DNA of 64,000 nt from contig NZ_NFMB01000004.1 in assembly GCF_002161215.1 (NCBI RefSeq), positions 1 through 64,000 of the forward strand. Reading direction: 5' to 3'. The DNA comes from Flavonifractor sp. An10. Its GTDB lineage: Bacteria > Bacillota > Clostridia > Oscillospirales > Oscillospiraceae. The translations under genes and the position numbers were made by a program. Positions 1 through 64,000 of this stretch are shown here, in pieces (within the stretch, counting starts at the first letter, position 1; every line of letters starts with the position of its first letter). The notes beneath the pieces are model-generated. The model was not told where the DNA came from and did not search any database. It saw only the letters and a program-made list of their open reading frames with translations.

Positions 1-1087
1 GCCCACGCCAACCCCCACGCCGTCCCCCACGGTGGCCACCCTGGCGGTGTGCGGCGACATCATGAGCCACATGCCCGTCACCAACGACGCCTGGGACGAG
101 GGGCAGGGGAGCTACGACTACTCCCCCATCTTCGCCCAGGCCGCGCCCTACCTCCAGGCGGCGGACTACGCCGTGGCCAACCTGGAGACCACCCTGTCGG
201 AGGCGGGGCCCTATTCCGGCTACCCGGCCTTCAAGTCCCCCGCCGCCCTGGCCGGGGATCTGGCGGAGGCGGGCTTTGACCTGCTCCTCACCGCCAACAA
301 CCACTGTTTAGACCGGGGCTGGGACGGCCTGGTGTCCACCCTGGACGCCCTGGACGGCGCCGGGCTGGCCCACGTGGGCACCTACCGCTCGGCAGAGGAG
401 CGGGCGGAAAACACCATCCACGTGGCCGACGTGGGGGGCATCTCGGTGGCCTTCCTGGGCTACACCTACGGCACCAACGGCATCCCCGTCCCCCAGGGGC
501 GGGACTACGCCGTCAGCCTGTTCAACACCGACTACATGACCACCCTCTCCACCCCGGATACCGATAAGCTGGAGGCGGATCTGGCCGCCGCCCGGGCCCT
601 GGACACGGATCTCATCGCCGTGATGATCCACTGGGGGGTGGAGTACCAGACCACCCAGAACTCCTATCAGGAGGAGCTTGCCGACCTGCTGATTTCCAAC
701 GGGGCGGATCTGGTGCTGGGGGGCCACTCCCACGTGCCCCAGCCCATCGAGCAGCGCACCGTCACCGGCTGGGACGGGTCGGAGCGCACCGGCTTTGTGT
801 GCTACTCCCTGGGCAACTTCATCTCCTCACAGGTGGATCCCCTCACCGACACCACGGCGGTGCTCACCGTGGAGCTGACGAAGGACAACGCCGCCGGGAA
901 GGCCTCCGTCACCGGCTGGGACTATGTGCCCATGCTCATGGTGCGCCGGGACGGGACGGAGCGGGTGTTCACCCTCACCGACGCGTCCTCCATCCCCGCC
1001 GGCGCCGACAGCGCCCTGGCCGCGCGGCTGGAGGAGGCCGCCGCCAACTGCCGGGAGATCCTGGGAGAGCCCCGTACCGGCGGCTGA
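1..1087 (+). CDS. CapA/PGA_cap-type metallophosphoesterase, 5'-truncated
   Basis: The reading frame is open from base 2, so the gene begins left of the window. The first visible residues are a Pro/Thr repeat linker (PTPTPTPSPT), typical of a spacer between an export signal or membrane anchor and an extracellular domain. The domain then shows the CapA/PgsA-type calcineurin-like motifs: GDIMSHM, NLETTLS, ANNHCLDRG, HWGVEY, GGHSHVPQP and SLGNF, which supply the metal-binding Asp, Asn and His residues. Members of this family are linked to poly-gamma-glutamate or capsule synthesis, but many are surface phosphoesterases of unknown substrate, and no pgsB/pgsC neighbour is visible. The stop lies 25 bases before the htpG promoter with no terminator between. 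Family assignment is firm; substrate is unknown. Confidence 0.85.
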   Translation, partial: PTPTPTPSPTVATLAVCGDIMSHMPVTNDAWDEGQGSYDYSPIFAQAAPYLQAADYAVANLETTLSEAGPYSGYPAFKSPAALAGDLAEAGFDLLLTANNHCLDRGWDGLVSTLDALDGAGLAHVGTYRSAEERAENTIHVADVGGISVAFLGYTYGTNGIPVPQGRDYAVSLFNTDYMTTLSTPDTDKLEADLAAARALDTDLIAVMIHWGVEYQTTQNSYQEELADLLISNGADLVLGGHSHVPQPIEQRTVTGWDGSERTGFVCYSLGNFISSQVDPLTDTTAVLTVELTKDNAAGKASVTGWDYVPMLMVRRDGTERVFTLTDASSIPAGADSALAARLEEAAANCREILGEPRTGG

Positions 1088-1112
1088 AATTGTAAACAAT
1101 TTTTGAACCCTC

Positions 1113-1141
1113 TTGAAATTTTCGGTTCGAAGGACTATGAT
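1113..1141 (+). promoter_or_regulatory. Sigma-A-type promoter of htpG
   Basis: TTGAAA (1113-1118), a 17-base spacer and TATGAT (1136-1141). The predicted start of transcription falls inside the CIRCE operator that follows, the usual arrangement for HrcA repression. Confidence 0.8.
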
Positions 1142-1145
1142 AGCG

Positions 1146-1172
1146 TTAGCACTCGGAAACTTTGAGTGCTAA
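1146..1172 (+). promoter_or_regulatory. CIRCE operator (HrcA binding site) upstream of htpG
   Basis: A perfect inverted repeat TTAGCACTC - 9 bases - GAGTGCTAA, identical to the CIRCE consensus. The dyad extends by four more paired bases on each side (1142-1176). It overlaps the expected transcription start, so HrcA binding should block htpG transcription until heat or unfolded protein titrates GroE away from HrcA. No hrcA gene lies in this window. Confidence 0.93.
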
Positions 1173-1187
1173 CGCTGCTCTTTATTT

Positions 1188-1213
1188 GTAGGGCGCGGCA
1201 TCCCTGACGCGCC
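1188..1213. repeat. Short dispersed palindrome, family B
   Basis: GTAGGGCGCGGCATCC followed by a GACGCGCC arm forms an imperfect dyad in the htpG leader. The reverse complement recurs at 53437-53462 with about 25 of 26 bases the same, so it is a dispersed intergenic repeat rather than part of the htpG control region. Confidence 0.65.
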
Positions 1214-1240
1214 GACTTTTTCACATAGGAGGCAACAACC

Positions 1241-3163
1241 ATGGCAAAGAAACAGTTCAAGGCCGAGTCCAAGCGCCTGCTGGATCTGATGATCAACTCC
1301 ATCTACACCCACAAGGAGATCTTCCTGCGGGAGCTGGTGTCCAACGCCAGCGACGCCCTGGACAAGCTGGCCTACAGGGCCCTCACCGACGACAAGGTGG
1401 GGGTGGATCGGTCGGAGCTGAAGATCACCCTCACCCCCGACCAGATTGCCCGCACCCTGACCATCAGCGACAACGGCATCGGCATGACCCGCGAGGAGCT
1501 GGAGAGCAACCTGGGCACCATCGCCCGCAGCGGCTCCCTCCAGTTCAAGCAGGACATGGCCGCGGCCGAGGGGGACAAGCCCTCTGACGTGGACATCATC
1601 GGCCAGTTCGGCGTGGGCTTCTACTCCGCCTTCATGGTGGCCGACAGGGTCACCGTCACCTCCCGGGCCTACGGCGCCGATGAGGCGTGGCAGTGGGAGT
1701 CCACTGGCGCCGACGGGTACACCCTCACCCAGTGCGGGAAGGACACCGTGGGCACCGACATCGTGCTCCACATCAAGGCCAACACCGACGACGACAAGTA
1801 CGACGAGTACCTGGAGCAGTACCGCCTGGCGGAGCTGATCAAGAAGTACTCCGACTACGTCCACTACCCCATCGTCATGCTCATGCACAAGTCCCGCCAG
1901 AAGCCCCGCCCGGAGGACGCCGGCGACGACTACAAGCCGGAGTGGGAGGACTATGACGAGTGGGAGACCCTCAACTCCATGGTGCCCCTGTGGCAGCGGC
2001 CCAAGAGCGAGGTGAAGCCCGAGGAGTACAACCAGTTCTACAAGGAGAAGTACGGCGACTGGGAGGATCCCCTCAGCGTGATCCACGTGTCCGCCGAGGG
2101 CGCGGTGGAGTACAAGGCCATGCTCTATATCCCCTCCCACGCCCCCTTTGACTTCCACTCCCGGGACTACCAGAAGGGCCTGCAGCTCTACTCCTCCGGC
2201 GTGCTCATCATGGACAAGTGCGCCGATCTGCTGCCCGACCACTTCCGCTTTGTGAAGGGCGTGGTGGACTCCCAGGACTTCTCCCTGAACATCTCCCGGG
2301 AGATGCTCCAGCACACCCGCCAGCTCAAGGTGATCGCGGGCAACCTGGAGAAGAAGATCAAGGCCGAGCTGCTCCGCCTCCAGAAGGACGAGCGGGAGAA
2401 GTACGAGACCTTCTGGAAGGCCTTCGGCACCCAGATCAAGGTGGGCGTGGTGTCCGACTACGGCATCCACAAGGAGCTGCTGAAGGATCTGCTGCTCTTC
2501 TTCTCCTCCAAGGAGGGCAAACTCACCTCCCTGGCTGAGTACAAGGCCCGCATGCCCGAGGAGCAGAAGTATATCTACTACGCCTGCGGCGAGGACGCGG
2601 CCCAGCTGGACAAGCTGCCCCAGGCCGAGCGCATCCGGGACAAGGGGTACGAGATCCTCTACCTCACCGACGAGCCCGACCAGTTCGTGGTGGACGCTCT
2701 GGGGGCGGTGGACGAAATCCCCTTCAAGTCGGTGGACGACGCCGACGCCCTCCCCGAGACCGAGGAGGAGAAGGCCGCCCTGGAAAAGAAGGCCGAGGAG
2801 AGCAAGCCCGTGCTGGACTTCCTGAAGGAGACCCTGGGCGACCAGATCAAGGAGGCCCGGGTGTCCAGGATCCTCAGGAGCGGCGCGGTGTGCCTCACCG
2901 CCGACGGCCCCATCACCCTGGAGATGGAAAAGTACTTCCAGCGGGTGGATCCGGAGAACGCCAGGAACATGAAGGCCCAGCGGGTGCTGGAGCTCAACCC
3001 CGACTCCCCCGCCTTCGCCGCCCTGCAGCAGGCGGTGGAGACCGACAGGGACAAGGCCGCCAAGTACGCCAAGCTCCTCTATGCCCAGGCCCAGCTGATC
3101 GCCGGCATCCCCCTGGAGGATCCGGCGGGATACACCGAGCTGGTGTGCTCCCTGATGCAATAA
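1241..3163 (+). CDS. htpG: Molecular chaperone HtpG (HSP90)
   Basis: This 640-residue protein is the bacterial HSP90, a homodimeric ATP-dependent cytosolic chaperone. The N-terminal GHKL ATPase motifs are all present: NASDALDKL (the Mg-binding Asn), DNGIGM and GQFGVGFYSAFMV. The middle and C-terminal dimerisation domains follow at normal length. The start has AGGAGG at 1227-1232 before ATG. It is expressed from its own promoter with a CIRCE operator and ends at a strong bidirectional terminator, so it is monocistronic. CIRCE control of htpG is uncommon; in Bacillus subtilis htpG is outside the HrcA regulon (known biology). Confidence 0.97.
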   Translation: MAKKQFKAESKRLLDLMINSIYTHKEIFLRELVSNASDALDKLAYRALTDDKVGVDRSELKITLTPDQIARTLTISDNGIGMTREELESNLGTIARSGSLQFKQDMAAAEGDKPSDVDIIGQFGVGFYSAFMVADRVTVTSRAYGADEAWQWESTGADGYTLTQCGKDTVGTDIVLHIKANTDDDKYDEYLEQYRLAELIKKYSDYVHYPIVMLMHKSRQKPRPEDAGDDYKPEWEDYDEWETLNSMVPLWQRPKSEVKPEEYNQFYKEKYGDWEDPLSVIHVSAEGAVEYKAMLYIPSHAPFDFHSRDYQKGLQLYSSGVLIMDKCADLLPDHFRFVKGVVDSQDFSLNISREMLQHTRQLKVIAGNLEKKIKAELLRLQKDEREKYETFWKAFGTQIKVGVVSDYGIHKELLKDLLLFFSSKEGKLTSLAEYKARMPEEQKYIYYACGEDAAQLDKLPQAERIRDKGYEILYLTDEPDQFVVDALGAVDEIPFKSVDDADALPETEEEKAALEKKAEESKPVLDFLKETLGDQIKEARVSRILRSGAVCLTADGPITLEMEKYFQRVDPENARNMKAQRVLELNPDSPAFAALQQAVETDRDKAAKYAKLLYAQAQLIAGIPLEDPAGYTELVCSLMQ

Positions 3164-3170
3164 GTTCATC

Positions 3171-3216
3171 ACAAAACCGGCGCCCCGCGTGGAAACACGC
3201 GGGGCGCCGGTTTTGT
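3171..3216. terminator. Bidirectional terminator between htpG and the M18 aminopeptidase
   Basis: A perfect 21-base-pair stem (ACAAAACCGGCGCCCCGCGTG and its complement) around a GAAA loop. Flanking A and T runs on opposite sides let it stop transcription arriving from both convergent genes. Confidence 0.88.
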
Positions 3217-4514
3217 CAGAACCGATAGATGCCGTCGGCGGTGAGGGTGAACTCCGCCTGATAGAGGGCGGCGCAGGCGCGGGCCAGGTACTCCGGATCC
3301 CGGCTGCCCGCCGTCTCCACGGCGGCGTGCATGGCCAGCTGGGCCATACCGATGTCCACCATGGGTATGCTCACCTGGCGGCCCAGGAGGTTGCCCAGGG
3401 TGGAGCCGCCGGGCTCGTCGGCCCGGTTGGCGAACACCTGCACCGGCACCTCCGCCTTCCGGCAGATGGCCTGGAACAGCCCGGCGGTGAGCCCGGTGGT
3501 GGTGTACTTCTGGCTGGCGGCGACTTTCACCACCACCCCGCCGTTGGGGTAGACCTTGTTGGCCGGGTCGGCCTTCTCGGGGAAGTTGGGGTGGACGGCG
3601 TGGCCGTTGTCGGCGGAGAGGAGCAGGCTGTTGGCCAGGGCCCGGCGGGCGTCCTGGGCCGACAGGCCCAGCACCTCCCCGATGCGGGAGAGCACGTCGG
3701 GCAGGAAGGTGCTCAGGGCCCCCTGGCGGGTGCCGCTGCCCACCTCCTCGTTGTCAAAGAGGCAGTAGATCTGCCCGAACCGCTGGCTGCCGCCAGCGGT
3801 GAGGAAGCCCTCCAGCGCGGCGTAGGCGCAGCCCAGATCGTCGATGCGGGGGGCCTGGAACAGCTCCCCCTCCGGCCCCAGGTACACCGGCCGCTGCCGG
3901 GGGCAGAGCATCAGGTCGGTGGACAGGATGTCCCCCGCCTCCACCCCCAGCTCCTCCGCGATCAGGGCGGTGAGGGGCGTTCCGCCGGAGAGGGCGTACA
4001 GGGGCTGCATGTCCTTCTGAGCGTTGTAGTCGTGGCCCTTATTCACGTCCCGCTGCTGGTGGATGGCCAGGCTGGGTATGGTGAGCAGATCCTGATCCAG
4101 GTATACCAGCCGGCCCTCCACGCCCTCGCCCGTGCGCACAATGGCCCGCCCCGCCACGGTGAGGGGGCGATCCAGCCAGCTGGCGCAGTTCATGCCGCCG
4201 TAGCCCTCCACCGACAGGCGGATGTAGCGGGAATCCCCCTCCAGGGCGTCGTTCTTCACGTGGAAGGTGGGGGAGTCGCTGTGGGCGGCGGCCAGGCGCC
4301 ACCCCTCCGGCGCGCCCTCCGGAAGGCGGAAGGCGATCAGGCTGCTCTGGTTGCGGGTGGTGTAGTAGCCCCGCCCCCCCTCCAGCGTCCAGGGGGCGCA
4401 CTCCTCCAGCCGGGTGAAGCCCGCCTCCTCCAGCAGGACGGCGGCGCTGTGCACCGCGTGGTAGGGGCTGGGGCTGTTTTCTATGTACTCCATGAGCAGA
4501 TCTGTGGTCTGCAT
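3216..4514 (-). CDS. apeB: M18 family aminopeptidase
   Basis: This 432-residue cytosolic zinc aminopeptidase removes N-terminal residues (acidic or neutral in characterised M18 members) from peptides. M18 landmarks are AAHSDSPTF near residue 80, the DDLGCAY aspartate region, FDNEEVGS with the catalytic and metal-binding glutamates, and SADNGHAVHPN. Length is normal for the family. ATG at 4514 is chosen because GGAGGG lies 6 bases upstream and the sequence MQTTDLLMEYIENSPSPYHA matches the conserved family N-terminus; the frame is open further upstream but lacks similarity. A TATAAT box on the minus strand (4540-4545) lies in the short space shared with the divergent blaI promoter, so the two genes may be co-regulated. 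Confidence 0.93.
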   Translation of the reverse strand: MQTTDLLMEYIENSPSPYHAVHSAAVLLEEAGFTRLEECAPWTLEGGRGYYTTRNQSSLIAFRLPEGAPEGWRLAAAHSDSPTFHVKNDALEGDSRYIRLSVEGYGGMNCASWLDRPLTVAGRAIVRTGEGVEGRLVYLDQDLLTIPSLAIHQQRDVNKGHDYNAQKDMQPLYALSGGTPLTALIAEELGVEAGDILSTDLMLCPRQRPVYLGPEGELFQAPRIDDLGCAYAALEGFLTAGGSQRFGQIYCLFDNEEVGSGTRQGALSTFLPDVLSRIGEVLGLSAQDARRALANSLLLSADNGHAVHPNFPEKADPANKVYPNGGVVVKVAASQKYTTTGLTAGLFQAICRKAEVPVQVFANRADEPGGSTLGNLLGRQVSIPMVDIGMAQLAMHAAVETAGSRDPEYLARACAALYQAEFTLTADGIYRF

Positions 4515-4570
4515 GGCAATCCCTCCTTTGTTCCCCCACATTATACGATATTCCGCCCCAAAAGAAAAGG

Positions 4571-4616
4571 TTGACATTGTCTGCCTTCTGTGATACATTA
4601 CAGGTAGACAAAGTCT
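4571..4616 (+). promoter_or_regulatory. blaI promoter with probable BlaI operator dyads
   Basis: TTGACA (4571-4576), a 17-base spacer and TACATT (4594-4599) form a near-consensus promoter. Two small dyads bracket it: GACATTGTC (4573-4581), overlapping the -35, and AGACAAAGTCT (4606-4616), near the start of transcription. The two sites also share TCTGCCTT on their right side. This layout fits autorepression by the BlaI protein encoded just downstream. The dyads differ from the classic BlaI box, so the operator call is an inference. Confidence 0.6.
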
Positions 4617-4641
4617 GCCTTTTACGGAATGAGGTGATTGC

Positions 4642-5025
4642 ATGGAGCCGGTACGGCTGACGGGTACGGAGTGGGCGGTGCTGGACTGCCTGTGGGAGAA
4701 GGCTCCCCAGACCATGACCCAGCTGGCCCGCACGCTGTCTGCGCGGGAGGGCTGGGCCAAGGGCACCACCACCACGGTGCTCAAGCGGATGACCGACAAG
4801 GGCCTGCTGGCCTGCACCCAGGAGGGGCGGGCCCGGCAGTACGCCCCGGCGGTAGACCGCCGGGCCGCCGTGGTGGGGGAGACCCGCAGCTTCCTCCGCC
4901 GGGTGGGGAAGGGCAGCGTGGAGCTGCTCATGAGCGCCGCCGCCCAGCCCGAGGAGCTGAGCCAGGAGGAGCTGGACGCCCTCTACGACATTTTGAAGGG
5001 ACTGGAGGAGAGCCGCCATGACTGA
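4642..5025 (+). CDS. blaI: BlaI/MecI/CopY family transcriptional repressor
   Basis: This 127-residue protein has the Penicillinase_R winged helix fold: LTGTEWAVLDCLWEK at the start, a TTTVLKRMTDKGLL recognition helix region and a C-terminal dimerisation tail ending near DALYDILKGLEE. Such repressors bind dyads as dimers and are cut by an M56 membrane protease on signal. The next gene encodes that protease and overlaps by 8 bases, so the pair is translationally coupled. No beta-lactamase or efflux target is nearby; the likely targets visible here are its own promoter and possibly the divergent aminopeptidase. Confidence 0.88.
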   Translation: MEPVRLTGTEWAVLDCLWEKAPQTMTQLARTLSAREGWAKGTTTTVLKRMTDKGLLACTQEGRARQYAPAVDRRAAVVGETRSFLRRVGKGSVELLMSAAAQPEELSQEELDALYDILKGLEESRHD

Positions 5026-8000
5026 GTGGATCATCACGTCGTCCCTGCTGATTCTCATCGTCCTGCTGGTGCGCCGGATCTTCCGGGGGAAGCTGTCCCT
5101 GCGGCTGCAATACGCCCTGTGGCTGGTGGTGCTGGTGCGCCTGCTCATCCCCGGCACGGTGGCCCAGACGGGCCTGAGCGTGCTCAACTACCTGCCCCGG
5201 ACGGAGGTGGAGGTGAGCCAGGGCACCGTCACCGCCCCCGCCCCGATTGACGGCGGCGGCGTGCAGACGCAGCCAGCCGAACCGGCGGGGGACGGAGAGG
5301 CAGATCCCGTCCAGCCCGCCGCCCCAGCGGAGCCGACGGGGGAGGGGGAGCCGATCCAGACGCCCTCCCCGCCGGAGCCCATCCCCTGGCAGGGGGTGCT
5401 CACCGCCGTGTGGCTGGCGGGTGCGGCGGCTGTGGCCGCCGCACTGGTGATCTCCAACCTGCGGTTCTACCTCCGCCTGCGGCGGGTGCGGCGGGCCCAT
5501 CCAATTCCGGGGCTGGCCGTTCCGGTATATGTGGCCCGGGGGCTGCCCTCCCCCTGCCTGTATGGCTTCCCCCGCCCGGCGGTGTACCTGACCCCCGCGG
5601 CGGCGGAGGATCCGGCGGTGCTGGGCCACGTGCTCTCCCATGAGCTCACCCACCGCCGCCACGGCGACCACGTCTGGGCGGTGCTGCGGGGGGCGGCCCT
5701 GGCTCTCCACTGGTACAACCCTCTGGTGTGGCTCTCCGCCGCCCTGTCCAAGCGGGACGGGGAGCTGGCCTGCGACGAGGGGGCCCTTCGGCACGCGGAC
5801 GGCCCCACCCGGGCGGCCTACGGCCGGGCGCTGATCCGGCTGGTGACCACCAAGCCAGCACTCACCGACCTTTTCTGCTGCGCCACCACCATGACCGCCG
5901 GCAAGTCCGGCCTGAAGGAGCGCATCGCCATGATCGCCAGGAGGCCCAGAACCCTGCTGACCGCCTTTGCGGCGGCGGCCTTTCTCGTGGGCCTGGCGGT
6001 GGGGTGCACCTTCACCGGCGGGCGGAGCGACACCTGGGAGCCCCTGTCCGACGAGGAGCTGGCCTGGTTCAACGGAGACGAGTTCTTCAACGGGGACTAC
6101 CTGAACATCCGCAACCAGTTTTTGAGCTCCACCTATGAAAATCCGGAGGACGTCGACCTGTTTGAGCTGTTCTACTGCGGGGACGGGGCCGCCAACTACG
6201 CCGATGCGCCGGAGGGCGTGGACGCGGCGGAGCTGGAGGCCGCTATGCTGGCCGCTATAGGGGGAGAAGACCCCGACTGTCCGGCCACCATTCTGACCAC
6301 CGCCCGGATGGACGCGGTGCTGGAGGAGTACCTGGGCCTCACCCTGGACGAGACCAACCAGGTGGGGCTGGACAATTTTACTTATCTGCCCGAGTATGAT
6401 ATTTACTACTATTTCCACGGAGACACCAACTACCGCGCCTCCGTCACGTTTACCAGCGGGGAGCGAAACGGCGATCTTGTGCGCCTGATCTACGACGCCA
6501 CCTTCCTGGTCGATGATCTCAAAGAGGTCACCCTGCGGGAGCACGGGGACGGCTGGCGGTTTGTGTCCAACCTGGCCGTGGAGGAGGGGGACAGCGTCCC
6601 CCTGGAGAGCCGCCTGGCCGCCCTGCCGGGCAGCCTGCCGGACAGGGTGGTGGTGGTTGAGCCGGGGGACGTGACCGAAAACAGCTCCGGCGTGCTGGCC
6701 TCCTACTACTACGAGCCGGACTACAACACCGAATGGGGCGGCTGGATGCTGGACGTGGCCCGCAATACGCCGGTGGAGTTTGAGCAGTCTTATACTACCT
6801 GGGACTTGATCGGGGGCGCCTCTTACCTGGGGCGGGACGCGGACTGGTACTATGTGTGCCTCACCCCCACCGATGTGAATTTCGACCCCGAGCATATGGA
6901 GGGCTATCAGAACACGGAGGAGACGCTTACGGCGTGGCTGGAGAAGCTGGCCGCCGATATCGGCCTCACCCCCTTGGAGGAGGATCTCTTTTATCAGCGG
7001 GTCAGCATGAACCTCTCCTATCAGGAGGGGGAGCACTATACGGTGCGCTACTATCCCTATTACGGCCTCAGCGGCTATGAGGAGCAGGCGGACACCGTGT
7101 ACACCCTGGTGCTCTCCCAGCCCGTCACCCAGGGAGAGGACGGGATCTGGTGCGTGGATCGCTGGTACGATGACGCCGGAAACAAGCATCTGGTGATCCC
7201 GGAAAGTGACCAGACCATGGACGAATACTACGCATCCCTTCAGGCCGCCTGCGACGAGGGGCACCGGCCCGGCCTGCTGGATCCAATGCAGGTAGCCCTG
7301 GAGTTTGAGCAGGCGTATACCGACCGGGAGCTGTCCCTGGATGCCTTCGCCCTGGAGGGCCCCACCGACATTGCGGACACCTTCGACCTCTACCTGGCCA
7401 CGGCGACGCTAAAGGCAGAAAGCCCCTCCACCGCCCTGACATGGCTCTTCAGCAAGGACGATCCCCTCGAGTTCTGGGGGCACAAGGACGGGGCCAGCGG
7501 GCCGGGGATTGAATACCTGTACCAGTCGGAGCTGGACACGGTGCGGGCTTGGCTGGACGAGTGCACCTGGGAGGTGGTGGAGCAGGTGGACTGGACGGAG
7601 GAAGAACCGCCGGCCGGCGAGCCCCCCTACGGCAACTACCACGTCCGCTTCCAGGGCATGGGGCTGGACTATCTGTCCCTGTCCTGGGAGTCGCCCTATG
7701 CCCAGGTCTGGATAGGTTCAGACAGCCGGATCTGGCGGTGCACCAGCGGCTACGACCAGCTTTACACCCGCCTGGCCTATCTGTGGGAGACCAAGGCGGC
7801 CGCCGGGTTCCCGGAGATGTTCCAGGGCTGGTTCCTGGAGCGGGAGGGGGATCCCATCCCGGGGGGAGAGGCCCTGGCCGCGGCCATCGACAGCCTGTCC
7901 TGGACGCCCGGCGAGCCCGCTCCGGAGGGAACGGAGGGGATCTTTGTGGACAGCCCGGATCACTATGTCAACATCACGGTCTATCCCGGCAATCTGGTCT

Positions 8001-8089
8001 ACTATTATATGGACGACTGCTGGAACTACTGGTTCCAGGGTACGGGGGAGACCGACCTGTATGCCCTGGCGGCGGAGTATGGGACATAA
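5018..8089 (+). CDS. BlaR1-like M56 family membrane metalloprotease with very large ectodomain
   Basis: A 1023-residue sensor protease. N-terminal hydrophobic helices (residues about 5-25, 33-50 and 125-145) surround a Pro-rich loop. The M56 zinc motif HELTH is at residues 208-212, with a downstream ELACDEGAL supplying the third ligand. After KSGLKERIAMI, a last transmembrane helix near residues 315-332 ends in a Gly-Cys pair, and about 690 residues of acidic, Trp/Tyr-rich sequence follow, expected to be outside the cell. BlaR1 proteins are usually near 600 residues with a penicillin-binding sensor domain; no SxxK-type penicillin-binding signature is visible here. The signal is therefore probably not a beta-lactam. 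It should cleave or inactivate the BlaI partner encoded just upstream. Confidence 0.82.
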   Translation: MTEWIITSSLLILIVLLVRRIFRGKLSLRLQYALWLVVLVRLLIPGTVAQTGLSVLNYLPRTEVEVSQGTVTAPAPIDGGGVQTQPAEPAGDGEADPVQPAAPAEPTGEGEPIQTPSPPEPIPWQGVLTAVWLAGAAAVAAALVISNLRFYLRLRRVRRAHPIPGLAVPVYVARGLPSPCLYGFPRPAVYLTPAAAEDPAVLGHVLSHELTHRRHGDHVWAVLRGAALALHWYNPLVWLSAALSKRDGELACDEGALRHADGPTRAAYGRALIRLVTTKPALTDLFCCATTMTAGKSGLKERIAMIARRPRTLLTAFAAAAFLVGLAVGCTFTGGRSDTWEPLSDEELAWFNGDEFFNGDYLNIRNQFLSSTYENPEDVDLFELFYCGDGAANYADAPEGVDAAELEAAMLAAIGGEDPDCPATILTTARMDAVLEEYLGLTLDETNQVGLDNFTYLPEYDIYYYFHGDTNYRASVTFTSGERNGDLVRLIYDATFLVDDLKEVTLREHGDGWRFVSNLAVEEGDSVPLESRLAALPGSLPDRVVVVEPGDVTENSSGVLASYYYEPDYNTEWGGWMLDVARNTPVEFEQSYTTWDLIGGASYLGRDADWYYVCLTPTDVNFDPEHMEGYQNTEETLTAWLEKLAADIGLTPLEEDLFYQRVSMNLSYQEGEHYTVRYYPYYGLSGYEEQADTVYTLVLSQPVTQGEDGIWCVDRWYDDAGNKHLVIPESDQTMDEYYASLQAACDEGHRPGLLDPMQVALEFEQAYTDRELSLDAFALEGPTDIADTFDLYLATATLKAESPSTALTWLFSKDDPLEFWGHKDGASGPGIEYLYQSELDTVRAWLDECTWEVVEQVDWTEEEPPAGEPPYGNYHVRFQGMGLDYLSLSWESPYAQVWIGSDSRIWRCTSGYDQLYTRLAYLWETKAAAGFPEMFQGWFLEREGDPIPGGEALAAAIDSLSWTPGEPAPEGTEGIFVDSPDHYVNITVYPGNLVYYYMDDCWNYWFQGTGETDLYALAAEYGT

Positions 8090-8100
8090 CGGCATAAAAG

Positions 8101-8133
8101 AGCCGGGGGCGGAGAATTTCTCCGCCCCCGGCT
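8101..8133. terminator. Terminator between the M56 gene and the histidine kinase gene
   Basis: A 15-base-pair stem AGCCGGGGGCGGAGA with a 3-base loop, between two convergent genes. A-rich on the left and T-rich on the right, so probably bidirectional. Confidence 0.8.
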
Positions 8134-8145
8134 TGTTCTGATGGA

Positions 8146-9792
8146 TTACGCGGACTGCTGCTCCTCCTCGTCCTCGGCGTTGCCGCCCAGGGCGGCCAGG
8201 GGGAGCACGATGGTCATGCGGGTGCCCACGCCGGGCCAGGAGCGCACCTCGAACCAGCCGCCGTGGCGATCCACGATCCACTTGGCGATGGCCAGCCCCA
8301 GGCCGGTGCCGCCGGTCTGGCGGGCCCGGGACTCGTCGGTGCGGTAGAACCGGTCGAAGATGTGGGGCAGGCTCTCCGCGTCGATGCCCTGGCCCTCGTC
8401 CTGGACGGACAGGCGGGCGAAGCCGTCCTTCACCCCGGCGGACAGGGTGATGCGCCCCCCGGCGGCGGTGTACTTGATGGCGTTGTCCACCAGGATGCGC
8501 AGGGCCTGCTTGGTCAGGCCCACGTCGGCCCGCACGGGCACCGCCCCCTCCCACCTGGCGGCAAAGGTGTGGGTATGGTCGATCATCTCGGTCTCCTTGA
8601 GCACCTCGGCGGCCACCTCGGTCAGGTCGAACATCTCCATCTGGATGTGCATGGAGTCGTTGTCCCCCCGGGCCAGGAACAGCAGCTGCTCCACCAGCTC
8701 CTTCATGGAGTCGGCCTCGGCCCGGATGGCGTCGATGGCCTCCTGCCGGGTGGCGGGGTCGTCCTTGCCCCAGCGGTTGAGCAGGTTGGCGTACCCCTGG
8801 ATCACCGCGATGGGGGTGCGCAGCTCATGGCTGGCGTCGGAGACGAAGCGCATCTGGGAGCGGTAGGCCTCGTCGATGCGGTCCAGCATGGCGTTGATGG
8901 CCTGGGCCAGGGTCTGCAGCTCCCGCTGGGTGCCGGAGACCGACACCCGCTGATCCAGATGGGTGGCGTTGATCTCGTCCAGCTTGCCCGCCAGGGCCCG
9001 CAGCTCCTCCGGCGACATGCGCTCGGCCTGGTTGAGCTTGGCCGCGGTGGCGGCCAGCTCCTGAATGGGGCGGAGCACCTTCTTGATGGAGCCGGCGTTC
9101 TTGAACAGGTTGGTGATCAGGCTGACCAGCTGGCAGATGAGCAGCACCCGGGCGGCGAACACGAAGATGGCCGCCGGGCTGCTCAGGTCGATCTGGATGG
9201 TGTAGGGGTCGCCGTCGTGGGGCAGATAGAGGGTGTAGCTGGTGGTGTCCCCGGTGGAGAAGGTCACCAGGAAGAGCAGATCCACCGAGCCCGGGTTGAA
9301 CCAGCGCACGCCGCCCTCGGTCTCCGCCGGGGAGGGGAGCCAGCCGGGCAGGCGGAAGCCCAGGGGCGCCAGGGCGCTGCCGGCCTCGGCCGCCTGTCCC
9401 GCCGTGCCCCCGGTGATCACCACAGTGCTGGCGGTGCTCTCCGCCGGGGCACTGGTGTCTGTCGGCATATCCGTCACCACGGCGGACTCGTCGGTGACCA
9501 GCCAGCCGGCCTCCAGCTCCTCCGGCGCGCCGGCCACCACGGTGTAGCTGCCCGCGCCCATCCACTCGGTGGCCTCCGCCGTGGGCACGCCCCGCTCCTC
9601 CACCAGGGCGCTGATCTGGGCCGCCTGGCCCTCCGCCCACACGAACAGCCCGCCGCAGAACAGGAGGGTGAGCAGCAGATCCATGGTGAAGTAGATGCCC
9701 AGCAGCCGGAAGAACAGCCGGGTGTTGAGCCGGGCCACAATGGAGGACTTGATGCGTCCGGGAGGCCTCCGTTCCGCTTGCTTTTTTGCCAT
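8146..9792 (-). CDS. Sensor histidine kinase, two-component system
   Basis: This 548-residue membrane kinase has a first transmembrane helix near residues 25-45 (FFRLLGIYFTMDLLLTLL), an extracellular loop of about 150 residues rich in Thr/Ser/Ala, a second helix near residue 205-225, a HAMP-like linker, and a cytoplasmic kinase core. The H-box DASHELRTPIAVIQGY places the phosphorylated His at residue 322. N-box VDNAIKYT, G1 DEGQGID and G2 GTGLGLAI are intact. ATG at 9792 overlaps the stop of the flavodoxin-like gene (TAATG), so translation is coupled. The likely partner response regulator is one gene further upstream, separated by a terminator and a repeat. Confidence 0.93.
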   Translation of the reverse strand: MAKKQAERRPPGRIKSSIVARLNTRLFFRLLGIYFTMDLLLTLLFCGGLFVWAEGQAAQISALVEERGVPTAEATEWMGAGSYTVVAGAPEELEAGWLVTDESAVVTDMPTDTSAPAESTASTVVITGGTAGQAAEAGSALAPLGFRLPGWLPSPAETEGGVRWFNPGSVDLLFLVTFSTGDTTSYTLYLPHDGDPYTIQIDLSSPAAIFVFAARVLLICQLVSLITNLFKNAGSIKKVLRPIQELAATAAKLNQAERMSPEELRALAGKLDEINATHLDQRVSVSGTQRELQTLAQAINAMLDRIDEAYRSQMRFVSDASHELRTPIAVIQGYANLLNRWGKDDPATRQEAIDAIRAEADSMKELVEQLLFLARGDNDSMHIQMEMFDLTEVAAEVLKETEMIDHTHTFAARWEGAVPVRADVGLTKQALRILVDNAIKYTAAGGRITLSAGVKDGFARLSVQDEGQGIDAESLPHIFDRFYRTDESRARQTGGTGLGLAIAKWIVDRHGGWFEVRSWPGVGTRMTIVLPLAALGGNAEDEEEQQSA

Positions 9793-10286
9793 TACGATCC
9801 CTCCAGCCAGGCCAGCACCGGCGCCAGCGCGCCCTCGTCCACCCAGTCGCCCCCGTGCCGGAAGGCCTCCTGCATGACGGCCTCGTTCTCGTCCTTGGGC
9901 GGGTGTCCGGTGACCGCCTTTGTCATGGGGGCCATCATCAGCTTGTAGGGGCCGGGCAGCTTTTCCGGGGCGTAGCCGCCCCGCAGGTAGAAGAAGGGGA
10001 GCCCCTCCAAGTGATTCTGTCCGGCCAGCTTGTTCACCACTTCCGGAGAGGACGGGGCCATGCCCACGGCGCAGACGGCCCGCACCGCCAGGCGCTTCCG
10101 GGCCTTCTTCAGCCCCTTGATCCCTCCGGCGCAAAGCCAGCCCAGGTAGACCACCCCCGTCCCGGCGGGCAGCTCCTTCGCCCGCTCCAGAGCCAGGCAG
10201 GGCAGTCCGGTCTTCCGGGCAAGCAGCTGGGCGTACCGGGCGGTGAAGCCGGTGGCGCTGGTATACACAATGGCGGATGCGGTCAT
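9792..10286 (-). CDS. Flavodoxin-like protein
   Basis: A 164-residue protein whose N-terminus, IVYTSATGFTARYAQLLA, matches the FMN phosphate-binding loop of flavodoxins (T/S-x-T-G-x-T). The rest resembles the flavodoxin domain proteins of Firmicutes, with GVVYLGWLCAG as a second core strand. It probably binds FMN and carries electrons or senses redox state; no dedicated partner is visible. ATG at 10286 is chosen because GGGAGG sits 8 bases upstream; the frame stays open to 10415 but that part is repeat sequence. It lies between the response regulator and the kinase and is coupled to the kinase start. Confidence 0.75.
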   Translation of the reverse strand: MTASAIVYTSATGFTARYAQLLARKTGLPCLALERAKELPAGTGVVYLGWLCAGGIKGLKKARKRLAVRAVCAVGMAPSSPEVVNKLAGQNHLEGLPFFYLRGGYAPEKLPGPYKLMMAPMTKAVTGHPPKDENEAVMQEAFRHGGDWVDEGALAPVLAWLEGS

Positions 10287-10335
10287 AGCAAATACCTCCC
10301 CCGGGCGGAATGTCTCCGTCCACAGATGGTCAGGA

Positions 10336-10505
10336 GCCTCGCAGAGTTCGCGCCTGAAGGCGCGAATAGGATGAAAATCTGTTTTCAGCCGCGACATGCG
10401 CGTGGCTGAAAACACATCTCAGCCCGCAAGTGTGGGGTTTGTCCGCATACAGCGGGCAAACCCTGCGCGCGGCGGGCTGCGGCCTTCTCAAAAAAGCGGC
10501 TCCGC
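10336..10505 (-). repeat. Dispersed repeat modules between response regulator and flavodoxin genes
   Basis: Two modules. 10336-10380 read on the minus strand gives an AT-rich stretch, a GCGC-type hairpin and the box CTCTGCGAGGC, as at 25291, 30704 and 50133. About 10391-10505 on the minus strand aligns for about 95 bases with 30360-30455 on the plus strand, sharing CCGCCGCGCGCAGG, GCGGACAAA and CCCACACTTGCGG. By eye roughly 80% of bases agree. No coding function is apparent. Confidence 0.75.
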
Positions 10506-10516
10506 CGCTTTTTTGA
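10488..10516 (-). terminator. Terminator downstream of the response regulator gene
   Basis: TCAAAAAAGCGGC - TCC - GCCGCTTTTTTGA, a 13-base-pair stem with a T tract on the minus strand 7 bases after the response regulator stop codon. It should reduce read-through into the flavodoxin and kinase genes. Confidence 0.85.
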
Positions 10517-10522
10517 CGGGTT

Positions 10523-11209
10523 TTATTCCTCCCGGATCACGTACCCCACGCCGCGGACGGTGTGGATAAGCTTGATGCCGAAGTGCTCGTCGATCTTGGA
10601 GCGCAGGAAGCGGATATACACGTCCACGGCATTGGTCTCCCCCACGAAGTCGAAGCCCCACACGTGATCCAGCAGGGACTCCCGGGTGATGACCTTCTCC
10701 TTGTTCTCCAGCAGGTAGCGCAGCAGATCGAACTCCCGCCGGGTGAGCTCCACGTTCTCGCCGTCCACGGTGACCTCGTGCCGGTCGGTGTCCATGGACA
10801 GGGGCCCGGCGGTAAGCAGGCTGCGGGGCGGCTCCGCTGCCTGGGCGGGACGCTTGCGCAGGGCCGCCCGGATGCGAGCCAGCAGCTCCTCAATGGCGAA
10901 GGGCTTGGTGATGTAGTCGTCCGCCCCCATGTCCAGGCCGGACACCTTGTCCACCACCGTGTCCCGGGCGGTGAGCATGATGACGGGCATCTGGCTCTCC
11001 TTCCGCAGGCGGCGGAGCACCTCCATGCCCGACAGGGCGGGCAGCATGATGTCCAGCAGCACCAGGTCGAATTTCCCCGACAGGGCCAACTCCAGCCCCG
11101 TGCGACCGTCAAAGGCCTTCTCCACCTCATAGCCCTCGTACTGGAGCTCCAGCTCCACCATCCGGGCCAGCTTTTCCTCGTCCTCCACCAGCAGAATCCG
11201 TTCCGCCAT
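10523..11209 (-). CDS. OmpR/PhoB-type response regulator
   Basis: A 228-residue DNA-binding response regulator. The receiver domain (residues 1-120) begins RILLVEDEEKLARM with the acidic pocket, the phosphoacceptor Asp53 in DLVLLDIMLP, a conserved TARD motif and the TKPF lysine. The C-terminal winged helix (about 130-228) shows ELTRREFDLLRYLLEN and a VDVYIRFLRSKID recognition helix region. It lies 20 bases downstream of a small membrane-protein gene and probably shares its transcript. The kinase two genes downstream is the expected phosphodonor. Confidence 0.93.
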   Translation of the reverse strand: MAERILLVEDEEKLARMVELELQYEGYEVEKAFDGRTGLELALSGKFDLVLLDIMLPALSGMEVLRRLRKESQMPVIMLTARDTVVDKVSGLDMGADDYITKPFAIEELLARIRAALRKRPAQAAEPPRSLLTAGPLSMDTDRHEVTVDGENVELTRREFDLLRYLLENKEKVITRESLLDHVWGFDFVGETNAVDVYIRFLRSKIDEHFGIKLIHTVRGVGYVIREE

Positions 11210-11229
11210 GTGCCTCTCTCCTCACTTGC

Positions 11230-11895
11230 TTACTTGCCTTTTCTGTGCCGGGATCTGCTAAACTCCTTTTTGAACTGCTCCCGCACCTGGCCCACCGCGT
11301 CCCGCACCGAGTCGGACACCTGGTTTGCCACCTCGCCCACCTTGTTCCTGTCCAGATCCGGGCCGGAAAACCGGTACCGGCACCCGAACAGCAGGCCGAT
11401 GACCAGCAGGGGCAGGGAGATCCAGTAGGCCAGCACCACCAGCAGGATCAGGATCAGCACCGGCAGGGAGGTCATCCGCTCCCCGCCGCGCCACACCTCG
11501 AACTGGTTCACCGTGCAGTGGCGCAGCAGATCCGCCGCCGCCAGCAGCAGCTCCTTTAACTTTGTCCCGAATCCGGAGCCCTCCCGGCGTCCCCGCTGCC
11601 GCCGCCTTCCGCCCACCGTCAGGGCCAGGCCGAAGAAGCGGGGGCGCTCCCCGGCCGGCACCTGGGACGGAGCGGGCCCGCCGGCGGGCGGCGGGGACGG
11701 GGCATCCTCTCCGCCGGGCCGGGTGGTGAAGAAGGCGCCCCGGGCGCCGTCGGGGCGGAGCTTACCCGCCCGCTCCAGGGAGATCAGCGCGTCCAGCAGA
11801 CCGCCGCCGCTGTCCTCCAGGGCGGCCCGGGCCTCCTCATAGGACACCTCCGCCCGCGCCCGCAGGGCCTCCACCTGCTCCAGGGTTACCGCCAT
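11230..11895 (-). CDS. Small membrane protein with UBA/DUF4342-like N-terminus
   Basis: About 221 residues. The N-terminus (TLEQVEALRARAEVSYEEA...) resembles the helical UBA-type fold of DUF4342 proteins, followed by a Pro/Gly-rich linker, a basic patch (RRRQRGRREG) and one or two C-terminal hydrophobic segments near residues 160-190. Function is unknown. ATG at 11895 is preferred; an in-frame ATG at 11907 abuts a GGAGAGG sequence too closely to be a normal start. It leads the response regulator by 20 bases, so it may tune or report to that two-component system, an inference from position only. Confidence 0.65.
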   Translation of the reverse strand: MAVTLEQVEALRARAEVSYEEARAALEDSGGGLLDALISLERAGKLRPDGARGAFFTTRPGGEDAPSPPPAGGPAPSQVPAGERPRFFGLALTVGGRRRQRGRREGSGFGTKLKELLLAAADLLRHCTVNQFEVWRGGERMTSLPVLILILLVVLAYWISLPLLVIGLLFGCRYRFSGPDLDRNKVGEVANQVSDSVRDAVGQVREQFKKEFSRSRHRKGK

Positions 11896-12034
11896 GTGCT
11901 CCACCATCCTCTCCGGCTTTTCTGGATGTATTATATCCCCATGGGGCTGGGAATGGAATTTAGGTTTCCTTAAAATTTGATGAAAGGGAATCCACCCCAT
12001 GATACCACGCCGGGGCCGCCGGCGCAAGGCACCC

Positions 12035-12063
12035 TTTACCCGCCGCCCGATCCATGCTATAAT
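12035..12063 (+). promoter_or_regulatory. Promoter of the deacetylase-like secreted protein gene
   Basis: TTTACC (12035-12040), 17-base spacer, TATAAT (12058-12063), 29 bases before the start codon. Confidence 0.6.
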
Positions 12064-12092
12064 TGTCCCATCCAAACAGGGGAGGTGGGGCC

Positions 12093-13262
12093 ATGGCCCG
12101 CAGAGGAAAACAGATCCTGTCCGCGGTGTGCGCGCTCGCGCTGCTGTGCGCCCTTGTGCTGCCCGCGGCCAGGGCGGACACGCCCACCATCTACCTGATG
12201 GCGGAGAACGACCGGATGCTCACGCTCCCCCTGGACGCCATGCCCGCCTGGGTGGGCGGGGTGCTCTATGTGCCCTATCTGGCCTTCGACCGGACGGTCA
12301 CCGGGGTCAACCTGGGGGTGTCCTACGGGCAGGAGCACACCGAGAGCACCTACACCTTCACCCTCTACAGCCTGCGGGGCACCCTGGTGTTCGATCTCAA
12401 CGCCGGCACCTGTGTGGATCAGCTCAACGGCACCTCCCTGGACATGCGGGCGGTGCAGCGCAACGGCCGGGTGTTTCTCCCCCTGGCGGGTGTGTGCTCC
12501 TTCTTCGGCCTGAACTACACCTATACCCCCACCCAGTACGGCACCCTGATCCGCATCACCAACGGACAGGAGTGGCTGAGCACCCAGGACTTTGTCTCCA
12601 CCGCCAGCGGCGACGCCATGCGCACCCGCTATTACGAGTACCTGCGGCAGCTGGAGGGGGACAGCCAGGAGACCAGCACGCCCCAGACCCCGGGTGAGAG
12701 CACCGGGGGGGAGACGGAGCAGGAGGGCCTGCCGGTCTATCTGGCGGTTCAGTGCACCGGCGCCGGGGGGCTGGAGAGCATCCTGGACAGCCTGGATGAC
12801 CGGGGCGCGCGGGCCCTGTTCCTCTTCCAGGGGGAGGCCCTGGCCGATTCCGCCGACCAGCTGCGGCGGCTGGTGGGCACCGGCCACGCCGTGGGCCTGT
12901 CGGTGTCCGGCGCCTCCCTGGAGACGGCCCGGGCGGAGCTGGAGGAGGGTACCGCCCTGCTGGAGGAGCTGGCCCACCTGCGGCCCCACACCGTCTATCT
13001 GGAGGACGCCGCCGCCGGCGTGGCCGACGCCCTGGAGGCGGAGGGCTGGGTGTGCTGGACGGCCAATGTGGACGCCCGGGACGACGGGCGCAGCGCCAGC
13101 ACCCAGGCCACCGCCCTGCTCCAGAACCTGGAGGGGCGGCGCAGCACCGCCCGGGTGCTGCTGGACGACAGCACCGCGTGTGCGTCCATGCTGGAGCGGG
13201 CCCTGCCCCGGATGAGCCGGTCGGACTACCAGTTCCGGCTGGCCCTGGAGACGCGCATCTGA
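12093..13262 (+). CDS. Secreted protein: copper-amine-oxidase-N-like domain plus degenerate deacetylase-like domain
   Basis: 389 residues with a clear signal peptide (basic MARRGK, hydrophobic core, ARA-D cleavage near residue 30). Residues about 32-175 resemble the copper amine oxidase N-terminal/stalk domain common in clostridial surface proteins ([20 protein letters not shown]...). After a Thr/Glu linker, residues about 205-389 follow the NodB polysaccharide deacetylase pattern ([30 protein letters not shown]), but the catalytic TFDDG strand reads AVQCTG and the metal-binding HxxxH is absent. It is therefore probably a non-catalytic wall-binding or regulatory relative. GGGGAGGTGG sets the start. 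The deacetylase relation is by pattern, not by search. Confidence 0.65.
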
Positions 13263-13275
13263 ATCAAAACGGACA

Positions 13276-13311
13276 CGCAGGGGCGGGCGGGATCTTCCGT
13301 CCGCCCCTGCG
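13276..13311 (+). terminator. Hairpin between secreted-protein and desulfurase genes
   Basis: CGCAGGGGCGGGCGG pairs with CCGTCCGCCCCTGCG across a 6-base loop. No T tract follows, so it is more likely an mRNA-stabilising or attenuating hairpin, or a dispersed palindrome, than a full terminator. Confidence 0.45.
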
Positions 13312-13330
13312 GCATGGAGGGCGAGCGCCT

Positions 13331-14500
13331 ATGGACAAGACCATCTACCTGGACAATGCGGCCACCTCTCTCCCCAAGGCCCCCGGTGTGGGGGCGGCCA
13401 TGGCGGACTACCTGGAGCATGGGGGCTGCAACATCGGCCGGGGGGGCTATCAGCGGGCCTGGGACGCCGCCGGCGGGGTGCTGGCGGTGCGGGAGAAGCT
13501 GTGCGCCCTGGTGAACGGCCCGGATCCCCGAAACGTGTGCTTCACGCCGGGGGCCACCTACGGCCTCAACTTCCTGCTCCACGGCCTGTTGCGGCCCGGC
13601 GACAAGGTGCTCACCTCCCCCATGGAGCACAACGCCGTCCTGCGGCCCCTGGAACAGCTGAAGAGCAGAGGGGTGGAGGTGGAGTATCTGCCCTGTACAG
13701 ACCGGGGAGAGCTGCTGCCGGACGGCCTGGCGGAGCGCCTGACGGAGGATGTGCGGGCGGTGGTGCTCACCCACGCCTCCAACGTGTCGGGCACCCTGTT
13801 TCCCATCGGACAGGTGGGCGCCCTGTGCCGGGAGCGGGGGAGCTTCTTCCTGGTGGATGGAGCCCAGACCCTGGGCGCCGTGCCGGTGGACATGGCGGCC
13901 ATGGGCATCGACGGCCTGGCCTTCCCCGGCCACAAGGGCCTGCTGGGCCCCCAGGGCATCGGCGGCCTGGTGGTGACGGACGCCCTGGCCGCGGAGCTGG
14001 AGCCCCTGGTGTCCGGCGGCACGGGGAGTTTGTCGGAGTCCCTGTCCATGCCCCCCTTCCTGCCCGACCGGCTGGAGCCGGGCACCCTGAACCTGCCCGG
14101 CATCTTCGGCCTGGGGGCCGCCCTGGACTATCTGGCGGAGCAGGGCGAGGCGCTGCGGGAGCGGGAGCGGAAGCTCTCCCGCCACCTGTGGTACCGGATG
14201 AAGGAGCTGGAGGAGGACGGCCTGCGGGTGCTGGGCACCGACGACTGCTTCAACCGGGCGGGGGTGGTGTCGGTGGACTTCCTCCGCACCGACAACGGGG
14301 AGATGGCCTTCCGGCTGGAGCGGGAGTACGGCGTGCTCACCCGGGTGGGGCTCCACTGCGCCCCCCTGGCCCACAGGACGCTGGGCACCTTCCCCCAGGG
14401 GGCGGTGCGCTTCTCCGTGGGGCCCTTCACCACCTTCGCGGAGATTGACACCGCCGCCGGGGCGGTGGAGGCGCTGCTGACGGAGGCCCGCAACCGATAG
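13331..14500 (+). CDS. Cysteine desulfurase-family aminotransferase (class V, SufS/Csd-like)
   Basis: A 389-residue PLP enzyme that removes sulfur from cysteine (or selenium from selenocysteine) for cofactor synthesis. It begins [12 protein letters not shown]; His100 lies in SPMEHNAVL, the PLP aldimine Lys is K202 in [12 protein letters not shown], and the C-terminal GLHCAPLAH carries the family Cys. It belongs to the group of autonomous class V enzymes often annotated as cysteine desulfurase in Clostridia; no sufU or iscU lies next to it. ATG 13331 has GGAGGG about 10 bases upstream. A second, NifS-type enzyme lies at 16764-17885. Confidence 0.87.
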
Positions 14501-14580
14501 TTGCGGCCGTGAAAGCCAGAATAGGTGGCCGTCCGGCGGGGAAACTGATAAGATAGCATCCGAAGAGAGGAGGCCTGTCC

Positions 14581-15150
14581 ATGAACATCGAGATCGCCAA
14601 CCGGCTGGTGGAGCTGCGCCGCGCCCACGGCTATTCCCAGGAGGAGCTGGCCGGCAGGCTGGGGGTGAGCCGGCAGGCCATCTCCAAATGGGAGCGGGCG
14701 GAGTCCTCCCCGGACACCGACAACCTGATCGCCCTGGCCCGGCTCTACGGCATCTCCCTGGACGGCCTGCTGCTCCACACGCCCGCCGGGGGCGCGGCGG
14801 CCCAGGCCGCGCCGGAGCCGGAACCGGAGGCAGAAACGGCCCCGGACAGGGACACAGAGGCGGAGGAGGTCTTTGCCGCCGCCTCCGCCTGGGACGCCGC
14901 CGAGAAGGCGGAGCGGAAGGCCCGGAAAAAGGAGTGGAAAAAGTGGAAGGAGCGGCTGCTGTGGCTGCTCACCCTGGTGCTGATGGTGGCCCTGCCCAAT
15001 CTGACCAGCGCCCTGGGGCTGCAGGAGGTCTACGCCCTCATCGTCACCATGGTCTACCTGCTTACCGGATTTCTGCTGGACAACTGGCACCCGGGGTGGA
15101 TGCTGTTCCTCACCATTCCCCTCTACTATTCTTTCCTGTATCTGCGGTAA
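14581..15150 (+). CDS. XRE-family regulator with C-terminal membrane segments
   Basis: 189 residues. The N-terminal helix-turn-helix (residues 5-62) reads LVELRRAHGYSQEELAGRLG then VSRQAISKWERAES. A Glu/Ala-rich coiled region with AEKAERKARKKEWKKWKE precedes two hydrophobic helices (about residues 120-140 and 150-185), so the repressor domain is tethered to the membrane or senses something there. GGAGG lies 8-12 bases upstream of ATG. Target genes are unknown. Confidence 0.85.
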   Translation: MNIEIANRLVELRRAHGYSQEELAGRLGVSRQAISKWERAESSPDTDNLIALARLYGISLDGLLLHTPAGGAAAQAAPEPEPEAETAPDRDTEAEEVFAAASAWDAAEKAERKARKKEWKKWKERLLWLLTLVLMVALPNLTSALGLQEVYALIVTMVYLLTGFLLDNWHPGWMLFLTIPLYYSFLYLR

Positions 15151-15154
15151 AAAA

Positions 15155-15183
15155 GACGGATTTCCCAATACGGGAAATCCGTC
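15155..15183 (+). terminator. Terminator after the XRE regulator
   Basis: GACGGATTTCCC - AATAC - GGGAAATCCGTC, a perfect 12-base-pair stem 5 bases after the stop codon. The T tract is poor, so efficiency is uncertain. Confidence 0.65.
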
Positions 15184-15213
15184 TCAGCCTGTCGAAAAAG
15201 TCAAGTATAAGCT

Positions 15214-15954
15214 TAATCTCATTAAGATAAGTGTTCCAACGCAGCTGGCTCCGGGGGAGGAGTTCGGAGCTGGCTTAGCAAATATACGCGACAAGAAAGA
15301 GGGCATGGCAAAAGCGGCGTTGAAGCGGTAGAGATGCTTGCCCTCGGTTGCGTAAAACAGCATGGAGACGAAGCAGAGCGGCGAAATTATAGAGCGTCAT
15401 TTTGGCGAAGATCTCCTGCTCAATGAATGGGCGCTTTTTGGCATGAAAGTGCGTCAATGCCAGGGTGTACTTTAAGTCCTGAAAAGATGTCTCGATTCCC
15501 CAGCGTTTGTGGTAAAGCGCACGGAGAAGCGGTCTGGGGGAAGGTTGGCGATCACGGCCTTATACAGGCCCTCTTTGACTGCAAATCCGACCACGCGGAA
15601 GGAGATGGGATGCGACGAATCGCTTGTATTTCTGATATAATCGAAATGAACCTTGCTGGGAATCCAACGGTATCTCTGAGGCTCTCGGCGGATACGGTTG
15701 GTAAGGTGTTTGTACAGAAAATAACTGAAAACGACATCGAATTCCGGCGTATCAGGCAGCTTAAGCCCTGAAAGTATGCCGCGCTTCTCTTTTGCGCGGA
15801 TCAGATAGTTCCGTCTCTTCTGCTCTATTTGAGCTATGTCGTTGTATGCCTCATGGCCGCGGTCCGCTATAAGGATGGCCGGTTCTTTGATCCGGAACCG
15901 GTCAACCGGTTCCACAAGCGCCCGAGATCCGTGTTCCTCATCTTAATGAGATTA
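15214..15954 (-). mobile_element. Decayed IS4-family insertion sequence (deletion derivative)
   Basis: Inverted copies of TAATCTCATTAAGAT lie at 15214-15228 and 15940-15954 and enclose the remains of one minus-strand transposase. Full-length relatives are about 1.4-1.6 kb, so about half is missing, including the transposase N-terminus. On the outer left side CAGCCTGTCGAAAAAGTC (15185-15202) is a copy of a sequence also present at 30499-30516, suggesting insertion into a repeat. Base composition is visibly lower in GC than the flanks. No intact target duplication could be defined. Confidence 0.75.
15275..15942 (-). pseudogene. IS4-family transposase remnant, truncated and frameshifted
   Basis: The upstream fragment (to 15472) contains EPAILIADRGHEAYN, the second DDE aspartate region, and KRRNYLIRAKEKRG. 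About 15515 the frame shifts, and the second fragment carries YHKRWGIETSFQDLK, the exact Y(2)R(3)E(6)K signature of IS4-family DDE transposases with the catalytic Glu, then THFHAKKRPFIEQEIF, ending at 15275. The N-terminal part with the first catalytic Asp is missing: an in-frame stop sits at 15943-15945 by the right repeat. It cannot make an active enzyme. Confidence 0.85.
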
Positions 15955-15978
15955 CGGCTTTGCCGGAGGTTTTGACTT

Positions 15979-16737
15979 TTAATCGGGGTACTCAAACACC
16001 GCGCCGGCGGTGAGGGGACGCAGGCGGTCTCTCAGCTCCTCCGCCAGCAGGGCGTAGGCGGGGGCGCCGGTGCAGTGGCCGGTGCAGATCTCCCCCACGT
16101 CCAGCTCGTCCCGCAGGCGGCTGGCCAGGGCCCGCACCTCCTCCGGCGCGGGGCCCAGGGTGGCCGTGCCGCCTTTCCCCATCAGGTGGAAGCCCCCCAG
16201 CACCGCCCGGATGGGCCGGCCGGGGAAGCGGGCGCGGAGGTCGGCCAGAATGTGATCCACGCCGGCGTGACAGCAGGAGTTGAGCACCACCAGCCCTTCG
16301 GCCGTCTCCGCCGCCAGGGACTGCTCGTGGCGGACGGCATCGGGGATCAGGTGGAGCCCCTCCACCAGCGCCCGGGGGCCGTCGGCCAGGTCAAAGCGGC
16401 GGGCGTGGCGGCGGAACAGGCCGGGGTTGAGCCCCACGTGCTCCCCGTCCAGTACGTCGTCCTCCCGCACGGCGGGGCGGGCGCAGATCTGCGCCGTCCG
16501 GTTCACCCGGAAAAAGGCGGTGAAGCCGTCTCCGTGGTCGTAGTGGCCGTGGGACAGGGCGGCCGCCTCCACCCGGGACAGATCCACCCCCAGCCGCTGG
16601 GCGTTGAGCAGGAAGGCCCCCGACTCCCCGGCGTCCAGCAGATAGCGGCCGCCCCGGTACTCCAGGTAGAAGGACAGGCCGTGCTCCGCAACCAGCCCTT
16701 CGGGGGCGGAGTTCTCGATCAAAACCGTGATACGCAT
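15979..16737 (-). CDS. MBL-fold metallo-hydrolase
   Basis: 252 residues with the metallo-beta-lactamase signature ALSHGHYDHGDG near residue 55-65 and further His in CCHAGVDHI and GGFHLMG. It resembles the COG1237 group (dihydropterin/beta-RFAP synthase-like MBL proteins), whose role in bacteria is unclear. It lies 26 bases downstream of the NifS gene and may be in the same transcript. ATG 16737 has AGGAG 10 bases upstream. Its stop codon lies at the edge of the decayed IS, so the original 3' end may have been altered. Confidence 0.8.
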   Translation of the reverse strand: MRITVLIENSAPEGLVAEHGLSFYLEYRGGRYLLDAGESGAFLLNAQRLGVDLSRVEAAALSHGHYDHGDGFTAFFRVNRTAQICARPAVREDDVLDGEHVGLNPGLFRRHARRFDLADGPRALVEGLHLIPDAVRHEQSLAAETAEGLVVLNSCCHAGVDHILADLRARFPGRPIRAVLGGFHLMGKGGTATLGPAPEEVRALASRLRDELDVGEICTGHCTGAPAYALLAEELRDRLRPLTAGAVFEYPD

Positions 16738-16763
16738 GGGGCAGGGCTCCTTTCCAGACAGAA

Positions 16764-17885
16764 TTACAGGGAGACGCGGGAGGCGGTGATCTGCCTCAGG
16801 CCGTCCACCAGGGCATCCACGTCCTCCCTGGTGTTGTCCGGGCCGAAGGAGATGCGCAGCACCCCCATCAGGGTGCGCTTGGGCAGGCCCAGGGCGGCAA
16901 ACACGTGGCTGGGTTTGCCCTTGTGGCAGGCCGAGCCGGAGGACACATACACCCCCAGGTCGGACAGAGCCCGCACCAGCATCTCGCTTGGGTAGCCGGG
17001 CAGGGACACGGCGCAGATGTGGGGGGCGTCCCCCCGGCTGACGATCTCCAGGCCGGGGAGGGCGGAGAGAGATTCCAGGGCGTATTCTTTCAGCGCGGAA
17101 ATACGAGCGGGATAGTCCTCCTCCCATGCGTCACAGGCGGCGGCCAGGGCGGCGATCTGGGCGGTGGGCTCGGTGCCGGAGCGCAGACCGCCCTCCTGTC
17201 CGCCCCCCAGCAGCAGGGGCTTCAGGTTCAGGCCCTTCCGGATGTACTGCACGCCGATGCCCTTGGGGGCGCGGAGCTTGTGGCCGCTGAGGGTGAGCAT
17301 ATCCACCCCCAGCCGGGCCGGGGTGAAGGGCACCTTCAGAAACCCCTGCACCGCGTCACAGTGGAGCAGGGCGGGGGAGCCGGCGTCCCGGATGGCCTGG
17401 GCCGCCTGGGCCACCGGCTGGAGGGTGCCCAGCTCGTTGTTCACCAGCATCATGGACACCAGTACCGTGTCCTCCCGCAGGGCGGCCCGCAGCTCGTCCA
17501 CGGACACGCGGCCCGCCCGGTCTGGCTTGAGATAGGTCACCTCATACCCCTGGGCGGCCAGGGCCTTCACCGGCTCCAGCACGGCGGCGTGCTCGATGGC
17601 GGTGGTGATGATGTGCCTGCCCCGCCGCCTGCCGTGCTCCGCGGCGGCCCGGACGGCCCAGTTGTCCCCCTCGGTGCCGCAGGAGGTGAAGGTGAGCTCC
17701 GCCGGGTCACAGCCCAGGCGGCGGGCGACGGCGGCCCTGTGCTCCGCCACCCGGGCGGCGGCGGCCTGACCCGCGGCATAGCGGGCGGAGGGGTTGCCGT
17801 ACCCCTCGGTCATGGCCTCCAGGGCGGCCCGGGCGGCCTCGGGGCAGACCCGTGTGGTGGCGGCGTTGTCTAAATAAGCGGGCAT
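16764..17885 (-). CDS. Cysteine desulfurase, NifS/IscS type
   Basis: A 373-residue PLP enzyme supplying persulfide sulfur for Fe-S clusters or thiolated tRNA. MPAYLDNAATTRVCPEA opens the protein; His99 (IEHAAVLEP), Asp177 and the PLP Lys203 (TLSGHKLRAPKG) are in place, and the active-site Cys320 lies in the group I loop SSGSACHKG. RTLMGVLRISFG is the conserved C-terminal strand. No iscU or thiI follows within the window; the MBL hydrolase is next in the same direction. Confidence 0.92.
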   Translation of the reverse strand: MPAYLDNAATTRVCPEAARAALEAMTEGYGNPSARYAAGQAAAARVAEHRAAVARRLGCDPAELTFTSCGTEGDNWAVRAAAEHGRRRGRHIITTAIEHAAVLEPVKALAAQGYEVTYLKPDRAGRVSVDELRAALREDTVLVSMMLVNNELGTLQPVAQAAQAIRDAGSPALLHCDAVQGFLKVPFTPARLGVDMLTLSGHKLRAPKGIGVQYIRKGLNLKPLLLGGGQEGGLRSGTEPTAQIAALAAACDAWEEDYPARISALKEYALESLSALPGLEIVSRGDAPHICAVSLPGYPSEMLVRALSDLGVYVSSGSACHKGKPSHVFAALGLPKRTLMGVLRISFGPDNTREDVDALVDGLRQITASRVSL

Positions 17886-17944
17886 GAAACAGTCACCTCA
17901 GAGTATAGTTGCAATTATTCTATGCCCCGCCGGATATAAAGTCA

Positions 17945-17974
17945 AGGCCCGGCCCCCCATCAGGGGCCGGGCCT
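17945..17974 (-). terminator. Terminator between the small membrane protein and nifS
   Basis: AGGCCCGGCCCC pairs with GGGGCCGGGCCT over a 6-base loop, 7 bases after the stop of the upstream minus-strand gene. Confidence 0.75.
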
Positions 17975-17980
17975 GTATGT

Positions 17981-18493
17981 TTAATAGGTGAAAGTGCCGT
18001 ATGGATCTTGGGTGGAGACAGCCCGCTCCGGCAGGGTGGACACCAGGTTGGTCACCGCCTCGGCGGGGAGGCTGTAATAGCTCCACAGCCGGATATCCCC
18101 GGGGGCGTAGCCGTCGTAGAAGGCGGCCCGGCCGTCGGCGCAGAGGTAGAGCTCGTAGCGCTCCCCAAAGCGGAGGGCCAGCTCCGCCCCCTCCGGCCGG
18201 AAGGACTCCGCGGGAGTCCAGCTGTCCGCCTGGAGCAGCGCCCCCAGGCCGGAGCCCTCCGACACTTCGTAATGGGCGCCCGCCTCCAGCCGGGCCAGGC
18301 CGCCGCTCTCCAGCTGCTCCGCCGCGGCCTGGGGGCTGAGGTTGGGGTTGCCGTGGCGGAGCGCCGCCGGCCAGCCGAACAGGGAGCACCAGAACCAGAA
18401 GCACCCGAAGGCCAGCAGGGCCAGCCCCAGCAGCACCGCGGCCAGCAGCCGGGCGGTTTTCCGCCGGATGGCGGCGGCATCCTGTTCTGTCAT
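17981..18493 (-). CDS. Membrane-anchored hypothetical protein
   Basis: 170 residues, no family recognised. A basic N-terminus (MTEQDAAAIRRKTAR) leads into one hydrophobic helix (about residues 14-40, with several Cys and Trp), followed by about 125 residues predicted outside the cell, acidic and rich in Tyr. GGAGGG lies just upstream of ATG. It stands alone between terminators. It has some general likeness in layout to the ectodomain sensors nearby but no clear sequence match. Confidence 0.7.
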   Translation of the reverse strand: MTEQDAAAIRRKTARLLAAVLLGLALLAFGCFWFWCSLFGWPAALRHGNPNLSPQAAAEQLESGGLARLEAGAHYEVSEGSGLGALLQADSWTPAESFRPEGAELALRFGERYELYLCADGRAAFYDGYAPGDIRLWSYYSLPAEAVTNLVSTLPERAVSTQDPYGTFTY

Positions 18494-18586
18494 TGGCGAT
18501 CCCTCCTTTTTCCCGCAGTATACCAGAATACGGAGGGGCAGGTGTGAAAAAACCGTGACGGATTTCTGACGATTTGCGGAAGAAGC

Positions 18587-20593
18587 TCAGGAGGGGGTGC
18601 GGTGTACCTCCGTGTCGTTGGCGTACATGCGGAAGTCCAGCCCGTCCACGGCGGGCACGTAGGCCGCGGCCACCCCGGTGAAGCGGGAGACATCCGCCCC
18701 ATCGCCCATCCACTCGGCCAGATAGGCATCCCAGTAGTCCTGGGTGAAGAGGATGCGGTACACCGGCTGGAAGAAGGCCTGGTAGTCCTCAGCGGCGTAC
18801 TCCAGCGTGACCTGCAGGATCTCCGCCCGCTCCGGATAGGCCGTCTCCATGGTGCTCCAGTAGTCGCCGGAGCGGAATTGGGCTACCGCCTCCGCCGCCG
18901 TACAGATGGGATAGGTGTCCCAGATGTACGCAGGCGGAAGCATCAGCCGGGCGCCGCCGCTTTCCGTGGTGGAGAAGCGGAGGAAGCTGTAGTTGTAGAG
19001 CTGCTGCTCCAGAGAGGCGCCGGGGTCGTCATAAAACCAGCTCCGGCTGATGCTCTGCGTGCCGTCGTAGCTGTATTCCTCCACAGTCTCCGTGCTCCAC
19101 AGGGCGGAGTCCGCCGCCGTATCGTACAGGCCGTACAGGGCCTCCGGCGGGGGCGCGTCTCCCAGAAGATCCAGGCTGTACAGTCCGTAGAGGCGGAGGG
19201 TGGAGCCATCGGCGCAGTTGGCCCACAGGGAGGGGGACCACCCCTGGGAGGGCTCCGCCGTGCCCTCATACCACCGGCTGGAGGTGATGGTCAGTCCCAG
19301 CTCCCCGGCCAGGGCCTCCATGCGGAGTGTCTGCTGGCCCTCGGTGGGCTTCTGGTTGTAGTAGACCGGCAGCTCGGTGAGCTCGTCCAGGCGGCCCTCC
19401 GTGGGGTTGCTGCCCATCTGCTGGGCAGGATCCTCCACGATGGTGATCCAGCCCCCGGCGTCGGACAGGCTCCACACGTCATCCGTGACAGCAGGCGTGC
19501 GGTGGAGATCCCTCCCCTCATCGGAGCGGTATTGGAAGGTTAGCCCCTCCACCGCGGGGACATAGGCCACCGCCGCCGGGATCATCCCTGCGGGCCACGC
19601 GGCGTAATCCGAACCCATCCAGTTTGTGCCGTCCTCATAAACCTCCCAGTAGTCCTGGGTGAAGTAGATGGCGTAGACGGGCTGGAGCTGCTCCATATAG
19701 GGCTCGGTCAGATAGGTCAGGCGCACCTCCAGAATCTCCGCCCGCTCCGGGTAGGCCGTATGCATGGCGCTCCAGTAGTCGCCGGAGCGGAAGAGGGCCA
19801 CGGCCTCCTCTGCGGGGCGGATGGAATAGCGGGTGTATGCCTCCGGAATGACCGTACAGTCGCAGTAGGACAGATCCTCGGCATAGCTCATGTCCAGAAA
19901 AGCCTCCGCCAGGAACTCCTGCTCCAATTCGCTCTCCCCGGCGGGGGTGTTCAGGACTTCGAGCGCACTTTGAACGGTGTCCGCGTCCGAGCCGGGGGGT
20001 AGCTCCACGTGGAGATCGGTACGCCCCTGGAGGGTGAGCTCCGAACCGTCGGCCAGGACGGCCTGGTAGCGGCCGCAGCCCTCCCCCGCGTCCCAGCTGT
20101 CGCTCACCAGGGAGGTGCCCAGGGCCCCGGCCACCCGCTGCCCGATGGGGCGGGCATCATCCAGGCCGGTGGTTCGGTTGTCGTAGACCGGCAGGCTGGT
20201 GAAGGCATCCAGATAGCGCCCGGCATCGGGAGCCGCCGTACGGTCGGAGGGGAAATAGGTCATGCTGAAGGTGGAGCCGAGCCAGTAGGCGGCGTCGGGC
20301 AGGAACCACACGTCGTCGGGCGGGGTGTAGACCGGCGCGGGGGTGCGGGCCACGCCGCCGGGGGTGTGGACGGGTGCCACCGTCCCCTGCCGGGGCAGGT
20401 TCCACCACACGGCCCCCAAAAAAACCGCCACAAACACCGCCGCGGCTGCGGCCCAGCGGAGGGGATGGCGGGCGGGCCGGGCCCGGCGCGTGCCTGCGGC
20501 GGCCTCCTCCATGGCGGCCAGGGTGCGCCTGCGCCAGGCGGGGGAGGGGCGCAGGCCGTTCATGGCCCTGCGGTAGTCGTTGACACGGCTCAT
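18587..20593 (-). CDS. Putative membrane anti-sigma factor with duplicated ectodomain
   Basis: 668 residues. A short cytoplasmic N-terminus (MSRVNDYRRAMNGLRPSPAW) precedes a transmembrane helix at about residues 47-64. The ectodomain is two tandem copies of one domain: residues about 94-369 and 371-668. Both open with DDVW(F/S)L and share RSGDYWS(A/T)M, TAYPERAEIL and FTQDYW. ATG 20593 overlaps the sigma factor stop (ATGA) and has AGGAGG 7 bases away, better than the ATG at 20599. Position directly behind an ECF sigma gene and topology make an anti-sigma role likely. No known anti-sigma motif is obvious, so this is inferred. Confidence 0.72.
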   Translation of the reverse strand: MSRVNDYRRAMNGLRPSPAWRRRTLAAMEEAAAGTRRARPARHPLRWAAAAAVFVAVFLGAVWWNLPRQGTVAPVHTPGGVARTPAPVYTPPDDVWFLPDAAYWLGSTFSMTYFPSDRTAAPDAGRYLDAFTSLPVYDNRTTGLDDARPIGQRVAGALGTSLVSDSWDAGEGCGRYQAVLADGSELTLQGRTDLHVELPPGSDADTVQSALEVLNTPAGESELEQEFLAEAFLDMSYAEDLSYCDCTVIPEAYTRYSIRPAEEAVALFRSGDYWSAMHTAYPERAEILEVRLTYLTEPYMEQLQPVYAIYFTQDYWEVYEDGTNWMGSDYAAWPAGMIPAAVAYVPAVEGLTFQYRSDEGRDLHRTPAVTDDVWSLSDAGGWITIVEDPAQQMGSNPTEGRLDELTELPVYYNQKPTEGQQTLRMEALAGELGLTITSSRWYEGTAEPSQGWSPSLWANCADGSTLRLYGLYSLDLLGDAPPPEALYGLYDTAADSALWSTETVEEYSYDGTQSISRSWFYDDPGASLEQQLYNYSFLRFSTTESGGARLMLPPAYIWDTYPICTAAEAVAQFRSGDYWSTMETAYPERAEILQVTLEYAAEDYQAFFQPVYRILFTQDYWDAYLAEWMGDGADVSRFTGVAAAYVPAVDGLDFRMYANDTEVHRTPS

Positions 20594-21078
20594 GTCCATT
20601 CCTCCTTCAGCGCGTCTTTCAGCTTCTTCCTGGCCCGCTGGAGCCGGGAGAGCACCGTGTTCCGGGGACAGCGGAGGATGGTGCCGATCTCCTCGGCGGT
20701 GTAGCCCTCGATGTAGTGGAGGTACACCGGCCAGCGGTACTTGGCGGGCAGGGCGGCCACCGCCTCCAGCACACCCGACTCCGCCGCCGCCGGAGCGGGG
20801 GCGTCCCACCCGGGCTCCAGGGGCACGGTGTGCCGCCGCCAGGCGGAGGTGCCCCAGCTCCTGCACCGGTTGGCGGTGGCCCGCACCAGCCAGGCGCGCA
20901 GGTGCAGCTCGTCGGTAAAGCGGGGGTCGGACTGGATCAGGCTCACGAACACCTCCTGGGCCACGTCCTCCCCGTCCACAGGGCTGCCGGTGCCCTGCAC
21001 CGCCAGACGGTACACCAGGGCGCCGTAGCGATCCAGGATCTCCTCGCAGGAGAGGGGGACGCCGTTCAGCGTGGGCAT
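20590..21078 (-). CDS. ECF-type RNA polymerase sigma factor
   Basis: 162 residues. Sigma region 2 includes YGALVYRLA, DGEDVAQEVFVSLI and LRAWLVRATANRC; region 4 includes ALPAKYRWPVYLHYIEGYTAEEIG and CPRNTVLSRLQRARKKLK. ATG 21078 has GGGAG 8 bases upstream; the open frame further upstream is not conserved. It is translationally coupled to the membrane protein behind it, the usual sigma/anti-sigma order. Its regulon cannot be read from this window. Confidence 0.9.
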   Translation of the reverse strand: MPTLNGVPLSCEEILDRYGALVYRLAVQGTGSPVDGEDVAQEVFVSLIQSDPRFTDELHLRAWLVRATANRCRSWGTSAWRRHTVPLEPGWDAPAPAAAESGVLEAVAALPAKYRWPVYLHYIEGYTAEEIGTILRCPRNTVLSRLQRARKKLKDALKEEWT

Positions 21079-21159
21079 GCTGTTCACTCCCTTCTGTTTA
21101 GAATAGCGGCGCAGAGGGGGAAATGATTGCATCGAAAGCGAAAAAAAGCGGGAGCAAAA

Positions 21160-21187
21160 AATGGGCGGCCCGCAGGGGCCGCCCATT
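21160..21187 (-). terminator. Terminator of the glycogen operon
   Basis: AATGGGCGGCCC - GCAG - GGGCCGCCCATT, followed on the minus strand by a run of T, 12 bases after the glgP stop codon. Confidence 0.88.
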
Positions 21188-21199
21188 CTGGGAGAATCC

Positions 21200-23647
21200 T
21201 TATTTGATGGTGCGCACCGGCACGTTCCAGATGTCCCGGGCGTAGTCCCGGATGGAGCGGTCTGCGGCGAAGATGCCGGATCGGGCGATGTTCATCAGGG
21301 CCATCTTGTTCCACCGCTTGGGGTCGCGGTAGGCCAGGCCCGCCCGGACATGGGCGTCCCGGTAGCTCTCGAAGTCAGCCAGCAGCAGGTACTCGTCGGC
21401 CATGCCGCCGTCGCCGAAGAGCAGCCGGCGGGCGATGTCCTCATAGGTCACGCCGTCGCCGAAGCCCACGTTGAGCTGATCCACCACGGCCCGCAGCTCC
21501 GGGTTGTGGACGTAGTACTCATAGGACTTGTAGCCCTTTTCCTTCATCTCGGCAACCTCATGGGCCTTCAGGCCGAAGAGGAAGATGTTCTCGTCGCCCA
21601 GCACCTGGTGCATCTCCACGTTGGCGCCGTCCAGGGTGCCGATGGTCACCGCGCCGTTCATCATGAACTTCATGTTGCCGGTGCCGCTGGCCTCCTTGCC
21701 GGCGGTGGAGATCTGCTCGGAGAGCTCGCTGGCGGGCATGAGCTTTTCCGCCAGGCTCACCCGGTAGTTCTCCAGGAACACCACCTGGAGCCGGTCCTTG
21801 CAGACGGGATCCTTGGCGATCATGTCGGCCACGGAGTTGATGAGACGGATGATCCGCTTGGCCACCGCGTAGCCGGGGGCCGCCTTGGCGCCGAACAGGT
21901 AGGTGCGGGGGGTGAAGTCGAAGTGGGGATCCGCCTTCAGCTTCTGGTACAGGTAGATGATGTGCAGCACGTTGAGCAGCTGCCGCTTGTACTCGTGGAG
22001 CCGCTTCACCTGCACGTCGAACATGGCGTCGGTGTTGAGCACGATGCCGCTCTCCCGCTGCACCCAGGCGGCAAAGGCCTTCTTGTTGGCCGCCTTGATC
22101 TCCCCCAGGCGGGTGAGCACGCCGGCGTCGTCCTGGAACTTCTCCAGCTCCTTCAGCGCCTCGGGCTTGAGCAGGTACTTGTCCTTGCCGCAGCACTCCT
22201 GGATCAGGGCGTCCAGGGCGGGGTTGCTCTCGGAGAGCCAGCGGCGGTGGTCGATGCCGTTGGTCACGTTGGTGAACTTGTCGGGGGTGCGGACGTAGGC
22301 GTCGTGGAATACGTCCTTCTTGAGGATCTCCGAGTGGAGGGCGGACACGCCGTTGACCTTGAAGCAGGCGCACACGCACAGGTTGGCCATGCGCACCTCG
22401 CCCCCCCAGATGATGGCCATGGGGGCCACCTTGGACAGATCGCCGTGGAAGTAGGTGGTCAGGGCGTCCTGATAGCGGCCGCTGATCTCCTTCAGGATCT
22501 GCCAGATGCGGGGCAGCCACCGCTCAATGAGCTGCTGGGGCCAGCGCTCCAGCGCCTCGGCCATGACGGTGTGGTTGGTGTAGGCGATGGTGTGGGTGGT
22601 GATGTACCACGCCTCGTCCCAGCCGTACCCCTCCTCGTCCAGCAGGATGCGCATCAGCTCCGGGATGGCCAGGGTGGGGTGGGTGTCGTTGATCTGAATG
22701 ACGTGCTTGAGGTGGAAGTTGCGCAGGGTGCCGTACTCCGCCCGGTGCTTGCGCACGATGGACTGGACCGTGGCGGAGACGAAGAAGTACTGCTGCTTCA
22801 GGCGCAGGGACTTGCCCTCGTAGTGGTTGTCCTCGGGGTAGAGCACCTTGGAGATGGACTCGGCCATGGCCTTCTGCTCCACCGCCTTCAGATACTGGCC
22901 GGAGGAGAACAGGCTCATGTCCACCGGCGTGGGGCTCTTGGCGTCCCACAGGCGCAGGGTGTTGCCGTGCTCGGTCTTGTAGCCGGCAATCTCCATGTCC
23001 CGGGGCACGGCCAGCACCGTGTCATAGCCGGTGTGCTTGATCTGGTGGCGGCCCTGGCTGTCCCAGTCGTCCTCCACCGTGCCGCCGAAGCGGACTTCCT
23101 CCACCTCGTCCATCTTGGGGATGAGCCAGGCGTCGCCCAGGCCCAGCCAGTTGTCGGGCAGCTCCACCTGCTGGCCGTCCACGATCTTCTGCTTGAAGAT
23201 GCCCAGCTCGTAGCAGATGGAGTAGCCGGTGGCGGGGATCTCCAGAGTGGTCATGGAGTCCAGGTAGCAGGCCGCCAGGCGGCCCAGGCCGCCGTTGCCC
23301 AGGCCGGCGTCGGGCTCGGCCTCGAACAGGTCGGCGGCGGAGAAGCCCAGGCCCTCGATGGCCTGCTTCAGCGGCTCCACAACCCCCAGGTTGTAGGCGT
23401 TTTTCATCAGGGAGCGGCCCATCAGAAACTCCAGGGACAGGTAGTGAACCTGGCGCTGGTGCTCCGCCACCACCTTGTCGGCGGACTTCATCTGCCGCTC
23501 GGACATGATGTCCCGCAGCACCATGGCGCAGGCCTTGAACATATGCTGGCTGGTGGCCTCCTCCACGTCCCGGCCGAAGTTGCGGCGCAGCTTGCCGGTG
23601 ATGAGGGTCATCAGCTCCTTTTTGGTATAGTTATGCAACACAGACAT
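21200..23647 (-). CDS. glgP: Glycogen phosphorylase
   Basis: An 815-residue GT35 enzyme that releases glucose 1-phosphate from glycogen ends. Family landmarks include YYLSLEFLMGRS-like HYLSLEFLMGRSL near residue 70, GLGNGGLGRLAACYLDS, and the PLP-binding lysine in EASGTGNMKFMMNG followed by IGTLDGANVEM. Length is normal for bacterial enzymes. It is the last gene of the minus-strand glycogen locus, 126 bases behind glgA with an imperfect hairpin between, and ends at a strong terminator. Synthesis and breakdown enzymes in one locus are common in Firmicutes. Confidence 0.97.
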   Translation of the reverse strand: MSVLHNYTKKELMTLITGKLRRNFGRDVEEATSQHMFKACAMVLRDIMSERQMKSADKVVAEHQRQVHYLSLEFLMGRSLMKNAYNLGVVEPLKQAIEGLGFSAADLFEAEPDAGLGNGGLGRLAACYLDSMTTLEIPATGYSICYELGIFKQKIVDGQQVELPDNWLGLGDAWLIPKMDEVEEVRFGGTVEDDWDSQGRHQIKHTGYDTVLAVPRDMEIAGYKTEHGNTLRLWDAKSPTPVDMSLFSSGQYLKAVEQKAMAESISKVLYPEDNHYEGKSLRLKQQYFFVSATVQSIVRKHRAEYGTLRNFHLKHVIQINDTHPTLAIPELMRILLDEEGYGWDEAWYITTHTIAYTNHTVMAEALERWPQQLIERWLPRIWQILKEISGRYQDALTTYFHGDLSKVAPMAIIWGGEVRMANLCVCACFKVNGVSALHSEILKKDVFHDAYVRTPDKFTNVTNGIDHRRWLSESNPALDALIQECCGKDKYLLKPEALKELEKFQDDAGVLTRLGEIKAANKKAFAAWVQRESGIVLNTDAMFDVQVKRLHEYKRQLLNVLHIIYLYQKLKADPHFDFTPRTYLFGAKAAPGYAVAKRIIRLINSVADMIAKDPVCKDRLQVVFLENYRVSLAEKLMPASELSEQISTAGKEASGTGNMKFMMNGAVTIGTLDGANVEMHQVLGDENIFLFGLKAHEVAEMKEKGYKSYEYYVHNPELRAVVDQLNVGFGDGVTYEDIARRLLFGDGGMADEYLLLADFESYRDAHVRAGLAYRDPKRWNKMALMNIARSGIFAADRSIRDYARDIWNVPVRTIK

Positions 23648-23675
23648 CTCCTATCAGATGAGATCTACACAGGAA

Positions 23676-23707
23676 CGCCCCGCAAGGGGTGCAACCCCTG
23701 CGGAGCG
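23676..23707 (-). terminator. Intercistronic hairpin between glgA and glgP
   Basis: CGCCCCGCAAGGGGT pairs with ACCCCTGCGGAGCG with one bulged base and one mismatch around a 3-base loop. No T tract follows, so it may set mRNA stability or dampen glgP expression rather than terminate. Confidence 0.45.
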
Positions 23708-23773
23708 CCCATTCTATCACGGGAAATACTGAACTGTCAAGAAAGAGTATGGTAAGGAATGTGTAAAACTGGA

Positions 23774-25210
23774 TTATTTTCCCGTAATCCAGCCGTAGAT
23801 CTCCTCGTAGGCCCTGGCCGAGCGATCCCAGGAGAAGTCGGCGGTCATGGCGTTCTTCTGCAGACCCTTCCACGCCTTCTTGTCGTTGTGGTAGAGGCTC
23901 ACCGCCTCATAGAGCACGCCGGTCATCTCCTGCACGTTGATGTTGGCGAAGGAGAAGCCGGTGCCCTCCCCGGTGAACTTGTTGTAGGGGATGACGGAGT
24001 CCTTCAGGCCGCCGGTCTCCCGCACCAGGGGGATGGTGCCGTAGCGCATGGCGATCATCTGGCTCAGGCCGCAGGGCTCGGAGATGGAGGGCATGAGGAA
24101 GATGTCGGCGCCGCCGTAGATGGCGGTGGACAGGTTGGGAGAGTACATCATGTGGGCGGCGAAGCGGCCGGGGTACTGGTTCTGGGCCTGGCGGAAGGCC
24201 TCCTCATAGTTCCAGTCGCCGGTGCCCAGCACGATCATCTGCACATCCATGCCCATGATGTCGTGGATGGCGGCGGTGACCAGATCAAAGCCCTTGTGGC
24301 GCACCAGCCGGGACACGCAGGCCACGATGGGGGTGTCCGGACTCTCCCGCAGGCCGCTCATCTGCTGCAGGGCGGCCTTGCAGTTCTTCTTGCCCGCCAT
24401 CTGCTTGTAGGAGAAGAACTTGGTCAGCCCCTTGTCCCGCCAGGGGTCGTACAGCTCGGTGTCGATGCCGTTGAGGATGCCCCGCAGCTTGTGGCGGTTG
24501 TCGGCGATGACCCCCTCCAGCCCGTGGGCATAGAAGCTGTACTGCAGCTCGTCGGCGTAGGTGGGGGAGACGGTGGTGACGTAGTCGGCGGCGTAGATGG
24601 CCCCCTTCATCAGGTTCACGTCCCCGTGGTACTCCAGCATGTGGGGGTTGAGGTAGCCGGCGTTGAGGCCGAACAGATCCTTCAGGGTCTGGCTGCCGTA
24701 GCGGCCCTGGTACTCGATGTTGTGGATGGTGAACACGCTCTTGGTGTCATAGAGCTGGGGGATGCGGTGGCGCTCCTCCAGCAGGTAGATGGGCACCAGG
24801 GCGGTCTGCCAGTCGTTGCAGTGGAGCACGTCGGGGTGCCAGTCCAGATGGCCCATGCTCTCCACCACGGCCCGGGAGAAGTAGGCGAACCGCTCACCGT
24901 CGTCATAGTGGCCGTAGATGTTGGAGCGCTTGAAGTAGTACTCGTTGTCCACGAACCAGTAGGTGACCCCGTCCCGCTTGAGCTCAAACAGGCCGCAGTA
25001 GGGGGTGCGCCAGGCCAGGGTGATGTGGAAGCACTGGAGATAGGTCATCTGGCAGCGCCATTCCTCCCCGATGCCCTCGTAGAGGGGGAGGATGACCCGC
25101 ACGTCGTGGCCGTCCCGGGCCAGGGCCTTGGGCAGGGCCCCGGCCACGTCGGCCAGTCCGCCGGTCTTGATGAAGGGCGCGCACTCAGAGGTGGCAAATA
25201 AGATGTTCAT
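23774..25210 (-). CDS. glgA: Glycogen synthase (ADP-glucose type)
   Basis: A 478-residue GT5 enzyme that extends alpha-1,4-glucan from ADP-glucose. The N-terminal KTGGLADVAGALPKAL loop binds ADP-glucose. DVLHCNDWQTALVPIYL and SVFTIHNIEYQGRYG are typical GlgA strands, and the C-terminal GGADIFLMPSISEPCGLSQMIAMRYG holds the E-x7-E nucleotide site. Length is normal. It follows glgD at a distance of 289 bases occupied by a mosaic repeat, so it may rely partly on read-through from glgBCD. Confidence 0.97.
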   Translation of the reverse strand: MNILFATSECAPFIKTGGLADVAGALPKALARDGHDVRVILPLYEGIGEEWRCQMTYLQCFHITLAWRTPYCGLFELKRDGVTYWFVDNEYYFKRSNIYGHYDDGERFAYFSRAVVESMGHLDWHPDVLHCNDWQTALVPIYLLEERHRIPQLYDTKSVFTIHNIEYQGRYGSQTLKDLFGLNAGYLNPHMLEYHGDVNLMKGAIYAADYVTTVSPTYADELQYSFYAHGLEGVIADNRHKLRGILNGIDTELYDPWRDKGLTKFFSYKQMAGKKNCKAALQQMSGLRESPDTPIVACVSRLVRHKGFDLVTAAIHDIMGMDVQMIVLGTGDWNYEEAFRQAQNQYPGRFAAHMMYSPNLSTAIYGGADIFLMPSISEPCGLSQMIAMRYGTIPLVRETGGLKDSVIPYNKFTGEGTGFSFANINVQEMTGVLYEAVSLYHNDKKAWKGLQKNAMTADFSWDRSARAYEEIYGWITGK

Positions 25211-25246
25211 AGGCTCTCCTTATGTCAGTGTTGAGAGGGACAAAAA

Positions 25247-25270
25247 CGGCGAGAGGGATTCGAACCCTCG
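25247..25270 (-). other. Isolated tRNA 3'-end fragment (T arm and part of acceptor)
   Basis: On the minus strand 25253-25269 reads GAGGG-TTCGAAT-CCCTC, a perfect five-base-pair T stem with a canonical T loop, followed by TCGCCG resembling the 3' acceptor strand. No matching D arm, anticodon arm or 5' acceptor lies upstream; that space holds repeat boxes. It is therefore a remnant, perhaps of recombination at a tRNA gene, not a working tRNA. Confidence 0.6.
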
Positions 25271-25290
25271 AGATGGCCCCCCCCTCATCC

Positions 25291-25494
25291 GCCTCGCAGA
25301 GTTTCCGCCGTTTGCGGCGGAAATCAATAGAAGGGATATGCGGAGCAGGACATGCGCCTGCGGAGCACACCGATACCCCTGGCCGCGGCGGCCAGGGCCT
25401 CCCCCGCTGTGCGGGGGAGAGGGGGGTATCAAAACCGCTGTGCCGCACAGCGGCGCGGCGGTTTTGTATCTAGGGGGGACAACGTCCCCCCTAG
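25291..25494 (-). repeat. Mosaic intergenic element, copy 1 (between glgD and glgA)
   Basis: Reading the minus strand from 25494: CTAGGGGGGAC hairpin, CCCTAGATAC, a hairpin arm AAAACCGC...GCGGTTTT, GATACCCCCCTC, two GC hairpins, GTGTGCTCCGCAGGCGC, GTCCTGCTCCGCA, an AT-rich run, a TTTCCGCCG hairpin and CTCTGCGAGG. The same boxes occur in the same order at 49882-50180. It starts 6 bases after the glgD stop codon; its first hairpin (25470-25494) can also act as a terminator. The 289-base gap here holds nothing else except the tRNA fragment. Confidence 0.8.
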
Positions 25495-25499
25495 AGTCC

Positions 25500-26618
25500 T
25501 TACACGATTTCGTTTTTCGCAATGGACAGCGGATAGGTATTGTGGCCCATCAGCATCCGGCCCGGGTTGACCCGGACGTTCTTGTCGGTGATGGCGTACT
25601 TGAGCACCGCGCCGGCCTGGATGGTGGTGCCCTGCATGAGCACACAGCCGGACACCTTGGCGCCCTTCTCCACCCGCACGCCGCGGAAGAGGATGGAGTT
25701 CTCCACCTCGCCCTCGATGATGCAGCCGTCGGCCACCAGGGAGTTGATCGACTTGGCCTCGGGGCCGTAATAGGTGGAGGGGTCGGAGCGGTCTTTGGTG
25801 CGCACGGGGCGCTCGGGGGCGAAGAGATCGGCGCGCACGGCGGGATCCAGCAGATCCATGCTGCGGGCGAAGTAGCCCGCCACCGACTGGAGCCGGGCGG
25901 CGTAGCCGTCAAACACGTAGGGGCAGATCTTCAGCTGGCCCACCATGCCCTGGAGCACGCCGGTGCTGAAGGAGGGGATGTTGTGGGCGGCGCAGTGATC
26001 CACCAGGGAGAGCAGCAGCTCCTTGGACAGTACGTAGACCTCCAGGGACTCGCAACCCTGGGCGATGGGGGGATGCACCGACACGTCGGTGATGCGCCCG
26101 CCGGCGCCGATGGTGAAGTAGTCGCAGTTCTTGGGGGAACCCAGGGGGCGGCTGGTGCACACGGCGGTGATGTCCGCGTCGTTGCGCATGTGGGCCTCAA
26201 AGATGTCGTTGAGGGGCAGGTTCACCGCCAGATCGCCGCCGGCCAGCACCACGTAGTCCTGCCGGATGTTCTGGAGGTAGGAGCGCACGCCGGCCAGGGC
26301 GTCCATGCGGCCCCGGTAGGCGCCCTCCCGCTTGCCGGCGGAGTAGCCGAAGGGGGGGAGGATGCGCAGGCCGCCGTGCTTGCGGGAGAGATCCCAGTCC
26401 TTGCCGGAGCCCACGTGATCCAGCAGGGACTGATAGTTGGCGTCCACAATGAGGCCCACGTCGGACATGCCGGCGTTGACCATGTTGGAGAGCATGAAGT
26501 CGATCACCCGGTACCGGCCGCCGTAGGGGATGGAGCAGGTGTTGCGGTTCTGGGTCAGCTCCCGCAGATCCGGGTTGGAAAGGTAGGCGAAGATGATGCC
26601 GTGCAGAGTCTTCATCAT
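25500..26618 (-). CDS. glgD: Glucose-1-phosphate adenylyltransferase subunit GlgD
   Basis: 372 residues, the regulatory-type partner of GlgC found in Firmicutes. It keeps the nucleotidyltransferase fold ([37 protein letters not shown]) and the C-terminal left-handed beta helix, but its N-terminus ([22 protein letters not shown]) lacks the GGxGxRL nucleotide loop of GlgC. Known biology: GlgD is weakly active or inactive alone and raises GlgC activity in a GlgC/GlgD heteromer. The start overlaps the glgC stop by 4 bases (ATGA). Confidence 0.95.
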
Positions 26619-27823
26619 TTCACCCCACCTCCTTTCACGTTACGGGTAATCATGGCCTTGGGGGAGACCACGGCGCTGGGGCCGATGCTCAGATGCTGGG
26701 CGATGACGGCGATGCCCCAGTCCTCGCTGCCGTCGGGGGAGGCGCCCACCCGGGCGTTCTCGCCGATGACCGACTCCTCGGCCACGATGGCGTACTCCAC
26801 CACGGCGCCCTTCTTCACCACCGTGCCGGGCATGAGGATGGAGTAGCGCACCACCGCGCCCTCCTCCACAATGACAGAGTGGAAGAGCACCGAGTTCTCC
26901 ACCGTGCCGTAGACCTCACAGCCGCTGGTGACCATGGAGTGGGTCACCCTGGCGTCCTTGCCCATGAAGTGGGGGGGACGGATGGGGGTGCGGGCGTAGA
27001 TGGGCCACTCGTTATCGTACAGATCAATGCCGTTGTCCGGGGAGAGCATATCCATGTTGGCGTCCCACAGGGAGTCGATGGTGCCCACGTCCTTCCAGTA
27101 GCCCTGGAAGCGGTAGGCGGTCATCTTCTCGCCGGCGTTCAGCATGGCGGGGATGATGTTCTTGCCGAAGTCGTTGGAGCTCTTCTCATCCGCCTCGTCG
27201 GCCACCAGATACTCCCGCAGCTTTTTCCACGTGAAGATGTAGATGCCCATGGAGGCCAGGTTGCTCTTGGGCTTCTTGGGCTTCTCCTCAAACTCGTAGA
27301 TGTCGTCGTTCTCATCCACGTTCATGATGCCGAAGCGGGGGGCCTCCGCCATGGGAACCTCCAGCACCGCGATGGTGCAGGCCGCCTCCGCCTCCTTGTG
27401 GCGGCGGAGCATCTGGGCATAGTCCATCTTGTACACGTGGTCGCCGGAGAGGATGAGCACGTATTCAGGGTCGTAGGTCTCCAGGAAGTTGATGTTCTGA
27501 TAGATGGCGTTGGCCGTGCCCTTGTACCAGGTGCCCTTCTCGCCCTCCCGCATATAGGGGGGCAGGATGTGGACGCCGCCGTAGGAGCGATCCAGATCCC
27601 AGGGCTCGCCGTTGCCGATGTAGGCGTTGAGCTCCAGGGGCCGGTACTGGGTGAGCACGCCCACCGTGTCAATGCCGGAGTTGATGCAGTTGGACAGCGG
27701 GAAGTCGATGATGCGGTACTTTCCTCCAAACGGTACCGCGGGCTTGGCCACGTGGCTGGTGAGGGCGTGGAGACGGCTGCCCTGTCCCCCTGCCAGCAGC
27801 ATGGCGACACATTCCTTTTTCAC
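26615..27823 (-). CDS. glgC: Glucose-1-phosphate adenylyltransferase GlgC
   Basis: 402 residues, catalysing ATP + glucose 1-phosphate to ADP-glucose + PPi, the committed step of glycogen synthesis. Motifs: [14 protein letters not shown] (pyrophosphorylase loop), [29 protein letters not shown] with the metal Asp, and a beta-helix C-terminal domain with hexapeptide-like repeats. It sits 47 bases behind glgB and overlaps glgD. This is the catalytic partner of the neighbouring GlgD. Confidence 0.97.
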
Positions 27824-27870
27824 TTCTTATCACCTCAGCGTTTGAACTGGAAATCCGCGATGGGATAGGC

Positions 27871-30096
27871 TTACGCCTTCTTGGGGCTCTTGGCCGGTTT
27901 TTCGGCCTTGGCGGGCACGGGGGCCTTCTCCGCCTTTCTGGGGAGAGGCGCTTTCTCGGCCTTCCTGGGCAGCGGGGCCTTCTCCGCTTTCTTGGGCAGC
28001 GGGGCCTTCTCCGCTTTCTTGGGCAGCGGGGCCTTCTCCGCTTTCTTGGGCAGCGGGGCTTTTTCCGCCTTGGCGGGCAGCTTTTTCGACCCCTTGGCGG
28101 CCAGGGCCGTCTTTTTGGACTTGGTGCCCTTGGCGGCCTTTTCCGCCTTGGGGGCGGCCTCCGCCTTCTTGCGGCGGGGCGGGAACTTGCGGGTGCACTT
28201 GTAGATGGCCGCGCTCATGGGCGGCAGAGCCAGGGTGATGGACTGCTCCTTGCCGTGGCAGGGGTTGTACTGGCTCTTCACCGGCGCCTGATCGCCCCGG
28301 CCCGCGCCGCCGAAGGCGGGGTCGTCGGTGCTGAACAGGCAGGTGTAGGTGCCGGCTGCCGGCACGCCGATGGTATAGCCCGTCCGATCCACGGGGGAGA
28401 AGTTGCACACCACCACCAGGGGGTTGCCCTTCTTGTCCTTGCGGAGGAAGGCGATGGTGTTGGCCTGGTTGTCGTCGGCCTCGATCCACTCGAAGCCCTC
28501 CCAGGAGAAGTCCAGCTCCCACAGCTCCGGGTGCTCCAGATAGAAGGCGTTGACCGCCTTGAAGAAGGCCTGGAGCTTCCGGTGCCGCTCCCCGTCCTCG
28601 TTGTCCATGCCCAGCAGGTGCCAGTCCAGGGAGTGCTCGTAGTGCCACTCGTTCCACTGGCCGAACTCGCTGCCCATCATCAGCAGCTTCTTGCCCGGAT
28701 GGGTGAGCATGTAGGTGTAGAAGGCCCGCACGCCGGCGTACTTCTCCTCGTCGGTGCCCGGCATCTTGTTGATGAGGGAGCCCTTCATGTGCACCACCTC
28801 ATCGTGGGACAGGGGGAGCACGAAGTTCTCCGAGAAGGCGTAGAAGAAGGAGAAGGTGATGTCCTTGTGGTTGTACTGCCGGAAATAGGGGTCCAGCTTG
28901 ATGTAGTGGAGGATGTCGTTCATCCACCCCATGTTCCATTTCAGGTTGAAGCCCAGGCCGCCCTCCAGGCCGCCCTCCCCCACCGGGTGGGACACACGGG
29001 GCCAGGCGGTGGACTCCTCGGCGATCATCATCACGTCGGGATGGGCGTTGAAGATATGGGTGTTCAGGGCCTGAAGGAAGTCCACCGCCTCCAGGTTCTC
29101 GTGTCCGCCGAACACGTTGGGCACCCACTGGCCGTCCTGCCGGCCGTAGTCCAGGTAGAGCATGGAGGCCACCGCGTCCACCCGCAGGCCGTCGATGTGA
29201 TACTGCTCCAGCCAGAACAGGGCGGAGGAGAAGAGGAAGGAGCGCACCTCATACCGGCCGTAGTCGAACACCCGGGTGCCCCAGTCGGCATGCTCCCCCT
29301 TGCGGGGGTCGGCGTACTCGTAGCAGGCCTCCCCGTCGAACTCGTACAGGCCGAAGGCGTCCTTGGGGAAGTGGGCGGGCACCCAGTCCAGGATCACGCC
29401 GATGCCGGCCTGGTGGAGCTGATCCACCAGCCACATGAAGTCGTGAGGGGTGCCGAAGCGGCTGGTGGCCGCGAAATAGCCGGTGCACTGATAGCCCCAG
29501 GAGGCGTCCAGGGGGTGCTCGGTGACGGGGAGCAGCTCCACATGGGTGAAGCCCATCTCCTTCACGTAGGGCACCAGGTACTTGCCGATGTCCCGGTAGG
29601 AGAGCATCTGGTCGTCGCCGGTGCGCCGCCAGGAGCCCAGGTGGACTTCATAAATATTCAGCGGGCGGCTGTATATGGGGTTCTTGGCCCGGTAGTCCAT
29701 CCAGCTCTGGTCGCCCCACTGGTAGCCGGACAGGTCGTACAGCTTGGAGGCGTTGCCGGGGCGGGTCTCGGCGTGGAAGGCGTAGGGGTCGGCCTTGGCC
29801 AGCACCCGGCCGGAGGGGGTGTGGACGGCGTATTTATAGGTGTCATACTGCTGCAGGCCGGGAATAAAGACCTCCCAGACGCCGCCGTCCAGGGGCTCCA
29901 TGGGGTTGGCATCCTCGCTCCAGCCGTTGAAATCGCCCATGACGGCCACCTGCTTGGCATGGGGAGCCCAGACACGGAACACCCAGCCCTCCTGGCCGTC
30001 CCGGACGGCGGGGTGGGCGCCCATGAACTCCTGCGCGCGGACAGAATCCCCGGCAGAAAACTGCGCCAGGGCCTCATTATCCTTTGTAAAAGCCAT
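27871..30096 (-). CDS. glgB: 1,4-alpha-glucan branching enzyme with Lys/Ala/Pro repeat tail
   Basis: 741 residues. An N-terminal CBM48 domain (WVFRVWAPHAKQVAVMGDFNGW) is followed by the GH13 barrel with DWVPAHFP, GLRVDAVASMLYLDY (nucleophile Asp), MIAEESTAWP (acid/base Glu) and LPLSHDEVVH. The all-beta domain ends near residue 635, where usual GlgB proteins stop. About 105 further residues are Lys/Ala/Pro-rich, including six nine-residue units of the form KAEKAPLPK. The tail resembles histone H1-like or PAKKA tails and could bind polyanions or tether the enzyme; its role is unknown. ATG 30096 has AAGGAG 8 bases upstream. First gene of the glg locus. Confidence 0.95.
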   Translation of the reverse strand: MAFTKDNEALAQFSAGDSVRAQEFMGAHPAVRDGQEGWVFRVWAPHAKQVAVMGDFNGWSEDANPMEPLDGGVWEVFIPGLQQYDTYKYAVHTPSGRVLAKADPYAFHAETRPGNASKLYDLSGYQWGDQSWMDYRAKNPIYSRPLNIYEVHLGSWRRTGDDQMLSYRDIGKYLVPYVKEMGFTHVELLPVTEHPLDASWGYQCTGYFAATSRFGTPHDFMWLVDQLHQAGIGVILDWVPAHFPKDAFGLYEFDGEACYEYADPRKGEHADWGTRVFDYGRYEVRSFLFSSALFWLEQYHIDGLRVDAVASMLYLDYGRQDGQWVPNVFGGHENLEAVDFLQALNTHIFNAHPDVMMIAEESTAWPRVSHPVGEGGLEGGLGFNLKWNMGWMNDILHYIKLDPYFRQYNHKDITFSFFYAFSENFVLPLSHDEVVHMKGSLINKMPGTDEEKYAGVRAFYTYMLTHPGKKLLMMGSEFGQWNEWHYEHSLDWHLLGMDNEDGERHRKLQAFFKAVNAFYLEHPELWELDFSWEGFEWIEADDNQANTIAFLRKDKKGNPLVVVCNFSPVDRTGYTIGVPAAGTYTCLFSTDDPAFGGAGRGDQAPVKSQYNPCHGKEQSITLALPPMSAAIYKCTRKFPPRRKKAEAAPKAEKAAKGTKSKKTALAAKGSKKLPAKAEKAPLPKKAEKAPLPKKAEKAPLPKKAEKAPLPRKAEKAPLPRKAEKAPVPAKAEKPAKSPKKA
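27913..28074 (-). repeat. 27-base in-frame tandem repeat in the glgB 3' end
   Basis: Six consecutive 27-base units. The three at 27967-28047 are identical (GGGCAGCGGGGCC...), the outer ones diverged mainly at third positions. Each encodes one KAEKAP(L/V)P(K/R/A) unit, so copy number can vary without a frameshift. Confidence 0.9.
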
Positions 30097-30206
30097 AGGT
30101 AACACTCCTTATTGGCAAAAATCTCCAAAATCAAGGGGGAGTAAACCAGAGATCCTTGTCATTGGTGATAAAATAACTCCAAAAGCAATGGAAATTATTT
30201 GTGTAA

Positions 30207-30235
30207 ATTATACAACAAGCGAACCGAGTAGTCAA
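30207..30235 (-). promoter_or_regulatory. Promoter of the glycogen locus
   Basis: On the minus strand TTGACT (30235-30230), 17-base spacer and TATAAT (30212-30207), in an AT-rich stretch unlike the rest of the window. It gives a leader of about 105 bases before glgB. No operator or riboswitch could be recognised in the leader. Confidence 0.8.
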
Positions 30236-30303
30236 GACATGTATGAAAAACCAGTGTAAAATTTCAGCAGGTGCAGCGGCGGCCATTTGGGGAACCTGCG
30301 CAG

Positions 30304-30770
30304 ACGGGAGGGGCGGCAAAGCCGCCCCTCCCGCGAAGGATGTCGAAAAAGTGGCAAAGCCACTTTTTCGAGCAGGATGCAGTCCGCCGCGCGCAGGATT
30401 GCCCGCTTCAGGCGGACAAATCCCACACTTGCGGCCTGAGAAATGTTTTCTCCGATGCACACCCCCCATGGGGCCCTCTCTTGCCCCTTCGGGGCAATCA
30501 GCCTGTCGAAAAAGTCTTTTCGACAGGCTGCTGAACTTTTTGAAACTTCAAAAAAGTTTCAAAAAGTTATTTGATCCAACGCGAAAGGGAACCCTGACGG
30601 TTCCCTTTCACACTATCCTTCCCTCCGAATCCTTTGGCTGGAGGGTTTATCGACAGTCTCTCTTGCCCCTTCGGGGCAATTCACCTTGTGTCGCCGGAGA
30701 AAACGGATTTCCATTTTTTCGCGCCTGCGGGCGCGAGCTCTGCGAGGCTTTTTCGAGAAGGATGTCGAAC
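30304..30770. repeat. Cluster of dispersed repeat modules and hairpins between glgB and dacA
   Basis: The gene-free stretch 30106-30784 holds the glgB promoter and then repeats. 30307-30330 and 30347-30367 are hairpins. 30360-30455 is the inverse of the module at 10391-10505. CTCTCTTGCCCC-TTCG-GGGGCAAT occurs at 30475-30497 and again at 30658-30688, and inverted at 50074-50103. CAGCCTGTCGAAAAAGTC (30499-30516) begins a hairpin and recurs at 15185. 30534-30572 is a stem AACTTTTTGAAACTT that can terminate transcription. 30704-30748 carries the AT-rich run, GCGC hairpin and CTCTGCGAGGC box. No coding sequence is apparent. Confidence 0.75.
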
Positions 30771-30784
30771 CGGGGTCTCCGGCC

Positions 30785-31939
30785 TCAGCCGGCCATGAAC
30801 AGGGTTTTCAGGAACCGGGAGAAGATGCCGGGCAAGGTGAGCCGGGCCACCGCCCGGTCGGCCACGATGGGGATGGTCTGCTGCGCCTCATCGCCCACAT
30901 AGACCGCCATCTCGCCCAGCTTCTGCCCCTCCTCCACCGGGGCCTCCACGTCCTCACACAGCCGCAGCTCGGTGGTGATCTCGTTGAGCCGGGCCTTTTC
31001 CACCAGGATGCGGCTGGACTGGGCCAGCACGGGCTGCACCGTGTCCGCCTCCCCCAGCAGCACGTCGACGGGGGGCAGGGCCTGGCTGGGGTAGACGTCG
31101 GTGAGGGTGTAGTTGGCAAAGCCGTAGCTGAGCAGGCTCTTGGCGCTCTCGAACCGCTTCTCCGAGGTGTCCGCCTTGAGCACCACGGCGATGAGCTCCA
31201 TGCCCTCCCGCTCCGCCGAGGCGGACAGGCAGTACCCCGCCGAGTCGGTGGAGCCGGTCTTCAGGCCGGTGGCCCCCTCATAGAAGCGGATGAGCTTGTT
31301 GGTGTTGGCCAGCTGGAACTGCCCGCCCCGGATGGAGTCCATCCAGATGGTGGTGTAGTCCCGGATCCTGGGGTGTTGAAGCAGGGCCCGGCTCATGACG
31401 GCGATGTCGTGGGCAGAGGTCAGGTGCCCCGCCGCCGGCAGGCCGGTGCAGTTGACAAAGCAGGTGTCCGCCATGCCCAGCTCCGCCGCCCGCTGGTTCA
31501 TCAGGGAGACAAAGGCCTCCTCGCTGCCCGCCAGATGCTCGGCCAGGGCCACGGCGGCGTCGTTGCCCGACACCACCGCCACGGCCTTGAGCATGTCGTC
31601 CACGCTCATCTGCTCCCCCTCCTTCAGGTAGACCTGGGAGCCGCCCATGGACGCGGCGTGGGCCGAGACGGACACCATGTCGTCCAGGGCCAGGCGGCCG
31701 TCGTCCACCGCCTCCAGCACCAGCAGCAGGGCCATCACCTTGGTGACGCTGGCGGGCTCCAGCTTGTCGTGGGGGTTCTGTTCATATAAAATCGTGCCCG
31801 TCTCCTTCTCCATCAGCACCGCCGCGCCGGCGTCCACGGCGGGGGCCCCGGCGGCGGCACCCGCCGCCGGCTGCTCCGCGGCCCGGGCGGGGAGGATCAG
31901 GAACGCGGCGGCCAGCAGGGCCGCGGCCAGTTGTTTCAT
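30785..31939 (-). CDS. dacA: D-alanyl-D-alanine carboxypeptidase (PBP5/DacA family)
   Basis: 384 residues with a signal peptide (MKQLAAALLAAAFLILPARA). It trims the terminal D-Ala from peptidoglycan stem peptides. The penicilloyl serine transferase motifs are complete: S64-V-T-K67, S124-G-N and K227-T-G. The C-terminal beta-rich domain and a basic, hydrophobic tail (FSRFLKTLFMAG) suggest loose membrane anchoring, as in DacA. It is divergent from the amino acid ABC operon and reads toward the repeat cluster at 30.3-30.8 kb, whose stem at 30534-30572 may terminate it. Confidence 0.95.
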   Translation of the reverse strand: MKQLAAALLAAAFLILPARAAEQPAAGAAAGAPAVDAGAAVLMEKETGTILYEQNPHDKLEPASVTKVMALLLVLEAVDDGRLALDDMVSVSAHAASMGGSQVYLKEGEQMSVDDMLKAVAVVSGNDAAVALAEHLAGSEEAFVSLMNQRAAELGMADTCFVNCTGLPAAGHLTSAHDIAVMSRALLQHPRIRDYTTIWMDSIRGGQFQLANTNKLIRFYEGATGLKTGSTDSAGYCLSASAEREGMELIAVVLKADTSEKRFESAKSLLSYGFANYTLTDVYPSQALPPVDVLLGEADTVQPVLAQSSRILVEKARLNEITTELRLCEDVEAPVEEGQKLGEMAVYVGDEAQQTIPIVADRAVARLTLPGIFSRFLKTLFMAG

Positions 31940-32052
31940 CAGGTATCACGCCTCCGTTTGCAAATCTCTGTTTCAGAGGATGTGGAATCCAGGGCGGTTC
32001 TATACCGCAGGGCCCCGTTTTTTGCCGGTGGGAAAATTTTCGGGATTTCCTC

Positions 32053-32081
32053 TTTACAACAGCACTTTAGTGTGGTAATAT
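32053..32081 (+). promoter_or_regulatory. Promoter of the amino acid ABC operon
   Basis: TTTACA (32053-32058), 17-base spacer, TAATAT (32076-32081), about 40 bases before the solute-binding protein start. Confidence 0.78.
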
Positions 32082-32122
32082 ACGAAAGCGACAACACTCT
32101 TGCAGTTTGGAGGAAGATGGAT

Positions 32123-32995
32123 ATGAAACGGAAACTGACTGCGCTGGCCCTGGCTCTGGGCCTGACCCTGTCCCTGGCCGCCTGCGGCGGCGGCACTGCC
32201 AGCACCGCGGACACCCCGGCGGGCAGCTCCGAGTCCCCCGCGGCGGAGAACACCGCCGCCCAGACCAGCGAGACCCCCGCCGCCGAGAGCGACGTGGCCT
32301 ACATCCAGGACAAGGGCACCCTGGTGGTGGGTATCACCGAGTTTGCCCCCATGGACTACCAGGACGAGAACGGCGAGTGGATCGGCTTTGACGCCGACCT
32401 GGCCCGCAAGGTGGCCGAGGCCCTGGGCGTGGACGTGGAGTTCAGCGTCATCGACTGGAACAACAAGCTGATGGAGCTGGACAGCCGCACGGTGGACTGC
32501 CTGTGGAACGGCATGACCATCACCGACGAGATCACGGGCGGCGCCTCCGCCACCAACCCCTATGCCACCAACGCCCAGGTGGTGGTGCTCAAGGCCGACG
32601 TGGCCGGGGACTACCAGGACGCGGCGAGCCTGTCCGGCCTGAACTTCGCCGTGGAGGCCGGCTCCGCCGGCGAGGCCGCGGCCCAGGAGGCGGGCCTGAC
32701 CTATGTGTCCGTGTCTGACCAGGCCACCGCCCTGATGGAGGTCAGCTCCGGCACCTCCGACGCCTGCATCGTGGATCTGCTCATGGCCGGCGCCATGATC
32801 GGCGAGGGCACCAGCTACCCCGACCTGACCTACACCGTCCGCCTCACCGAGGAGGACTACGGCGTGGGCTGCCGCAAGGGCTCTGACCTCACCGACTTCA
32901 TCAACGAGCAGCTCAAGGTGCTCTACGACGACGGCACCATCGCGGAGCTGGCCGAGCAGTACGGCATCTCCGACAACATCGTCCCCCAGGAGTAA
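32123..32995 (+). CDS. Polar amino acid ABC transporter, solute-binding lipoprotein
   Basis: 290 residues. A lipoprotein signal with lipobox LAAC places the acylated Cys at residue 21, followed by a Ser/Thr/Ala-rich linker. The SBP_bac_3 domain reads GTLVVGITEFAPMDYQDENG, then IGFDADLARKVAEALGV and WNGMTITDEITGGAS, as in glutamine/cystine/polar amino acid binding proteins. ATG 32123 is chosen over 32117 because GGAGG then has a 9-base spacing. The exact substrate is not evident. First gene of a three-gene importer operon. Confidence 0.92.
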   Translation: MKRKLTALALALGLTLSLAACGGGTASTADTPAGSSESPAAENTAAQTSETPAAESDVAYIQDKGTLVVGITEFAPMDYQDENGEWIGFDADLARKVAEALGVDVEFSVIDWNNKLMELDSRTVDCLWNGMTITDEITGGASATNPYATNAQVVVLKADVAGDYQDAASLSGLNFAVEAGSAGEAAAQEAGLTYVSVSDQATALMEVSSGTSDACIVDLLMAGAMIGEGTSYPDLTYTVRLTEEDYGVGCRKGSDLTDFINEQLKVLYDDGTIAELAEQYGISDNIVPQE

Positions 32996-33016
32996 GGGAC
33001 GGAAACAAGAGAGCAC

Positions 33017-33052
33017 AAAGGCAGGGGGCGTTGCAAGACGCCCTCTGCCTTT
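33017..33052 (+). terminator. Intra-operon attenuator hairpin
   Basis: AAAGGCAGGGGGCGT pairs with ACGCCCTCTGCCTTT (one G-T pair) around a 6-base loop between the binding protein and permease genes. It probably protects or partly terminates transcript so that the binding protein is made in excess, a common arrangement. Confidence 0.6.
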
Positions 33053-33092
33053 GACCGGCCCTGCCGGAACACAGACGGAATGAGGGATGGAC

Positions 33093-33815
33093 ATGTTTTG
33101 GACGGTGACGCGCACCCTGCTGGAGGGCTTCGGCACCTCGGCGGAGATCTTTGCCCTGACCCTGGTATTCGCCCTGCCCCTTGGGCTGTTGGTGGCCCTG
33201 GGCTCCATGAGCAAGTGGGCCCCCTTCCGGGGGCTGGCCCGGGCGGACAGTCCGGCGTGGCTCCGCGTACTGGCCGGGCTGCGGCCCGTCAGCGCTCTGG
33301 TGGATGTGGTGGTGTGGATCATCCGGGGCACCCCCCTGATGCTTCAGCTGGCGGTTATTTTCTACGTGCCCGGCATGGTCATGGGAACCAACCCCTGGGG
33401 CTCCGGCACCCAGGGGCGGATCACCGCCACCGTGGTGGCCTTCGTGATCAACTACGCCTGCTACTTCTCGGTGATCTACCGGGGCGGCATCCAGGGGGTG
33501 CCCCAGGGCCAGCGGGAGGCCGGACAGGTGCTGGGCATGACCCGGGGGCAGATCTTTTTCCGCGTCACCCTGCTCCAGATGGTCAAGCGGGTGGTGCCCC
33601 CCATGTCCAATGAGATCATCACCCTGGTGAAGGACACCTCCCTGGCCAACACCATCGGCGTGGTGGAGCTGATCCGGGCCGGCAGCACCTTCCGCACCAA
33701 CGGGGGCCTGGTCTGGCCCTTCTTCTATACCGCGGTGTTCTACCTGGTGTTCGTGGGCGTGCTGACCATCCTGTTCAACTGGCTGGAAAAGAAACTCAAC
33801 TATTTCCGGGTGTAG
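33093..33815 (+). CDS. Polar amino acid ABC transporter permease
   Basis: About 240 residues with several transmembrane helices of the HisM/GlnP type. The cytoplasmic EAA loop is clear: YRGGIQGVPQGQREAGQVLG. A segment of some 30 residues after the second helix (KWAPFRGLARADSPAWLRVL) is longer than in the shortest members. ATG 33093 has GAGGG 6 bases upstream; the in-frame ATG at 33087 is too close to it. Forms the membrane channel with the ATPase that follows. Confidence 0.92.
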   Translation: MFWTVTRTLLEGFGTSAEIFALTLVFALPLGLLVALGSMSKWAPFRGLARADSPAWLRVLAGLRPVSALVDVVVWIIRGTPLMLQLAVIFYVPGMVMGTNPWGSGTQGRITATVVAFVINYACYFSVIYRGGIQGVPQGQREAGQVLGMTRGQIFFRVTLLQMVKRVVPPMSNEIITLVKDTSLANTIGVVELIRAGSTFRTNGGLVWPFFYTAVFYLVFVGVLTILFNWLEKKLNYFRV

Positions 33816-33829
33816 GAGGAGGCGGGGAC

Positions 33830-34615
33830 ATGGCAATTTTGCAGGCAGAGGGCATCCAGAAGCGGTTCGGAAAGACCCGCGTGCTGGAGAATATCAGCTT
33901 TGAGCTGGAGCAGGGCCAGGCCCTGGCCATCATCGGCTCCTCGGGCAGCGGCAAGACCACCCTGCTGCGGTGCCTCAACTTTCTGGAGCGGCCCGATCAG
34001 GGGCGCATCACGGTGGGGGGGCAGGTGCTCTTCGACGCCGCCGACCCGGCCACCCAGCGGGAGAGCGAGGTGCGCCGCAAGCGCCTCCACTTCGGGCTGG
34101 TGTTCCAGTCCTTCAACCTGTTCCCCCAGTACACCGCCCTGGAGAACGTGACCCTGGCGGGCCGGCTGCTGGCCAAGGAGCGGGAGGACTTCAAACAGAA
34201 CCACAAGCAGCTCTATGCCGAGATTGAGGAACAGGGGCGGCAGCTGCTCTCGCGCATGGGCCTGGCCGACCGGGCGGGGCACTACCCCCACCAGCTCTCC
34301 GGCGGGCAGCAGCAGCGGGTGGCCATCGCCCGGGCCCTGGCCCTTCACCCGGACATCCTGTGCTTTGACGAGCCCACCTCCGCCCTGGATCCCGAGCTCA
34401 CCGGAGAGGTGCTCAAGGTGATCCGCTCCCTGGCGGAGGAGAAGACCACCATGATCATCGTCACCCACGAGATGGCCTTTGCCCGGGACGTGGCCGACCA
34501 GGTGATCTTCATGGACGGCGGCGTGATCGTGGAGCAGGGGGAGGCCCGGCAGGTCATCGAGCACCCCCGGGAGGAGCGCACCCGGCAGTTCCTCTCCCGC
34601 TACAGCGAGAATTGA
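33830..34615 (+). CDS. Polar amino acid ABC transporter ATP-binding protein
   Basis: 261 residues. Walker A GSSGSGKTT, Q loop region FQSFNLFPQYTALENV, signature LSGGQQQRVAIARAL, Walker B ILCFDEPTSALD and switch VTHEMAFARD are all intact. It matches the GlnQ/HisP class with the usual FMDGGVIVEQG C-terminal motif. AGGAGGAGG precedes ATG. It energises the importer made by the two preceding genes and ends at a terminator. Confidence 0.95.
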   Translation: MAILQAEGIQKRFGKTRVLENISFELEQGQALAIIGSSGSGKTTLLRCLNFLERPDQGRITVGGQVLFDAADPATQRESEVRRKRLHFGLVFQSFNLFPQYTALENVTLAGRLLAKEREDFKQNHKQLYAEIEEQGRQLLSRMGLADRAGHYPHQLSGGQQQRVAIARALALHPDILCFDEPTSALDPELTGEVLKVIRSLAEEKTTMIIVTHEMAFARDVADQVIFMDGGVIVEQGEARQVIEHPREERTRQFLSRYSEN

Positions 34616-34623
34616 AAAATGCC

Positions 34624-34655
34624 AAAAAGGGTGGTATGATCATACCATCCTTTTT
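34624..34655 (+). terminator. Terminator of the amino acid ABC operon
   Basis: AAAAAGGGTGGTATGAT pairs with ATCATACCATCCTTTTT (one G-T pair), with flanking A and T tracts, 9 bases after the stop. Confidence 0.85.
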
Positions 34656-34673
34656 GCGTATGAGGAGGACAGA

Positions 34674-35018
34674 ATGGACGAGGAGCTGTTTCTGCCGGTG
34701 CTCTCCCACTTCGAGAACGGCAACTTCTGGACGGCCAGCGGCGGCGCTCTGCGCTGCCGGGTGGAGCCGGACACGGGGGAGAACCCCCGCCTCACCGCCC
34801 AGGTGTGGGAGGGGCCGTGGAGCCTCCGGGACAGCAGGGTGGAGGAGACGCAGGAGTTCCCCCTCACCGAGGAGGGGCTGGAGGCGCTGCGCGCCTGGCT
34901 GCTCCGGTGGCGGGAGACCATGAACGCCCGGCCGAAAAAGACCCTGGCGGAGGCCATCGCCGCCCGGGACGCCCGGCGGGCCGAGATCCAGAAGGAGAAG
35001 GAGGAGACGGAAGCATGA
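34674..35018 (+). CDS. Hypothetical protein, acidic, 114 residues
   Basis: No family recognised. The N-terminal 80 residues look like a compact alpha/beta domain (FLPVLSHFENGNFWTASGG...), and the C-terminus from residue 85 is a charged helix (AEAIAARDARRAEIQKEKEE), possibly coiled coil. AGGAGG lies before ATG. It overlaps the following zinc-ribbon gene by 4 bases (ATGA), so the two are translationally coupled and probably work together. Confidence 0.72.
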   Translation: MDEELFLPVLSHFENGNFWTASGGALRCRVEPDTGENPRLTAQVWEGPWSLRDSRVEETQEFPLTEEGLEALRAWLLRWRETMNARPKKTLAEAIAARDARRAEIQKEKEETEA

Positions 35019-35206
35019 CCTGGGGAACCTATTACTTTTTCTACCAGTGCCCGCAGTGCGGCAAGAAGTACCGCTATGAGCTGGAGGGCAGCAGCGACGA
35101 GGAGTTCGGCTACTGCCCCGACTGCCATGTGATGGGCACTTTCGTGGGGGAGACCAAGGACAACAAGCAGGGCGAGGACAAGTTCGCCGACTACGAATTT
35201 GTGTAA
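35015..35206 (+). CDS. Small zinc-ribbon protein
   Basis: 63 residues. Two knuckles, CPQCGKKYRY and YCPDCHV, give a CPxC...CPxC zinc ribbon. Such small ribbons bind zinc structurally and often act as nucleic acid or protein adaptors; no specific function can be assigned. Its start overlaps the stop of the preceding gene. Confidence 0.75.
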   Translation: MTWGTYYFFYQCPQCGKKYRYELEGSSDEEFGYCPDCHVMGTFVGETKDNKQGEDKFADYEFV

Positions 35207-35220
35207 GCCAAAATGCGGAT

Positions 35221-35249
35221 GCGGGCGGCCATGTCACATGGCCGCCCGC
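35221..35249. terminator. Terminator between zinc-ribbon gene and spmB
   Basis: GCGGGCGGCCATG - TCA - CATGGCCGCCCGC, a perfect 13-base-pair stem between convergent genes. Confidence 0.75.
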
Positions 35250-35256
35250 GCGTTGT

Positions 35257-35778
35257 CTATCCGAAGATCACCCGCACGGCCCAGGCCGCGGCCAGGAAGC
35301 CGGCCAGATCGGCGCACAGGGCGGCGGGGACGGCGTAGCGGGTCTTGACGATGCCCGCCGCGCCGAAGTAGACGGCGATGGTGTAGAAGGTGGTCTCGGT
35401 GGAGCCCAGCATCACCGCCGCCGTTCGGCCCACGGCGGAGTCGGGGCCGTAGGTGGCAATCAGCTCCGCCCCCACCCCCAGGGCGGCGGAGCCGCTCACC
35501 GGCCGCACCAGCAGCAGCCCCACCGTCTCCGGCGGGATGCCCAGGAGAGAGAGCACGGGGGAGAGGGCCTGGGCGGCCAGCTCCAGGGCGCCGGAGGCCC
35601 GGAGCATGTACACCGCCGTCAGCAGGCCGATGAGGGGCGGCACGATGCGGGCCAGCACCCCCAGGCCCTCCCCGGCCCCCTGCACCAGGGCGTCGTACAC
35701 GTCCACCCGGCGGGCCATGCCGTACAGGGCCACGGCGGCCATGATCAGGGGCACCAGCATGGTGAAAAACAGACTCAT
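35257..35778 (-). CDS. spmB: Spore maturation protein B
   Basis: 173-residue integral membrane protein with about five hydrophobic helices and the nucleoside-recognition (Gate) domain features LVRPVSGSAALGVGAEL and STETTFYTIAVYFGAAG. In Bacillus and Clostridium SpmA and SpmB are needed for proper spore core dehydration and heat resistance. The start at 35778 has GGAGGG 6 bases upstream and lies one base after the spmA stop, so the pair is co-translated. Implies that the organism has, or recently had, sporulation ability. Confidence 0.93.
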   Translation of the reverse strand: MSLFFTMLVPLIMAAVALYGMARRVDVYDALVQGAGEGLGVLARIVPPLIGLLTAVYMLRASGALELAAQALSPVLSLLGIPPETVGLLLVRPVSGSAALGVGAELIATYGPDSAVGRTAAVMLGSTETTFYTIAVYFGAAGIVKTRYAVPAALCADLAGFLAAAWAVRVIFG

Positions 35779-35779
35779 G

Positions 35780-36358
35780 TCAGTCCCTCCAGATACGTCC
35801 AAACACCTTGGCCGCGGTGATCCCCGCCGCCACCGACAGGGCCGAGGCCAGCCAAACGGCGGGCAGGATGTCGAAGGGGGTCTCGCACCCGGCGGCCAGC
35901 CGCACCGAGGCCACGGTGGTGGGGATGAGCTGGATGGAGGCGGTGTTGCACACCACCAGCATGCACAGGGAGTCGGAGGCCCGGCCGGGGGAGCGACGGC
36001 TCATGAGCCGGGCCGCCTGGATGCCCAGGGGGGTGGCCGCGTTGCCCAGGCCCAGCAGGTTGGCCGACACGTTGGCCGAGATGCTGTCCATCACCGCCCT
36101 GTCCCGGGCGAAGTCGGGGTAGAGCCGGCGGAGCACCGGCCGCAGCAGCCGGGACAGCCCCTCCGACAGGCCGGAGCGTTTCATGATCTCCATCACCCCC
36201 ATCCACAGGCAGAGCACCCCCGCCATGGACAGGCACAGCTCCACCGCGGCGGCCGCCCCCTCCATGGCCGCCGCCGCCACCGCCGGCCCGTTTCCCGTGG
36301 CCAGGCCGCAGAGGATGGATGCCGCCACCATTCCCGTCCAGATCACCGCCATCGCCAT
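35780..36358 (-). CDS. spmA: Spore maturation protein A
   Basis: 192-residue membrane protein with the Gate domain pattern MDSISANVSANLLGLGNAAT and CNTASIQLIPTTVASVR. Partner of SpmB in spore core dehydration. ATG 36358 has a GGGGG-type site 8 bases upstream; the frame is open further up, but that part is not conserved. Upstream, 36359-36608 holds the divergent start region with a TATAAT box (36529-36534) for the radical SAM gene; no clear sporulation sigma promoter could be assigned for spmA. Confidence 0.93.
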   Translation of the reverse strand: MAMAVIWTGMVAASILCGLATGNGPAVAAAAMEGAAAAVELCLSMAGVLCLWMGVMEIMKRSGLSEGLSRLLRPVLRRLYPDFARDRAVMDSISANVSANLLGLGNAATPLGIQAARLMSRRSPGRASDSLCMLVVCNTASIQLIPTTVASVRLAAGCETPFDILPAVWLASALSVAAGITAAKVFGRIWRD

Positions 36359-36608
36359 GCCGGCCGCCCCCTTTCTCCTCCCATATATACGGGCTGTCCG
36401 GGGGAAACATGCCTGCCGGCGGCGGCGGGGCAAAAAGCCGGCGGCCCAGGAAAGATTTCCGGGCGGCATACCTGAGAAATTCCGCCAGAACGGGAAATCT
36501 GTCTATGGCGCTTTGGGGCGAACTGCGGTATAATACTCCTATTCCAGGAACGACGATGTAATCTTGCAGCTTGCGCGGCCCCGCGCGGCGGGAAAGGAGT
36601 GTGTGCCC

Positions 36609-37571
36609 ATGCGCTTGCCGGCCAGCATCAAGGCCTTTGGGATCACCCGGGCGCTGGACTACCTGGAGCGGGATCCGGATGCCAATCTTCCCCGCCTGAT
36701 GGAGTGGGTGGACAAATATACCGAGGAACGGCTGAGCCCCGCCTACCGGGAGCTGTTCCACAAGGCCATGACCGACCCGGAGAACAACTGGCACCGGCTC
36801 ATCAAGAGCATGTATACCGACATTGACAACCGGGTGCTCAAGAAGATTTTTGAGAATTTTGTCATCCACGGCGGCCTGCTGGAGTGGCCGGAGCGCAGCG
36901 CGGCGGGGAAGCTGAATCAGGAGGACGCCCCATGGTCGGTGCTCATCGATCCCTCCTTCCCCTGCGCCATGGACTGCGCCGGCTGCGGCGCCTCCATCTA
37001 CGGCGTGCGGCCCTCCCTGGAGTTTGACAGCATGGACGAGGCGGTGGAGCGCCGGAAGGCCCAGGGCTGCCACCTGTTTATCGTCAGCAGCGGCGACCCC
37101 CTGGCTAAGGAGCAGGAGGCCATCGCCCTGTGCAACAAGCACAGCGACTGCGTGTTCGCCGCCTTTACGCCCCCCCAGTCCATTACCGAGCAGCTGTGTG
37201 TGGATCTGCTGCGGGTGTGCAACCTGTTCCCCGCCATCCGGGTGGATGTGGATCCCCAGGACGCCAGGCGGGCGGCGGAGCTGCTGCGGCGGTACCGGCT
37301 GCCCTTCGGGGTGGCCTGCGGCTGCACGGCGGACAACGCCGACCAGGTGGCCACCAAGACATATTATGACACGGTCATCGGCGTGGGAGCCAAGTTCTGC
37401 TGGTTCTTCTCCTGCCCGGCCTACGGGCCGTCCAGGCCCCCCACGCCGGAGCAGCTGGCGGCCATCCACCAGCGTGTCAAAGCCTTCCGCAAAACAGAGC
37501 CCCTGCTCACCCTGGATTTCTGGGACGGGCCCGGCATTTCGGAGGCCGCCCCCCAAGGAGGAAAAACATGA
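36609..37571 (+). CDS. Short radical SAM protein
   Basis: 320 residues. C119-xxx-C123-xx-C126 (CAMDCAGC) is the radical SAM 4Fe-4S motif. The N-terminal 110 residues (ITRALDYLERDPDANLPRLMEWV, NNWHRLIKSMYTDID) match a clostridial radical SAM family that normally runs to about 450 residues; here the protein stops after the region CWFFSCPAYGP. The usual GGEP strand reads SSGDPLA. It may be a shortened but active form, or a specialised one. AAGGAG precedes ATG, and a TATAAT box lies at 36529-36534 without a good -35. Its stop overlaps the ahcY start by 4 bases, so the two are coupled. Substrate unknown. Confidence 0.78.
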   Translation: MRLPASIKAFGITRALDYLERDPDANLPRLMEWVDKYTEERLSPAYRELFHKAMTDPENNWHRLIKSMYTDIDNRVLKKIFENFVIHGGLLEWPERSAAGKLNQEDAPWSVLIDPSFPCAMDCAGCGASIYGVRPSLEFDSMDEAVERRKAQGCHLFIVSSGDPLAKEQEAIALCNKHSDCVFAAFTPPQSITEQLCVDLLRVCNLFPAIRVDVDPQDARRAAELLRRYRLPFGVACGCTADNADQVATKTYYDTVIGVGAKFCWFFSCPAYGPSRPPTPEQLAAIHQRVKAFRKTEPLLTLDFWDGPGISEAAPQGGKT

Positions 37572-38812
37572 GTATTGTAAAGGATATGTCCCTGGCCCCC
37601 TCCGGGCGCAGGAAGATCGGCTGGGTGCGGGACTTCATGCCCGCCCTGGGCGGCATCGAGGCCCGGTTTGAGAAGGAGAAGCCCTTTGCCGGGCTGCGGG
37701 TGGCGGTGTCCGTCCACCTGGAGGCCAAGACCGCCAACCTGGGCTATGTGCTCTCCAAGGGCGGGGCGGAGGTGCACCTCACCGGCTCCAACCCCCTGTC
37801 CACCCAGGACGACGTGGCCGCCGGCCTGGCCGATCTGGGGGTGGAGACCTTCGGCGTCCACGGCGTCAGCGCCGAGGAGTATGAGCGGCTGCTCATCGAG
37901 ACCATCAAATTCAAGCCCCACCTGATCGTGGACGACGGCGGCGACCTGGTTCACCTGCTGGGGGGCAAGTGCGCCGATCTGGCGGAAAACCTGTTCGGCG
38001 GATGTGAGGAGACCACCACCGGCATCCTCCGCCTCAAGGCCCGGGAGCGGGAGGGCATCCTGCCCTGCGCCATGATGGCGGTGAACGACGCCAAGGCCAA
38101 GCACTACTATGACAACAAGTACGGCACCGGCCAGAGCGTGTGGGACGCTATCATGCACACCACCAACCTGGTGGTGGCGGGCAAGACCGTGGTGGTGGCC
38201 GGGTACGGCTGGTGCGGCAAGGGCGTGGCCATGCGGGCCAGCGGCATGGGGGCCGACGTGATCGTCTGTGAGGTGGATCCCTTCAAGGCCCTGGACGCCA
38301 CCATGAACGGCTTCCGGGTCATGCCCATGGACGAGGCCGCCAGATACGGCGACGTGTTCGTCACCGTCACCGGCTGCAAGGACGTGATCACCCCGAAGCA
38401 CTTCGAGGTGATGAAGAACAACGCCATCCTCACCAATGCGGGCCACTTCGACTGCGAGGTGGATGTGGCCGGACTGGCGAAAATGGCCGTACGCCGGGAG
38501 GTGCGCCGGGAGAACATCGAGGGCTTCACCCTGTCCGACGGCCGGGTGCTCAACGTCATCGGCGAGGGGCGGCTGGTGAACCTGGCCGCCGGCAACGGCC
38601 ACCCCGCCGAGATCATGGACATGTCCTTCGCCGTCCAGGCCCTGGCCCTGGAGTGGCTGGTGAAGCACCGGGACGGCCTGGAGAAAAAGCTCTATCAGGT
38701 GCCCGCCGAGATCGACGACCAGATCGGCCGGGTGAAGCTGGCCGCCATGGGATTGTCCATCGACACCCTCACCCCCGAGCAGGAGGCGTATCTCAACGGC
38801 TGGAAGGCGTGA
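37568..38812 (+). CDS. ahcY: Adenosylhomocysteinase
   Basis: 414 residues, splitting S-adenosylhomocysteine to adenosine and homocysteine. The N-terminal substrate domain has AVSVHLEAKTANLG and VDDGGDLVHLL; the NAD-binding Rossmann motif is VVVAGYGWCGKGVAMRA; ILTNAGHFDCEVDV and GRLVNLAAGNGHPAEIMD complete the site. It is the shorter archaeal/Thermotoga-like form lacking the C-terminal KPxxYRY tail. Coupling to a radical SAM gene and position ahead of metK make a methyl-cycle cluster. Confidence 0.95.
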   Translation: MSIVKDMSLAPSGRRKIGWVRDFMPALGGIEARFEKEKPFAGLRVAVSVHLEAKTANLGYVLSKGGAEVHLTGSNPLSTQDDVAAGLADLGVETFGVHGVSAEEYERLLIETIKFKPHLIVDDGGDLVHLLGGKCADLAENLFGGCEETTTGILRLKAREREGILPCAMMAVNDAKAKHYYDNKYGTGQSVWDAIMHTTNLVVAGKTVVVAGYGWCGKGVAMRASGMGADVIVCEVDPFKALDATMNGFRVMPMDEAARYGDVFVTVTGCKDVITPKHFEVMKNNAILTNAGHFDCEVDVAGLAKMAVRREVRRENIEGFTLSDGRVLNVIGEGRLVNLAAGNGHPAEIMDMSFAVQALALEWLVKHRDGLEKKLYQVPAEIDDQIGRVKLAAMGLSIDTLTPEQEAYLNGWKA

Positions 38813-38858
38813 AAACCGGGGGCCGGAGGCCGGCTATACATATGTCCCGTTTTGTCTA

Positions 38859-38887
38859 TTGAAAAACAGGAGAAAAGCCGGTAGAAT
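38859..38887 (+). promoter_or_regulatory. Promoter of the metK leader
   Basis: TTGAAA (38859-38864), 17-base spacer, TAGAAT (38882-38887), about 20 bases before the S-box, so the whole riboswitch is transcribed. Confidence 0.8.
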
Positions 38888-38908
38888 AATGACAGTCAAT
38901 TGAATAGC

Positions 38909-38998
38909 CTTATCGAGAGCGGTGGAGGGAACGGCCCGATGAAACCCGGCAACCTGCGATGCAAGGTGCCAAATCCGGCGAGGTAATCGAAAGATGAG
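38909..38998 (+). promoter_or_regulatory. SAM-I (S-box) riboswitch controlling metK
   Basis: The S-box core is clear: CTTATCGAGAGC, GGTGGAGGGA, CGATGAAACCCGGCAACC, GGTGCCAAATCCGGC and closing GAAAGATGAG. P1 pairs CTTATC (38909-38914) with GATGAG (38993-38998). High SAM should stabilise this fold and allow the terminator at 39014-39044, shutting off metK. Confidence 0.95.
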
Positions 38999-39013
38999 GA
39001 TGGATGAGCTCCG

Positions 39014-39044
39014 CGCGCTCCGCCATCCGGCGGAGCGCGTTTTT
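39014..39044 (+). terminator. S-box riboswitch terminator
   Basis: CGCGCTCCGCC - ATCC - GGCGGAGCGCG followed by TTTTT, directly after the S-box and 33 bases before metK. Confidence 0.9.
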
Positions 39045-39076
39045 GCGCTCACAGTCAGAAAGGAAGGAATTATAAC

Positions 39077-40258
<1,182 letters not shown>

Positions 40259-40280
40259 GAAAAAACCGGTAGCCTGGAAA

Positions 40281-40315
40281 AATCCCCGGCGCGGGCACTG
40301 CCCGCGCCGGGGATT
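40281..40315 (+). terminator. Terminator after metK
   Basis: AATCCCCGGCGCGGGC - ACT - GCCCGCGCCGGGGATT, a perfect 16-base-pair stem 22 bases after the metK stop, followed by a short T-rich stretch. Confidence 0.82.
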
Positions 40316-40330
40316 TCTGCGTATTTCCGG

Positions 40331-40358
40331 TTGACAGAAGGGCAGGATCTGCTAAAAT
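40331..40358 (+). promoter_or_regulatory. Promoter of the TetR gene
   Basis: TTGACA (40331-40336), 16-base spacer, TAAAAT (40353-40358). Confidence 0.75.
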
Positions 40359-40387
40359 GAACTTTGTTCAGAATGGGGGCGAGGCGC

Positions 40388-40945
40388 GTGAATACGGCGG
40401 TTACCTCCCGGCAGGCCCTGCTGGCCGCCAGCCGGGCCGTGGCCCGGCGGCAGGGGCTGGACGGCCTGAGCATCCGGGCGGTGGCGGCGGAGGCCGAGGT
40501 CTCCGTGGGCTCGGTGTACAACTACTTCTCCGGCAAGGCGGAGCTGATGGCCGCCACGGTGGAGGAGATCTGGGGGCAGATTCTGTCCGCGCCGGAGGCG
40601 GAACCGCCGGAGGACTTCGTCTTCTGCGTCCACGGGCTGTTCCGCCGCATCCGAACCGGGGCGGGGGAGTACCCCGGCTTTTTCCGGGGACACGCCGCCG
40701 GCTTCCTGCCGGAGGGGCAGGCCGGCGGCCGCCAGGCCATGGAGGAGACCCTGGGGCAGCTCCGCCGGATGCTGCTGCGGGCGCTGGAGGAAGATCGGGC
40801 CGTATCGCCCGCCGCCTTTGACGATTGTTTCACCAGGGAGCAGCTGGCCGCCTTTGTGCTGGACAGCCTGCTGGGACAGCTGAGCCGGGGGGCGGACAGC
40901 TGCGGCGGGCTGGAGCAGGTGCTCCGGCGGCTGCTCTACCGCTGA
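40388..40945 (+). CDS. TetR/AcrR family transcriptional regulator
   Basis: About 185 residues. The N-terminal helix-turn-helix reads LLAASRAVARRQGLDGLSIR then VAAEAEVSVGSVYNYFSGKAEL, typical of TetR repressors; the rest is an all-helical ligand domain. GTG 40388 is preferred since a G-rich site lies 8 bases upstream; an ATG at 40373 and a TTG at 40364 are in frame but sit almost on the predicted transcription start. The next gene, a small membrane protein 59 bases on, is a plausible target or partner. Confidence 0.82.
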   Translation: MNTAVTSRQALLAASRAVARRQGLDGLSIRAVAAEAEVSVGSVYNYFSGKAELMAATVEEIWGQILSAPEAEPPEDFVFCVHGLFRRIRTGAGEYPGFFRGHAAGFLPEGQAGGRQAMEETLGQLRRMLLRALEEDRAVSPAAFDDCFTREQLAAFVLDSLLGQLSRGADSCGGLEQVLRRLLYR

Positions 40946-41004
40946 AGAGTCCCCGCGCCCGCCGCGGCGCGGAACATGAGATCTGAGACAAGGGGGAACC
41001 CGAT

Positions 41005-41412
41005 TTGGTGAAAAAAGAGACGCTGCTCCTGCTGGCCGGACTGGTGTGGGGGGCGGCGGGGGTCAACATCCTGCGCATCGGGCTGCTGGCCTACCCCGGC
41101 CACGCCGCGGTGTGGAGCATCGCCCTCTCCGTGCTGGTCTTCGCCCTTTTTCAGGGGAGGGTGTTCGGCCCGCTGGTGCGGCGGCACACGGTGCGAATCC
41201 GCGGCTACGGCGCCGTGCGCCAGTGGTTCTGGCGCTTTTTTGACCGGAAGTCCTTCCTGATCATGGCCCTGATGATGACGCTGGGCATCGGCCTGCGGGC
41301 CAGCGGCCTGGCGCCGGAGGGCTTTATCGCCGTGTTTTACACCGGCCTGGGCGCCTCCCTGCTGACGGCGGGCATCCGCTTCCTGCTGGCGGCCCCCCGC
41401 AGGGAATTTTGA
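41005..41412 (+). CDS. Small integral membrane protein
   Basis: About 135 residues, no family recognised. Four hydrophobic segments (about residues 6-28, 36-52, 82-100 and 108-128) are separated by basic loops such as PLVRRHTVRIRGYG. The start is TTG 41005 or GTG 41008, with AGGGGG 8 or 11 bases upstream. It follows the TetR gene in the same direction and may be regulated with it. Confidence 0.7.
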   Translation: MVKKETLLLLAGLVWGAAGVNILRIGLLAYPGHAAVWSIALSVLVFALFQGRVFGPLVRRHTVRIRGYGAVRQWFWRFFDRKSFLIMALMMTLGIGLRASGLAPEGFIAVFYTGLGASLLTAGIRFLLAAPRREF

Positions 41413-41421
41413 AACCCCGCC

Positions 41422-41450
41422 TTTACTTTTGCCCCGCATCCTGCTATAAT
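41422..41450 (+). promoter_or_regulatory. Promoter of the cobalamin cluster leader
   Basis: TTTACT (41422-41427), 17-base spacer, TATAAT (41445-41450), just before the first cobalamin riboswitch. Confidence 0.75.
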
Positions 41451-41461
41451 AGCAGGGAATT

Positions 41462-41640
41462 CAATGCACCCGCAGTGCGCGGCGGAGTCGCGCATCGGGA
41501 AGCCGGTGAAAATCCGGCGCAGTCTTACCTCTACTGTAAGCGTGGACAAAGGCGCACAGGCCATTGGTTCTCAGAGAGAACCGAGAAGGCGCGCCGGAGG
41601 AGGAAACGCAAGCCAGGAGACCTGCTGTGGTGTGCGAACC
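41462..41640 (+). promoter_or_regulatory. Cobalamin riboswitch 1 (upstream of cbiD)
   Basis: Cobalamin-riboswitch core: GGGAAGCCGGTGAAAATCCG, GCGCAG, CTACTGTAAGC, a GCCATTGG element and the B12 box AGCCAGGAGACCTGC (41611-41625). The leader continues to a strong terminator at 41705-41737, so excess adenosylcobalamin should switch off the cbi/cob operon by early termination. Confidence 0.95.
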
Positions 41641-41704
41641 GGCGTAGCTCTGAGGTGGAGAGGTGCGGCAGACCCCGACAGCAGGGATGCAAAAGGGATG
41701 CAAG

Positions 41705-41737
41705 GATCCTCCTCGTCAGCCGAGGAGGATCTTTTTT
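41705..41737 (+). terminator. Terminator of cobalamin riboswitch 1
   Basis: GATCCTCCTCG - TCAGC - CGAGGAGGATC followed by TTTTTT, between the B12 box and cbiD. Confidence 0.9.
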
Positions 41738-41756
41738 GTTGTCAGGAGGTGTCTGT

Positions 41757-42920
41757 GTGGCAAAGCTGGAGCTCTATATCCCGGTGGGGCGGCAGAAGCT
41801 GCGCTGCGGCTACACCACCGGCACCTGCGCCGCGGCGGCCGCCGCCGGGGCCGCGGCCCGGCTGCTCACCGGCGAGACCCTGCCCGCCGTGCGCATCGCC
41901 ACCCCGGCGGGGGTGGCGGTGGAGGCCGAGCTGCTCCGGCACGCCGCCGGGGAGGGCTGGGCCGCCTGCGCGGTGCGCAAGGACGGCGGCGACGACCCGG
42001 ACGTCACCGACGGGGCGCTGATCTTCGCCCGGGTGGAGCGGGCGGACACCCCCGGCATTATTATCGACGGCGGCGAAGGGGTGGGCCGGGTGACCCTGCC
42101 CGGCCTGGATCAGCCGGTGGGGGCGGCGGCCATCAACTCCACCCCCCGGCGGATGATCGCGGAGCAGCTGGAGAGCGCCGCCGCCAAAGCCGGGTACACC
42201 GGCGGCCTGCGGGCGGTGATCTCCGTGCCGGAGGGGGAGGCCCTGGCAAAGCGCACCTTCAACCCCCGGATGGGCATCGTGGGGGGCATCTCCATCCTGG
42301 GCACCAGCGGGATTGTGAGGCCCATGAGCGAGGCGGCCCTGATCGACTCCCTCTACCTGGAGATGGACCAGCGGCGGGCGGCGGGGGTGGAGGATCTGCT
42401 CCTCACCCCCGGCAACTACGGGGAGAGCTTCGCCAGGGAGGTGCTGGGCCTGAACCTGCACCGCTGGTGCATGTGCAGCAACTACCTGGGGGCGGCCATC
42501 GACCACGCCGCCGGGGCGGGGTTCCGCTCGGTGCTGGTGGTGGGGCACCTGGGCAAGCTGATCAAGGCGGCGGCCGGGTGCATGAACACCCACTCCAAGA
42601 CCGCCGACGCCCGGCGGGAGACCCTCACTGCCCACGCCGCCCTGGCCGGGGCGGACAGGGCGCTGCTGCGGGCCCTCTTTGACAGCCTCACCACCGACGC
42701 GGGGGTGGAGCTGCTGAAACAGGCCGGCCTGCTGGGGCCGGTGATGGCCTCCATCGGGGAGGCCCTGGACGGACAGCTGAAGCGCCGGGCGGGGGAGGGG
42801 CTGGCCATCGAGGCCCTGTTCTTCTCCAACCAGTACGGCATTTTGGGAAAGACCCCGGGGGCGGAGCGGCTGCTGGCCCTCCACCGGGCGGAGCCGGATG
42901 GCGAAACGGCGGGCGGATGA
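41757..42920 (+). CDS. cbiD: Cobalt-precorrin-5B C1-methyltransferase
   Basis: 387 residues, the SAM-dependent C1 methylase specific to the anaerobic (cobalt-early) route. CbiD hallmarks: LRCGYTTGTCAAAAA near residue 15-30, GGDDPDVTDG, INSTPRRMI, NPRMGIVGGISILGTSGIVRPMSEA. GTG 41757 is chosen because AGGAGGTG lies 6 bases upstream; the frame is open further upstream through the riboswitch but that is leader. First gene of the riboswitch-controlled operon. Confidence 0.96.
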   Translation: MAKLELYIPVGRQKLRCGYTTGTCAAAAAAGAAARLLTGETLPAVRIATPAGVAVEAELLRHAAGEGWAACAVRKDGGDDPDVTDGALIFARVERADTPGIIIDGGEGVGRVTLPGLDQPVGAAAINSTPRRMIAEQLESAAAKAGYTGGLRAVISVPEGEALAKRTFNPRMGIVGGISILGTSGIVRPMSEAALIDSLYLEMDQRRAAGVEDLLLTPGNYGESFAREVLGLNLHRWCMCSNYLGAAIDHAAGAGFRSVLVVGHLGKLIKAAAGCMNTHSKTADARRETLTAHAALAGADRALLRALFDSLTTDAGVELLKQAGLLGPVMASIGEALDGQLKRRAGEGLAIEALFFSNQYGILGKTPGAERLLALHRAEPDGETAGG

Positions 42921-42944
42921 TATCCGCCCCTGTGGATATGGATG

Positions 42945-42966
42945 TAGGGGCGGCCTGCGGCCGCCC
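42945..42966. repeat. Short dispersed palindrome, family A
   Basis: TAGGGGCGGCCTGCGG followed by CCGCCC, a GC-rich dyad between cbiD and cbiF. It matches 53537-53558 at 21 of 22 bases and 56816-56839 in inverse. Confidence 0.7.
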
Positions 42967-42991
42967 GCACGATACAGATAGGAGTTTTATT

Positions 42992-43747
42992 ATGGTACAT
43001 TTCATCGGCGCGGGCCCCGGCGGGGCGGATCTGATCACGGTGCGGGGCGCCAGACTGCTGGGGGAGGCCGACGTGATCATCTACGCCGGATCCCTGGTGA
43101 ACCCCGCCCTGCTGGACTACAAGAAGGAGGGCTGCCAGGTCTATGACAGCGCCTCCATGACCCTGGAGCAGGTCATCGAAGTGATGAAGGCCGCCGAGGA
43201 GAGGGGCGGCGTCACCGTCCGCCTCCACACCGGCGACCCCTCCCTCTACGGGGCCATCCGGGAGCAGATGGACGAGCTGGACGCTCTGGGCATCCCCTAC
43301 GACGTGACCCCCGGCGTGTCCTCCTTCTCCGGGGCGGCGGCGGCCCTCAACGCCGAGTATACCCTGCCGGAGGTATCACAGTCTGTGATCATCACCCGCA
43401 TGGCGGGACGGACGCCGGTGCCCGAGGGGGAGAGGCTGCGCAAGCTGGCCTCCCACGGCTGCACCATGGTGCTGTTCCTGTCCACCGGCCTGCTGGAGCA
43501 GGTGGAGGAGGAGCTGCTGGCCGGGGGCTATGCCCCCGACACCCCGGCGGCCATCGTCTACAAGGCCACCTGGCCGGAGGAGAAGGTGTTCCGCTGCACC
43601 GTGTCCACCCTGGCAAAGACCGCCAGGAAGAACAAGATTGCCAAGACGGCGCTGATTACCATCGGGCATTTTCTGGGGGATGATTACGAGCGCTCCAAGC
43701 TCTACGACCCCGCCTTCACCCACGAGTTCCGGGAGGCCAGTCGATGA
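42992..43747 (+). CDS. cbiF: Cobalt-precorrin-4 C11-methyltransferase
   Basis: 251 residues, tetrapyrrole methyltransferase fold. VHFIGAGPGGADLITVRGA, IYAGSLVNPALLDY, HTGDPSLYGAIREQM and PGVSSFSGAAAALNAEYTLPE are CbiF/CobM signatures. ATG 42992 has AGGAG 7 bases upstream; the frame opens earlier, across the palindrome. Transfers a methyl from SAM to C11. Overlaps cbiG by 4 bases. Confidence 0.96.
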   Translation: MVHFIGAGPGGADLITVRGARLLGEADVIIYAGSLVNPALLDYKKEGCQVYDSASMTLEQVIEVMKAAEERGGVTVRLHTGDPSLYGAIREQMDELDALGIPYDVTPGVSSFSGAAAALNAEYTLPEVSQSVIITRMAGRTPVPEGERLRKLASHGCTMVLFLSTGLLEQVEEELLAGGYAPDTPAAIVYKATWPEEKVFRCTVSTLAKTARKNKIAKTALITIGHFLGDDYERSKLYDPAFTHEFREASR

Positions 43748-44733
43748 CCGTGGCGGTGATCGCCTTTACCCGCAGAGGCGCGGCCCTGGGGAAAACCCTG
43801 GCGGCCGCCCTGGGCGGCACCCTGGCCGCCCCCGCCCGCTTTGCCGCAGACGTGGGGGCGGAGCCGGTTCCCTCCCTGGACGCCTGGACGGCGGCACAGT
43901 GGGGGAGGGCCGAGGGGCTGATCTTCGTGGGGGCGGCGGGCATCGCCGTGCGGGCCATCGCCCCCCATGTCAAGGATAAGTTCACCGACCCCGCCGTAGT
44001 CAGCGTGGACGAGGCGGGGCGGTTTGCCGTCCCCCTGCTGTCCGGTCACGTGGGGGGCGCCAATGCGCTGGCCCTCCGGGTGGCGGCCCTCACCGGCGGA
44101 CAGGCGGCGGTGTCCACCGCCACCGACGTCAACGGCCTCTTCGCCGTGGACGTGTGGGCGAAAGGGAACGGCCTTGCCATCACCGACCGGACGCTGGCGA
44201 AAGAGGTCTCCGCCGCCCTGCTGGACGGGACGCCGGTGGGCTTTGCCAGCGACTTCAGCCACCCCTGCCCGGAGGGCCTCACGGACGGCCCGGCGGAGCT
44301 GGGGGTGTGGGTCACCGATCGGACGGGGGCGGGGCCCTTTTCCCGCACCCTGCGGCTGGCTCCCCAAAGCCTGATTTTAGGCATCGGCTGCCGCCGGGGG
44401 ACGGAACAGGCGGCCATCGAGGCCCTGACCTCCGCCGCCCTGGCGGGGTATGAGCCCCGGGCCGTGGCGGCGGTTGCCACCATCGACTTAAAGAAAGACG
44501 AGCCGGGCCTGCTGGCCTTCTGCCAGGCCCATCACCTGCCCCTGCGCACCTTCCCGGCGGAGGTGCTGGCGGCGGCGGAGGGGGACTTCACCCCCTCGGA
44601 TTTTGTGAAAAGTGTCACCGGCGTGGACAACGTGTGCGAGCGGGCGGCGGTGTGTGCCGGGGGGTGGATCATCGTCCCCAAGCAGGCGAAAAACGGCGTC
44701 ACCGTTGCGGTGGCGAGAAAGGAAACCCTATGA
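43744..44733 (+). CDS. cbiG: Cobalt-precorrin-5A hydrolase
   Basis: 329 residues, opens the delta-lactone of cobalt-precorrin-5A and releases acetaldehyde. N-terminal and central domains show GLIFVGAAGIAVRAIAP and PLLSGHVGGANALA; the C-terminal domain reads ILGIGCRRGTEQAAIE and VAAVATIDLKKDE. Presence of CbiG together with CbiD and CbiK marks the oxygen-independent pathway. Start and stop overlap both neighbours by 4 bases. Confidence 0.95.
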   Translation: MTVAVIAFTRRGAALGKTLAAALGGTLAAPARFAADVGAEPVPSLDAWTAAQWGRAEGLIFVGAAGIAVRAIAPHVKDKFTDPAVVSVDEAGRFAVPLLSGHVGGANALALRVAALTGGQAAVSTATDVNGLFAVDVWAKGNGLAITDRTLAKEVSAALLDGTPVGFASDFSHPCPEGLTDGPAELGVWVTDRTGAGPFSRTLRLAPQSLILGIGCRRGTEQAAIEALTSAALAGYEPRAVAAVATIDLKKDEPGLLAFCQAHHLPLRTFPAEVLAAAEGDFTPSDFVKSVTGVDNVCERAAVCAGGWIIVPKQAKNGVTVAVARKETL

Positions 44734-45467
44734 AAGTGACTGTCATCGGGCTGGGCCCCGGCGGCGGGGCGGATCTCACCGGCCGGGCCCGGGCCGCCCT
44801 GGAGGAGTGCGACCTGCTTGTGGGCTATACCGCCTACATCGACCTGGTGAAGGAGGACTTCCCGGACAAGGAGACCCTGTCCACCGGCATGCGGCGGGAG
44901 GTGGACCGCTGCCGGGCGGCGGTGGAGGCCGCCCTCACCGGCAAAAACGTGGCGGTGGTGTGCTCCGGCGACTCCGGTGTGTACGGCATGGCGGGCCTGA
45001 TCTACGAGGTGGCCCAGGAGTACGACCCCATCGACATCGAGGTGGTGCCCGGCATCACCGCCGCCTGCGGCGGGGCCGCCGTGCTGGGGGCCCCCCTGAC
45101 CCACGACTTCGCCGTGGTGTCCCTGTCCGACCTGCTCACCCCCTGGGAGAAAATCGAGGCGCGGCTCACCGCTGCCGCCCGGGCGGACTTCGTCCTCTGC
45201 CTCTACAACCCGGCCAGCAGGAGCCGGCCGGACTACCTCCGGCGGGCCTGCGACATCCTGCTCGCCGCCGGCAAGAGCCCGGACACCGTCTGCGGCACCG
45301 TGCGCAACATCGGCCGGGCGGGGGAGGAGGCCCGCATCCTCACCCTGGGCCGGCTGCGGGACACCCAGGTGGACATGTTCACCACCGTGTTTGTGGGGAA
45401 CAGCCAGACCAAGGTGCTGGGCGGCAAGATGGTCACCCCCCGGGGTTATTTCCAGCGGGAAAATTGA
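44730..45467 (+). CDS. cbiH: Cobalt-factor III / precorrin-3B C17-methyltransferase
   Basis: 245 residues, methyltransferase fold. VTVIGLGPGGGADLTGRA, LVGYTAYIDLV, CSGDSGVYGMAGL, VVPGITAACGGAAVLGAPL and LYNPASRSRPDYL are CobJ/CbiH hallmarks. Performs ring contraction and C17 methylation. ATG 44730 overlaps the cbiG stop (ATGA). A short palindrome separates it from cbiJ. Confidence 0.95.
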   Translation: MKVTVIGLGPGGGADLTGRARAALEECDLLVGYTAYIDLVKEDFPDKETLSTGMRREVDRCRAAVEAALTGKNVAVVCSGDSGVYGMAGLIYEVAQEYDPIDIEVVPGITAACGGAAVLGAPLTHDFAVVSLSDLLTPWEKIEARLTAAARADFVLCLYNPASRSRPDYLRRACDILLAAGKSPDTVCGTVRNIGRAGEEARILTLGRLRDTQVDMFTTVFVGNSQTKVLGGKMVTPRGYFQREN

Positions 45468-45468
45468 G

Positions 45469-45496
45469 GTGGGCGCGCCGGGTCGTCGCGCCCCAC
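45469..45496. repeat. Short dispersed palindrome, family C
   Basis: GTGGGCGCGCCGGGTCGT and the arm CGCGCCCCAC form an imperfect dyad between cbiH and cbiJ. The inverse lies at 53487-53512 with about 25 of 26 bases in common. Confidence 0.65.
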
Positions 45497-45523
45497 GGAC
45501 ACCCGCACACAAGGAGGAGGACG

Positions 45524-46267
45524 ATGGACAAAATCCTATTGTTCGGCGGCACCGGGGAGGGCCGGGCCCTGGCGGAGTGGATGCTTGCAGAGCGCATCCC
45601 CTGCACGGTCTGTGTGGCCACGGAGTACGGGGAGACCCTGCTCCCCGCCGGGGCGGAGGCCCACGTGGGCCGCATGGACCGGGATGAGATGGCGGCCCTG
45701 ATGGGGCGAGGCTACGCCCTGGTGGTGGACGCCACCCACCCCTACGCGGTGGAGGTGACGGAGAACATCAAAGCCGCGGCGGAGGCGGCGGGCCTGCCCC
45801 GGCTGCGGCTGGTTCGCCAGTCCGGCGGGGGGGACGGCTGCCTCCGGGCGGCGGACATGGCCGGTGCGGCGGCGCTGCTGAGAGAGCTGCCCGGCAACGT
45901 ACTCCTCACCACCGGCAGCAAGGAGCTCCACCACTTCGCCGTCCCCGGCCTGGCGGAGCGGTGCTATCCCCGGGTGCTGCCCATGGTGGACTCCCTGGAG
46001 CGGTGCCTGACGCTGGGCTTTCCGCCCAGGAACATCATCTGCATGCAGGGGCCCTTCTCCAAAGAGCTGAACGTGGCCCTGCTGCGGCAGTACCGGATCA
46101 AAACCCTGGTGACCAAGGACACCGGCGGCTATGGCGGCTTCCGGGAGAAGGCGGAGGCGGCCCAAGAGGCGGGCTGTGCCCTGCTGGTGGTGGAGCGGCC
46201 CGGCGCGGAGGACGGCCTGACCCTGGAACAGATTCAGGCAGAGATTGCAAGGAGGACGGGCGTATGA
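45524..46267 (+). CDS. cbiJ: Precorrin-6A reductase
   Basis: 247 residues. ILLFGGTGEGRALAEWML is the NADPH-binding N-terminus of CbiJ/CobK; VVDATHPYAVEVTENI, LLTTGSKEL and LVTKDTGGYGGFREKAEAA complete the signature. Reduces cobalt-precorrin-6A. AAGGAGGAGG lies before ATG 45524. Overlaps the next gene by 4 bases. Confidence 0.95.
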   Translation: MDKILLFGGTGEGRALAEWMLAERIPCTVCVATEYGETLLPAGAEAHVGRMDRDEMAALMGRGYALVVDATHPYAVEVTENIKAAAEAAGLPRLRLVRQSGGGDGCLRAADMAGAAALLRELPGNVLLTTGSKELHHFAVPGLAERCYPRVLPMVDSLERCLTLGFPPRNIICMQGPFSKELNVALLRQYRIKTLVTKDTGGYGGFREKAEAAQEAGCALLVVERPGAEDGLTLEQIQAEIARRTGV

Positions 46268-47457
46268 AGGTCTATCTCATCGGCGTGGGCATGGGCAACC
46301 CGGAGACCCTGACAGTCCGCGCCCTGGAGGCCATCCAGGCGTGCCCCGTGCTGGTGGGGGCCCGCCGCCTGCTGGAGCCCTGGGCGGAGAGCCACGAATG
46401 TGTGCCCCTCATCACCGCCGCCGACATCGCCGAGTTCATCGGAAAGACCCCGGAGGGCCCTGTGGCCGTCCTCCTGTCCGGCGACACCGGGTTTTACAGC
46501 GGGGCCAGGAACCTGTGGCCCCTGCTGGGCAGCTACGAGGTGGAGACGGTGCCCGGCATCTCCTCCCTCACCTACTTCTGCGCCAAGATCCAGACCACCT
46601 GGCAGGACGCGAAACTGGTCAGCGCCCACGGCCGGGCCCACAACCTGGCGGGGGAGATCCAGCGCAGCGTCAAGACCTTCGCCCTCACCGGCGGGGCCAC
46701 CAGGGTGGAGGACGTGTGCCGGGAGCTGGTGGAGCGGGGCCTGGGGGAGGTCCAGCTCTCCGTGGGGGAGCGGCTGAGTTACTCCGACGAGCGCATCGTC
46801 ACCGGCACGGCGGCGGAGCTGGCGGGGGAGACCTTCGCCGACCTGTCCGTCCTGCTGGCGGAGAACCCCGACCCGGTGGTGCGGCCGTGGAACGGCTCCG
46901 GCCTGCCCGACGGGGCCTTCCTCCGGGGGGACGTGCCCATGACCAAGGAGGAGGTGCGCGCTCTCGCCCTGTCCAAGCTGCGGCTGGAGGAACACCACGT
47001 GGTGTGGGACGTGGGGGCGGGCACCGGCTCCGTCTCCGTGGAGTGCGCCCTGTCCTGCCCCGCCGGGCGGGTGTACGCCGTGGAGAAGAAGGACGCCGCC
47101 CTGGCCCTGCTGGCCGAGAACAAGGCCCGGTTCCACGCCGTCAATCTGGAGATTGTGGCGGGGACGGCCCCGGAGGCCCTGGAAAATCTGCCCGCCCCCG
47201 ACCGGGTGTTCCTGGGGGGCACCTCCGGCAGCCTGGAGGAGATTCTCCAGGTGGTGTTCCATAAGAATCCCGCCGCCCGGGTGGTGTGCACCGCCGTCAC
47301 TCTGGAGACGGTGGGGGAGGCGGCCAAATGCTTTGCCCGGCTGGGCAGTCCGGACATGGTGCAGATCTCTGTCACCCGCACCCGCCCGGCGGGGCGGTAC
47401 CACCTGATGGACGCCCAGAACCCGGTGTGGATCTTCTCCGGGGAGGGGCTGGCATGA
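46264..47457 (+). CDS. cobL: Cobalt-precorrin-7 methyltransferase/decarboxylase, CbiE-CbiT fusion (CobL)
   Basis: 397 residues combining two enzymes. Residues 1 to about 205 are CbiE (C5 methyltransferase fold: YLIGVGMGNPETLTVRALEA, LLSGDTGFYSGARNL, VPGISSLTYFCAK). Residues about 215-397 are CbiT (C15 methylase and C12 decarboxylase) with MTKEEVRALALSKLRL and the class I SAM motif VWDVGAGTGSVSVE. The fusion is like CobL of the aerobic pathway, though the surrounding genes are of the anaerobic type. ATG 46264 overlaps cbiJ. Confidence 0.95.
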   Translation: MKVYLIGVGMGNPETLTVRALEAIQACPVLVGARRLLEPWAESHECVPLITAADIAEFIGKTPEGPVAVLLSGDTGFYSGARNLWPLLGSYEVETVPGISSLTYFCAKIQTTWQDAKLVSAHGRAHNLAGEIQRSVKTFALTGGATRVEDVCRELVERGLGEVQLSVGERLSYSDERIVTGTAAELAGETFADLSVLLAENPDPVVRPWNGSGLPDGAFLRGDVPMTKEEVRALALSKLRLEEHHVVWDVGAGTGSVSVECALSCPAGRVYAVEKKDAALALLAENKARFHAVNLEIVAGTAPEALENLPAPDRVFLGGTSGSLEEILQVVFHKNPAARVVCTAVTLETVGEAAKCFARLGSPDMVQISVTRTRPAGRYHLMDAQNPVWIFSGEGLA

Positions 47458-48830
47458 GCGCGCCCCGTCTGCTGCTCTGCGCCCCGGCCAGCGGGGGCGG
47501 CAAGACCACCCTGACCTGCGCCATCCTCCAGGTTCTGGTGAACCGGGGGGCAAACCCGGTGGCCTTCAAGTGCGGCCCGGACTACATCGACCCCATGTTC
47601 CACAGCGAGATCATCGGGGCCAAAAGCCGCAACCTGGATCTGTTCTTCCTGGGGGCGGACACCACCCGGTATCTGCTGGAGGAGAACAGCCGGGACAGCA
47701 GCCTGGCCCTCATCGAGGGGGTCATGGGCTACTACGACGGCATCGGCCTCAGCGCCGAGGCCAGCGCCTACGACCTGGCCCGCGCCACCCGCACCCCGGC
47801 GGTGCTGGTGCTGGACGGCCGGGGGCGGGCCCTCACCGCCGCCGCCGTGGTGAAGGGCATGAAAGACTTCCGGCCGGACAGCGGCATCGCGGGGGTCATT
47901 CTCAACCGGGTGTCCCCCATGCTCTACCCCCGCTTGAGGGAGGCCATCGAGAGGGAGACGGGGGTAAAGGTCTACGGCTTTCTCCCCAACCGGCCGGACT
48001 GCGCCCTGGAGAGCCGCCACCTGGGGCTGGTCACCGCCGCCGAGGTGGCGGGCCTGAAGGAGAAGCTGTCCGCCCTGGCCGCCCAGACCGAGGAAACGGT
48101 GGATATCGACGGCCTGCTGGCCCTGGCGGCCTCCGCCCCGGAGCTGGCGGCCAAACCCATGGCCCTGCCGGAGCCGGTGGAGGGGAGGCCCCGCATCGCC
48201 GTGGCGAGGGATAAGGCCTTCTGCTTCTACTACGCCGACGGCCTGGCCCTGCTGGAAAAGCTGGGGGCGGAGCTGGTGGAGTTCTCCCCCCTGGCCGACG
48301 AGGGCCTGCCCGAGGGAATCTGCGGCCTCTACCTGGGGGGCGGCTACCCGGAGCTGTACGCCGAGGCGCTGGCGGACAACCGCCCCATGCGGGAGGAAGT
48401 GCGCGCCGCCGTGCTGGGCGGCCTGCCCACGGTGGCCGAGTGCGGCGGATTCCTCTACTTGAATCAGACCCTGGCCGACGGGGAGGGCCGGGAATGGCCC
48501 ATGGCGGGGGTGTTCCCAGGCCGGGCGGCCAACACCGGTAAGCTGGGCCGGTTCGGGTATATCACCCTGACGGCCAAAACCGACGGGCTGCTGGGCCCGG
48601 CGGGGACGAAGATCCCCGCCCATGAGTTCCACTACTGGGACACCGACGCGCCGGGGAGCGCCTTCCGGGCGGAGAAGCCCCAGAGCACCCGGGGCTGGGA
48701 CTGCGCCTACCACACCCCAACCCTCTACGCCGGGTTCCCCCATTTCCACTTCTGCGCCGCGCGGTCGGCGGCACAGAGATTCGTGGCGGCAGCCCGCCGC
48801 TGTCAAAACAATCAGGAGGCATTGTCATGA
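47454..48830 (+). CDS. cbiA: Cobyrinate a,c-diamide synthase
   Basis: 458 residues, ATP- and glutamine-dependent amidation of the a and c side chains. N-terminal P-loop region LLLCAPASGGGKTTLTCAIL with FKCGPDYIDPMFH; the C-terminal class I glutaminase has the nucleophilic Cys in VAECGGFLYLN and a final HFHF motif. Length standard. Overlaps both neighbours by 4 bases. Confidence 0.96.
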   Translation: MSAPRLLLCAPASGGGKTTLTCAILQVLVNRGANPVAFKCGPDYIDPMFHSEIIGAKSRNLDLFFLGADTTRYLLEENSRDSSLALIEGVMGYYDGIGLSAEASAYDLARATRTPAVLVLDGRGRALTAAAVVKGMKDFRPDSGIAGVILNRVSPMLYPRLREAIERETGVKVYGFLPNRPDCALESRHLGLVTAAEVAGLKEKLSALAAQTEETVDIDGLLALAASAPELAAKPMALPEPVEGRPRIAVARDKAFCFYYADGLALLEKLGAELVEFSPLADEGLPEGICGLYLGGGYPELYAEALADNRPMREEVRAAVLGGLPTVAECGGFLYLNQTLADGEGREWPMAGVFPGRAANTGKLGRFGYITLTAKTDGLLGPAGTKIPAHEFHYWDTDAPGSAFRAEKPQSTRGWDCAYHTPTLYAGFPHFHFCAARSAAQRFVAAARRCQNNQEALS

Positions 48831-49885
48831 CGCTGGAAGAAGTCATTCAGGGGATCGTCCCCGCCGATGAAGAGGCCATGGGTCGGGCGAAGGCCCGGTG
48901 GGACTCCATTGCCAAGCCCCTGGGCAGCCTGGGGGCGCTGGAGGACGCGGTGATCCGCATCGCCGGCATGACCGGAAGCCCCGACGTGGACATCTCCAAA
49001 CGGGCGGTGGTGGTCATGTGCGCCGACAACGGCGTGGTGGCCGAGGGGGTCACCCAGACCGGCCAGGAGGTCACCGCCATCGTGGCGGAGAACATGTCCA
49101 CCGGGGACACCAGCGTGTGCGCCATGTCCCGCGCCGCAGGCGCGGAGGTGGTGCCGGTGGACATCGGCACCGTCACCCCCCTGAAGGGAGCGCGCATCCG
49201 CCAGAAGTGCGTCCGCCGGGGCACCGCCAACATGACCCAGGGCCCCGCCATGAGCCGGGAGGAGGCCGTCCAGGCCATCCTGGCGGGGGTGGAGATTGCC
49301 CGGGAGCTGCGGGGCCGGGGCGTCAAGCTGCTGGCCACCGGTGAGATGGGCATCGGCAACACCACCACATCCTCCGCCCTGGCCGCCGTGCTGCTGAACC
49401 GGCCGGTGGAGGATATGACCGGCCGGGGGGCGGGGCTGTCCTCCGAGGGCCTGCAGAGAAAGATCCGGGCCATCGAGACCGCCGTCCGGGTGAACCGGCC
49501 CGACCCCGGCGACGTGCTGGACGTGCTCCACAAGGTGGGGGGGCTGGACATCGCCGGGCTGGCCGGCGTGTTCCTGGGGGGCGCCCTGTGCCGCACCCCC
49601 GTGCTGGTGGACGGGTTCATCTCCTCCGTGGCCGCCCTGGTGGCCGCCCGGCTGTGCCCCCAATGTAAGGACTACATGCTGGGCTCCCACGCCTCCGAGG
49701 AGCCGGCCAGCCAGCTGGTGCTCTCTGAGCTGAACCTGCGGCCCTTCCTCTACGCCGGGATGCGCTTGGGGGAGGGCACCGGCGCCGTGGCCGTTATGCC
49801 TCTGCTGGACATGGGCCTGGCGGTCTATCGGGAGATGACCACCTTTGAGGATACGAACATTGAGGCATACCAGCCATTAGTCTAG
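48827..49885 (+). CDS. cobT: Nicotinate-nucleotide--dimethylbenzimidazole phosphoribosyltransferase
   Basis: 352 residues, activating the lower-ligand base as its alpha-ribotide phosphate. CobT features: RWDSIAKPLGSLGALED, VVMCADNGVVAEGVTQTG, LATGEMGIGNTTTSSALAA and SHASEEPASQLVL. No dimethylbenzimidazole synthesis genes (bza) are seen, so the base may be salvaged or another benzimidazole or purine used. The stop codon TAG is part of the first box (CTAGGGGGGAC) of the mosaic element that follows. Confidence 0.96.
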   Translation: MTLEEVIQGIVPADEEAMGRAKARWDSIAKPLGSLGALEDAVIRIAGMTGSPDVDISKRAVVVMCADNGVVAEGVTQTGQEVTAIVAENMSTGDTSVCAMSRAAGAEVVPVDIGTVTPLKGARIRQKCVRRGTANMTQGPAMSREEAVQAILAGVEIARELRGRGVKLLATGEMGIGNTTTSSALAAVLLNRPVEDMTGRGAGLSSEGLQRKIRAIETAVRVNRPDPGDVLDVLHKVGGLDIAGLAGVFLGGALCRTPVLVDGFISSVAALVAARLCPQCKDYMLGSHASEEPASQLVLSELNLRPFLYAGMRLGEGTGAVAVMPLLDMGLAVYREMTTFEDTNIEAYQPLV

Positions 49886-50204
49886 GGGGGACTTTGTCTT
49901 CTGAAATCAAGGTGGCTGACGCTTGATTTCCATCGAACCTGCCCCCGGCAGGTTCGACCCTAGATACGGCGGCGGTTCCCAAGGAAACCGCCGCCGATAC
50001 CCCCCTCACCCGCGCCTGCGCGGGTGGTTGCCCGCCGGTGGCGGAGCAAGCAGTGGTGTGCTGCGCAGGCGCGCAAGGTGAATTGCCCCGTAGGGGCAAG
50101 AGAAGGCACCCTGGGGTGTGTCCTGCTCCGCACAGATTTTGATTGGATTTCGCCGCGAGGCGGCGAAACTCTGCGAGGCCGTAGGGCGGGGGCTTGCCCC
50201 CGCC
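49882..50204 (+). repeat. Mosaic intergenic element, copy 2 (between cobT and cobU)
   Basis: This 335-base gap (49886-50220) has no gene. In order: CTAGGGGGGACTTTGTC, hairpins GAAATCAAG/CTTGATTTC and TCGAACCTGCC/GGCAGGTTCGA, CCCTAGATAC, hairpin GGCGGCGGTT, GATACCCCCCTC, a CCCGCGC hairpin, GTGTGCTGCGCAGGCGC, the CAAGGTGAATTGCCCC hairpin (50074-50103), GTCCTGCTCCGCA, an AT-rich run, hairpin TTTCGCCGC/GCGGCGAAA and CTCTGCGAGGC. A GGCGGGGGC palindrome at 50182-50204 follows. Boxes match the copy at 25291-25494; hairpin stems do not. Confidence 0.8.
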
Positions 50205-50220
50205 GATGGGAGGTGCACGC

Positions 50221-50742
50221 ATGCTGATACTGGTATCCGGCGGCGCGGGGAGCGGCAAGTCGGAGTTTGCCGAGGGGCTGGTCACCTCCTCCGGCCTGGA
50301 TCGGCGGGTGTACCTGGCCACCATGAGGGTGTGGGACGCGGAGAGCGTCCGCCGGGTGGAGCGGCACCGGCAGATGCGGGCGGGGAAGGGCTTTGAGACC
50401 CTGGAGTGCCCGGAGAATCTGGCGGGGCTCACCCTGCCCTCCGGTTGCGCCGCCCTGCTGGAGGATCTCTCCAACCTGACCGCCAACGAGTTTTTCGGAG
50501 AGCAGGGCCGTCAGGGGGCCTTTGACCGGGTGCTGGCGGGCATTGACCGCGCCGCCGGGCAGGCCGGGCTGCTGGTGGTGGTGACCAACGAGCTGTTCTC
50601 CGACGGGATGGACTACGGCCCGGACACCCTGGCCTATCTGGATGTGCTGGCCCGGCTGAACCGGGCCGTGGCCGCCCGGGCCGACGCGGTATACGAGGTG
50701 GTCTGCGGGATTCCCGTGGCCTGGAAGGGGGAGAAGCCGTGA
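50221..50742 (+). CDS. cobU: Adenosylcobinamide kinase / adenosylcobinamide-phosphate guanylyltransferase
   Basis: 173 residues. P-loop SGGAGSGKSEFAE at residues 6-18, ATMRVWDAESVRRVERHRQMR with the guanylylated His equivalent near H49, and C-terminal VVTNELFSDG plus ARLNRAVAARADAVYEVVCGIP. It phosphorylates adenosylcobinamide and transfers GMP to it. ATG 50221 has GGGAGGTG a few bases upstream. Its stop overlaps cobS. A shorter CobU-like gene lies two genes on. Confidence 0.92.
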   Translation: MLILVSGGAGSGKSEFAEGLVTSSGLDRRVYLATMRVWDAESVRRVERHRQMRAGKGFETLECPENLAGLTLPSGCAALLEDLSNLTANEFFGEQGRQGAFDRVLAGIDRAAGQAGLLVVVTNELFSDGMDYGPDTLAYLDVLARLNRAVAARADAVYEVVCGIPVAWKGEKP

Positions 50743-51506
50743 AATCCGTCATCATCGCCTTTGCCATGTACTCCAAGCTGCCCATGCCCCGGGTGGACTG
50801 GGAGGAAAAGGCCCTGTCCTGGGCCCTGTGCTGGTTCCCTCTGGTGGGGCTCTTCATCGGGGCCGCCTTGCGGCTGTGGCTGGCCCTGGCCCGCTGGCTG
50901 GGCTTTGGGGACATCTTCACCGCCGCCTTTGCCCTGCTGCTCCCCATCGCCCTCAGCGGCGGCATCCACCTGGACGGCTTCTGCGACACCTGCGACGCCC
51001 TGTCCTCCCACCAGAGCCGGGAGCGGAAGCTGGAGATTTTGAAGGACTCCCACACCGGGGCCTTCGCCATCATCTGCTGCGGGCTGTACCTGATCGTGTT
51101 CTTCGCCGCCTGGTGTGAAGTTTCCGTAGCAGGGCGGGCCGCCCTGGCCCTCTGCCTGGGGCCGGTGCTGTCCCGGGGCCTGTCCGGCCTGTTCGCCGTC
51201 ACCCTGCCCAACGCCCGGGGCACCGGCCTGCTGGCTACCTTCACCGGCCCCATGGACGCGGCCAAGGCCCGGGTGGTGCTGGCGGCGTGGGCGGCGTTGG
51301 CCGCCGTCGCCATGGTGCTCCTGTCCCCCTGGACGGGGGTGGGGGCGCTGGCGGGCGCGGCCCTGGCGTGTCTGTACTATGTGACCACCGCCAAACGGCA
51401 GTTCGGCGGGGTCACCGGCGATCTGGCCGGGTTCTTCCTCCAGCTGTGCGAGCTGGGCATGGTGCTGGGGGCGGCTGCGGCCCAGCGGATGGAGGTGCTG
51501 GTATGA
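50739..51506 (+). CDS. cobS: Adenosylcobinamide-GDP ribazoletransferase (cobalamin synthase)
   Basis: 255-residue membrane enzyme joining adenosylcobinamide-GDP and alpha-ribazole. GGIHLDGFCDTCDAL with the metal-binding Asp residues and SHTGAFAIICCGLYL are CobS signatures; several hydrophobic helices span the protein. GTG start overlapping the cobU stop (GTGA). Confidence 0.95.
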   Translation: MKSVIIAFAMYSKLPMPRVDWEEKALSWALCWFPLVGLFIGAALRLWLALARWLGFGDIFTAAFALLLPIALSGGIHLDGFCDTCDALSSHQSRERKLEILKDSHTGAFAIICCGLYLIVFFAAWCEVSVAGRAALALCLGPVLSRGLSGLFAVTLPNARGTGLLATFTGPMDAAKARVVLAAWAALAAVAMVLLSPWTGVGALAGAALACLYYVTTAKRQFGGVTGDLAGFFLQLCELGMVLGAAAAQRMEVLV

Positions 51507-51859
51507 TGCTCATCATCGGCGGCGCGGGCCAGGGCAAGCTGGCCTACGCCCTGGAAAAGACCGGGTACGGCCCCGACCAGGTGGCCCGCACCCCGGAGGA
51601 GGCCCGCACGAGGCCCATCTTTGCCGGGCTGGAGCAGTGGCCGGAGCTGGACGAGAACGAGCTGCTCGCCGCCAACCCGGACGTGATCCTCATCTGCGAC
51701 GAGGTAGGCTGCGGCGTGGTGCCGGTGGAGCCGGCGCAGCGGAGACGGCGGGAGCAGGTGGGGCGGCTGTGCTGCCGCCTGGCGAAGCGGGCGGAGCGGG
51801 TGGAGCGGATTTTCTGCGGCCTGCCCATGGTTTTGAAAGGAGAGGGCCCATGGAACTGA
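51503..51859 (+). CDS. Short CobU-like protein
   Basis: 118 residues. It keeps the CobU P-loop (IIGGAGQGKLAYAL), the strand VILICDEVGCGVVPVEPAQR and the C-terminal GRLCCRLAKRAERVERIFCGLP, but the central part with the guanylyl-accepting His is missing. Members of this short group are common beside cobS in Clostridia. It may have only one of the CobU activities or be regulatory. Overlaps cobS by 4 bases and cobC by 10. Confidence 0.8.
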   Translation: MMLIIGGAGQGKLAYALEKTGYGPDQVARTPEEARTRPIFAGLEQWPELDENELLAANPDVILICDEVGCGVVPVEPAQRRRREQVGRLCCRLAKRAERVERIFCGLPMVLKGEGPWN

Positions 51860-52455
51860 TTTTGATCCGTCACGGTACCACCCAGGGCAACCTGGAAAAG
51901 CGGTTTATCGGCACCCTGGACGTGCCCCTGCTCCCCCAGGGGGAGGAGCTGGCCCGGCGGGTGGGCCCCACCCTGCCCAGGGTGGAGCACATCTACCGCA
52001 GCCCCCTGCGGCGGTGCCTCCGGACGGCGGAGCTGCTGTGGCCGGGGGTGCCCATGACGGTGGTGGACGAGCTGCGGGAGAGCGACTTCGGCCCCTTTGA
52101 GGGGAAGAACCACGAGGAGCTGAAGGACGACCCCCTCTATCAGGCGTGGATCGGCATGGGGGAGCACCCCGACTTCGCCAACATGCCGGTGGGGGAGAGC
52201 GCCCAGCAGGTCACCGACCGGGTGTCCCGGGGGCTGGAGAAGGTGGCGGCGGACGCCGCCGCCCGCGGCTGTGCGCGGGTGGGGGTGGTGTCCCACGGCG
52301 GGGCCCTCATGAGCCTGCTCACCAAATACGGCCGCCCGGAGCGGGCGTACTACGGCTGGATGTGCCCCAACTGCGGCGGCTTCCGGGCAGAGCTGAACCC
52401 GGATACCCTGGAGCTAACCATTCTGGAGGAGTATGAGGGGGAGAAGGGACTGTGA
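51850..52455 (+). CDS. cobC: Alpha-ribazole phosphatase (histidine phosphatase family)
   Basis: 201 residues. Phosphohistidine motif LILIRHGTTQGN with His8, YRSPLRRCLRTAELL and a second active His in VVSHGGAL. In a cob operon the family removes the phosphate from alpha-ribazole phosphate or from the coenzyme product. ATG 51850 lies inside the end of the preceding gene. Confidence 0.88.
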   Translation: MELILIRHGTTQGNLEKRFIGTLDVPLLPQGEELARRVGPTLPRVEHIYRSPLRRCLRTAELLWPGVPMTVVDELRESDFGPFEGKNHEELKDDPLYQAWIGMGEHPDFANMPVGESAQQVTDRVSRGLEKVAADAAARGCARVGVVSHGGALMSLLTKYGRPERAYYGWMCPNCGGFRAELNPDTLELTILEEYEGEKGL

Positions 52456-53429
52456 GCTGGGGCGTATCCCATCTGCTGGCTCTGCTGCTGGGCTTCTGCC
52501 TGGATCTCCTGCTGGGGGATCCCCACTGGGCCCCCCACCCGGTGCGGGCCATCGGGGAGCTGATCGCCGGGCTGGAGAAGCTCCTGCGGCGGATCTTCCC
52601 CAAGACAACCGGGGGCGAGCTGGCCGCCGGCGTGGCGCTGGTGGCGCTGACCCTGTGCATCCCCACCGGCGTGACCGCCCTGCTGCTGTGGGGCTGTGCC
52701 CAGGTGAGCCCCTGGCTGGCCCTGGGGGTGGAGACGCTGATCAGCTACCAGCTGCTGGCCGCCAAGTCCCTCCGGGTGGAGAGCGGAAAGGTCTATCAGG
52801 CCCTCAAGGCGGGGGATCTCCCCGCCGCCCGCCGGGCCGTGTCCATGATCGTGGGCCGGGACACCGACCGGCTGGACGAGGCGGGGGTGGCCAAGGCCGC
52901 CGTGGAGACGGTGGCGGAGAACGCCTCCGACGGGGTGATCGCCCCGCTGCTCTTCCTGGCCGTCGGCGGCGCGCCCCTGGGCATGTTCTACAAGGCCGCC
53001 AACACCATGGACTCCATGGTGGGCTACAAGAACGACAAATACCTCTATTTTGGCCGGGCGGCGGCCAGGCTGGACGATGTGCTCAACCTGATCCCCGCCC
53101 GGGTCGCCGGGGTACTGATGTGCCTGGGGGCGGCGGCCAGCGGCTATGACGGCCGCAACGCCTGGCGGATTTTCCGGCGGGATCGGAAAAACCACAAGTC
53201 CCCCAACTCCGCCCACACCGAGGCGGCCTGCGCCGGGGCCCTCCAGCTCCAGCTGGCCGGGCCCAGCTGCTACTTCGGCAAGCTGGTGGACAAGCCCACC
53301 ATCGGCGACGACCAGCGGCCCATTGAGGCCCTGGACATCCTGCGCGCCGGGCGGATTTTATACGCCACCGCCTTTTTCGCCCTGCTGCTCTTCTGCGGCG
53401 TGCCGCTGATGATTCTGCTGTTCCCGTGA
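52452..53429 (+). CDS. cbiB: Adenosylcobinamide-phosphate synthase
   Basis: 325-residue membrane protein that attaches (R)-1-aminopropan-2-ol phosphate to cobyrate. Family patterns: LLLGDPHWAPHPVRAIG, MIVGRDTDRLDEAGVAKAAV, TVAENASDGVIAPL, AANTMDSMVGYKNDKY and SPNSAHTEAACAGAL. Several hydrophobic helices. GTG start overlapping the cobC stop. Confidence 0.96.
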   Translation: MSWGVSHLLALLLGFCLDLLLGDPHWAPHPVRAIGELIAGLEKLLRRIFPKTTGGELAAGVALVALTLCIPTGVTALLLWGCAQVSPWLALGVETLISYQLLAAKSLRVESGKVYQALKAGDLPAARRAVSMIVGRDTDRLDEAGVAKAAVETVAENASDGVIAPLLFLAVGGAPLGMFYKAANTMDSMVGYKNDKYLYFGRAAARLDDVLNLIPARVAGVLMCLGAAASGYDGRNAWRIFRRDRKNHKSPNSAHTEAACAGALQLQLAGPSCYFGKLVDKPTIGDDQRPIEALDILRAGRILYATAFFALLLFCGVPLMILLFP

Positions 53430-53436
53430 GAGGGGG

Positions 53437-53558
53437 GGCGCGTCAAGGATGCCGCGCCCTACAGGCGGGCGGCTGGGTGGCACTTCGTGGGGCACGACGA
53501 CCCGGCGCGCCCGGCAAATCCGTACGGCAGCGTCTATAGGGGCGGCCTGTGGCCGCCC
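53437..53558. repeat. Tandem of three short palindrome families (B, C, A)
   Basis: The 162-base gap between cbiB and cobD is almost filled by three different dispersed palindromes: family B (53437-53462, inverse of 1188-1213), family C (53487-53512, inverse of 45469-45496) and family A (53537-53558, like 42945-42966). No gene or promoter was recognised. Confidence 0.72.
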
Positions 53559-53591
53559 GATTCAGAAATTTCCCGGAAAGGAGGCCCGCCC

Positions 53592-54647
53592 ATGCTCCCG
53601 TACACCCACGGCGGGGACGTGCTCACCGCCCAGGCCCGCTATGGCGGGCCGGTGCTGGACTGCTCGGCCAACCTGAACCCCCTTGGGATGCCGCCCCAGG
53701 TGGGAGAGGCGGCCGCCCGTGCGGCGGCCCAGGCGGCCCCCTACCCCGACCCCCTGTGCCGGGAGCTGCGCGCGGCCATCGCCGCCCACGACGGGGTGGC
53801 GCCGGAGCGGGTGCTCTGCGGCAGCGGGGCGGCGGAGCTGATCTTCCGGCTGGCCTTCGCCCTGCGCCCCCGCTGGGCCCTGGTCACCGCCCCCACCTTC
53901 TCCGAGTATGAGGGGGCCCTGTCCGCCGCGGGGTGTGCCGTCACCCGCCACCTCCTGCGGCGGGAGCGGAACTTTGACGTGGACGAGGGGCTTCTGGAGG
54001 CCATCGGGCCGGACACGGAGCTGGTGTTCCTGTGCACCCCCAACAACCCCACCGGGCGGCTCATTGACCAAGAACTGCTGCTGGCGGCGGCGGAGAAGTG
54101 CCGGGGGCTGGGGGCGGTGCTGGCGGTGGACGAGTGCTTCCTGCCCCTCGCCTGCGGCGGGCCGGGGCTGGTCCCCTGGCTGGAGGAGTACCCCAACCTG
54201 CTTCTGCTGCGGGCCTTCACCAAGAGCTACGCCATGGCGGGCCTGCGGCTGGGCTATGCCCTGTGTGCCGACACCGCCCTGCTGGAGAGAATGTCCGCCG
54301 GCGGCCCGCCCTGGAGCGTGTCCACCCCCGCCCAGGCGGCGGGGCTGGCGGCGCTGACACAGTGCCCCCACTGGCCGGAGAAAGCCCGGGCCTTCCTGGA
54401 GGGGGAACGGCCCGCCCTGGCGGAGGGCCTGTCCGCCCTGGGCCTGGACGTGGTGCCGGGGCAGGCCAACTACCTGCTGTTCCGGGCGGCGGGGGCGGCA
54501 GATCTGAAAGAGAAAATGGTCGCACAGGGCGTGCTGATCCGCTCCTGCGCCAACTACCACGGCCTGGGGGAGGACTGGTACCGGGTGTGTGTGGGACAGG
54601 CGGAGCAAAACCGGCGGCTGCTGGCCGCCCTGAGGGAGGTGCTGTGA
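53592..54647 (+). CDS. cobD: L-threonine-phosphate decarboxylase (histidinol-phosphate aminotransferase-like)
   Basis: 351 residues, fold type I PLP enzyme giving (R)-1-aminopropan-2-ol phosphate from threonine phosphate. [23 protein letters not shown] matches the CobD N-terminus, [10 protein letters not shown] and VDECFLPLA bind PLP, and Lys211 in [16 protein letters not shown] forms the aldimine. AAAGGAGG precedes ATG. It supplies the linker used by CbiB. A true hisC role is less likely given its place. Confidence 0.93.
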
Positions 54648-56143
54648 TGGCAAAGGCGATTATGATACAGGGGACGGCGTCCAACGCGGGCAAGTCCCTG
54701 CTGGCGGCGGGGCTGTGCCGCATTTTCAAACAGGACGGCTACAGGGTGGCCCCATTCAAGTCCCAGAACATGGCCCTCAACTCCGCTATCACCCCCGACG
54801 GGCTGGAGATGGGCCGGGCCCAGGTGGTGCAGGCCGAGGCGGCGGGGGTGGCCCCCGACGCCCGGATGAACCCCATCCTCCTCAAGCCCACCAGCAACGT
54901 AGGCTCCCAGGTGATTGTCAACGGCGTGCCCCGGGGCACCATGCCGGCGGGGGAGTACTTCCACTACCGCAAGACCCTGATCCCCGAGGTCATGGCCGCC
55001 TACGAGTCCCTGTCCGCCGACTACGACATCATTGTCATCGAGGGGGCGGGCAGCCCGGCGGAGATCAACCTGCGGCAGGACGACATCGTCAACATGGGCA
55101 TGGCAAAGCGGGCAAAGGCCCCGGTGCTCCTGTGCGGCGACATCGACCGGGGGGGTGTGTTCGCCTCCCTCTACGGCACGGTGAAGCTGCTGGAGCCCGA
55201 CGAGCAGGAGCTGATCCGCGGCCTGATTATCAACAAATTCCGGGGGGATGTGGACATTCTCCGGCCCGGCCTGGGGCAGCTGGAGGAGCTCACCGGCAAG
55301 CCGGTGCTGGGGGTTGTCCCCATGATGGACGTGGATGTGGACGACGAGGACTCCCTGTCCTCCCGGCTGGGGAACACCGGCAAGGTGGGCCTGGTGGACA
55401 TCGCGGTGGTGCGCCTGCCCCGCCTGTCCAACTTCACCGACTTCAACCCCCTGGAGCGGATGGAGGCCGTCACCCTCCGCTATGTCACCTCTCCCCGGGA
55501 GCTGGGGCACCCGGATCTGGTGGTACTCCCGGGCACCAAGAACACCATGGACGATCTGCGCTGGCTGCGGCAGACCGGCATGGAGGCCGCCATACTCAAG
55601 CACGCCGCCGCCGGAGGCGCGGTGGCGGGCATCTGCGGCGGCTATCAGATGCTGGGACAGACCGTCTCCGACCCCGACGGGGTGGAGGGGGGCGGCACGC
55701 TGGCCGGCCTGGGCCTGCTGCCCGCCCACACGGTGTTCCAGGGGGAAAAGACCCGCACCCGGGTGACCGGCGCCTTCCGGGCCCCGGAGGGTATCTTCGG
55801 CGCCATGGCGGGCGTTCCCTTCGAGGGCTACGAGATCCACATGGGCCGCACCGAGAGCGCCGCCGCCCCTCTGGCGGACTTCACCACCCAGACCGGGGAG
55901 CGCCGCACCGACGGCCTGAGCGCGGGGAACGTGTGGGGCTGCTACGTCCACGGCATCTTTGACAAGGCCGGGGCGGCGGAGGCACTGGTCAACGCCCTGC
56001 TGGCGGCCAAGGGGCTGGAGCCCGGCGCGGCGGCGGTGGACTGGCAGGACTACGCCCAGGGGCAGTACGACAAGCTGGCCGCCGGCCTGCGGGAGAGCCT
56101 GGACATGGCGCGGATTTACCGTATCTTGAACGGGGAGGAATAA
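54647..56143 (+). CDS. cbiP: Cobyric acid synthase
   Basis: 498 residues, amidating side chains b, d, e and g of adenosylcobyrinate diamide. P-loop region [42 protein letters not shown]; glutaminase Cys in [11 protein letters not shown] and the catalytic His in [11 protein letters not shown] 54647 overlaps the cobD stop region; an in-frame GTG lies 3 bases earlier. Confidence 0.96.
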
Positions 56144-56146
56144 TCC

Positions 56147-56794
56147 ATGAAGGAAATTCAGTTACAGCGGGTGGCCCCGGCGGACATCGAGGCCCGGAGC
56201 ATGGAGCTCATCGCCCAGGAGCTGGGCGACCGGGTGTTCCCGGCGGAGCAGCTGCCGGTGGTCAAGCGGGTGATCCACACCACGGCGGACTTTGAGTATG
56301 CCGACAATCTGGCGTTCTCCCCCGGCGCGGTGGAAAAAGGGATCGCCGCCATGAAGGCCGGCTGCACCATCGTCACCGACACCCAGATGGCCTTCTCCGG
56401 CGTGAACAAGCGGGTGCTGGAGAAGTTCGGCGGCAGGGCCGTGTGCTTCATGTCCGACCCGGACGTGGCGGCCGAGGCCAAGGAGCGGGGGGAGACGAGG
56501 GCCACCGTGTCCATGGAGCGGGCCGCCGCCCTGGACGGCCCCCTGGTGCTGGCCATCGGCAATGCCCCCACCGCCCTGGTGCGGGCCTGCCAGCTCATGG
56601 ACGAGGGGAAGATGAAGCCCGCCCTGGTCATCGGTGTGCCTGTGGGGTTTGTCAACGTGGTGGAGAGCAAGGAGCTGCTGCTCACCATGGACGTGCCCCA
56701 CATCGTGGCCCGGGGCCGCAAGGGCGGCTCCAATGTGGCCGCCGCCATCTGCAACGCCCTGCTCTATCAGGCCAGCAACAACGCGCGGGAGTAG
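56147..56794 (+). CDS. cbiC: Cobalt-precorrin-8 methylmutase
   Basis: 215 residues, moving the C11 methyl to C12 to give cobyrinate. The catalytic His lies in KRVIHTTADFEYADNL; CTIVTDTQMAFSGVNK and AIGNAPTALVRACQLMDEG, PVGFVNVVESKELL are family signatures. It starts 3 bases after the cbiP stop. Confidence 0.96.
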   Translation: MKEIQLQRVAPADIEARSMELIAQELGDRVFPAEQLPVVKRVIHTTADFEYADNLAFSPGAVEKGIAAMKAGCTIVTDTQMAFSGVNKRVLEKFGGRAVCFMSDPDVAAEAKERGETRATVSMERAAALDGPLVLAIGNAPTALVRACQLMDEGKMKPALVIGVPVGFVNVVESKELLLTMDVPHIVARGRKGGSNVAAAICNALLYQASNNARE

Positions 56795-56839
56795 GGGCGG
56801 GCTTTGACCGCCCGCGGGCGGCCACAGGCCGCCCCTGCA
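56791..56839. repeat. Double palindrome (family A and relative)
   Basis: GTAGGGGCGGGC...GCCCGC followed directly by the inverse family A unit (56816-56839). It starts at the cbiC stop codon and fills half of the 100-base gap before cbiK. Confidence 0.65.
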
Positions 56840-56894
56840 AAGGCATCGATCTGCGCCCGATTCTGCACATTTCGTCCCCACAGGAGGAACAACC

Positions 56895-57692
56895 ATGGAC
56901 AGACAAGCCATCCTGGCGGTGTCCTTCGGCACCAGCCACTTTGACACCCTGGAAAAGACCATCGCCGCCATCGAGGCGGAGCTGGCCGCCGCCTTTCCCG
57001 GCCGCACCCTCCGCCGGGCCTTCACCAGCGGCATGATCCTGCGCAAGCTGGAGAAGGAGGGCACCCACATCGACGACGTGCCCCAGGCCCTGGAGCGCCT
57101 GGCGGACGAGGGGTATGTGGACGTGGTGGTGCAGCCCACCCACATCCTCAACGGCGACGAGTACGACAAGCTGATGGCCCAGGCCGCCCCCTTTGCCGGG
57201 CGGTTTGCCCGGCTGGCATTCGGAAAGCCCCTGCTGACGGCGGAGGCGGACTACCGGGCGCTGGCCGACGCCCTGCTCTCCGACCTGCCCGCCCCGTCGG
57301 AGGACGCCGCCGTGCTCTACATGGGCCACGGCACGGGGCACTACGCCAACGCCGCCTACACCCAACTGGAGTACCTGCTCCACGACCTGGGCCGGCGGGA
57401 CATCGTCATCGGCACGGTGGAGGGCTACCCCGGCTTTGACGAGGCCCTGCGGCGGCTGAAGGAACGCCCGGCGGTGCGCCGGGTGGAGCTGCGGCCCCTG
57501 ATGGTGGTGGCCGGCGACCACGCCAAGAACGATCTGGCCGGGGACGAGCCCGACTCCTGGAAGTCGAGGCTGGAGACGGAGGGCTATCAGGTGTCCTGCG
57601 TCCTGCGGGGCCTGGGGGAGAACCCCGGCGTGCGGGCCCTGTTCGCCGCCCACGCCGAAGCGGCGGAAAAACTCCAGGCGGAAGCCTGTTGA
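56895..57692 (+). CDS. cbiK: Sirohydrochlorin cobaltochelatase
   Basis: 265 residues, class II chelatase inserting cobalt into sirohydrochlorin, the first committed step of cobalt-early B12 synthesis. LAVSFGTSHFDTLEKTI, VQPTHILNGDEYDK, MGHGTGHYANAAY with a metal His, and VVAGDHAKNDLAGDEPDSW with the second His are CbiK signatures. No signal peptide, so cytoplasmic, unlike some CbiK-P forms. AGGAGG precedes ATG. Confidence 0.96.
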   Translation: MDRQAILAVSFGTSHFDTLEKTIAAIEAELAAAFPGRTLRRAFTSGMILRKLEKEGTHIDDVPQALERLADEGYVDVVVQPTHILNGDEYDKLMAQAAPFAGRFARLAFGKPLLTAEADYRALADALLSDLPAPSEDAAVLYMGHGTGHYANAAYTQLEYLLHDLGRRDIVIGTVEGYPGFDEALRRLKERPAVRRVELRPLMVVAGDHAKNDLAGDEPDSWKSRLETEGYQVSCVLRGLGENPGVRALFAAHAEAAEKLQAEAC

Positions 57693-57693
57693 C

Positions 57694-57845
57694 ATAGTGC
57701 TCCGGAAAAGGGAAGTCGGGTGCAACTCCCGCGCAGTCCCGCTGCCGTAAGGGCGGAGCCGCCGGGCACAACGCCACTGGGGAAACCTGGGAAGGCGCGC
57801 GGCGGCAGAGAGGCCCGAGCCGGAAGACCTTGCCGGAGCATACCA
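57694..57845 (+). promoter_or_regulatory. Cobalamin riboswitch 2 (upstream of cbiMNQO)
   Basis: P1 pairs TGCTCCGG (57698-57705) with CCGGAGCA (57833-57840). The core reads GGGAAGTCGGGTGCAACTCC, CGCGCAG, GCTGCCGTAAGG, GCCACTGGGGAAACCTGGG, and the B12 box AGCCGGAAGACCTTGCC (57818-57834). No terminator follows before cbiM at 57875, so control is probably at translation initiation or by transcript processing. It makes cobalt uptake respond to coenzyme level separately from the first riboswitch. Confidence 0.94.
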
Positions 57846-57874
57846 CACCATCAGCCTACGAGGTATAGGAAAGG

Positions 57875-58603
57875 ATGAAGATCATGACAACACAACGCAA
57901 CCACCGCCTGCTGCGCACCGCGGCCCTGCTCATCGGGCTGCTGGGCCTGCTGCCCATGAGCGCCTCCGCCATGCACATCGCCGAGGGCTTTCTGCCCGCC
58001 GGCTGGTGCGTGGTGTGGGGAGCCGTGTGCGTGCCCTTTGTGGCGGCGGGCTTCCTGTCCATCAAAAAGAAGGTGGAGATGGCGCCCCGGGCCAAGATTC
58101 TCCTGGCCATGTGCGGGGCCTTTGCCTTCGTGCTCTCCGCCCTGAAGCTGCCCTCCTTTAACGGCTCCTGCTCCCACCCCACCGGCGTGGGCCTGGGGGC
58201 CATCCTGTTCGGGCCCATGACCATGGCGGTGCTGGGGCTGATCGTCCTGCTGTTCCAGGCCCTGCTGCTGGCCCACGGCGGCCTGACCACCCTGGGGGCC
58301 AACACCTTCTCCATGGCCATCGCCGGGCCCATCGTGTCCTGGCTGGTGTACAAGCTGCTGCGGAAGGCCAAGGCCCCGGCGCCCGTGGCGGTGTTCGCCG
58401 CCGCCGCCCTGGGGGATCTGTTCACCTACGTGGTGACCTCCTTCCAGCTGGGGGTGATCGACGGGGGCATGGCGCGGTACCTGATGGTGTTCGCCGTCAC
58501 CCAGATCCCCCTGGCCATTGTGGAGGGCCTGCTCACCGTGGTGGTGTTCAACGTGCTGGAGAAGTACAGCAAGACCGAGCTGGAAGCGCTGTGCGTGCTG
58601 TAA
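57875..58603 (+). CDS. cbiM: Cobalt ECF transporter S component
   Basis: 242 residues. A signal-like N-terminus (residues 1-28, ending MSASA) precedes [13 protein letters not shown], whose second residue His in the processed protein is the known metal ligand of Cbi[24 protein letters not shown] and [19 protein letters not shown] are family signatures. Start at 57875 or 57884 (AAGG spacing favours neither strongly). Binds cobalt for the CbiNQO module behind it. Confidence 0.95.
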
Positions 58604-58616
58604 GGAGGGAGAAGCG

Positions 58617-58907
58617 ATGAAGGTTTGGCAGAAAAATTTGATTCTGATCGTCCTGGCGGTGGCCATTGCCGCCCTGCCCCTGTGGCTGCTGCCCAACGCC
58701 GAGTTCGGCGGCGCCGACGGACAGGCCGAGGAGGTGGTTCAGGAGCTGAATCCCGGTTACCAGCCCTGGTTTGAGCCCATCCTGGAGCCCGCCAGCGGCG
58801 AGGTGGAGTCCCTGCTCTTCGCCCTCCAGGCCGCCGTGGGCGCGGGGATCGTGGGCTTTGTCCTGGGCCGCATCACCAAAAAGCCCGGCGGGAAGGACGA
58901 GAGCTGA
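58617..58907 (+). CDS. cbiN: Cobalt transporter accessory protein
   Basis: 96 residues with an N-terminal helix (residues 6-24), an extracellular loop holding NPGYQPWFEPILEPASGE, and a C-terminal helix (67-85). This two-helix layout is CbiN, which inserts its loop into CbiM during metal loading. GGAGGGAG precedes ATG; stop overlaps cbiQ by one base (TGATG). Confidence 0.95.
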   Translation: MKVWQKNLILIVLAVAIAALPLWLLPNAEFGGADGQAEEVVQELNPGYQPWFEPILEPASGEVESLLFALQAAVGAGIVGFVLGRITKKPGGKDES

Positions 58908-59686
58908 TGGGCACCGACCGCTGGGCCTACCAGTCCCGCCTGCGTCGGGTGGATCCGCTGCCCAAGCTGATCCTCTCCCTGACGGCGCTGGTGGTGTGCC
59001 TGTGCTGCGGCAGCGGGGCGGTGGGCCTGGCCACGGCGGCGGCCATGGGCGTGCTGATTACCGCCCTGGGGGGCCTGCCCCCCAGAGTATACCTCCATTT
59101 TCTCAAGATCCCCATGGCCTTCCTGGCGGTGGGCTGCGCCACCATGCTGGTGCACAGCTACCCCGCCGGGACGCCGGTGCTGGCCGCCCTCCCGGTGGGG
59201 GGGCGGCTGTGGGGCTTTGACGGGGCCGCCCTGGCCGCCGCCGCGGCCCTGTTTTTCCGCGCCCTGGGGGCGGTGGGGGCCATGTACTTCCTGGCCCTCA
59301 ACACCCCGGTCACCGACCTGACCATGTGCCTGGGGCGGCTCCACGTGCCCCGCCTGCTGGTGGAACTGATGGAGCTCATCTACCGCTTTATCTTCGTGCT
59401 CTCCGAGACGGCGGGGAGCATCCGCACCGCCCAGGCCTCCCGCCTGGGCTACCAGGGGCTGCGCCGCTCCCTGTCCTCCCTGGGAACCATGGCCTCCCTG
59501 GTGTTCCTGCGGGCCTGGCGGCGGGCCGACCGGATCTACGCCGCCCTGGAGTCCCGGGGCTATGCCGGCAGCCTCACCACCCTGCCGGGGGACTATGCGC
59601 CGGGCCGGGGGCTCTATCCCCTGGCCCTGGCGGTGGCGGCGGGGCAGCTGGCAGTCCTGTTTGCGGAGAGGGGGGTGCTGGGATGA
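58907..59686 (+). CDS. cbiQ: Cobalt ECF transporter T component
   Basis: 259 residues, membrane coupling protein. RVDPLPKLILSLTALVVCL at the N-terminus and the coupling-helix motif region ESRGYAGSLTTLPGDYAPG, with TAQASRLGYQGLRRSLSSLG, match CbiQ. Six or so hydrophobic helices. It links the ATPase to CbiM. Confidence 0.95.
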   Translation: MGTDRWAYQSRLRRVDPLPKLILSLTALVVCLCCGSGAVGLATAAAMGVLITALGGLPPRVYLHFLKIPMAFLAVGCATMLVHSYPAGTPVLAALPVGGRLWGFDGAALAAAAALFFRALGAVGAMYFLALNTPVTDLTMCLGRLHVPRLLVELMELIYRFIFVLSETAGSIRTAQASRLGYQGLRRSLSSLGTMASLVFLRAWRRADRIYAALESRGYAGSLTTLPGDYAPGRGLYPLALAVAAGQLAVLFAERGVLG

Positions 59687-60531
59687 ATCCAGCCATCGAG
59701 ACGAGAGAGCTGTGCTACACCTACGAGGACGGCACCGCCGCCCTGGATCACGTGAGCCTGAAGGCTGAGCGGGGGCGGATCACCGGCATCCTGGGGGCCA
59801 ACGGGGCGGGGAAGTCCACCCTGTTCCTCAACCTGAACGGGGTGCTCACCCCCCAGAGCGGGGAGGTGCTGCTGGACGGCGCGCCGGTGCGCCGGGATCG
59901 GAAGGGCCTGGCGGAGCTGCGCCGCCGGGTGGGCATCGTGTTTCAGGATCCCGACGACCAGCTCTTCTCCGCCGACGTGTACCGGGACATCTCCTTCGGG
60001 GCGGTGAACCTGGGCCTGCCCGAGGCGGAGGTGCGCCGCCGGGTGGAGGCGGCCATGGAGCGCACCGGGGTGGCCCACCTGCGGGACAAGCCCACCCACG
60101 CCCTCTCCTTCGGCCAGAAGAAACGGGCGGCCATCGCCGGGGTGCTAGTGATGGAGCCGGAGGTGCTCATCCTGGACGAGCCCACCGCCGGGCTGGATCC
60201 CCAGGGGGTCAGCGGCCTGCTGGCGCTGCTGGAGCAGCTGCGGGACGGGCTGAACATGGCCATCCTGCTGGCCACCCACGACATGGATCTGGTGCCCCTG
60301 TGCTGCGACGACGCCTACCTGCTGGGAGGCGGCCGGGTGCTGGCCGCCGGCACGCCGGAGGAGCTGTTCCGACAGCCCGGGCTGCTGCGGGAAAACCACC
60401 TGCGCCTACCCCGCATCGCCCATCTCATGGACATACTGCACGACAAGGACGGCCTGGACGCCGGCCCCGCCGCCACCATCGGGGCGGCCCGGCGGGAGAT
60501 CCTGCGCCTGCTCAAGGAGGAAGAACGATGA
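59683..60531 (+). CDS. cbiO: Cobalt ECF transporter ATPase
   Basis: 282 residues. Walker A GANGAGKSTLF, Q-loop FQDPDDQLFSADVYRDISFG (typical of ECF ATPases), signature ALSFGQKKRAAIAG, Walker B VLILDEPTAGLDP and switch His in ATHDMDL. Starts within the end of cbiQ and overlaps cbiL by 4 bases. Confidence 0.96.
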   Translation: MNPAIETRELCYTYEDGTAALDHVSLKAERGRITGILGANGAGKSTLFLNLNGVLTPQSGEVLLDGAPVRRDRKGLAELRRRVGIVFQDPDDQLFSADVYRDISFGAVNLGLPEAEVRRRVEAAMERTGVAHLRDKPTHALSFGQKKRAAIAGVLVMEPEVLILDEPTAGLDPQGVSGLLALLEQLRDGLNMAILLATHDMDLVPLCCDDAYLLGGGRVLAAGTPEELFRQPGLLRENHLRLPRIAHLMDILHDKDGLDAGPAATIGAARREILRLLKEEER

Positions 60532-61223
60532 ACCGAGGAAAGCTGTACGGCGTGGGGGTGGGCCCCGGGGATCCGGAGCTGCTCACCCGCAAGGCCGAGC
60601 GGATCATCCGGGCGTCGGCGGTGCTGGCCGTCCCCGACAAGGGGGCGGGGGAGAAGACCGCCCTGAACATCATCGGCCCCCTGGCCCACGGGAAGGAGCG
60701 GCTGGACTGCTCCACCCCCATGGTGCGGGATCAGGCGGTGCTGGACGGGGCCTACGACGCCGCGGCGGACGCCATCTGCGAAAAGCTGGATCAGGGCAAG
60801 GACGTGGCCTTCATCACCCTGGGGGATCCCACGGTGTACTCCACCTACATCTACATCCACCGCCGGGTGGTGAACCGGGGGTACGGGGCGGAGATCATCC
60901 CCGGCGTGCCCTCCTTCTGCGCCGTGGCCGCCCGGCTGGGGGAGCCCTTGTGCGAGAAGGCCCAGCGGCTGATGATCGTCCCCGCCTCCCACGGGGAGGT
61001 GGAGGACTGCCTGAGCGTGGACGCCAACCTGGTGTTCATGAAGGCGGGGCGTGAGCTGGGGGCCCTGAGGGACACTCTGGCCGCCCACGGCCTGCTGGAG
61101 CGCGCCTCCATGGTGGCCAACTGCGGCATGGAGGGGGAGACGGTCTGCCCCCGCTTCGCCGACGTGCCGGAGGGCACCGGGTACTTCTCCGTGGTGCTGG
61201 TGAAAAAGGGGGAACCGACGTGA
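60528..61223 (+). CDS. cbiL: Cobalt-precorrin-2 C20-methyltransferase
   Basis: 231 residues, tetrapyrrole methyltransferase fold. LYGVGVGPGDPELLTRKAERII, ITLGDPTVYSTYIYIHRRV and IIPGVPSFCAVAARLGEPLCE are CbiL/CobI signatures. Adds the C20 methyl. Its location behind the transporter rather than with the other methylases is unusual but keeps the whole pathway in one cluster. Confidence 0.96.
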   Translation: MNRGKLYGVGVGPGDPELLTRKAERIIRASAVLAVPDKGAGEKTALNIIGPLAHGKERLDCSTPMVRDQAVLDGAYDAAADAICEKLDQGKDVAFITLGDPTVYSTYIYIHRRVVNRGYGAEIIPGVPSFCAVAARLGEPLCEKAQRLMIVPASHGEVEDCLSVDANLVFMKAGRELGALRDTLAAHGLLERASMVANCGMEGETVCPRFADVPEGTGYFSVVLVKKGEPT

Positions 61224-62863
61224 ACATCCGCATGGCCGGTCTGGACTGGCACGTGCCCATCCAGCTCCGGGAGCAGCTGTCCTTCCCGCGCGGGCGGGTG
61301 GTGGAGCTGAACCGGCTGATCCGGGACAACCCGGGGGTGGAGGGCTGCGCCCTGCTGTCCACCTGCAACCGGACGGAGCTCTACCTCTCCTGCGCCGAGG
61401 GGGCGGAGCCGGATCCCGCCGGGCTGCTGTGCGCCGCCGCCGGGGTGGACGATGCCGCGTTCGCGGACTTCTTCACCACCTGTACCGGAGAGGCGGCCGC
61501 CCGGCGGCTCATGGAGGTGGCCGGGGGGCTGCGCTCCCAGATCTGGGGGGAGGATCAGATCCTCACCCAGGTGAAGGGGGCCATCTCCGCCGCCCGGGAG
61601 GCGGGGACGGCGGACGGGGTGCTGGAGACCCTGTTCCGCTCCGCCGCCGCCGCGGGCAAGGCCCTCAAGACAAGGGTGCGCCTCACCGGCGTGCCCCGCT
61701 CCGCCGCCCAGAGCGCCGTGGAGCGGCTGGCCCGGGAGATCGGCGGCCTGTCCGGGAAGCGGGCCCTGGTGATCGGCAACGGGGAGATGGGGCGGCTGGC
61801 CGCCGCCCTGCTGGTGGAGGCGGGGTGCGCCGTCACCATCACCCTGCGCAGCTACCACCACGGGGAGACGGTGGTGCCCGCCGGGTGCGCCGTGGCCCCC
61901 TACGAGAAGCGATATGAGGCCATGGAGGGGATGGATCTCCTGATCTCCGCCACCGCCAGCCCCCACTACACCCTCTCCGCCGGAGAGCTCTCGGCGGCGG
62001 CCAACCCGCCCCGGCTGCTGGCCGACCTGGCCATCCCCCGGGACATCGACCCGGCGGCGGGGGAGCTGCCCGGTATCACCCTCTATAACGTGGACGACCT
62101 GGGGGTGGAGGTGGAGCGAGCCATCCCCCCCGAGGCGGAGGAGATTCTGGAGAAGCACCTGGGCCAGCTGGAGCAGTGGGAGAACTACCGGGCCTGCCTG
62201 CCCGGGCTGGAGCGGGTGAAGCAGGCGGTGATCCGCCGGGTGCTGTCCACCGATCTGGACGGGCCGGAGGCCAGGGAGCTGGTGGAGCTGGCGGTGAGCC
62301 GGGCGGTGGATCTCCTGTCCGGCGGATTGAAGGAGGGCTTTACCCCGGAGGAGCTGGAGAAGTGCGCCGACAAGATCGACCTGCACACCCCTGCCAAGCC
62401 CCGGTGGAGCCGCCCGGCGGAGAGGCCCTTCCGCTTTCCCCTGTTTATCGATCTGGCCGGACGGCGGGCGGTGATCATCGGCGGCGGGGCGGTGGCCTGC
62501 CGCCGGGCGGAGGTGCTCAAAGGCTTCGGGGCGGAGGTCATCCTGATCGCCCCCCGCTGCAAGCGGCAGGTGGAGGGCATAGACTGGCAGCAGCGGCCCT
62601 ACGCCCCCGGCGACGTGGCCGGGGCGGCTGTCGCCGTGGCCGCCACCGACGACCGGGCCGTCAACCGGGCGGTGGGGGAGGAGGCCCGGGCCCTGGGCGT
62701 CCCCGTCAGCGTGGCGGACTGCCCGGACGAGTGCACCTTCTTCTTCCCGGCCATCTGCACCGGGGAGCATCTGGTGGCCGGTGTGGCCGGCCGGGGCACC
62801 GACCACGCCCTGACCGCCCGGGCCGCCAAGGCCATCCGGGCCACCCTGGAGGGATTGGAATGA
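61220..62863 (+). CDS. hemA: Glutamyl-tRNA reductase fused to precorrin-2 dehydrogenase
   Basis: 547 residues. Residues 1 to about 395 are HemA: catalytic Cys49 in LLSTCNRTELY, GEDQILTQVKGA, the NADPH strand ALVIGNGEMGRLAAALL and the C-terminal dimerisation helix. Residues about 405-547 are a Met8/CysG N-terminal-type dehydrogenase (PLFIDLAGRRAVIIGGGAVACRRAEVL, DDRAVNRAVG, DCPDECTFFFPA) that oxidises precorrin-2 to sirohydrochlorin. Similar fusions are known in clostridia (for example Clostridium josui HemA). GTG start overlapping cbiL. It joins the first and a late step of sirohydrochlorin supply. Confidence 0.94.
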   Translation: MNIRMAGLDWHVPIQLREQLSFPRGRVVELNRLIRDNPGVEGCALLSTCNRTELYLSCAEGAEPDPAGLLCAAAGVDDAAFADFFTTCTGEAAARRLMEVAGGLRSQIWGEDQILTQVKGAISAAREAGTADGVLETLFRSAAAAGKALKTRVRLTGVPRSAAQSAVERLAREIGGLSGKRALVIGNGEMGRLAAALLVEAGCAVTITLRSYHHGETVVPAGCAVAPYEKRYEAMEGMDLLISATASPHYTLSAGELSAAANPPRLLADLAIPRDIDPAAGELPGITLYNVDDLGVEVERAIPPEAEEILEKHLGQLEQWENYRACLPGLERVKQAVIRRVLSTDLDGPEARELVELAVSRAVDLLSGGLKEGFTPEELEKCADKIDLHTPAKPRWSRPAERPFRFPLFIDLAGRRAVIIGGGAVACRRAEVLKGFGAEVILIAPRCKRQVEGIDWQQRPYAPGDVAGAAVAVAATDDRAVNRAVGEEARALGVPVSVADCPDECTFFFPAICTGEHLVAGVAGRGTDHALTARAAKAIRATLEGLE

Positions 62864-63750
62864 ATACAATTCGGATTGGAAGCCGGGAGAGTAAACTGGC
62901 TGTTATCCAGTCGGAGCTGGTGATGGACGCCATCCGCGCCGCCCACCCGGGCCTCCGGCTGGAGCTGGTGACCATGAAGACCACCGGCGACAGGATTTTA
63001 GACCGCACCCTGGATCAGATCGGCGGCAAGGGCCTCTTTGTGAAGGAACTGGACACCGCCCTGCTGGACGGCCGGGTGGACTTCACCGTCCACAGCTGCA
63101 AGGATCTGCCCATGGACATCGACGAGCGCATCCCCCTGGCGGGCTTCACCCGCCGGGAGGATCCCCGGGATGTGCTGGTGCTGCCCCAGGGGGTAACGGA
63201 GCTGGATCGCTCCAGGCCCATCGGCTGCGCCTCCGCCCGGCGGACGGTGCAGCTGCGGGAGCTGTTCCCCGGCATGGCCATCGCCCCGGTGCGGGGCAAC
63301 GTGCTCACCCGCCTGCGCAAGCTGGACGAGGGACAGTACTCCGCTCTGGTGCTGGCCGCCGCGGGCCTGAAGCGACTGGGGCTGGAGGAACGCATCGCCC
63401 GGTACTTTACGGTGGATGAGCTGCTCCCCGCCGCCGGGCAGGGGATTCTGGCGGTGCAGGCCCGGGCGGGGGAGGATCTGTCCTGCCTGGACGGCGTTTT
63501 GGACGCCGACGGAACCGCCTGCGCCCTGGCCGAGCGGGCCTTTGTCCGCGCCTTGGACGGGGGCTGCTCCTCCCCCATCGCCGCCCACGCCGTGGTGGAG
63601 GGGGACACCATCACCATCGACGGCCTGTATGTGGACGGACAGGGCAGGGTGAGCCGGGACAGGCGCTCCGGCCCCCGGGAGCAGGGGGAGGAGCTGGCCC
63701 GCCGCCTGGCGGAGAGACTGAAAGGGGGATGCCTGTGCCCGGGAAAGTGA
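62860..63750 (+). CDS. hemC: Porphobilinogen deaminase (hydroxymethylbilane synthase)
   Basis: 296 residues. [48 protein letters not shown] and the dipyrromethane-binding Cys236 in [12 protein letters not shown] are present. Polymerises four porphobilinogen into hydroxymethylbilane. Overlaps hemA by 4 bases. hemB and hemD, which flank this step, are not in the window, and may lie just beyond its right edge. Confidence 0.96.
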
Positions 63751-64000
63751 TATTGGTGGGGGCGGGGCCGGGGGATCCCGGCCTGCTGACCCGCAGGGGG
63801 CTGGACGCCATCCGGAGCGCCGACGTGGTGGTGTACGACCGGCTGGTGAGCCCCGCCATCCTGGCCCTCATGCCGGAGGACGCGGAGCAGATCAACGTGG
63901 GCAAGGAGGCCGCCCGCCATCTGGTGCCCCAGGAGGGGATCAACCAGATCCTGCTGGACAAGGCCCTGGAGGGGAAGACGGTGGTGCGCCTCAAGGGGGG
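63735..64000 (+). CDS. cobA: Uroporphyrinogen-III C-methyltransferase, 3'-truncated by window end
   Basis: 88 visible residues: [36 protein letters not shown] and [20 protein letters not shown] match the N-terminus of SUMT. It makes precorrin-2, the branch to B12 and siroheme. GTG 63735 has AAGGGGG 6 bases upstream; an ATG at 63729 directly abuts that site. Clostridial versions are often fused to HemD, which could not be checked. Confidence 0.92.

Follow-up and report, generated by a model that had tools for sequence, protein, structure and literature searches.

Two copies of one element behind cobT and glgD

The spacers behind cobT and glgD in the window analysed here, a stretch of 64,000 nucleotides from Flavonifractor sp. 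An10, raise the question of whether an element that keeps its boxes and exchanges its hairpins acts in the transcript or is maintained as copied DNA. A sequence-only reading had described both spacers as sharing six ordered boxes, with differing stems between them and a start at or within 6 bases of the upstream stop codon. All six boxes were found in order at 49882-50179 (+) and 25494-25291 (-), and the H6 stems of the two copies differ as claimed. The glgD stop codon TAA lies 5 nt ahead of its copy and, also as described, the cobT stop codon TAG is part of the first box (CTAGGGGGG). The features of both copies are listed in Table 1.

Table 1. Features of the two element copies in the window.
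Feature	Position	Strand	Remarks
Element copy behind cobT, type A, two inserted modules	49882..50179	+	DNA and covariance-model searches; cobT by NCBIfam
H1 of cobT copy	49882..49963	+	Extra module about 49892-49957 between arms
H1 5' arm of cobT copy, CTAGGGGGGA	49882-49891	+	Contains cobT stop TAG, 49883-49885
H1 3' arm of cobT copy, CCCTAG	49958-49963	+	
AUAC box of cobT copy	49964-49967	+	
H2 of cobT copy (GGCGGCGGTTCCCAAGGAAACCGCCGCC)	49968-49995	+	
Box 2 of cobT copy, GATACCCCCCTC	49996..50007	+	
H3 of cobT copy	50008-50025	+	Same hairpin in family alignment
H4 of cobT copy	50028-50049	+	Same hairpin in family alignment
GGTGT box and H5 of cobT copy	50055..50133	+	Dispersed repeat in H5 loop, about 50070-50119
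A/T-rich linker of cobT copy	50134-50147	+	
H6 of cobT copy	50148-50168	+	
End box of cobT copy, CTCTGCGAGGC	50169-50179	+	
Element copy behind glgD, type A	25291..25494	-	Starts 5 nt past glgD stop; glgD by NCBIfam
H1 of glgD copy (CTAGGGGGGACGTTGTCCCCCCTAG)	25470..25494	-	
Box 2 of glgD copy, GATACCCCCCTC	25419..25430	-	Predicted fold pairs box with GGGGTATC ahead of H5
A/T-rich linker, H6 and end box CTCTGCGAGGC of glgD copy	25291..25337	-	

In the family plan, H1 is followed by AUAC, a variable H2, GAUACCCCCCUC, the variable hairpins H3-H5, an A/U-rich linker, H6 and CUCUGCGAGGC, with a GGURU box between H4 and H5. The consensus of H1 is CYAGGGGGGA-N5-UCCCCCCURG, an 11-pair, G-C-rich stem in the family alignment of 24 rows. 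The linker between H5 and H6 is 12-15 nt long and has an A+T content of 72%, compared with 27% for the stretch running from box 2 through H5 (both neighbours were recognisable in the 20 elements used). By eye, the H5 tips are of three kinds (CRCAUGU, GAAGUGAAUUC and GGCAAAGCC). Among the 84 units other than type C, the variable place of GGURU holds G in 40, A in 15 and C in one, the simple pattern having missed 28, and the end box is absent from the groES copies of other species. Based on the alignment and RNAalifold, the family consensus is a chain of separate hairpins; RNAalifold recovered the same hairpins, with double changes in 30 of 50 pairs, and its consensus lacks a GAUACC-GGURU contact. 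H4 occurs in two registers, which the consensus structure of the alignment leaves unseparated.

The extra sequence of the cobT copy lies outside the common family plan. The module within H1 was also seen, by eye, in the groES copy of a congener (G019), and the repeat in the H5 loop has relatives elsewhere in the same genome. This dispersed hairpin repeat (GTGAATTGCCCC...GGGGCAAGAG) is found at L009-L018 as well as in the cobT copy, with an enclosing stem that differs between copies; several of them are preceded by an H6-like stem and by GCCTCGCAGAG, which is the end box in reverse complement.

Compared with dinucleotide shuffles, the fold energy z was -8.7 for the glgD copy and -5.8 for the cobT copy. 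The antisense strand of the glgD copy reached -8.9, equal to the sense strand, so folding energy cannot tell the strand. An Rfam search of the window at gathering scores left the element unmatched and detected three riboswitches elsewhere only, while four loci searched at E <= 5 gave four matches, all under the gathering score. One of these sub-gathering matches, to tRNA-Sec (22.5 bits, E 1.2), covers the last part of the glgD copy together with a tRNA-like fragment that follows it. Over 23 nt this fragment (about 25251-25273, minus strand) is identical to the 3' portion of the tRNA gene at G000:C11:99233-99321, by position apparently tRNA-Ser(gga).

Copies in the genome and in related bacteria

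Copies were traced by DNA searches with both window copies and by covariance model R1, built from 24 sequences, 10 of them from this genome. The possibility that the genome holds no further copies was refuted, as 13 type A or B copies, each -4 to 8 nt from a stop codon, were found and examined. At E <= 1, R1 gave 31 matches in its own genome, including reverse-strand matches of the same copies. Beyond the 13, L041 is a partial copy of 192 nt, L198 carries a first module of variant form, and L199 and L200 are type C units. A strict two-box pattern was too strict, with 0 matches in this genome.

The upstream proteins were best matched to glgD, cobT, purF, atpG, V-ATPase K, RelA/SpoT, purM, V-ATPase F and a KH-domain protein, the purF, V-ATPase K, RelA and KH matches being below curated cut-offs and RelA being cut by the locus end. 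Other upstream matches were a mannosyltransferase, FtsW/RodA and a response regulator, and also groES. By a simple ORF rule, a co-directional ORF lies downstream of all 13 copies examined. Downstream Pfam matches comprised a PHP domain, a V-ATPase alpha/beta-type subunit and a glycosyltransferase 28 (MurG-like); the ORF behind relA had no Pfam match, and glgA, cobU, groEL, purM, purN, atpD and rimM were recognised downstream by eye only.

The H1 pattern was found in 57 stretches of the genome contigs searched, with titles naming Flavonifractor, Oscillibacter, Dysosmobacter, Pseudoflavonifractor, Candidatus Scatomorpha and others, some only Clostridiales, Eubacteriales or bacterium. The model also located copies in related Oscillospiraceae and, beyond this family, elsewhere in the order. 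Under search filters that miss weak matches, 24 of 150 family genomes (16 of 92 genera) were matched at E <= 0.01, and 19 of 295 order genomes (6 of 148 genera) at E <= 1e-4.

Position relative to stop codons

The preference for gene ends suggested by the two window copies was confirmed in 89 distinct units, for each of which the stop was taken from the longest ORF ending near the element. Measured from the element start, the stop codon falls within -4 to +15 nt for 64 of the 66 type A units, 13 of the 15 of type B and all 3 A-like ones (80 of 84 in total), and for none of five type C units. As the units had to pass both the H1 and H2 patterns, the set leaves out, for example, cobT itself, khpA (L040), L105, L136 and L146; L136 is 38 nt from a stop. 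L076, one of the type B exceptions, has a V-ATPase K-like end close by on another reading.

A second set of model hits, fetched after the rule had been seen, comprised 42 hits, 41 from other families and one (L294) from the own genus. In this set, 30 of 42 fit the rule. Of the 12 misses, five lack a local ORF of 60 codons, and L273 apparently comes from the contig that also gave L090 in the first set (each is 52121 bases long); it misses the rule both times. When L294 was dropped and the ORF rule tightened, 29 of 41 fit at the element start, whereas the opposite end of these elements, read on the other strand, fit in 2 of 41. Random placement gave 740 fits in 8000 tries for the second-set loci and 1396 in 17000 for those of the first set (8-9%). 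The ORFs were found by open-frame rules and orthologous loci are not independent. Measured from its inner motif, the R2 repeat has an ORF end at -2 in 2 of 13 cases (the motif holds TGA) and at 28-29 in two, and is not a clean control. Stop-codon read-through was considered and rejected; by eye, the element's own CTAG stops one frame.

Short operon spacers favour small stop distances, and part of the anchoring could be tolerance, many host spacers being short. By eye, copies behind a gene ending in GGRTVGSGVVIAINE, tuf by its C-terminus, and behind its convergent neighbour are 1-9 nt from the stop (L093, L115, L118, L123 and L145). This spacing is kept despite a terminator-like hairpin or a convergent gene behind, which argues against mere tolerance. 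At L115 and L118, the tuf-like gene and its convergent neighbour each seem, by eye, to bear an H1-like hairpin at their own stop.

Covariation of the stems

In the 24-row alignment, 93.7% of 1217 cells pair, compared with 80.0% in shuffles, and pairing drops to 42-49% when the partner is slid by 1-3 columns. The compensatory stem changes expected from the sequence-only reading are present: 28 of 52 pairs change on both sides, in 167 cells versus 47.0 in shuffles. Further pair types show no excess in this alignment (50 versus 50.1).

The arms are kept as near-strict palindromes. Without H4, the 1014 cells comprise 964 Watson-Crick, 11 G-U, 23 A-C and 16 other combinations. In the same genome, 46 of 689 pairs are G-U in 33 control tRNAs lying around the best 30 of 51 tRNA matches (Fisher p about 4e-10), and 9 of 73 in a smaller control of three tRNAs; only the G-U share was compared, as ARAGORN may under-report mismatches. 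The counts of G-U and A-C (11 versus 23 overall, and 11 versus 7 without two edge pairs) favour neither strand. DNA-level correction or whole-arm exchange predicts the same covariation, with which an RNA role is also compatible. Thus, given the near-absence of G-U, covariation alone is no proof of an RNA role. The fixed boxes and the swapped, compensated stems of the earlier description are borne out; with stems so close to strict Watson-Crick pairing, a structured-RNA role is a candidate reading of them. The rarity of G-U makes this family a clear case of strong covariation without necessary selection on RNA. In six aligned groES orthologues, three pairs are replaced cleanly on both sides, and a fourth is also replaced on both sides, with an intermediate present. 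In seven pairs only one side changes, and five of these seven concern genome G016 or its comparisons with others.

Conservation at groES and copying at the DNA level

Among 20 congeneric genomes, groES was located in 19. By eye, its stop is followed by a full element in seven, a variant in one, a remnant in one, H5/H6-like hairpins only in one, a short spacer without H1-H5 in six and a different insert in three; the element is thus dispensable at the six loci with the short spacer. Six of the seven full copies (G000 was omitted for length) are 0.879-0.962 identical, compared with 0.717-0.889 at four-fold sites of the flanking groES and groEL genes, and the element is the more alike in 15 of 15 pairs (59-208 sites a pair). 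Gene conversion could add to this identity.

Among 87 units, same-gene pairs have a median identity of 0.770 and different-gene pairs 0.673, and of the 54 units whose orthologue was included as well, only 22 have the most similar copy at the same gene. Near-identical copies also occur at unrelated genes within one genome (L002/L003, 0.95; L205/L206, 0.97). These comparisons indicate that vertical keeping and DNA-level copying or homogenisation both act.

Such copying is the core of the strongest competing explanation, which we regard as quite possible: REP/BIME-like selfish DNA, whose modules a tyrosine (HUH) transposase or template switching would multiply and which would be tolerated best behind stops, with no benefit to the host. 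In addition to the near-identical copies at unrelated genes, it would account for hairpin modules shuffled between copies, for the other repeats in hairpin loops of the cobT copy and for strictly Watson-Crick stems. This genome has 12 Y1_Tnp matches above the cut-off, and GTAG REPs, as stated in PMC3733652, likewise supply TAG stops to ORFs. However, none of the Y1 genes lies within 5 kb of the best 14 of the 31 R1 matches (coordinates by eye). No flanking duplication was detected in 85 type A-C units, the longest common substring having a mean of 8.4 against 7.9 in the control, with a largest value of 14. The varying gap to the stop is unlike a fixed target site, the groES element is conserved above four-fold sites, and the H1 pattern had 0 matches in viral contigs.

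Two sets of Y1 genes have equal scores within the set, four of 183 codons (G000:C8:480950, C9:345354, C9:417709 and C11:169264) and five of 159 codons (C8:481694, C9:301727, C12:195020, C13:82470 and C13:115340); both are likely to be IS200-type copies. A different dispersed hairpin element (query 153 nt) was observed as well. At 11 of the 16 loci tested, the end of the neighbouring gene is directly repeated on either side of it over 20-56 nt or more (counted at a minimum of 18 identical bases), the two repeats being spaced 175-208 nt; several of the loci are orthologous. These are L216-L218 (groES of G008, G012 and G014), L219, L223, L235 and L236 (a group behind a gene ending about KKAELEARLS), L220, L225, L226 and L238. 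At groES, the two flank copies share 39 nt by eye, and the last codons differ only synonymously.

Linked changes in H1 and box 2

The H1 G-tract and the distant GAUACCCCCC box change together in 111 units, the cobT copy not among them. Six or more G are accompanied by six or more C in 59 units and by fewer C in 7, and five G by six or more C in 3 and by fewer in 42 (Spearman 0.74). The type of H1 equals that of box 2 in 68 A/A and 15 B/B units, with no A/B mixture, and agrees in 4 of 6 units with type C on either side. In the same set, one inner H2 type is found in 35 A and 8 B units and another in 19 A and no B units; the second set contains a GTTCC-type H2 with B-type boxes (L297 and L298). 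At the orthologous gene end AAMIAIV, L070 is of type A and L074 of type B; their 35-nt H2 is identical, as is, by eye, the H5 core, and H1 and the block from box 2 through H3 to H4 are of different type. In genome G359, L274 and L282, both missed by the pattern behind the 111-unit count, have G6 with C6, and L286 and L290 have AG5 with UC5 or AC5. As the 111 units fall in few subtypes, the linkage represents few independent events, namely A/B, A/C and the G359 switch.

A ribosome-gated RNA switch made of one G-tract and two C-tracts is a doubtful, more specific reading of this linkage. The stop-side G-tract would pair with the near C-tract (H1), and the far C-tract (box 2) would also contact it, by strand exchange or in a C+.G-C / U.A-U triple helix; H2 would be a replaceable joint, and the state would report upstream translation. 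In G359 the change affects the first position of each tract, as would be expected of a parallel third strand more than of antiparallel exchange. The complementarity of GGGGGUAUC and GAUACCCCC in many type B copies fits strand exchange. A triple helix, if true, would add a pH response to the box-2/G-tract switch.

Proposed role at the gene border

We favour, with a probability of about 0.5, a stop-anchored mRNA border element that is copied as DNA and has a first hairpin under the control of the terminating ribosome. A start at the stop codon would put H1 under the front of that ribosome, and H1 would be held open during translation of the upstream gene. Once the ribosomes are gone, H1 would close, and box 2 and a GAUACC-GGURU contact would pack the chain compactly, so that 3'-to-5' decay would stop short of the upstream gene. 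Between H5 and H6, the A/U-rich linker may be a cut site for an endonuclease such as RNase Y, separating upstream and downstream segments, each with a protective hairpin. With such a linker between two hairpins and an RNase Y gene present in the genome, segment processing is plausible. Copies would additionally be spread and homogenised at the DNA level.

We infer that the element is transcribed with the mRNA, gated, cleaved and protective. As stated in PMC4824070, an E. coli terminator placed 5 bp past a stop falls from about 90% to under 10% efficiency, and uncoupling translation abolishes the loss; its authors' reading is that ribosomes block terminator folding. Liang et al. 2015, as cited in PMC12306157, report that REPs near stop codons affect decay and translation. 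By analogy with these precedents, H1 may be gated by the terminating ribosome. The conservation at groES, the stop anchoring and the linkage of H1 with box 2 lean to a function in the transcript, while the rare G-U pairs and the equal antisense folding speak for palindrome upkeep at the DNA level. On balance, a transcript function is somewhat more likely than purely selfish DNA.

It is unlikely that the element acts by REP-like stalling of ribosomes at the stop, lowering the output of the upstream gene. The 11-pair, G-C-rich H1 would suit this, as would the statement cited in PMC12306157 that REPs less than 16 nt from a stop lower translation, but a lower output would not obviously be useful to housekeeping hosts such as groES and atpG, and stalling would seem to need neither the further hairpins nor box 2. 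A transcription attenuator or terminator between operon genes is highly improbable: there are strong hairpins and one terminator-like match per copy region against 0.4 and 0.2 in shuffles, that of cobT on the sense strand with a 5-pair stem at H5 followed by AGATTTTGAT, but the glgD match is antisense to the gene, there is no long U-run, the 13 copies examined are all followed by a co-directional ORF, and a separate terminator-like hairpin was seen by eye behind L115 and L133.

If the border element is active in the transcript, one copied block would set borders and expression ratios in housekeeping operons of gut anaerobes. It would also provide natural matched variants (the same gene with other stems; type A versus type B) for the effects of stop-codon structures on ribosomes and mRNA decay.

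Comparison with known repeat systems

Bacterial MITEs such as ERIC, RU and Correia elements are short dispersed intergenic repeats, and the element is likewise. No shared stretch longer than 14 nt that could be a target-site duplication was found among 85 units and, unlike in MITEs, the consensus fold has no terminal inverted repeats. Integron attC sites form one long imperfect stem with R boxes; this candidate was rejected, the consensus being a chain of separate hairpins and not one long stem. Intercistronic processing regions consist of a hairpin, an A/U-rich single-strand cleavage site and a hairpin between two genes. The element has the same succession of hairpin, A/U-rich stretch and hairpin between genes, but is one family at many unrelated gene pairs.

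REPs typically occur in hundreds of copies, and this element in far fewer. The 13 gene-end copies are dispersed extragenic palindromes in several copies, as REPs and BIMEs of E. coli are dispersed, palindromic and intergenic. A part of the REPs lies within 15 nt of a stop (446 of 4072 by the count given in PMC12306157), as do 80 of the 84 type A, B and A-like units. In contrast to REP/BIME, the element has five to six different hairpins in a fixed order with conserved joining boxes, freely changing stems, a fixed orientation to the upstream gene and the linkage between G-tract and box 2. No GTAG/CGTC end tag is present at H1 of the listed units, which have a C(T/C)A-G-tract stem instead. A further mark of REPs and BIMEs is a RAYT gene flanked by the repeat, which may exist for this family in relatives or beside single hairpins, the Y1 genes of this genome being more than 5 kb from the best 14 R1 matches. 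As stated for GTAG-tagged REPs in PMC3733652, the palindrome end can supply a TAG stop, but the C(T/C)AG of H1 is part of the stem. The GTAGGGGCG hairpins beside some copies, directly after CTCTGCGAGGC(T) at L002, L003, L004 and L045, match GTAG REPs better and are separate from the element. A literature search of titles and abstract starts gave nothing describing the element, nor was it found in the main text of PMC8040213, in whose supplements an unnamed entry is possible. The element is a dispersed family for which no description was found, built unlike REPs and placed like stop-proximal REPs.
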